Of a stretch of DNA of 6,932 nucleotides, positions 1 to 6,932 are shown piece after piece. This stretch comes from Streptosporangiaceae bacterium (GTDB taxonomy: Bacteria > Actinomycetota > Actinomycetes > Streptosporangiales > Streptosporangiaceae): positions 1-6,932 of the forward strand of contig JASHSZ010000545.1 of the NCBI GenBank assembly GCA_030040815.1, written 5' to 3'. Within the stretch, counting starts at the first letter, position 1, and every line of letters begins with the position of its first letter. The position numbers and the translations under genes are program-made. The notes under the pieces are model-generated. The model was given only the letters and a program-made list of their open reading frames with translations. It was not told the DNA's origin and did not search any database.

Positions 1-452
1 TCGACGCGCTCGAGCTAACCGCCGGCGGCTCCCGAGCGAACCAGATGTTCATGTTCCGCGGCGACCCGCCGCGGGCCGAGATGGCTGCTGCCCTGCCGGG
101 CGTGGCCGGTGTCGGCTTCCGGCTGGCTGGCCCGGCGCTGCTGCGCCGTTACCCCTACCAGGAGGCGTACCTGCTGCCGCTGGCCCGCCAGTTCCGGGCG
201 GAGCTGACACTGCCGCTCATCCTGGTCGGCGGCATCAGCTCGGTGGCCACGATCCGGGAGGCGATGGCCGAGGGTTTCGACTTCGTCGCGATGGGCCGCG
301 CGCTGCTGCGCGAGCCGGACCTGGTGGCCCGCCTCGCCGCCGGCGACGCCGTCGCGGGTAGCTGCGTCCACTGCAACAAGTGCATCCCGAGCATCTTCAC
401 CGGGACCCGCTGCGTGCTCGATCATCCCGCCCCGCTGCCCATCACGGCTTAG
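1..452 (+). CDS. NADH:flavin oxidoreductase, old yellow enzyme family (C-terminal part, 5' end outside window)
   Basis: This is the last 149 codons of an OYE-type FMN oxidoreductase. The open frame runs from position 3 to TAG at 450-452 and is open to the left edge, so the ATG at 45 is internal. The visible start, DALELTAGGS, followed by an MFMFRGD-like segment, matches the late TIM-barrel region of the family. LILVGGISS (visible residues 72-80) and FVAMGRALLREPDL (94-107) are the two FMN-phosphate-binding segments. Members use NAD(P)H to reduce activated C=C bonds in the cytoplasm; the substrate cannot be inferred. The tail carries C121, C124, C127 and C137 (CxxCxxC-x9-C), reminiscent of but not identical to the iron-sulfur cysteines of the 2,4-dienoyl-CoA reductase/trimethylamine dehydrogenase branch. 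The gene ends tail to tail with a methyltransferase remnant, overlapping it by 4 nt. Family assignment is firm, cofactor content open. Confidence 0.88.
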   Translation, partial: DALELTAGGSRANQMFMFRGDPPRAEMAAALPGVAGVGFRLAGPALLRRYPYQEAYLLPLARQFRAELTLPLILVGGISSVATIREAMAEGFDFVAMGRALLREPDLVARLAAGDAVAGSCVHCNKCIPSIFTGTRCVLDHPAPLPITA

Positions 453-640
453 GCGTCGGCGTAGCCCTCAACGGCGAACCCCGGCACGGTCCACAGGACC
501 TTGGGCAGGAAGTAGACCACTGCGCCGACGTCGAAGAACTCCACCCGCAGCGCCTGCTCACGCACGGCGGCGACCGCGAGCCCGGCCGCCGCCTGGGTCA
601 CCGCCCGCCGCGGGCTGCGTGCTCCCCAGGGACGACCCAA
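449..640 (-). pseudogene. Remnant of a class I SAM-dependent methyltransferase (C-terminal part only)
   Basis: A 63-codon minus-strand frame ending in TAA at 449-451. From about residue 17 (AAAGLAVAAVREQ) to residue 60 it reads like the end of small actinobacterial SAM methyltransferases: a beta strand, then RVEFFDVGAVVYFL and KVLWTVPGF, the usual C-terminal strand pair. The SAM-binding Rossmann part with its GxGxG motif is absent. Upstream the frame meets a stop at 664-666, inside the dapB 3' end, and residues 1-13 look unlike the family. The only start is TTG at 640, with no convincing ribosome site. The C-terminus also stops earlier than I would expect for the family. I therefore call it a decayed gene fragment left between dapB and the oxidoreductase, not a working small protein. 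Family recognition comes from remembered patterns, without a search. Confidence 0.65.
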
Positions 641-658
641 GATCCCCCTGTGCTGGCG

Positions 659-1402
659 TTAGGTCAGGCCCAGCAGGCCGTCCAGCCCGACGGTCAGGCC
701 GGGCGGCAGCCCCGCGATGCCCCGGACGGCGACGAGTACGCCCGGCATGAACGACGCCCGGTCCAGGGAGTCATGCCGGATCGTCAGCACCTCGCCGTGC
801 CCGCCGAGCAGCACTTCCTGGTGCGCCACCAGCCCGGCGAGCCGCACCGAGTGCACGTGCACGTCATCCACAACGGTGCCGCGCGCGCCCGCCGCCGCGG
901 TCGCCGTCGCGTCCGGCATCGGCCCAGCGTTGGCCATCGCTCTGGCAGAGTTGATCATGGACGCGGTGCGCCCCGCGGTGGCCGACGGCGCGTCTGCCTT
1001 GCCAGCGTGGTGCAACTCAATTACCTCGGCCGACTCGAAGAACGGCGCCGCGACCGCGGCGAATCGCATCATGAGCACGGCGCCCACCGAGAAGTTCGGT
1101 ACGACGAGCACCCGACCCGCCGGCCGCTCAGCGAGCCAGCCGCGCACCTCGGCGAGCCTGGCGTCGTCGAAGCCGGACGTGCCAACGACCCCGGCCAGGT
1201 CGTGCTCAACGCACCAGCGCAGGTTGTCCATCACGGCGCTGGGGTGAGTGAAGTCGACGACCACGTCGGCCGCGGTCAGTTGCTCGCGCGCGTCACCGAC
1301 GTCGACGCCCGCGACAAGTTCGAGATCGGCCGCCGACTCGACCTCGGCGCAGACCGTGGATCCCATGCGCCCCTTGGCGCCCAGCACACCTACCTTGATC
1401 AT
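659..1402 (-). CDS. dapB: 4-hydroxy-tetrahydrodipicolinate reductase
   Basis: DapB reduces 4-hydroxy-tetrahydrodipicolinate to tetrahydrodipicolinate with NAD(P)H in the cytoplasm, in the diaminopimelate/lysine pathway that feeds peptidoglycan. The protein has 247 residues, normal for the family. The N-terminal Rossmann part has GVLGAKGRMG (residues 5-14), D34 and GTSG (74-77). The C-terminal part has PNFSVGAVLMM (102-112), the catalytic-type pair H131-H132 and K135 in ELHHAGKADAPS, and the RGTVVDDVHVHSVR segment (174-187). The usual PSGTA loop reads PSATA here, so A141 replaces the conserved glycine. The ATG at 1400-1402 is preceded by AAGGGGG (1409-1415) at 6 nt, which supports this start. 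The gene is divergent from the DLH gene; downstream lies only a methyltransferase remnant. Whether it is the sole housekeeping copy or a paralogue cannot be told from this window. Confidence 0.95.
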   Translation of the reverse strand: MIKVGVLGAKGRMGSTVCAEVESAADLELVAGVDVGDAREQLTAADVVVDFTHPSAVMDNLRWCVEHDLAGVVGTSGFDDARLAEVRGWLAERPAGRVLVVPNFSVGAVLMMRFAAVAAPFFESAEVIELHHAGKADAPSATAGRTASMINSARAMANAGPMPDATATAAAGARGTVVDDVHVHSVRLAGLVAHQEVLLGGHGEVLTIRHDSLDRASFMPGVLVAVRGIAGLPPGLTVGLDGLLGLT

Positions 1403-1518
1403 CGCACGCCCCCTTGCGTAGTGCTTGATCCTAGCGACCGGTCGGTCACGCGCGGCGCTCGCAGATGCGGTATGAAGGTCTGCGGATAGCGCGAAGCTGC
1501 GAGCCGGAGGTCACAAAG
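1403..1518. promoter_or_regulatory. Divergent intergenic region dapB / DLH with palindrome CGACCGGTCG
   Basis: This 116-nt gap separates divergent starts. It contains the dapB ribosome site (minus strand, 1409-1415) and a minus-strand TAGGAT at 1428-1433 that fits an actinobacterial -10 (TAnnnT) about 25 nt before the dapB ATG. Directly upstream of it is the perfect 10-bp palindrome CGACCGGTCG (1435-1444), extended by a direct repeat into GACCGGTCGGTC (1436-1447). It would sit between the -10 and -35 of dapB, a typical repressor position. I see no good -35, and no clear promoter for the plus-strand gene. The region is GC-rich, so the palindrome could be chance. Confidence 0.35.
1506..1510 (+). 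promoter_or_regulatory. Ribosome binding site that sets the DLH start
   Basis: GGAGG lies 8 nt before the ATG at 1519. The upstream in-frame ATG at 1465 would add 18 residues with no comparable site before it, and these look unlike the family, so 1519 is preferred. Confidence 0.7.
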
Positions 1519-2292
1519 ATGGCGGCGTGGAACTCGTTCGGCACGGACACGAACAACGGCATCACCTCCGAGGTGATCACCTTCGCCGGCGGCAGTGGCG
1601 ATGAGATCCATGCCTACGTCAGCCAGCCGACCGTGAGCGGTATCCGGCCTGGCATCGTGGCGGTGCACCACATGCCGGGGTGGGACGAGTTCTACCGCGA
1701 GTTCTGCGACCGGCTCGCCCGGCACGGCTACACCGTGATCTCCCCTAACTTGTACGAGCGGTACGGGCACGGCTTGCCGGACGACATTACCGCCAAGGTC
1801 CGCGCTGAGGGCGGCGTGCCCGACGACAGCGTGATAGCCGACTGCGCCGCAGCCGCCGACTGGCTGCGCGCGCAGCCGACGAGCAACGGCAAGGTCGGCA
1901 TCATCGGCACCTGCTCGGGTGGCCGGCACGCGCTGCTGGCGGCGTCCCGTACGAACAGTTTCGACGCGGTGGCCGACCTGTGGGGCGGCGGCGTGGTAAT
2001 GAGCGCGCAGGACCTCAGCCCGGCCCGCCCGGTCTCGCCGCTTGACTACACTGCGGACCTGACCGCACCGCTGCTCGGCCTGTTCGGCAACGACGACCAA
2101 TTCCCGACGCCTGCGCTCGTCGACCAGCACGAGGCGGAGTTGAAGCGACTCGGCAAGGACTACGAGTTCCACCGCTACGACGGCGCATCGCACGGCTTCT
2201 TCTACTACCACACCCCCATGTACCGGCCAGAGGCCGCAATGGATGGCTGGGAGAAGGTCTTCGCGTTCTTCGGCGAGCACCTGGCGGCGTGA
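1519..2292 (+). CDS. Dienelactone hydrolase family protein
   Basis: A 257-residue cytoplasmic alpha/beta hydrolase of the dienelactone hydrolase (carboxymethylenebutenolidase-like) family. True DLH opens the lactone ring of dienelactone to maleylacetate in chloroaromatic breakdown; many members act on other or unknown esters and lactones. The catalytic triad is visible: nucleophile C132 in GTCSGG (130-135), an acid at D192 or D193 in FGNDDQFP, and H225 in GASHGF. The early strand ending in VAVHHMPGWDEF (47-58) and the HGYTVISPNLYER segment (69-81) are typical. Length is about 20 residues above the classical Pseudomonas enzyme. The ATG at 1519 has GGAGG 8 nt upstream; a longer start at 1465 is less likely. 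The gene is divergent from dapB and convergent with the denD-like gene, with 11 nt between stop codons. Physiological substrate unknown. Confidence 0.9.
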   Translation: MAAWNSFGTDTNNGITSEVITFAGGSGDEIHAYVSQPTVSGIRPGIVAVHHMPGWDEFYREFCDRLARHGYTVISPNLYERYGHGLPDDITAKVRAEGGVPDDSVIADCAAAADWLRAQPTSNGKVGIIGTCSGGRHALLAASRTNSFDAVADLWGGGVVMSAQDLSPARPVSPLDYTADLTAPLLGLFGNDDQFPTPALVDQHEAELKRLGKDYEFHRYDGASHGFFYYHTPMYRPEAAMDGWEKVFAFFGEHLAA

Positions 2293-2293
2293 T

Positions 2294-2320
2294 ACACCGC
2301 CGGTCAGCGGCCGGCGGTGT
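2294..2320. terminator. Hairpin between convergent DLH and denD ends, probable bidirectional terminator
   Basis: ACACCGCCGG (2294-2303) and CCGGCGGTGT (2311-2320) form a perfect 10-bp stem with a 7-nt loop. It starts one base after the DLH stop (2290-2292), and its loop contains the denD stop (2304-2306), so the right arm is denD coding sequence. No T tract follows on either strand, as is common for actinobacterial terminators. Position at a convergent junction favours termination in both directions. Confidence 0.7.
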
Positions 2321-3314
2321 CGCGGAGGTAGGAGCGGACGACGGCCTCGAAGCCGTTGTCCGGCCTCAGTCCGAGCGCGGCTGCTCTGGTTGTCGCGAAG
2401 CGCGCCGGCCAGCCGCGCACGATGGCCGCGATAGCATCGTCCGGCTCCCAGCCGACCAGGGCGCTGACCGCCGGACCGGCGACTCGCTCGAGCGTCTGCA
2501 CCATCTCGCCGACGGTGACGGTGACCGAGGGCAGGTTGACCGCGGTGGGATCGCCCCACTGCTCCGGCGCTGCCTCCGCGGCGCGCAGCAGTCCTTCGAC
2601 GGCCCGCGCCGGAGAACTGACCGCCACCGCGGTGCCGGGCGGTACCGGGGAATTGGCGCGCAGCCCGGCGAGCGGTTCCCTGATGATGCCGGAGAGGAAT
2701 CCGGACGCCGCGGCGTTCGGTCGTCCCGGCCGCACGGTGACCGTCATCAGGCGCACCGACCTGCCCTGGATGTACCCCTTGCGCGAATAGTCGGCGATGA
2801 GCTGCTCGCCGATGAACTTCTGCACCCCGTAGCTGCTCTGCGGCACGGGCAGCGTCGAGTCGGTGATCACGTCGGGCAGCGGATGGCTGCCCGTACCGCC
2901 GAACACCGCGAGCGAGCTGGAGAACACCACCACGGGCGCGCGCCCGGACTGGCGACAGGCAGAAAGAACCAGCCGGGTACCCGCGACGTTGGCCCGCATG
3001 CCGAGGTCGAAGTCCCGCTCGCACTCCGCGCTCACCGCCGCTGCGAGGTGAAAGACGAGATCAGCGTCGGCGAGCGGGCTGGTCGTGTCACCCTCGAGTG
3101 CACGGACGAGGTCACCCAGCCAGACCGCGACGCGCGGGTCGCGGCTGACGGCAGCAGGCGGCGCGACCTGGTCGAGCAGCGTCAGCCGGGTCACCGCCCG
3201 GCTGGGCGCGCCCGCGACCGACACCGAGCCACGCGCGAGGATCTCGCTGGCCAGCCGGGCGCCGATGAAGCCCGCGCCACCCGTGATCACGACGTTCAGT
3301 GGCGCGTCCGTCAT
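2304..3314 (-). CDS. denD: D-erythronate dehydrogenase-like NAD-dependent epimerase/dehydratase-family enzyme
   Basis: A 336-residue extended SDR that resembles DenD, which oxidises D-erythronate at C2 to 2-oxo-erythronate with NAD+. The N-terminal nucleotide-binding motif TGGAGFIG spans residues 11-18, D48 ends the second strand (likely ribose contact), and the catalytic set is S133/S134 with Y162 and K166 (YGVQK). DenD-like signatures include FHLAAAVS (88-95), ERDFDLGMRANVAGTR (99-114), VRPGRPNAAASGF (194-206) and SGIIREPLAG (208-217), plus the VTVGEMVQTLERVAG stretch (266-280). The ATG at 3312-3314 has GGGGG (3321-3325) at 6 nt. It lies 18 nt after tetR and is presumably cotranscribed with SDR and tetR. 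Usual DenD partners (four-carbon acid kinase, aldolase, isomerase) are not in the window. Family is certain; the exact substrate is an inference from sequence resemblance. Confidence 0.82.
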   Translation of the reverse strand: MTDAPLNVVITGGAGFIGARLASEILARGSVSVAGAPSRAVTRLTLLDQVAPPAAVSRDPRVAVWLGDLVRALEGDTTSPLADADLVFHLAAAVSAECERDFDLGMRANVAGTRLVLSACRQSGRAPVVVFSSSLAVFGGTGSHPLPDVITDSTLPVPQSSYGVQKFIGEQLIADYSRKGYIQGRSVRLMTVTVRPGRPNAAASGFLSGIIREPLAGLRANSPVPPGTAVAVSSPARAVEGLLRAAEAAPEQWGDPTAVNLPSVTVTVGEMVQTLERVAGPAVSALVGWEPDDAIAAIVRGWPARFATTRAAALGLRPDNGFEAVVRSYLRDTAGR

Positions 3315-3332
3315 CGCTGACCCCCGCTCTCG

Positions 3333-3941
3333 CTACGAGCGCAGTGCCGCGCGGCCCGCGATGAGCGCGAGCGTCGCGCGGGCCGCGCTGTCGGCAGCGG
3401 CCCGGACGGCGTCCGGACCCTGACCGTACTCCCCGTCGACGAGCAGCATGGCGTGGCCGTGCGCGGTCGCCTCGGCTGCCGCTGCCAGCGCGTCGGCCGC
3501 GACGGCGTTGCCGTCGCAGATCTGCCGCACCTCGGCGAGGAGAGTGTCGAGCGGTTCCCACGCTCGCTGGAGCTCGGGATACCGGCTCTTGTCGACGCCC
3601 GAGCTGAACAGCGCGTCGAACAACGGGCGGTGCTCGGCCGCGAACCGGACGTACGTGCTGGCCACCGCCGCGAGCCGGTGCTCCGGGGTCGCGGCGCGGT
3701 CCGCTGCGGCCATGGCCATGCCGGTGAACGTCTGCAGCCCTCGCACCGCGACCGCCGCGAGCAGTTCCTCGCGATCGGCGAAGTGCCGGTACGGCGCCGC
3801 CGTCGTCACGCCGACCCGGCGGCTCGCCTCGGCCAGCGAGAACCCGTGCACCCCGCGCTCGGCGATTAGCGCGATCGCGGCGTCAACGAGCGCAGCCCGC
3901 AGGTCGCCGTGGTGATACCGATGGCCCGTCGTGGCTGCCAT
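3333..3941 (-). CDS. TetR/AcrR-family transcriptional regulator, WHG-type C-terminal domain
   Basis: A 202-residue one-component repressor-type regulator. The N-terminal DNA-binding domain begins YHHGDLRAALVDAA (9-22); the helix-turn-helix covers about residues 34-55, with EASRRVGVTTAAPYRHF as turn and recognition helix. The ligand/dimer domain shows YVRFAAEHRPLFDALFSS (97-114) and the following Y121-P-E-L region, typical of the WHG class. The ATG at 3939-3941 lies 4 nt after the SDR stop; GAGGGG abuts the ATG with almost no spacing, so translation probably depends on coupling to the SDR gene. It sits between SDR and denD in one tight unit. By the usual logic of such units it would repress its own operon through the palindromes at 4894-4937 and be released by a pathway metabolite. 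The ligand is unknown. Confidence 0.92.
   Translation of the reverse strand: MAATTGHRYHHGDLRAALVDAAIALIAERGVHGFSLAEASRRVGVTTAAPYRHFADREELLAAVAVRGLQTFTGMAMAAADRAATPEHRLAAVASTYVRFAAEHRPLFDALFSSGVDKSRYPELQRAWEPLDTLLAEVRQICDGNAVAADALAAAAEATAHGHAMLLVDGEYGQGPDAVRAAADSAARATLALIAGRAALRS
3349..3388. repeat. 12-bp inverted repeat in the tetR 3' end
   Basis: GCGCGGCCCGCG (3349-3360) and CGCGGGCCGCGC (3377-3388) are perfect 12-nt arms around a 16-nt loop, within tetR codons for the last alanine-rich helix, ending 35 nt before the denD start. In the tetR-denD transcript it could fold into a very stable hairpin before denD. The arms are pure G/C in a GC-rich gene, so codon bias alone may explain it. Confidence 0.5.
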
Positions 3942-3945
3942 CCCC

Positions 3946-4875
3946 TCAGAGTATGCGGAACGGCACGCCGGTCAGCTGCTCCGAGATCTGCCACAACCGG
4001 GCCTGGACGGCCGCGTCGCGGGCGCCAGCACTCGGCTCCACCCGATCCGGATAGCCGGTGTGGAACCGGCGGCGCAGCCCGTAACGCCGCGGGCCGAAAT
4101 AGTCGCCGCCTCGCGCTGCCGGGTCGGTAGCCGCCCGCAACGCGGGCAGCGCCCCCATCCGCACGTCCTGCACGGCCCAGAAGTTGATGATTCGCGACCG
4201 CGGCTTAAGCAGCGCCTGCTGCAGCTTCGACGCGGTGACGAACAAGTCGGTGTAGACGACGCCGGGGTGCGCGGCGAGCGCGCTGGTCTGCATGCCCGCC
4301 GCCCGCAGCCGCCGGTCGAGCTCGAACGTGAAGAGGAGGTTCGCGAGCTTCGACTGCGCGTACGCCGCTTCGGGCCGGTAACCGCGCTCGCCCTGCAGGT
4401 CGTCGAAATCAACCCTGCCCCGCAGATGAGAAATGCTGCTCATCGTCACGATCCGGGAGCCGTTGGCGGCGAGCAGCCGGTCCAGCACCAGCCCGGTCAG
4501 CGCGAAGTGGCCGAGGTGGTTGGTGGCGAGGGTGAGCTCGAAGCCGTCCGCGGTCCGTTGGTACGGGATGTCCATCACGCCGGCGTTGTTGATCAGCAGG
4601 TCCAGTCGCGAGTACCGAGCGCGGATCTCCTCCGCCGCGGAGCGCACCGACGCTAGCGAGGCGAGGTCGAGCCGCACCACAGCCGTATCGCCGCCGATCA
4701 CGCTAGCGGCCGCTTCCCCCTTCTCGACGCTTCGGCATGCCAGCACGACGTGCGCACCGCGCCCGGCGAGCACTCGACTGATCTGTAGGCCGAGGCCGGC
4801 GTTGCCGCCGGTGACGACGGCCGTCCGACCGGCCAGGTCCGCGATTTCTGCTTCAGTCCACCGCTGTCTCGCCAT
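3946..4875 (-). CDS. Short-chain dehydrogenase/reductase, retinol-dehydrogenase/protochlorophyllide-reductase-like
   Basis: A 309-residue cytoplasmic NAD(P)-dependent oxidoreductase of the classical SDR fold. The cofactor motif TGGNAGLG occupies residues 22-29; A46-C-R48-S suggests NADP preference through R48. L69-D70-L71 and NNAG (96-99) follow, then N119, the catalytic serine at S146/S147 in TMSSISH, and Y172-x3-K176 (YAQSK). The AAHPGVVYTDLF segment after the active site and the variable C-terminal part are typical of the large actinobacterial retinol-dehydrogenase-like group, whose real substrates are mostly unknown. Start: ATG at 4875 with AGGAGGT at 4880-4886; an in-frame GTG at 4881 overlaps that site and is rejected. 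It is the first gene of SDR-tetR-denD, and its promoter region carries tandem palindromes. Reaction direction and substrate cannot be deduced. Confidence 0.9.
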   Translation of the reverse strand: MARQRWTEAEIADLAGRTAVVTGGNAGLGLQISRVLAGRGAHVVLACRSVEKGEAAASVIGGDTAVVRLDLASLASVRSAAEEIRARYSRLDLLINNAGVMDIPYQRTADGFELTLATNHLGHFALTGLVLDRLLAANGSRIVTMSSISHLRGRVDFDDLQGERGYRPEAAYAQSKLANLLFTFELDRRLRAAGMQTSALAAHPGVVYTDLFVTASKLQQALLKPRSRIINFWAVQDVRMGALPALRAATDPAARGGDYFGPRRYGLRRRFHTGYPDRVEPSAGARDAAVQARLWQISEQLTGVPFRIL

Positions 4876-4879
4876 CGGC

Positions 4880-4886
4880 ACCTCCT
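4880..4886 (-). promoter_or_regulatory. Strong ribosome binding site of the SDR gene
   Basis: On the minus strand AGGAGGT precedes the ATG at 4875 with 4 nt between. It overlaps the alternative GTG (4879-4881), which excludes that codon as the start. Confidence 0.8.
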
Positions 4887-4893
4887 ACTGCAA

Positions 4894-4937
4894 TGTAAGA
4901 GATACTAACACCGATGTTAGAGTCAGTAACATCTAAC
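4894..4937. promoter_or_regulatory. Tandem palindromic operator, probably for the adjacent TetR regulator, overlapping the SDR promoter
   Basis: Two 17-bp imperfect palindromes, TGTAAGAGATACTAACA (4894-4910) and TGTTAGAGTCAGTAACA (4915-4931), match at 13 of 17 positions and lie 21 bp apart, two helical turns. Bridging them is the 16-bp palindrome CTAACACCGATGTTAG (4905-4920). The right unit extends to GATGTTA/TAACATC (4913-4919, 4927-4933), and GTTAGA/TCTAAC (4916-4921, 4932-4937) adds a further nested pair. This AT-rich stretch stands out from its GC-rich surroundings. Minus-strand TAGTAT (4902-4907), with a weak TTACTG (4924-4929) 16 nt upstream, is a promoter candidate lying within the palindromes. 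It fills almost all of the 57-nt gap between permease and SDR. TetR binding is inferred from architecture and neighbourhood. Confidence 0.78.
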
Positions 4938-5829
4938 CGCGCCTGCTGGGGTCGGCCAGGAGAAGGAGTCCGCGCAGGCCCAGGTCGAGTGTGAGGCTGA
5001 CGGCAGCGATAGCGATGAGGCCCGCGAAGGCGAGCGAGAGGTCGAGGTAGTCGCCCGCCTGGGTGATCATGTAGCCGAGTCCGCTGGTGGCCGCGATCAT
5101 CTCGACGGCGACAATGCTGCTCCAGGATCCCGCCATGGCGATGCGCATGCCGGTGAGAATGGCCGGCAGCGCCGCGCGGATCTGCACGTGCAGCAGGGTG
5201 TAGCGGCGGGTCGCACCGAGGGTGCGTGCGCATAGCCGCAGGTCCTCGGGGACCTCGCCGAGGGCGGCGACGGTGACGATGGCCATCAGGGGGGTGACGC
5301 CCACGATGATCAGGATTTCCTTGGGAAGCTCGCCGATGCCGAACCAGACGATGAACAGCGGGATGAAGGCAAGCGGGGGCAGCGGCCGGAGGACCTCGAT
5401 GACGGGGTCGACGAGGTGCCGGACGACCTGGCTGGCGAACATGGCGGCGCCGAGCGCGATGCCAGCGGTCACCCCGATGGCGAAGCCGATCAAGACCCGC
5501 TGCGTGCTGATATACAGGTCGAACCACAGCGGCTTGCCCTCCGCCGGGTAGGGCCGGTTGAGATAGTGCACGAACTGCTGAAGGGTCTGGATGACCGACG
5601 GCAGCGCGACCTGGTCATCGATGATCATCGCGGCCAGTTGCCAGAGCACGATCAGAGCGCCAAGCCCGCCTAGGCCGGTCAGCAACCGGGTCGTCCGGGC
5701 GCGGCGGCGGGCGCGGCGGTGCGCGAGTAGATCCGCACGCTCCTCGAGGTCGTCGCCGGGCGGTCCGGCTGGCGCGTGCTCGTCCTCGCGTACCAGGACT
5801 GCGAGCGGTCCGGATTGCCAGCTTGCCAT
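4933..5829 (-). CDS. ABC transporter permease, SsuC/TauC type (nitrate/sulfonate/taurine-like family)
   Basis: A 298-residue inner-membrane permease of a binding-protein-dependent importer. A charged, Arg/Glu-rich cytoplasmic N-terminus of about 45 residues is followed by roughly six hydrophobic segments (about 48-70, 110-132, 150-166, 172-190, 225-245, 264-290). The conserved EAA coupling loop is seen at about 191-228, with G205 in EDLRLCARTLGA and the following IRAALPAILTGMRIA. RPLPPLAFIPLFIVWFGIG (148-166) is a hallmark of the SsuC/TauC group. The ATG at 5827-5829 overlaps the ATPase stop as TAATG and has GGGAG 6 nt upstream, so the two genes are translationally coupled. It is the last gene of the transporter unit. 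Its TAG at 4933-4935 lies inside the outer arm of the palindromes before the SDR gene. Substrate cannot be inferred: the family covers sulfonates, nitrate, thiamine precursors and others. Confidence 0.92.
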   Translation of the reverse strand: MASWQSGPLAVLVREDEHAPAGPPGDDLEERADLLAHRRARRRARTTRLLTGLGGLGALIVLWQLAAMIIDDQVALPSVIQTLQQFVHYLNRPYPAEGKPLWFDLYISTQRVLIGFAIGVTAGIALGAAMFASQVVRHLVDPVIEVLRPLPPLAFIPLFIVWFGIGELPKEILIIVGVTPLMAIVTVAALGEVPEDLRLCARTLGATRRYTLLHVQIRAALPAILTGMRIAMAGSWSSIVAVEMIAATSGLGYMITQAGDYLDLSLAFAGLIAIAAVSLTLDLGLRGLLLLADPSRRG

Positions 5830-6764
5830 TAAAGTCTCCCTTGAGTGCCGAGCGGGCCGGCGACGGCAGCAGGGCTGCGCGGGCCGGCCAGCGCGGCGCG
5901 GATCTGCCGCTTTACCGCGATGAATGCCTCGGTGTCGACGTCATCGGCGTGCCGGGGACGCCCGAGCGGGACGTGGATTACCTCCGTTACGCCGGGCGGG
6001 TGCCCGCCCATGACGGCGACCCGGTCGCCGAGCAGGACGGCTTCCTCAATGTCGTGAGTGACGAAGATGATCGTGATCTGGTACTGATCCCACATGCTGA
6101 GCAGGAACTCGTGCATGCGCACCCGGGTGAGCGCGTCGAGCGCGCTGAACGGCTCGTCCATGAGCAGCAGCGACGGCCGGGTGGCCATCGCCCGGGCGAA
6201 CGCGGCGCGGTGCCGCATTCCCCCGGACAGCTCGTGCGGGAATGCGTCGCTGAACTGAGCCAGTCCTACCGTCTGCAGTATCGCGTCGGCATCGGCATCG
6301 AGTTCGGGATCATCACGCTCGTGCAAGCCGGCGGCTCGCTGGGCCAGGGGGCCGAACAGGACGTTGTTCTTCGTCGTCAGCCAGCCGAACAGCATCGGGG
6401 TCTGAAACAGCATGCCCCGGTCGTGCGAGGGGCCGGTGACCAGACGGCCGCCGACGGTCACCGATCCCTCGTCACTGTCCAGGGCGCCCGCGACGATGCG
6501 CAGCAGCGTTGACTTGCCGCAGCCCGACGGCCCCAGCAGGCAGACGAGCTCCCCGGTCGCGATGTCCAGGCTGACCCCACCAAGCGCGACGGTTCGGCGG
6601 CCGCCGCGCCGGAACGCCTTGCTCACCGAGTCGATGACGACGTGCGCCGCGCGCTCGTCGCCGGAATGCGGGTCGGCCTGCCCGGCACGGCCGGTGGCTC
6701 CTATCGCCCGGATCGCGGGAGCCACCGGCCGGCGCCCCGGCACGGCGCGGGCGTCAGCAGTCAC
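5829..6764 (-). CDS. ABC transporter ATP-binding protein, SsuB/TauB type, with N-terminal extension
   Basis: A 311-residue cytoplasmic ATPase that powers the importer. In order: Walker A GPSGCGKST (78-86), Q-loop Q121 in LFQTPMLF, signature LSGGM (179-183), Walker B LLLMDEP (199-205) with catalytic E204, D-loop SALD (207-210) and H-loop H237. After the signature the usual RQR reads RHR (184-186). The nucleotide-binding domain proper starts near residue 42; the first 40 residues, rich in Ala, Arg, Gly and Pro, look unlike the family and are encoded across a 14-bp inverted repeat. The GTG start at 6762-6764 overlaps the binding-protein stop by 11 nt, with AGAAGG 9 nt upstream. No better downstream start is visible before the fold begins: the first GTG codon, at V47, would remove the first strand. 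The stop couples to the permease as TAATG. Confidence 0.93.
   Translation of the reverse strand: MTADARAVPGRRPVAPAIRAIGATGRAGQADPHSGDERAAHVVIDSVSKAFRRGGRRTVALGGVSLDIATGELVCLLGPSGCGKSTLLRIVAGALDSDEGSVTVGGRLVTGPSHDRGMLFQTPMLFGWLTTKNNVLFGPLAQRAAGLHERDDPELDADADAILQTVGLAQFSDAFPHELSGGMRHRAAFARAMATRPSLLLMDEPFSALDALTRVRMHEFLLSMWDQYQITIIFVTHDIEEAVLLGDRVAVMGGHPPGVTEVIHVPLGRPRHADDVDTEAFIAVKRQIRAALAGPRSPAAVAGPLGTQGRL
6688..6731. repeat. 14-bp perfect inverted repeat at the start of the ATPase gene
   Basis: CGGCCGGTGGCTCC (6688-6701) and GGAGCCACCGGCCG (6718-6731) are perfect 14-nt arms around a 16-nt loop. In the minus-strand transcript they form a very stable hairpin beginning 23 nt after the binding-protein stop and covering codons 12-26 of the ATPase, within its atypical N-terminal extension. 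No T tract follows. Confidence 0.75.
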
Positions 6765-6932
6765 CAGCCAGCGCCTTCTTGATGAACACCGGATCGACGT
6801 GGCTCGCGATCACCGACGCAGTCGGCGCCGTCGTGAGCCGTCCCTGCTGGACCAGGAACTGCCCGGTGAGCACGTAGGCCTTCACGATGGGGCTGTTGAC
6901 GTCGTTGACCGTCGAGCCGAGCCAGTACAGCT
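6754..6932 (-). CDS. ABC transporter substrate-binding protein, SsuA/NMT1-like (C-terminal 58 residues, 5' end outside window)
   Basis: Reading the minus strand from the right edge gives an open frame of 58 residues ending with TGA at 6754-6756. It starts LYWLGSTVNDVNSPIVKAYV, continues with TGQFLVQQGRL and TAPTASVIASHVDPVFIKKA, and ends in LAGDC. The last-helix layout with a VDPVFIKKAL-type end is what one expects of the extracytoplasmic binding proteins of the nitrate/sulfonate/taurine-type importers. It lies directly upstream of the matching ATPase and overlaps its GTG start by 11 nt, so the order is binding protein, ATPase, permease. In a Gram-positive it would be a secreted lipoprotein, but the signal sequence lies outside the window. 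Family call rests on a short tail plus context; ligand unknown. Confidence 0.78.
   Translation of the reverse strand, partial: LYWLGSTVNDVNSPIVKAYVLTGQFLVQQGRLTTAPTASVIASHVDPVFIKKALAGDC

Follow-up and report, generated by a model that had tools for sequence, protein, structure and literature searches.

A tandem pair of palindromes ahead of an SDR-tetR gene pair is probably the autoregulatory operator of a TetR_C_33-type repressor

The DNA analysed here (the window) is a stretch of 6,932 bp in which an ABC ATPase gene, an ABC permease gene, an SDR oxidoreductase gene, a tetR gene and a D-erythronate dehydrogenase-like (denD-like) gene follow one another on the minus strand, with a 57-bp gap between the permease and SDR genes. 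The best NCBIfam match of the ATPase gene (5829-6764) is PhnT2, followed by SaoA and the nitrate and taurine types, and that of the permease gene (4933-5829) is TauC, in all cases below the cutoff. The SDR gene (3946..4875) matches PF00106 and NF004846 (380 bits, cutoff 268), and direct reading places an AGGAGG ribosome-binding site at 4881..4886 on the same strand, 5 nt before its start codon (4875). The regulator gene (3333..3941), which encodes the proposed operator binder, starts 4 bp past the SDR stop codon, and its product has both the TetR_N (PF00440; 41.7 bits, cutoff 24) and the TetR_C_33 (PF13305; 35.7 bits, cutoff 26.8) domains. The denD-like gene (2304..3314; NF043036, 374 bits, cutoff 325) starts 18 bp past tetR and is a possible third member of the operon; it has no match above 80 bits in four SDR-tetR relatives, which are short loci (L091, L092, L093 and L110). 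Elsewhere in the window are a dapB gene at 659-1402 (TIGR00036, 187 bits, cutoff 122) and, adjoining it, a dienelactone-hydrolase-like gene at 1519-2292. Homologous metagenome proteins exist at 80-89% identity, and the regulator has no match in a plasmid collection at E 1e-20.

Two 17-bp dyads lie within the 57-bp gap, occupying 4894-4931 and ending 18 bp short of the start codon of the SDR gene. The SDR-proximal candidate operator dyad is at 4894..4910 (minus strand; TGTAAGAGATACTAACA, or TGTTAGTATCTCTTACA on the SDR coding strand) and the SDR-distal one at 4915..4931 (minus strand; TGTTAGAGTCAGTAACA, or TGTTACTGACTCTAACA on the SDR coding strand). The distal dyad is the core of a 21-bp palindrome (4913-4933), and a single base pair separates it from the stop codon of the permease gene (4933-4935). 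A previous sequence-only reading of the locus had marked the interval 4894-4937, which extends 6 bp beyond the distal dyad and over that stop codon. Its description of two palindromic 17-bp units with 13 of 17 positions identical (hand count) and starts 21 bp apart was confirmed by direct reading, and gene order and profile matches likewise agree with its placing of the SDR gene directly after the dyads and of a TetR regulator gene next. Five of the six arm positions are palindromic in each unit, and 14 of the 38 bases over 4894-4931 are G or C (hand count).

The pairing of the dyads is rarely matched in shuffled DNA. The strict form TGTnAn7TnACA occurs at two places in the 6,932-bp window, both of them the dyads. 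Dinucleotide shuffling of the whole window, repeated 200 times, gave a mean of 0.04 occurrences, and 5,000 shuffles of just the 65 bp around the dyads never produced two strict ones. A test that presupposed no motif, requiring two 17-bp units 18-26 bp apart, each palindromic at 5 of 6 arm positions and alike at 13 or more of 17 positions, gave one match in the window and matches in 3 of 200 whole-window shuffles.

The hexamer TAGTAT, at 4902..4907 on the minus strand, can be read directly inside the proximal dyad, where the sequence-only reading had taken it as promoter-like. It is a plausible, although unproven, extended -10 (TGT-TAGTAT; TGTTAGTAT). The hexamer is thus present, but a promoter role gained no support from a consensus scan of 3300-5900, in which no sigma-70-type promoter was found.

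Because only 1 bp separates the end of the ABC genes from the distal dyad, read-through from them into the SDR operon is possible, and the repeats could act in such transcripts as a hairpin or as a stem that masks the Shine-Dalgarno sequence. The leader RNA of the window folds better than its shuffles (z -3.13 for 70 nt and -3.10 for 48 nt), and the AGGAGG of the SDR gene can pair with the proximal dyad and sits in a stem (window 4865-4912). However, no comparable stability is seen in the two closest relatives, whose entire leaders of 80 and 88 nt give z -0.98 and -0.65, and the upstream neighbour in both, a helicase-like gene read by eye, is oppositely oriented. Palindromic DNA folds as RNA anyway, and no terminator-like site was found at the dyads. 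We therefore regard a hairpin or terminator as a weak reading of the repeats and a function in RNA as very unlikely.

Loci encoding relatives of the regulator, at least 80 of which were among the matches listed, were scanned for the window motif (TGTTAGn5CTAACA with up to two mismatches), as the sequence-only reading had suggested. Among the matches listed, 13 of 80 TetR loci contain the motif, and in 11 of these 13 the match lies at most 1,150 bp upstream of the TetR start. Two perfect copies are found in an Aestuariivirga metagenome-assembled genome, and pairs occur in TetR loci of Conexibacter, Actinocatenispora and Nocardia. At this stringency the motif is absent from 67 of the 80 loci among the matches listed. 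A looser core, GTnAn7TnAC, was scored over 110 listed loci, redundant ones included. Core dyads number 52 in 41,235 bp (1.26 per kb) between -350 and +30 of the TetR start, compared with 129 in 948,234 bp (0.14 per kb) over the rest of these loci. The contrast is understated, since the second figure still includes the dyads found near -1000 ahead of two-gene operons.

Once 23 near-duplicates and 5 loci whose upstream DNA was short had been taken out of the 110, a non-redundant set of 82 remained, in which the upstream 1,150 bp were scored and for which 76 loci supplied downstream control stretches. Among the loci listed, a core dyad is present upstream in 19 of 25 relatives with at least 50% identity to the regulator (controls, 1 of 23), in 6 of 8 at 45-50% identity (controls, 1 of 8) and in 24 of 49 below 45% (controls, 2 of 45). 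Tandem dyads follow identity more steeply, with 17 of 25, 3 of 8 and 2 of 49 in the same three classes of listed loci, and none was found in the downstream control stretches (0 of 23 for the relatives at 50% or more). In L093 the tandem is degenerate only. Six of the 25 listed relatives at 50% identity or above have no core dyad, among them L065, which is 67% identical over 79 residues. The comparison with relatives upholds the earlier proposal of a double TetR operator. The dyad stands before the first gene of the regulator's run and is conserved with the regulator across genomes, as is characteristic of autoregulatory operators. Three mycobacterial loci (L017, L025 and L027), together with other mycobacterial loci, have, in place of a tandem, a single conserved dyad, TGTGAATAGCATTAACA or a close variant, at about -55 of TetR.

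The dyads accompany the regulator and not the SDR gene. Of 24 SDR relatives retrieved at E 1e-90, 3 have a TetR gene downstream and 21 have none in the fetched flanks. Both dyads are present in two of the former, and the third has only a degenerate 18-bp tandem; among the 21, a single locus has one weak single match (3 mismatches). The idea that the site belongs to the SDR gene was accordingly rejected. In a more distant SDR-TetR pair (L110), one dyad is clear and the other degenerate, and in Conexibacter (L009) the dyads lie between the TetR gene and a divergently oriented SDR gene related to that of the window. Other dyad-bearing TetR genes neighbour an aldo/keto reductase (L165, L005), another SDR (L007), HlyD-type proteins (L012, L015) or a DUF2306 protein (L032). 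These observations bear on the idea that the dyads are bound by some other regulator, for instance one of the upstream ABC transporter genes, for which the 1-bp distance between the distal dyad and the permease stop codon might speak. Since the dyads of relatives accompany TetR amid differing neighbour genes and are almost never found where an SDR gene lacks TetR, we consider that there is little chance of this being the case.

The sequence-only reading had also drawn on the exact 21-bp phase of the dyads and on a third palindrome between them. Two dimers might bind cooperatively on one face of the DNA, 21 bp being two helical turns, or one dimer might alternate into the bridging palindrome. 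The latter (CTAACACCGATGTTAG, 4905..4920, assigned to neither strand) is present as described, with perfect 6-bp arms around a 4-bp centre, and consists of the inner half-sites of both dyads. The spacing of dyads in relatives argues against the first of these possibilities. Over 111 listed loci, redundant genomes included, 38 successive core-dyad spacings could be counted, of which 29 are 18 bp, two are 19 bp and two are 23 bp, with one each of 20, 21, 22, 24 and 25 bp; the single case of 21 bp is the window itself. The two closest relatives compared as DNA (SDR 66% and TetR 73% identical) have the 18-bp spacing, and a 21-bp-phased pattern was not found in a phylum-wide sample of 396 genomes, whose TetR content was not checked. 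A spacing near a whole number of helical turns is thus not conserved, nor is a geometry that would place both dyads on one face, so that the phase argument for cooperative binding fails and two-turn phasing was discarded as a conserved feature. As for alternative registers, any two TGTTA..TAACA dyads that adjoin will form a bridging palindrome between them. Its half-sites point outward, and the distance between its arms shifts with dyad spacing in relatives. It is therefore a geometric by-product and not a separate element, and the alternative binding registers that had been proposed for it are unsupported. Taken as a whole, one-face or alternating binding is a possibility that we judge doubtful. 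Overlapping dyads with a 6-bp offset occur in three alphaproteobacterial loci, at about 669 (L031), 695 (L067) and 682 (L074) bases past the TetR start.

The 21-base units of the window can also be compared individually with those of relatives L091 and L092. Pairing the units in swapped order gives 15+18 and 17+17 matches of 42, respectively, and pairing them in order gives 15+13 and 13+15. The proximal unit of the window resembles the distal unit of these relatives, and vice versa, which is a hint that dyad units may have changed order between the window and its relatives.

Operators of characterized TetR-family proteins provide a scale for these dyads. As given in the excerpted text of PMC4150764, single dimers bind operators of 15 bp (TetR) or 17 bp (SimR and DesT), and dimers of dimers bind elements of 22 bp (CprB), 28 bp (QacR), 31 bp (Ms6564) and 32 bp (CgmR). 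The window dyads resemble the TetR, SimR and DesT sites in length, in the one dimer that each would bind and in that the regulator gene is part of the unit under its proposed control; they differ in the TGTnAn7TnACA sequence, in standing in tandem and in having an oxidoreductase as the first gene of the unit. With QacR, CgmR, Ms6564 and CprB they would share two dimers per regulatory site, possibly binding cooperatively. A pair of dimers could even overlap as in QacR or CprB, on opposite sides of the DNA: the usual 18-bp offset would set neighbouring dimers on different faces, and the same excerpt describes CprB binding as cooperative without contact between its two dimers. However, QacR- and CprB-type operators are single elements of 22-32 bp, whereas here two dyads of the single-dimer size are complete and separate, at a distance that varies from 18 to 25 bp in relatives, some of which have a single dyad only. 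Overlapping binding of this kind is improbable in our view. Among PDB sequences, the regulator profile best matches 3ON2, a probable transcriptional regulator (E 3.5e-20), to which the window regulator is related over nearly its full length; the likeness concerns the protein only and says nothing of the operator. We found no description of the operator of this TetR subfamily in listings of open-licence papers. PF13305 appears there in one paper, in the context of gene-cluster association, and the main text of PMC4482099 does not contain the letters TGTTAG, TAACA or TTAGT.

We extended the analysis to whole genomes. Within one family, 30 of 341 genomes encode TetR relatives at E 1e-30 or better. 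An 18-bp tandem pattern, sought in these 341 genomes, gave a single match in each of 17 of them, and the reversed control gave none. By coordinates, all 17 places lie 0.98-1.03 kb upstream of a TetR relative. Because the pattern was composed after some of these loci had been viewed, this result attests to specificity and is no independent discovery. The strict pattern is absent from 13 of the 30 TetR-positive genomes, some of which have variants, either GGTnA dyads (L114, L118 and L119) or one-base departures (L101). Among the 396 phylum-wide genomes, the 18-bp pattern was found only in the already known G063, and a flexible TGTTA tandem pattern was found, among 69 and among 81 genomes, only in the already known G004. 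The single dyad (up to one mismatch) was rejected as a genome-wide marker, being no better than its reversed control: it occurs at 13 places in 8 genomes, compared with 21 for the control, and is absent from three of the 8 genomes. Of 11 such places examined, 7 are beside a TetR relative and 4 have none in the 3-kb locus; in Aestuariivirga and in one Nocardia genome, both places are at the TetR locus. The signal is carried by the tandem arrangement and its position. A Pseudonocardia genome (G008) contains, besides L083, a second TetR relative (L088) that likewise has a TGTTA-type dyad close by, so that more than one regulator per genome may share the motif.

In summary, the paired palindromes are real and probably make up a functional tandem operator through which a TetR_C_33-type repressor controls its own operon. 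We put the probability at roughly 0.85 that the TetR-family protein specified by that operon's second gene uses the two 17-bp dyads ahead of it as tandem operators, at which two dimers would repress jointly until released by a ligand. Each dyad would take one TetR dimer, and because each is sized like the single-dimer operators of SimR and DesT, two of them would probably lie next to each other, covering the SDR-tetR promoter and 5' leader. The enzyme and the regulator, and perhaps the denD-like gene too, would thereby be repressed together, and the repressor would come off on binding a small-molecule ligand, which may be a compound that the oxidoreductase uses or makes.

The relatives further suggest how the subfamily may read its sites. 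Residue 52 of the recognition helix may set the outer base of the half-site, with arginine giving TGT and lysine GGT. Among loci whose dyads were scored, GGT half-sites are found in 3 of 3 with lysine and in 1 of 46 with arginine, counts that are uncorrected for kinship, the three lysine loci being probably related to one another; L013, another locus with lysine, shows a mixture of outer bases and was left out of the scoring. In four loci (L114, L115, L118 and L119) the recognition helix has YKH in place of YRH, and GGTnA..TnACC dyads occur there, up to three in tandem. A broader proposal, on which we are evenly divided, is that TetR_C_33 (YHHGDLR-type) repressors of Actinobacteria and Alphaproteobacteria share a portable operator code made of modular TGTnAn7TnACA copies, placed in tandem with free spacing of 18-25 bp, with the regulated genes being swapped, and that the residue-52 rule and the reordering of units hold jointly with it.

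An autoregulatory tandem TetR operator is in itself a well-known, ordinary kind of switch. The relatives form a natural series in which the dyad is kept and the spacing between dyads varies, and the analysis proposes a concrete operator for this TetR subfamily, which would allow regulon prediction for uncharacterised oxidoreductases.
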